Below, one piece after another: positions 1 through 11,321 of a stretch of 11,321 bases of DNA. Below the pieces are notes generated by a model that was given only the letters and a program-made list of their open reading frames with translations, was not told the DNA's origin and searched no databases. Source of the stretch: Prosthecobacter sp. (GTDB lineage: Bacteria; Verrucomicrobiota; Verrucomicrobiia; Verrucomicrobiales; Verrucomicrobiaceae); contig JAIWOJ010000023.1 in assembly GCA_020216965.1 (NCBI GenBank), positions 1-11,321 on the forward strand, given 5' to 3'. The position numbers were made by a program, and so were the translations under genes. Every line of letters begins with the position of its first letter. Position 1 is the first letter of the stretch.

Positions 1-2
1 GG

Positions 3-428
3 GATGATCTGGTCAGCGCCACCGAAACCGCCGCCATGGCTGGCAACACGCGCCGCTTTTATCGCACCAACCGCATCGCGCTCGCCACCTACGACCGCAA
101 TGGCATCGCCGGAACCTGGTTCACCAGCAGCGCGCCCGTCGGCGGCGGGGCGAACACGGTCACGCCAAACAACGCCAGCCGCGGCACGGCGGTGAGCGTC
201 GTCATCGAGCTGCCCACGCCTCTGCCGCCCGCGAATGTGGGCGTGAGCAGCATCACCTTTGGCAGCGGCACGGGCATCACCGTCAGCAACATCGCGCGCT
301 ACAGCCAGACGCTCATCACCGCCACCTTCACCGTGGCCGCAAACGCGAGCACCGGCGCGCGCAATGTCATCGTCACCTACAACGGCGGCGTCACGCGCAC
401 GATCACGAATGGCTTTACCGTGAATTGA
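3..428 (+). CDS. C-terminal end of a secreted beta-rich protein with an IPT/TIG-like tail (5' end outside window)
   Basis: The frame is open from the first bases of the window to a TGA at 426-428, so this is the last 141 or so residues of a longer protein. An ATG at 36 lies inside the frame and is probably not the start, because the codons before it read as normal protein. The first third contains the stretch RRFYRTNRIALATYD, of the kind that closes a beta domain in large exported proteins. The last 60 residues (from about SSITFGSG to GFTV at the end) are rich in Val, Thr, Gly and Asn. They show the pattern of an immunoglobulin-like IPT/TIG fold: an alternating-strand stretch around TLITATFTVA, then ASTGARNVIVTYNGG. 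Such domains sit at the C-terminus of exported or surface proteins. The catalytic or binding part lies upstream of the window, so the function cannot be stated. The gap to the next gene is 66 bases. Confidence 0.7.
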   Translation, partial: DDLVSATETAAMAGNTRRFYRTNRIALATYDRNGIAGTWFTSSAPVGGGANTVTPNNASRGTAVSVVIELPTPLPPANVGVSSITFGSGTGITVSNIARYSQTLITATFTVAANASTGARNVIVTYNGGVTRTITNGFTVN

Positions 429-436
429 GGCGTGTG

Positions 437-465
437 TTGATAATTTTTCCGCTTCGTCATCTAGT
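437..465 (+). promoter_or_regulatory. Possible sigma-70-type promoter for the amidohydrolase relic
   Basis: TTGATA (437-442) matches the -35 consensus at five of six bases. It is followed by a 17-base spacer and TCTAGT (460-465), which matches the -10 consensus at four of six. The ATG at 495 lies 29 bases beyond the -10 box, a normal leader length. The match was found by eye in a 66-base AT-richer gap and has not been scored against background. Confidence 0.3.
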
Positions 466-494
466 TGCAATGTGGTTTGGGGAAGCTTTCCGGG

Positions 495-932
495 ATGAAA
501 ACGCTCGCCTTTTTCGCCCTCGCCGCTTCTCTTCACGCACAGACAGCGGACACGATCTATTACAATGCCAAGTTCATCACTGTGGACGGACAGTTTCGGG
601 TGGTCACGGGGCTGGCGGTGAAGGGGGATCGCATTCTCGCCGCCGATGACATCGCGAAGCTCAAACCCCTCGCGGGACCGCAGACGAAGCACGTGGACCT
701 CAAAGGCCGCACGGTCATTCCGGGTCTGATTGACAACCACCTACACTTCCTCCGCGACGCGCTGCGCTGGAGGCAGCAGACGCGCATCGACGGCATCACC
801 AGCCGCGCAAAGGCGCTGGATATCATAGTCGTCCTTGACCGCGATTACCTCACCGTGCCTGCGGATGAGATCAAGGACATCCTGCCTGTGATGACCGTCG
901 TGGGCGGGAAGGTGGTGGCTGGCAACTTTTGA
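495..932 (+). pseudogene. Amidohydrolase (YtcJ-like/Amidohydro_3) relic with an internal in-frame deletion
   Basis: The ATG at 495 starts a 145-residue product with a clear signal peptide (MKTLAFFALAASLHAQ). Upstream in-frame starts would put extra residues before this signal, so 495 is preferred. Residues 17-109 match the N-terminal part of exported metal-dependent amidohydrolases: DTIYYNAKFITVDG, then GRTVIPGLIDNHLHF, whose HxH would supply the first metal ligands. From about residue 110 the sequence jumps to what is normally the extreme C-terminus of the same family (VLDRDYLTVPADEIKDI, then MTVVGGKVVAGNF). The usual members are about 550-600 residues, so roughly 400 residues of the TIM barrel, with the other metal ligands and the catalytic Asp, are missing. 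The join is near base 820-830 and the frame is kept. The product cannot be an active amidohydrolase. It could be a decaying gene or, less likely, an assembly collapse. It converges on the FAH-family gene, 29 bases away. Confidence 0.8.
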
Positions 933-961
933 GCCTGAAAGAGATCAGGATGGGAGCAAGG

Positions 962-1819
962 TCAGTCGCAGGCGACGGCGGTTTGCTTTTGGGAACCGAG
1001 CCCTTCAACCCCGAGCTCAACGACATCTCCAGGCTTGAGGAAGATGGGCTCTGGTTTGAAACCGAGTCCGACGCCAGGCGGAGTGCCGGTCGTGATGAGA
1101 TCGCCCGGCAAAAGGGTCATGAATTGGCTCAGATAGCTGACGAGTTTTTTCACGCCGAAGATCATCTGGGCGGTGCTACTGTCCTGGATGGTCTTCCCAT
1201 TGAGCTTCAGCCAGAGTTTCAGATTTTGTGGATCTTGGATTTCATCGCTGGTGGCGAGGAATGGCCCGATGGGCGCGAAGGTGTCACAGCTCTTGCCCTT
1301 GACCCATTGGCCACCGCGTTCGAGCTGCCATTCGCGTTCACTGTAGTCGTTATGGACACAGTAGCCGGCGACGTGGCTCATGGCGTTCTCTTCGCTGACG
1401 TAGCTAGCCTTTTTGCCAATGACGAAAGCTAGCTCGACCTCCCAGTCGGTTTTTTTGGAGTTCCTTGGGATGATGACATCGTCATTGGGGCCGCAGATAG
1501 CAGAGGTAGCCTTGAAGAAGACGATGGGTTCAGCGGGGATGGGCATGCCGCTTTCCTTGGCGTGATCGACGTAGTTCAGGCCGATGCAGATGATTTTGCT
1601 GGGGCGGGCGATGCAGGGACCGAGGCGCATGTTTGCATCCAGTGTGGGGGCGGTGGTGGCATTTGCCTGCGCCCAGGCGGCGAGGCGCTGCAGACCATCG
1701 CCACTGAAGAATTTCTCATCGTAGTCGCTGCCAAAGCCGCTGGCGTCGATATGACGGCCATCTTCAAGAATCAGGCCGGGTTTTTCTTCTCCTGGGTTTC
1801 CAAAGCGGATCAATTTCAT
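962..1819 (-). CDS. Fumarylacetoacetate hydrolase family protein (2,4-diketo-3-deoxy-sugar-acid hydrolase-like)
   Basis: The 285-residue product has the full FAH-family layout: a small N-terminal domain (residues 1-70) and the catalytic beta-roll (70-285). Visible landmarks are IGLNYVDHAKE (about 79-89), the metal-binding pair E127/E129 in DWEVELAFVIGK, D158 in HNDYSERE, the GKSCDTFAPIGP segment (175-186), and TGTPPGVG (244-251). Family members use Mg2+ or Mn2+ to cleave C-C bonds in beta-diketo acids. The spacing and wording of the motifs resemble the ureidoglycolate-lyase-annotated / 2,4-diketo-3-deoxy-L-fuconate hydrolase branch more than true fumarylacetoacetase, which is over 400 residues. 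The protein has no signal peptide and should be cytoplasmic. It lies 83 bases downstream of an SDR gene on the same strand, a pairing that fits consecutive steps in L-fucose- or L-rhamnose-type oxidative degradation. That pathway role is an inference. There is no strong Shine-Dalgarno site before the ATG at 1819. Confidence 0.9.
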   Translation of the reverse strand: MKLIRFGNPGEEKPGLILEDGRHIDASGFGSDYDEKFFSGDGLQRLAAWAQANATTAPTLDANMRLGPCIARPSKIICIGLNYVDHAKESGMPIPAEPIVFFKATSAICGPNDDVIIPRNSKKTDWEVELAFVIGKKASYVSEENAMSHVAGYCVHNDYSEREWQLERGGQWVKGKSCDTFAPIGPFLATSDEIQDPQNLKLWLKLNGKTIQDSSTAQMIFGVKKLVSYLSQFMTLLPGDLITTGTPPGVGLGFKPEPIFLKPGDVVELGVEGLGSQKQTAVACD

Positions 1820-1902
1820 GGTTGTGGGTGTGAGGGTATTTTGTTGATGCTTGAGCGTGTAATCACGGTCGTCACGCTTCTAGGCTTACGATGCGCAGGA
1901 TG

Positions 1903-2691
1903 TTATTTCTTCTCATCGCCTTCGGCATTCGCGTAGCGTCCGATGATGGGATACTGCTCTAGTTCAGCGACCGTGCCGGTGACGGGGTAACTTTCACGGC
2001 TGACCCAATAGACCGCAGCGGCTGCAATGTCTTCGGGCATGAGGAGACGGCCCATGGGCACGACCGAAGGTGGTAAGCGCGCGGGCCAACCTTCGCCAAG
2101 ACCGTCACCGATTTTGACTTGGTATTCATTGTCGGTGAGTGTCCAGCCGACGTTGAGTTGATTCACGCGCACGCGATCCATGCCGAGGGAGTCAGCGAGG
2201 TTGCGGGTCATGGTCATGAGAGCGCCTTTGGACATGGAGTAGGCGAGCATATTGGCCTGACCGCAGTGGGCTAGCACGGAGCCGATATTGAGGACGACTC
2301 CGGTGTTTTTCTTCAGCTCGGGCAAAAGAGCCCGGATGAGGAGCATGGGCGCGCGGGCATTGACGGCCATCATGCGATCGAAGAAAGCCGCGTCTGTCGT
2401 GTCGATGCGACCGCGAATGGTGAGCGCGGCGTTGTTCACGAGCGCGTCCACTCTACCAAAGGCGGCTATGGCGTCTGCGGCGAGCTTTTCGGGATAGGCA
2501 GCGTCTTCGAGGCTGCCTTGGCAGAAGGCGGCCTTGTCTGTGCCGAGTTCCTCTTTCAAAGCCTCACCTCTTGCGGCATCACGCCCATGGAGGATGACTC
2601 TGGCACCTTCTTTGATGAAGCGGCGTGCCATGTGCTCGCCGATGCCTGTGGTGCTGCCGGTGATGAGAATGACCTGATCAAGGAGTCGCAT
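1903..2691 (-). CDS. Short-chain dehydrogenase/reductase (SDR) family oxidoreductase
   Basis: This is a complete classical SDR of 262 residues. The nucleotide-binding motif TGSTTGIG is at residues 11-18 and NNAA at 86-89. The catalytic set is N111, S138 (NIGSVL), Y151 and K155 (YSMSK). HGRD at 35-38 puts an Arg after the second beta strand, where many NADP-preferring SDRs carry a basic residue, so NADP(H) is more likely than NAD. The usual PG after the catalytic helix is replaced by VG in QLNVGWTLTDNE, a subgroup trait near the substrate loop. It is cytoplasmic and soluble. The gene lies between the histidine kinase (95 bases upstream) and the FAH-family hydrolase (83 bases downstream), all on the minus strand. 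With that hydrolase it may oxidise a 2-keto-3-deoxy sugar acid to the 2,4-diketo form. The substrate cannot be read from the sequence, and a general sugar or polyol dehydrogenase is an equal alternative. Confidence 0.9.
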   Translation of the reverse strand: MRLLDQVILITGSTTGIGEHMARRFIKEGARVILHGRDAARGEALKEELGTDKAAFCQGSLEDAAYPEKLAADAIAAFGRVDALVNNAALTIRGRIDTTDAAFFDRMMAVNARAPMLLIRALLPELKKNTGVVLNIGSVLAHCGQANMLAYSMSKGALMTMTRNLADSLGMDRVRVNQLNVGWTLTDNEYQVKIGDGLGEGWPARLPPSVVPMGRLLMPEDIAAAAVYWVSRESYPVTGTVAELEQYPIIGRYANAEGDEKK

Positions 2692-2706
2692 GAATGAGGG
2701 GAGTAT

Positions 2707-2771
2707 GTGCCTGTTTTCATGGAGAGGAAGTCAGGCACCTCAAGCCTTGTCTTCCGCAGGAAGGTCTGCGG
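2707..2771. other. Two inverted repeats in the kinase-SDR intergenic gap
   Basis: The 95-base gap between the end of the kinase gene and the SDR start holds two perfect short inverted repeats. GTGCCTG (2707-2713) pairs with CAGGCAC (2732-2738) across an 18-base loop. CCGCAG (2754-2759) pairs with CTGCGG (2766-2771) across six bases. Read on the minus strand, neither is followed by a T-run, so they are not textbook intrinsic terminators. They could slow transcription, stabilise an RNA end or bind a regulator. Confidence 0.3.
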
Positions 2772-2786
2772 TGAGTTGTGGTAGGG

Positions 2787-5675
2787 TCACGCCTCGGTGG
2801 TCAGGGGAAAGCGTAGTAGGACTTCCGTGCCACCGGTGGCCGGGCGGCCGAGGAGAAGCTGGCCACGCATTTGCTCGGCAAAGACGGCTAAGATTTTTAA
2901 GCCGAGGCCACCTGAGTGCTCTGTGGGCATGCCGACTCCGTCATCGGTGATCTGGAGTTCGCCGTTGTTGCTAAGAAAGCGCAGAGCGACATGGACGAGA
3001 CCACGGCGTTCATCAGGGAAGGCGTGTTCGAAGCAGTTTGAGAGAGTTTCATTGAGCGTGAGGGCTAGCGGCATGAGCCATTCTTGCTGGACGGGGCCAG
3101 ATTCGATGTCGAACTGCACATTCACACGGCTAGCAGGCACGTCGTAGCATTGGCGTAGCCTGTCTAGCAGGCCGCGGGCAAAGACGATGAAGCTATTGTC
3201 TGCGCCGAGGGCTGTTTGGTAAAGATGCTGATGGAGGTCGGCGATGGCGCGCACACGGTTTTGGCTAGAACGCAGAGCGCTACGGGCGGTGCTATCGCTG
3301 ATGGAGTTAGCCTCTAGATTGAGCAGGCTGGAGATGATCTGTAGGTGGTTTTTGACGCGGTGATGCGTTTCGGTGAGGACGAGTCTCTCTCTGGAAAGAT
3401 CGATTTTCGGTGCGGTCTTGTTGCCCGCGCTGGCGGTAAGGGCTGTCCAGGCGTCTTGTGTTTCCTGCGCGGGCGTGGGGGCCTTTGCAGGCACGCTGGA
3501 GACCTGATGGATGGCGAAATCGTAGCCGCCAGCTCCCAGAGGTTTGGCTTTGATCTGGATCAACTGCCGCGTGCCACTGCCGGAGATGCAGGCGATTTCT
3601 AAAGGCGGCCCATCGGGGTGTGAGGCGAGAGAGGTGAGGTCTGTGTAAAAGCTCGTGGCATCACTAGGCCGGAAATGCAGATGAAGAGGGCGGCCGATGG
3701 CCTGGGACTCATCAAGACCGAGCAACTGGAGGGCGCGCGGAGATAGCTCTTTGATGCGCCCATGGACGTTGGTTTTCAGCAGTAAGTCCGTCTGATGGGT
3801 GCCAGATTTTGTCTGGCGCGGCGCTTCGTTTGGGGCTGGGCTGTTCTTGGGCTCGGGATGCTGCTGGATGAAGCAGACGGTGCTGTGCGGTTGGCCTTCT
3901 GAGTCAAGCACTGGCGCGAGCCGCAGGCTGGCAGGGATGGGTGGTTTGTTTTCCGCAGAAACGATGGAGGCGACCTCCAGTGTCTTGGCGACGGCATGGG
4001 ATGAGAGCGCGGTGGCTGCCATCGCTTCGGCGCTGGAGGCGTCTAGCCAGCTTCTCAGGGGATGCCTGCGCAGCTCGCTCTTTGGCTGGCCGAAGAGCTG
4101 CTCGGCAGCATGGTTGACCTCAAAGACGGAGCCCGTTTTGTCGAGCAAGAGGATGGCTGTGGGGGACTCTTGGAGGATGGTGCGGAATTTGGCCTCGGTG
4201 GCACGCAACTGCTCTTCATGGCGGCATTTTTCGGTGGCATCCTGGATGCAGATGAGCAGCCCTCCGCCGGGGAGGCTGGCAGGTTGAAATTCCAGTTCTT
4301 TGAGCAGGCCGTCTGTGGTGGCTAGGGAGACGCAGCGGGTGAGCTGACGACGCCACACGTCTTCACGCCAGAGCGTGGCGACCTGTTCGCGGTGCTTTTG
4401 CCCCTGACAGGCGGTGGCGAGCCAGTCTTCGATACTCTCTCCCGGCTTGATGGGCTTGCCGAGCAGCCGGGCGAGGGGCTGGTTTTGATACTGCACACTG
4501 CCCATTTCATCCAGCACGAGGACGCCGCAGGGCAGGGCATCTAGACATGCCTGCAAATGCTTGACGTTATCCTGTGCAGCGCGGGCTGCTTCTTGCTGGC
4601 TTTTCAGCTCCTGCCGCGTCCGTGCTAGGTCATCCTGGAGGCGACGGTTTTCGATCGTCTGACCGCTGCTGGCGGAGAGGTCGAGTGCAGCAGGTGGCTG
4701 GGCGATGGAGGCCACTGCGCTGGCGATGGCGGAAAGGTTGGCAGGCGGTCTTGCCAGCGGCGCTGGGGCCATCTGAGCAGGGAGTGCCAGCGCAGTGTAT
4801 CGGGTGCCATCCTCGACCCTTGTGATGAGCCAGGGTGTATCAGCCATGGGCTGCGGGCTTCCCGGCCAGCCTGGCTCTTGGTCTTCTGCCGATGATGGCT
4901 GGAGGAGGACGGAGGCGGGTGCCTCTGGGCTAGCCAGGGTGTGTAGGCAGGCTGTCAATTCATGCCGGATCTGGGCGGACTGAGCTGCGCCGGTGGCAAA
5001 GGCATCCCAAAACGTGGTTTTGCCACTGACCACGCCACGGGATAGGGACATCCTGGCAGCGGCTTGATTCATGCTCAAAATCGTGCCCTGCTCGTCGAGG
5101 AAGACCTGGGGTAGGGCGAGTTCGGTGCTAGCTGGGGAGGTCTCCGGTGTGGTCTTGGCTTGGGGCTCCTGGTCTTCCGCTGGCGCTGATGCCTCGGCTG
5201 CATGGGGCTGCACAAAGCGCTCACAGGTAATCATGAGGCCACCGACGCTGGCGTCAGCCTGGCGCCGCCACGGGCGCACTTCCCAGCGGTAGATGACTCG
5301 GCAATCTTGGCTATCTGCCAGTGCATCGTGCTCGCTGCGGATGACATGGCCTAAGAGTGCTTTTTCATAAACTTGCCGCCAGCCTGGGTGTAAGCTGGGA
5401 AAGACCTCATACTGGCTACGACCGAGGAGGGGTTTGACCTGCTTCAGCCCGAACTCCTCAATCCAGGCACGGTTTGCTAGCAGATAGCGCATCTGGTGGT
5501 CAAACATCGCCATCGCCACCGGCGCATTCTCCACCAGTACGGCTAGGACTTGCTCCATATCCTGCGTGCTGCGGCTCATTTCCTCCGTCGGCTCTTGCGC
5601 ACTTCCCGCGCCAGCGGTGACAGACCCACCTGACTGGCGCGGTTGAATCACGTTTCGGAGGACAGAGGACGACAT
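2787..5675 (-). CDS. Cytoplasmic multi-PAS sensor histidine kinase, HisKA_2 type
   Basis: The 962-residue product has no membrane segment. In order it shows: a low-complexity start (1-35); a PAS domain (about 38-155, NAPVAMAMFDHQMRYLLAN); a degenerate PAS-like segment (about 190-250); a Pro/Ala-rich linker; a coiled coil (about 340-375); PAS (375-480); PAS (490-605, ESPTAILLLDKTGSVFEVN); PAS (628-728); then the kinase. The kinase core is HisKA_2-like: ETHHRVKNHLQII with the likely phospho-acceptor H772, an ATPase N-box E876/N880/H884 in NETLSNCFEHAF, G1 box DDGVGM (911-916) and G2 box GGLGLKI (922-928). All key residues are present, so it should be active, phosphorylating a response regulator that is not in this window. 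PAS domains suggest an internal ligand, redox or light signal; none shows a Cys or His set that names a cofactor. The ATG at 5675 lacks a Shine-Dalgarno site. Met33 (ATG at 5579) directly follows GGAGGA but with very tight spacing, so the start is uncertain. Confidence 0.93.
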   Translation of the reverse strand: MSSSVLRNVIQPRQSGGSVTAGAGSAQEPTEEMSRSTQDMEQVLAVLVENAPVAMAMFDHQMRYLLANRAWIEEFGLKQVKPLLGRSQYEVFPSLHPGWRQVYEKALLGHVIRSEHDALADSQDCRVIYRWEVRPWRRQADASVGGLMITCERFVQPHAAEASAPAEDQEPQAKTTPETSPASTELALPQVFLDEQGTILSMNQAAARMSLSRGVVSGKTTFWDAFATGAAQSAQIRHELTACLHTLASPEAPASVLLQPSSAEDQEPGWPGSPQPMADTPWLITRVEDGTRYTALALPAQMAPAPLARPPANLSAIASAVASIAQPPAALDLSASSGQTIENRRLQDDLARTRQELKSQQEAARAAQDNVKHLQACLDALPCGVLVLDEMGSVQYQNQPLARLLGKPIKPGESIEDWLATACQGQKHREQVATLWREDVWRRQLTRCVSLATTDGLLKELEFQPASLPGGGLLICIQDATEKCRHEEQLRATEAKFRTILQESPTAILLLDKTGSVFEVNHAAEQLFGQPKSELRRHPLRSWLDASSAEAMAATALSSHAVAKTLEVASIVSAENKPPIPASLRLAPVLDSEGQPHSTVCFIQQHPEPKNSPAPNEAPRQTKSGTHQTDLLLKTNVHGRIKELSPRALQLLGLDESQAIGRPLHLHFRPSDATSFYTDLTSLASHPDGPPLEIACISGSGTRQLIQIKAKPLGAGGYDFAIHQVSSVPAKAPTPAQETQDAWTALTASAGNKTAPKIDLSRERLVLTETHHRVKNHLQIISSLLNLEANSISDSTARSALRSSQNRVRAIADLHQHLYQTALGADNSFIVFARGLLDRLRQCYDVPASRVNVQFDIESGPVQQEWLMPLALTLNETLSNCFEHAFPDERRGLVHVALRFLSNNGELQITDDGVGMPTEHSGGLGLKILAVFAEQMRGQLLLGRPATGGTEVLLRFPLTTEA

Positions 5676-5800
5676 GAGAGGCCGCGGTGTGGAAAATTTG
5701 GTTTTTTTAAAATATTAATCAATCTAATGCAATCAACAAGGAGAATTGCAGTCAAAGATGAGTCACAATCATGAAAGCACGATGGCATCCATGATCCAGC
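5676..5800 (-). promoter_or_regulatory. AT-rich gap between rlmH and the kinase gene; probable promoter region for the kinase
   Basis: This 125-base gap contains a markedly AT-rich core (about 5700-5750) in otherwise GC-rich DNA. On the minus strand a TAATAT hexamer stands 16 bases after TTGTTG, and a TTGACT hexamer lies further upstream (complement of 5750-5755). These are weak candidates for -10/-35 elements driving the kinase gene. No hairpin with a T-run is seen after rlmH, so read-through from rlmH is also possible. Confidence 0.3.
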
Positions 5801-6241
5801 TTATTCCCGATGGTAAGGCTCCTTTTTTAAGATGGTGTAGGCACGGTAAAGCTGCTCTGCCATGACCACGAGGGCGATCTCGTGCTGAAGTGTGAAGCTC
5901 GATAGGCTCCAGCAAACATCCGCCTGCTGGCGCAGGGTGGCTGAATGACCGTCCGCGCCGCCGATGAGCAGGGCGGCCTTTTTGGTGCCCAGGATTTGCT
6001 GTTTCTCTATCCAGGAGGCCAGATCTAGGCTGCGCAGGGCTGTGCCCCGCTCGTCCAACACGATGCGCAGTGAGCCTTCGCTGGCCTTCCAGAGAGAATG
6101 CTCCACTGTGTCCAGGGGGCCTTCTTTGACGGTCACATGCTCCACCCGCGCCAGACGCCTGAGGCGTGAAAGGTAATCCTCAAGCGCAGTGCGAGCCCAG
6201 GGCAGGGCAGGTCTGCCGACGGTAACAATTTTCCATTGCAT
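5801..6241 (-). CDS. rlmH: 23S rRNA (pseudouridine(1915)-N(3))-methyltransferase RlmH
   Basis: RlmH is a small SPOUT-class enzyme that uses S-adenosylmethionine to methylate N3 of pseudouridine 1915 in helix 69 of 23S rRNA, acting as a homodimer on assembled 70S ribosomes. The start is set at the ATG at 6241, giving 146 residues beginning MQWKIVTVGRP, which lines up with the usual RlmH start of the form M-K-I-x-x-V/A-G. An in-frame TTG at 6256 would add five residues with no family support. Landmarks are the IGGADGHS loop (93-100), which is part of the SAM site, and the knotted C-terminal segment with AEQLYRAYTIL and the final EPYHRE, which is nearly invariant. Length is normal (E. coli RlmH has 155 residues). 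It is the first gene of the minus-strand run, 125 bases from the kinase gene; linkage to the kinase is probably only positional. Confidence 0.95.
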   Translation of the reverse strand: MQWKIVTVGRPALPWARTALEDYLSRLRRLARVEHVTVKEGPLDTVEHSLWKASEGSLRIVLDERGTALRSLDLASWIEKQQILGTKKAALLIGGADGHSATLRQQADVCWSLSSFTLQHEIALVVMAEQLYRAYTILKKEPYHRE

Positions 6242-6398
6242 GATGGAAAGTAGCAAAGGCAGGGGAAAGTTCCAAGTCGTGGTAAATTTAATAAATATAG
6301 AAATTTAACCAGTTATTGCAGAACATTGAACTCATTGTTGTTGCAAAAACAAAAAGGTTCACTATTCTTGGAATGCTATTTCAAAAAAATTGCACGCC
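6242..6398. promoter_or_regulatory. AT-rich divergent promoter region between rlmH and the lipoprotein gene
   Basis: This 157-base gap separates two divergently read genes and is much richer in A+T than its surroundings. On the plus strand TTGCAA (6341-6346), a 16-base spacer and TATTCT (6363-6368) give a possible promoter for the lipoprotein gene, each box matching four of six consensus bases. A perfect 7-base inverted repeat (TAAATTT 6283-6289 with AAATTTA 6301-6307) sits nearer rlmH. It contains TATATT on the minus strand, a possible -10 for rlmH. The inverted repeat could be an operator or simply AT-rich promoter DNA. Confidence 0.4.
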
Positions 6399-7196
6399 AT
6401 GAACCTCTCCTCTGCGCTCAACCGTCTTCCGTTGCTCGGCGTTGCCGCCTTGGCCGTCAGTTCCTGTTCCGCTCCGCCGAGAGAGGCTTGGAACCAGATT
6501 CAAAGCAGGGGTCTGATCACTTATTATCTAGGCAAGTCAGGTGGAGCGCCTCTCAATAGCAACACCGCTGGCACTAAGATGCTTGCCTCCGGCACCTCAG
6601 TGTATGTGCCCCCCCAGCAGGCCCCTGTTCGTATGAACCGGGTAGACACCCCGCCGCCCTCTCAGCTTTCGGGGGATCTACCCGTCGCTCGTGCAGTGGC
6701 TGAACTTCCAGGCTATGTTCGCACGCCCTACACCACGCCGGGCCGTCTCGTGGATGTGCGTGGCATGAGCGCAGGCTCAAAGGTCGTGTGCCCCTACACG
6801 CAAAAGCCCTTCATCGTGCCGGGAGCTGCGGCGCGTTCCAGCCAAGTGGCGAGCACCCCGCCCCCTGCGCCGCGCATCACCACCACACCTTCTCCTGCCC
6901 CAGAACAGCCTAAGCCTAAGGTGACCCCGAATGCCAACGTGGCTGCCATCAGCCAGCCAGCGCCGGAGCCTAAGCTGGAGCCCGCCCCCACCAATCCAGC
7001 TCCTGAGAGCACACCGCCAGCCTCCACCGCGCCTGCGCCTGAGCTGCCTTACGGCACTGCCATCCCTGGGCGTCCTGGTTTTGTCAATAGCCCTTACGCG
7101 GCCAAGCACCAGCTCGTGGACGTCACGGGCCTGCCCACTGGCATGGAGGTGAAGTGCCCCTACACTGGCAAGCTCTTCCGCGTGCCGCCGCAATAG
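6399..7196 (+). CDS. Proline-rich lipoprotein with two 40-residue LVDV/CPYT modules
   Basis: The ATG at 6399 gives a 265-residue product; the alternative TTG at 6390 adds only three residues. Residues 1-23 form a lipoprotein signal ([14 protein letters not shown], then the lipobox VSSC with Cys23 as lipidation site), so the mature protein is membrane-anchored. Residues 24-100 are not recognisable. Two copies of one module follow, at 102-141 and 224-263, identical at 20 of 40 positions, with shared PG-V-PY, LVDV, G, and CPYT-K-F-VP. They are joined by a Pro/Ala/Thr-rich linker (about 142-220) that is probably extended and could span peptidoglycan or periplasm. Each module has one Cys, at 131 and 253. 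I recall similar modules in other verrucomicrobial exported proteins, but I know no assigned function. No Shine-Dalgarno site is seen. The gene ends 40 bases before a strong terminator, so it is probably transcribed alone. Confidence 0.88.
6702..6821 (+). repeat. Protein module copy 1 (LVDV/CPYT module) in the lipoprotein
   Basis: This stretch encodes residues 102-141, from ELPGYV to FIVP. It aligns without gaps to residues 224-263, with 20 identities in 40. Conserved positions are PG, V, PY, LVDV, two Gly, V, CPYT, K, F and VP. The ending CPYT-K-F-VP recalls half of a zinc ribbon (CPxC-GK-F) with the second Cys replaced by Thr. Confidence 0.85.
7068..7187 (+). repeat. Protein module copy 2 (LVDV/CPYT module) in the lipoprotein
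   Basis: This is the second copy, encoding residues 224-263 (from GRPGFV to FRVP), two residues before the end of the protein. The DNA of the two copies has diverged far more than the key residues, most clearly around the CPYT codons, which points to old duplication under selection rather than a recent copy. Confidence 0.85.
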
Positions 7197-7236
7197 GCAT
7201 GGAGGTTTTTCTGCTCATTGAGCCTTTTTACCACAG

Positions 7237-7270
7237 ATCCCCGACCTGATGAGGTCGGGGATTCTTTTTT
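7237..7270 (+). terminator. Rho-independent terminator after the lipoprotein gene
   Basis: ATCCCCGACCT (7237-7247) and AGGTCGGGGAT (7252-7262) form a perfect 11-bp stem with a GATG tetraloop, followed directly by TCTTTTTT (7263-7270). The T-run stands on the plus strand, 40 bases after the lipoprotein stop and 61 bases before the next start. It therefore ends the lipoprotein transcript and separates it from the PVC-type gene. Confidence 0.95.
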
Positions 7271-7331
7271 GGCCGATCTCGCCCATTTTTTGTCATTCAA
7301 GGTTCCCGCCCTCCTTGCGTAGGTTTTCTGG

Positions 7332-10300
7332 ATGAAACCAACCTTCCTCTGCTCGGCCCTCATCTGGATTTCCATCACTGCGGCCACGGGCAAAGAGCTC
7401 ACCGGCACCTACTTACCCGCCACCAATGAATGCCCCACGCCCGAGCAGGCGCGGGCGAAAATGACTGTGCCCGAGGGCTACGAGGTCCGCTGCTTCGCGC
7501 ATGAGCCCATGGTGCAAAATCCCGTCGCCATGACCTGGGATCATCGCGGCCGTTTGTGGGTCGTGGAAGCCTACGAATACCCGAATGGCTCCCCGCATCC
7601 CGCCCCTTTCGGCGGCGAGGCCAAAGACGACCAATACCACCCGATGCCCAAAACCGGCGACAAGATCCCTCGCGATCGCGTCATCATCCTCGAAGACACC
7701 GACAACGACGGCACCGCTGACAAGCGCACCGTCTTCGTCGAGGGCCTCAATCTCGCCTCCGCCATCCTTTGCGGCGATGACGGCATCTACGTCGGCCAGC
7801 AGCCGCATTTGATTCACTTCCGCGATGCCGATGGCGATGACCAGCCAGAATCTTGGCGGGTCGTGCTCACCGGATTCGGACGCGAGGACACCCACGAGCT
7901 CCTGAATTCCTTCTGCTGGGGCCCCGATGGCTGGCTCTACATGACGCACGGCGTCTTCACGAACAGCAAAGTCCGTCGCCCAGGTCAGCCGGAGAGTGAA
8001 GGCTTCAAATTTGATGCCGGAATTGGGCGGGCGAGGCCCGTGAGACAGGCACTCCTGTCTGTCCCCTCTGAAAAACAGACAGGAGTGTCTGTTTCACCAC
8101 CCTGGGAATTTGAAGTCTTCGCCGATGGCACCAGCAATCCCTGGGGCTGCGACTACGACGCCGCGGGGAACTTCTTCGTCAGCGCCTGCGTCATTGATCA
8201 CTTCTTCCACATGGCTCCCGGTGGCATCTACGTCCGCCAAGGCGGTGCGCCGGAGAATCCGTATGCCTATGAGCAGCTTCCCAGCATCGTGAAGCACAAG
8301 CATTTCCGCGCCGCGTATGCTGGCGTGCAGATTTATCAAGGCGGACGCTATCCCCAGGACACCTGGGGCCACGCCTTCATCGGCAACATCCACGACAACG
8401 CCATCCACGAGGAAGTGCTCACGCCCGTCGGCGCCACCTTCAAATGCGAGCCGCGTCGCGACTTCCTCCGTGCCAACGACGGCTGGTTCCGCCCCGTGAG
8501 CACTCAAACTGGCCCGGATGGCTTCCTCTGGATCATGGACTGGTGCGACAAGTATCCCTGCTACCAAAACGCCAAAGCCAACCCCGAAGGCGTGGACCGC
8601 CAATACGGCCGCATCTGGCGGGTAGTGCACGAAAGCGACGTTGGAGTGCAGGCTTTAGCCGATTCAAAGACCTCCGCTCCGCCCAGCAATCTCTCCTCGC
8701 CTAAAGGCTCCACTCCAACTCGGCCCTCGAAAGACCTCGACCTCAAAAAGCTCTCCACCGCCGACCTCGTCAAAACGCTGGAACATCCCAACAACTGGAT
8801 GCGTCGCATGGCGAGAAGGATGCTGGTGGAGGAAATCACCAACCTTGACCAGCAATCTTTGAAGAGTTTAGGGCAGCAGCTTTGGAAAAAGGTAAGGTCC
8901 GATAAATTAGCTGAGCAGATGGAAGCTCTCTGGTTGCTACACAGCGTGACCAACTCACGCGGTCCACTATTTAGCCGCAAGGAAGCCGATCTGCTTATTG
9001 ATTCTGGCTCCATACCGGTTCGCAACTGGCTCATACAGTTCATGGCTGAAGGACTCCGCAATGGACAGCGATTAGGCAATTCATTGTCTGGAGGTGGACA
9101 GCACGGATTATTCAGCCCGAGAAACAGCCTTTCGTCTTGGCTTGATGATACAGCGAATGCTTCCACTACAGCAGTTTTAAGCTCCTCTGAATCAGGCGCT
9201 GACGTTCTGGCGCGAATTCGTCGCTTGTTGGCAAATTCGGATGCAAGCACAAGACTCACTACCGCAGTGGCCCTTCGTCAACATGCCGCCATTTCTTTGA
9301 CTGGCCCGAAGCGACTCGGGAGCGTCTTCCCAGACAAGGACATCTTCGACACCTATTTGGCTCTGATCAAAGCCAGCAAAGATGACACGTCTGAAAACAC
9401 CCGGCTCCTATTCTGGACCGGCTTTGAAGCTTTGATGGTCGAAGTGATTGGAAATTGGGAAGCTTACGCCACAGACGGAAAGAGGTCACGTTGTCTTGAA
9501 AGGTTGGCTGAGATGCTCGAACAAGGGCGGCCATTCTCTGATCAAATCGCATACAAGGCATCCCGTCGATTGTGCGAAATGACCGAAGGAAGCATGTCAG
9601 GAGTCCAGTTTGCTTTGCAGCTTGTTGGCTTAATCGAACAAAACCCCGAGCTTTTGAAGCAGGCGTTGCGGGGAATTGTAGATTCTTCCTCCAGTGCAAA
9701 CAGGAAAGATGAGAGTATTGGCGCTCGGTTTTCAAAATGGCGCTCGCACTCAAACGCGGACGTGCGGAAGCATGCCCAGACGCTCGCGGTGCTGTGGGGG
9801 GATGAAGCAGCGGTGAAGGAGATGATCGCGGTGCTGCACGATGGCTCGAGACCGGAGAAGGAGCGCATCACGGTGCTGCAGTCGCTGCAAAAGGTGCGCA
9901 CGAACGCGGTGAAGGACGGTTTGAAGCCGCTGCTCATGCCACAGACCTCCACCGCGCTCGCGGTAGCGGCGATTCGTGCGGCGGCGGACCTCGGGGGCGA
10001 TGAGTTCATCGCGCCGCTGCTTCAGCAGTCGGCATCGAAGGACTTCAACGTGCGCAATGCGGCCATCGAAGCGCTCTCCAATCGCGATGCGTGGACGAAG
10101 GCGCTGCTGAACGCGATTGCCGAGCAAAAGGTCAGTGCAACCGGCTTCCCCGCGCCGGTTCGCCGTGCGTTGGCGACGAGCAAGGATAAGGCAATCCGTG
10201 ATCTCGCCTTCAAGGTGCTAGGCGCATGGCAGGACTCGTCGGACGATGTGAAATCACTCATCGCGCAGAAAAAACAGGCATGTCTCACCGGCGAGCCTGA

Positions 10301-11204
10301 CCTCGCGAACGGCAAACTCATGTTCACGGCCACCTGTGCTGTCTGCCACGAATTTCACGGCGGCGGGCAGAAGGTGGGGCCGGATTTGATCGGCAGCGGA
10401 CGCAGCAATCTCGATGCCTTGCTCGCGAACGTGATCGACCCCAATCAAATCATCGGCAACGGCTACGAAAACATCACGGTGAGCACCAAGGACGGCCGCA
10501 CACTCGCCGGACGCATCGTGGAGGACACGCCAGGGCACGTGAAGCTGCTCGGAGCCGGTGGTGCGGCGCAGATCGTGCCGCGCGATCAAATCGCCACGCT
10601 CACGAATACCAAGCAGAGCCTCATGCCGATGGGCTTCGGCGGTTTGCCTGACGCGGCCTTCCGCGACCTCATTTGGTATATTTTGGCTCCACCGGAAGAA
10701 GGTCCGCTCACGCCGGAAAAGAAGAAACTGCTCATCCAAGGTGTGGAACTGCCGCCAAGCTCCGCTCAGCCGCCCAAGCCTAACTGGCGTGCCATCGACT
10801 GGGAGAGCGTCAGCCTGTGGAATCCCGATTGGAAGGTCAATGCGCCCGATTTTGAGCGCACGCCGGTCAAACTGGCTGAATACCACGGCAAGACGAACGT
10901 GCTGCTCATGCATCCGTTCCCGGATAAGAAGACGCCCGCGAGCTTTGAGCGAAAGCTGAAGGTCGAGAAGACGAAGCTGAGCTTCAGCGTGGCTGCGGAT
11001 GATCGCGGCGATTGGTTGCTCAAGGTTTTGGTCAACGGTCAAGAGGTCAAGACCATGACCGTGGACCATGAAAAGCCACGCTGGAAGACCGTGGAGGTCG
11101 ATCTAGCGAAGTGGAAGGGCCAGGACGTCACGCTAGGCCTGGAGGCGCACGCGAACGGCTGGGCTTGGGAGTTTGCCTACTGGCATGGCATCACGCTGGA
11201 TTGA
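7332..11204 (+). CDS. PVC-type secreted dehydrogenase-like protein with HEAT-like repeats and a CxxCH heme domain
   Basis: The 1290-residue product starts with a signal peptide (about 1-20, MKPTFLCSALIWISITAATG) and should act in the periplasm. Residues 40-435 match the membrane-bound-dehydrogenase-like N-terminal domain of Pirellula/Verrucomicrobium proteins (VPEGYEV, DHRGRLWVVEAYEYP, Asp-rich DTDNDGTAD, SNPWG, GPDGFLWIMDW). Residues about 465-960 are helical and HEAT-like (EHPNNWMRRMARRML, NFNVRNAA-type turns). Residues 985-1125 form the heme-binding domain: CAVCH (C1002, C1005, H1006), GPDL, VIDPN and a downstream M1098/M1100 as possible axial Met. The C-terminal 155 residues look like a beta-sandwich, perhaps carbohydrate-binding. 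The family is thought to pass electrons from an unknown, possibly sugar-type, substrate to the attached heme. Two palindromic inserts (residues about 232-257 and 437-463) and a low-GC stretch (residues about 497-806) are unusual. The reading frame is unbroken. No strong Shine-Dalgarno site is visible. Confidence 0.92.
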   Translation: MKPTFLCSALIWISITAATGKELTGTYLPATNECPTPEQARAKMTVPEGYEVRCFAHEPMVQNPVAMTWDHRGRLWVVEAYEYPNGSPHPAPFGGEAKDDQYHPMPKTGDKIPRDRVIILEDTDNDGTADKRTVFVEGLNLASAILCGDDGIYVGQQPHLIHFRDADGDDQPESWRVVLTGFGREDTHELLNSFCWGPDGWLYMTHGVFTNSKVRRPGQPESEGFKFDAGIGRARPVRQALLSVPSEKQTGVSVSPPWEFEVFADGTSNPWGCDYDAAGNFFVSACVIDHFFHMAPGGIYVRQGGAPENPYAYEQLPSIVKHKHFRAAYAGVQIYQGGRYPQDTWGHAFIGNIHDNAIHEEVLTPVGATFKCEPRRDFLRANDGWFRPVSTQTGPDGFLWIMDWCDKYPCYQNAKANPEGVDRQYGRIWRVVHESDVGVQALADSKTSAPPSNLSSPKGSTPTRPSKDLDLKKLSTADLVKTLEHPNNWMRRMARRMLVEEITNLDQQSLKSLGQQLWKKVRSDKLAEQMEALWLLHSVTNSRGPLFSRKEADLLIDSGSIPVRNWLIQFMAEGLRNGQRLGNSLSGGGQHGLFSPRNSLSSWLDDTANASTTAVLSSSESGADVLARIRRLLANSDASTRLTTAVALRQHAAISLTGPKRLGSVFPDKDIFDTYLALIKASKDDTSENTRLLFWTGFEALMVEVIGNWEAYATDGKRSRCLERLAEMLEQGRPFSDQIAYKASRRLCEMTEGSMSGVQFALQLVGLIEQNPELLKQALRGIVDSSSSANRKDESIGARFSKWRSHSNADVRKHAQTLAVLWGDEAAVKEMIAVLHDGSRPEKERITVLQSLQKVRTNAVKDGLKPLLMPQTSTALAVAAIRAAADLGGDEFIAPLLQQSASKDFNVRNAAIEALSNRDAWTKALLNAIAEQKVSATGFPAPVRRALATSKDKAIRDLAFKVLGAWQDSSDDVKSLIAQKKQACLTGEPDLANGKLMFTATCAVCHEFHGGGQKVGPDLIGSGRSNLDALLANVIDPNQIIGNGYENITVSTKDGRTLAGRIVEDTPGHVKLLGAGGAAQIVPRDQIATLTNTKQSLMPMGFGGLPDAAFRDLIWYILAPPEEGPLTPEKKKLLIQGVELPPSSAQPPKPNWRAIDWESVSLWNPDWKVNAPDFERTPVKLAEYHGKTNVLLMHPFPDKKTPASFERKLKVEKTKLSFSVAADDRGDWLLKVLVNGQEVKTMTVDHEKPRWKTVEVDLAKWKGQDVTLGLEAHANGWAWEFAYWHGITLD
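8040..8097. repeat. Palindromic element 1, in frame inside the PVC-type gene
   Basis: Two 23-base arms (8040-8062 and 8075-8097) are inverted copies matching at 21 of 23 positions, both mismatches being G-T wobbles, around a 12-base loop. Each arm is itself a small palindrome. The right core ACAGACA-GGAG-TGTCTGT (8075-8092) has a 7-bp stem, and the left core ACAGGCA-CTCC-TGTCTGT (8045-8062) has one wobble; their CTCC and GGAG loops are complementary. A further perfect hairpin, CGGGC-GAG-GCCCG (8028-8040), abuts the left side. The element is read as peptide (RQALLSVPSEKQTGVSVS), which separates DAGIGR from WEFEVFADG. Relatives usually run on directly here (of the form AGIWRYHP then EVFA), so it looks inserted. 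Confidence 0.88.
8640..8719. repeat. Palindromic element 2, in frame inside the PVC-type gene
   Basis: The arms 8640-8662 and 8697-8719 are inverted copies matching at 20 of 23 bases, around a 34-base loop. As in element 1, each arm holds its own small palindrome: GGCTTTAGCC (8651-8660) on the left and GCCTAAAGGC (8699-8708) on the right. It is translated as roughly 27 Ser/Pro-rich residues (437-463) between YGRIWRV, the end of the dehydrogenase-like domain, and KDLDLKKLSTADL, the start of the helical repeats. A flexible linker there would tolerate an insert. I recall similar TTGGAGT...TTTAGCC palindromes as dispersed repeats in Planctomycetes and Verrucomicrobia genomes; this needs a search to confirm. 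Confidence 0.85.
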
Positions 11205-11265
11205 GAAAGTTCACCCGCAGTAAAGATGTGGCGGGACGTGACAAGCGGTGAGGTTATGGCAGGAT

Positions 11266-11271
11266 AGGAGG
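11266..11271 (+). promoter_or_regulatory. Shine-Dalgarno site AGGAGG for the gene starting at 11275
   Basis: AGGAGG stands three bases before an ATG at 11275. It is the only near-perfect Shine-Dalgarno match upstream of a start in this window, and it is the main reason to believe that a gene begins there. Confidence 0.6.
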
Positions 11272-11274
11272 CAC

Positions 11275-11321
11275 ATGACCGCCGTCCCCCCTGCCGTCAC
11301 GCCTATCGTTTATCGCCCCAA
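11275..11321 (+). CDS. Start of an unidentified gene (3' end outside window)
   Basis: An ATG at 11275, three bases after AGGAGG, opens a frame that runs to the end of the window and gives MTAVPPAVTPIVYRP. This is too short to identify a family. There is no obvious signal peptide in these residues. It starts 70 bases after the PVC-type gene on the same strand, with no strong terminator between them, so the two may be co-transcribed. In planctomycete and verrucomicrobial genomes PVC-type heme genes often precede DUF1501 or oxidoreductase genes, but nothing here allows that call. Confidence 0.55.
   Translation, partial: MTAVPPAVTPIVYRP

Follow-up and report, generated by a model that had tools for sequence, protein, structure and literature searches.

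The DNA analyzed here, a stretch of 11,321 nucleotides from a Prosthecobacter sp. (the window), carries two palindromes, P1 and P2, within one long open reading frame. This locus raises the question of whether short palindromic repeats can enter a gene in frame and persist in its protein. A sequence-only reading had proposed such a class of coding insert by analogy with Rickettsia palindromic elements. The reading preferred here, with a probability of roughly 0.78, is that P1 and P2 are REPIN-like repeats that have entered genes, were filtered by reading frame and by the tolerance of loops, and have become peptide segments.

The host gene and its two palindromes

The window is contig C468 of an assembly of 2.95 Mb in 560 contigs that is 68% complete; genes were called by a codon-usage script of our own. 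The host gene of P1 and P2 is an intact ORF of 1290 aa at 7332-11204 (+). Its product matched TIGR02604, TIGR02603, DUF7133, HEAT_2 and Cytochrom_C over cut-off (NCBIfam/Pfam), with an N-terminal PVC-type haem-binding domain followed by HEAT repeats and a C-terminal cytochrome c stretch. The N-terminus looks signal-like when judged by eye. Both palindromes, which differ in sequence, are stop-free in the frame of the gene. Thus, the earlier statement that two sequence-distinct palindromes are translated as part of one exported protein was borne out for the reading frame, with export being putative. Relatives of the host protein were found mostly in Verrucomicrobiaceae MAGs, besides Prosthecobacter and Brevifollis records, two entries labelled Akkermansia and a few distant ones from Planctomycetes. 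The features are as follows.

7332..11204, + strand: host gene, PVC-type haem-binding CxxCH protein (ORF; NCBIfam/Pfam matches over cut-off; orthologues aligned)
7656..8630, + strand: best TIGR02604 stretch, residues 109-433, containing P1 and stopping just short of P2
8040..8097, + strand: palindrome P1 (site A), two REP-like units with GTGA feet in inverted orientation, residues 237-256, reading VRQALLSVPSEKQTGVSVS(P)
8040..8062, + strand: left arm of P1, GTGA foot and 7-bp mini-hairpin
8075..8097, - strand: right arm of P1, inverted unit
8640..8719, + strand: palindrome P2 (site B), inverted unit pair with GGAG close to the outer end, residues 437-463, reading VGVQALADSKTSAPPSNLSSPKGSTP(T)
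8640..8662, + strand: left arm of P2, weak 3-bp mini-hairpin
8697..8719, - strand: right arm of P2, weak 3-bp mini-hairpin
10305..10466, + strand: Cytochrom_C stretch, residues 992-1045, downstream of P1 and P2

The 23-nt arms of P1 are 91% complementary and separated by a 12-nt loop, and those of P2, also 23 nt long, are 87% complementary with a 34-nt loop. As single-stranded DNA, P1 was predicted to fold with -20.8 kcal/mol (z -7.0; equalled by 0 of 200 shuffles) and P2 with -14.3 kcal/mol (z -3.7; equalled by 1 of 200), while single P2 arms fold weakly on their own. In a sample of 662 kb centred on the host gene itself, 19 in-gene palindromes were counted versus 0 after codon shuffling. Two samples of 400 kb each from two relatives, picked blind to gene context, gave 10 and 6 versus 2 and 3 after shuffling. 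P1 sits inside the TIGR02604 domain envelope of its host. In an AlphaFold model of residues 22-490, computed with a 38-row alignment (mean pLDDT 49, pTM 0.50), both inserts were predicted mostly as coil, with values below 50, a quality too low for the model to be of use. Elsewhere in the window, a weaker inverted repeat (5310-5488; 22-nt arms, 77%, 135 apart) lies inside a minus-strand ORF (2787-5675), and a search of the window against Rfam gave no match.

Short and filled loops in orthologous genes

Regions of up to 20 kb around 40 orthologues were compared in an alignment of 41 rows. In these regions, the positions of both P1 and P2 are hypervariable loops, which are short in many species, whereas in others palindromes of at least six types, as distinguished by eye, occupy them in frame. 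At site A, for which 39 of the 41 rows held data, a 12-residue loop was present in 18, a 6-residue loop in 2 and a longer one in 19. Eleven of the 19 long alleles still give a DNA inverted repeat with a score of at least 9, and the remaining 8 show one arm or none. Judged by eye, those 11 palindromes comprise seven types, with the cores CACTC (P1), CATTC, GGACGCCCTCG, TTCAGCCGTCC, CGGGCATCCTGCCCG, GGCTGCCAG and GGCTTTCCAG. At site B, an inverted repeat scoring at least 9 was found in 17 of 41 rows, three of them short with 9-10-bp arms (L097, L099, L104). The types there are that of P2, GTAGTYCCGGCTTCAGCC, GGAGCGCGGACACTCC, GGAGCGCGGACGCCCTCG, the GAACTCCGCG type and the CGGACTTTCCAGTCCG type; further site B alleles are eroded, one-armed copies. 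At site A of an orthologue with 55% identity (L182, from position 4748 onward), there is a P1-type doublet whose phase is that of the window copy.

The distribution of these states was followed on a quick tree of 38 rows, built without the columns of sites A and B, that leaves nine of its 35 inner branches open and warns of two long branches meeting. It omits L107, L114 and L115, of which L107 and L114 stop short of site A. The fewest state changes on this tree, counted without a direction of gain or loss, were 16 at site A and 19 at site B, and filled-versus-short changes alone numbered 9 and 7, respectively.

A P1 doublet on contig C394 sits in a second gene, also long, that matches azurin and TIGR02604 weakly. 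All 48 genomes of the genus contain a match to it with an E-value of 1e-60 or lower, those in G054 and G057 being distant (34-35% identity). Of 30 aligned rows, 18 have a short loop at its P1 site, TGRDK-like in 15 and different in 3, and 12 have a filled one; eight of the filled alleles are clear palindromes of four types. At another site of the same gene, near residue 435, GTAG..TTTCCAG doublets are present in 9 of the 30 rows. The TTTCCAG doublet pattern was found in 7 of 48 genomes, at one place each, all of them orthologues of this gene. Thus, short and filled alleles were found at four sites in two genes.

The insert near residue 435 substitutes host codons, with 16 residues lost and 22 gained. 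Since host codons are replaced there, this site may be described as an insertion with trimming; inserts can substitute host codons and do not just add to them. This bears on the idea that the host's own codons were spared between the arms, so that the palindrome's loop would be the original protein loop. Spacer peptides such as RKEG do resemble the short site A loop REKEG. However, spacers similar to these, of the AAAGAAGG type, are also seen in unrelated genes that carry P1-family copies, and host codons are replaced at the C394-gene site as well as at the residue-435 site. A host origin of the loop is contradicted by both observations and is very improbable.

Another possibility is that each loop received a single old insertion and that other families later took the place of its palindrome through conversion or re-targeting. 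At the P1 site of the C394 gene, most filled alleles (L203-L209, L218) share the flanks CGG ATT GA.. on the left and CAA/CAG on the right in spite of their different palindromes, and these flanking codons are mostly missing from short alleles. Such common flanks hint at one insertion with later swapping of the palindrome. At site A, the Arg codon before the insert (window 8026-8040) is AGG or AGA in 11 of 17 filled versus 3 of 17 short alleles (p = 0.013, kinship ignored), while gene-wide AGR use is equal in filled and short orthologues. Occupancy argues in the other direction: within a close pair with a branch support of 100, L089 is short and L091 filled, and short alleles are scattered across the tree. 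A single insertion per loop is a tenable but less probable course of events. Repeated filling, or refilling, of the same loops by different REPIN-like families is the reading that we prefer.

Placement and reading frame across the genus

The P1-family pattern was found at 161 places in 30 of the 48 genus genomes, in contrast to 0 for the reversed pattern used as a control. The incomplete genome of the window holds four such doublets. Across the phylum, 4 of 387 genomes matched, 2 of these outside the genus, and no near-exact P1 doublet was found when named genomes were scanned with a pattern. In all, 96 copies were collected; L182, L192 and L209 were dropped as they had been found via orthologue searches, and the other 93, from among the matches listed, were viewed in context. 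Of these 93, 53 are contained entirely in genes, 17 extend across a gene end and 23 lie outside. The in-gene share (57%) is smaller than expected by chance placement at a coding density of about 0.89 (p = 4e-15), which indicates that the P1 family favours gaps and gene ends. For the P2-related family, 21 copies were found in 11 of 48 genomes, with 12 in genes, 8 outside and 1 straddling. Hence, copies of the two families are not confined to intergenic space. The majority of those examined are in genes, while per base the P1 copies are denser outside genes than inside. It had also been supposed that all three own P1 doublets lie in genes and use one frame; this was dropped, since the copy on contig C142 straddles a gene end and the doublet on C553 is outside genes.

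In the C142 copy (G000, L041:180-260), the doublet contributes the final codons, stop included, of a gene that is pdxA-like as judged by eye and stands just before a D-threonate-kinase-like gene. Nine of the 17 straddling copies share the feature that the TGA of the GTGA foot is the stop codon of the gene (L327, L329, L357, L358, L362, L367, L378, L379, L286), so that the repeat sets the C-terminus in these nine. In another genome (G053, C2:1-400000; L120-L139), many other palindromic repeat types, such as GTTTCAAGTTC.., ACCGCAGAGG.., AATGACGAAT.. and TGGAGTGATGG.., were seen between genes and in some cases in coding sequence.

Grouped by host, the in-gene P1-family copies form 32 clusters, which make 35 cluster-by-frame cases. 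The phases of the left and right arms were (2,1) in 20, (2,0) in 9 and (1,0) in 3 of these, with three others seen once each. The phase that would put the foot TGA in frame was used in none of the 35 (p = 8e-7 versus one third), and the two open left-arm phases were used at a ratio of 30:5 (p = 2e-5). The window P1 uses the minority phase (1,0), as do 5 of the 53 in-gene copies in total. The mean number of open frames out of six was 4.11 for in-gene copies, 4.09 for those outside and 3.59 for straddlers. In-gene copies thus show no special adaptation to openness, and since they are as open as those outside, the frame bias does not arise from stops alone. Peptides of the frame in use are the more hydrophilic, with a mean of -0.64 (n = 53), compared with -0.08 for the remaining open frames (n = 165; p = 2.5e-9, with copies that are not independent), and contain about half as much cysteine. 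A spacer length of 2 mod 3, by which the length of the AGTGA..TCACT unit becomes divisible by three, was found in 37 of 53 in-gene versus 15 of 40 other copies (p = 0.003) and in 23 of the 35 cluster-by-frame cases (p = 0.02).

The P2-related family behaves similarly in that all 12 in-gene copies keep one phase per strand, reading VVPA[SL]AG..PPKGGTT (8) or TVVPPLGG..PAKAGTT (4); the independent cases are fewer than 12, because several are orthologous and five are at site B. In the fetched loci, P2 proper is represented by four doublets in three genes, including an orthologous pair, and all four read VGV[QK]A[LS]AD like the window. The P2 pattern gave 0 matches in the own genome, where apart from a 23-nt arm match on contig C253 no further copy was seen. 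The test for frame bias that the sequence-only reading had called for therefore gave a positive result in both families.

To a lesser degree of probability than a single old insertion per loop, the inserts may be kept because the palindrome itself is functional, as an mRNA hairpin or as a site for protein binding or chromosome organisation, with the peptide just being tolerated; we consider this unlikely. Many in-gene copies have kept complementary arms, which by eye vary less than the spacers between orthologues, and REPs elsewhere are said to act as binding sites (Nunvar et al. 2010, PMC2817692). Against this, several inserts have lost one arm and yet the loop stays open (L080, L081, L110), and the peptide chemistry of the used frame differs from that of unused open frames.

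Whether the host frames are genuine was addressed with 20 proteins from the 32 host clusters, of which 19 contained recognisable Pfam domains. The hosts include a ClpB-like AAA+ protein, a RecD2-like helicase, a serine dehydratase, a B12-binding radical SAM protein, HsdM, a protein kinase, PSCyt/PSD and DUF7133 proteins and FtsX/MacB, among others. Counting only the best stretch per domain, 17 of 20 inserts in 19 hosts lie outside such stretches (10.3 expected from the share of the protein outside them, P = 0.001), 2 inside and 1 at the last residue. In an alignment with the solved ClpB structure 4d2q, from E. coli, the insert of the ClpB-like host lies near residue 521, presumably in the coiled-coil middle region, with flanks aligned on both sides. 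In the RecD2-like host, the insert falls within a gapped stretch of an alignment to 3e1s that continues on both sides, and for the serine dehydratase the structure match stops short of covering the insert. Orthologues from other species keep the inserts in frame. That intergenic repeats or chance palindromes were read in spurious open frames, as suggested by the C142 copy that was first taken as in-gene and ends the pdxA-like gene, is contradicted by these observations for the hosts tested and is the least credible of the alternatives. Taken with the 30:5 use of open frames, the domains in 19 of 20 hosts also speak against in-gene copies without frame preference that lie mainly in broken genes.

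REPIN-like build and comparison with known systems

Both palindromes consist of two inverted REP-like units around a spacer and are predicted to form hairpins, as REPINs do. The first G of the GTGA foot is present in 187 of 191 P1-family arms, and a foot with its own small palindrome per unit was found in arms of the P1, GTAG and GGAG/CACTC types and, in weak form, in P2 arms. The P1 family is also a genome repeat, with four doublets in the own genome and 161 places in the genus. REPINs, according to Bertels and Rainey 2011 (PMC3116915), occupy extragenic space and are linked to an adjacent RAYT. The families described here share with them the inverted pair with spacer, the predicted hairpin, dispersed copies and several families per genome, but differ in that most examined copies of two families (53/93 and 12/21) lie wholly in genes and in that no cognate RAYT was seen among those examined. 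Genes with a Y1_Tnp domain are present in 47 of 48 genomes, with up to 27 in one. Within up to 1.5 kb of 32 such genes (30 and the two of the own genome), no arms of the P1, P2 or TTTCCAG type were found, and a general palindrome search of 20 further Y1_Tnp regions revealed no such doublets. The mover of the P1 and P2 families is thus inferred. On contig C42 of the own genome (L009:1282-2144), a RAYT-like Y1_Tnp gene is ringed by three GGAG-foot doublets of another family.

Nunvar et al. 2010 lists a Thioalkalivibrio REP GTAGGTCGGCCTTCAGGCCGAC and a Haemophilus REP GTAGGGTGGGCTTcAGCCCACC; the GTAG..GGCTTYAGCC arms found here resemble these in their GTAG-type foot followed by a small palindrome (PMC2817692). 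In contrast to the REPs listed there, the P1 foot is GTGA, and there are differences in location and in the RAYT flank. The main text of that source does not contain the term Verrucomicrob.

A different comparison concerns palindromes in genes. Rickettsia palindromic elements, studied by Ogata and colleagues, are reportedly in-frame palindromes in conserved genes that are kept in the protein. The palindromes described here likewise lie in frame in intact genes and are absent from some orthologues; they belong to another phylum and are likened by description, not by sequence. To our knowledge, the REP-pair build is absent from the description of the Rickettsia elements. Accordingly, the proposed analogy holds in the sense that the inserts work like these elements, but not as membership of that class, the inverted REP pair being the closer relative. 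Wolbachia palindromic elements, likewise from another phylum than the repeats studied here, are protein-coding palindromic repeats within intact genes, to which the same likeness by description applies. Because of them, the suggestion of a second, independent case is doubtful, and the present one is at best the third in bacteria, provided that the Wolbachia elements are as described.

In the mechanism proposed, a set of REPIN-like repeats, each with two short units that carry a tetranucleotide foot (GTGA, GTAG or GGAG) and a small hairpin and are inverted around a variable spacer, would enter genes as well as gaps. Mobilisation would probably be by transposases of the Y1/RAYT type, which are abundant in the genus. 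As a pattern, the copies that survive in genes have the stop of the foot out of phase, keep the frame by their length or by later small indels and sit in tolerant linkers and loops, read in a hydrophilic frame; selection may have retained them. The insert would thereby become a segment of the predicted protein, as seen in orthologues of several species, and the distribution shows different families in the same loops, which would have been filled, or refilled, repeatedly. As the sequence-only reading had anticipated, the inserts seem to supply new peptide segments.

With somewhat less assurance than for P1 and P2 themselves, we lean towards the wider view that in Prosthecobacter-like Verrucomicrobia, several REPIN-like families act as a genus-wide generator of protein linkers, which uses one hydrophilic frame and repeatedly fills or refills loops of conserved proteins, including ClpB- and RecD2-like hosts, so that the 'extragenic' palindrome would here be largely coding. 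If true, this would extend the making of protein sequence from short palindromic repeats to a further phylum, where several families in close species offer many copies. It would link two literatures, that on REPINs, described as extragenic, and that on protein-coding palindromes, and insertion, frame filtering and retention would become countable instead of only being inferred.
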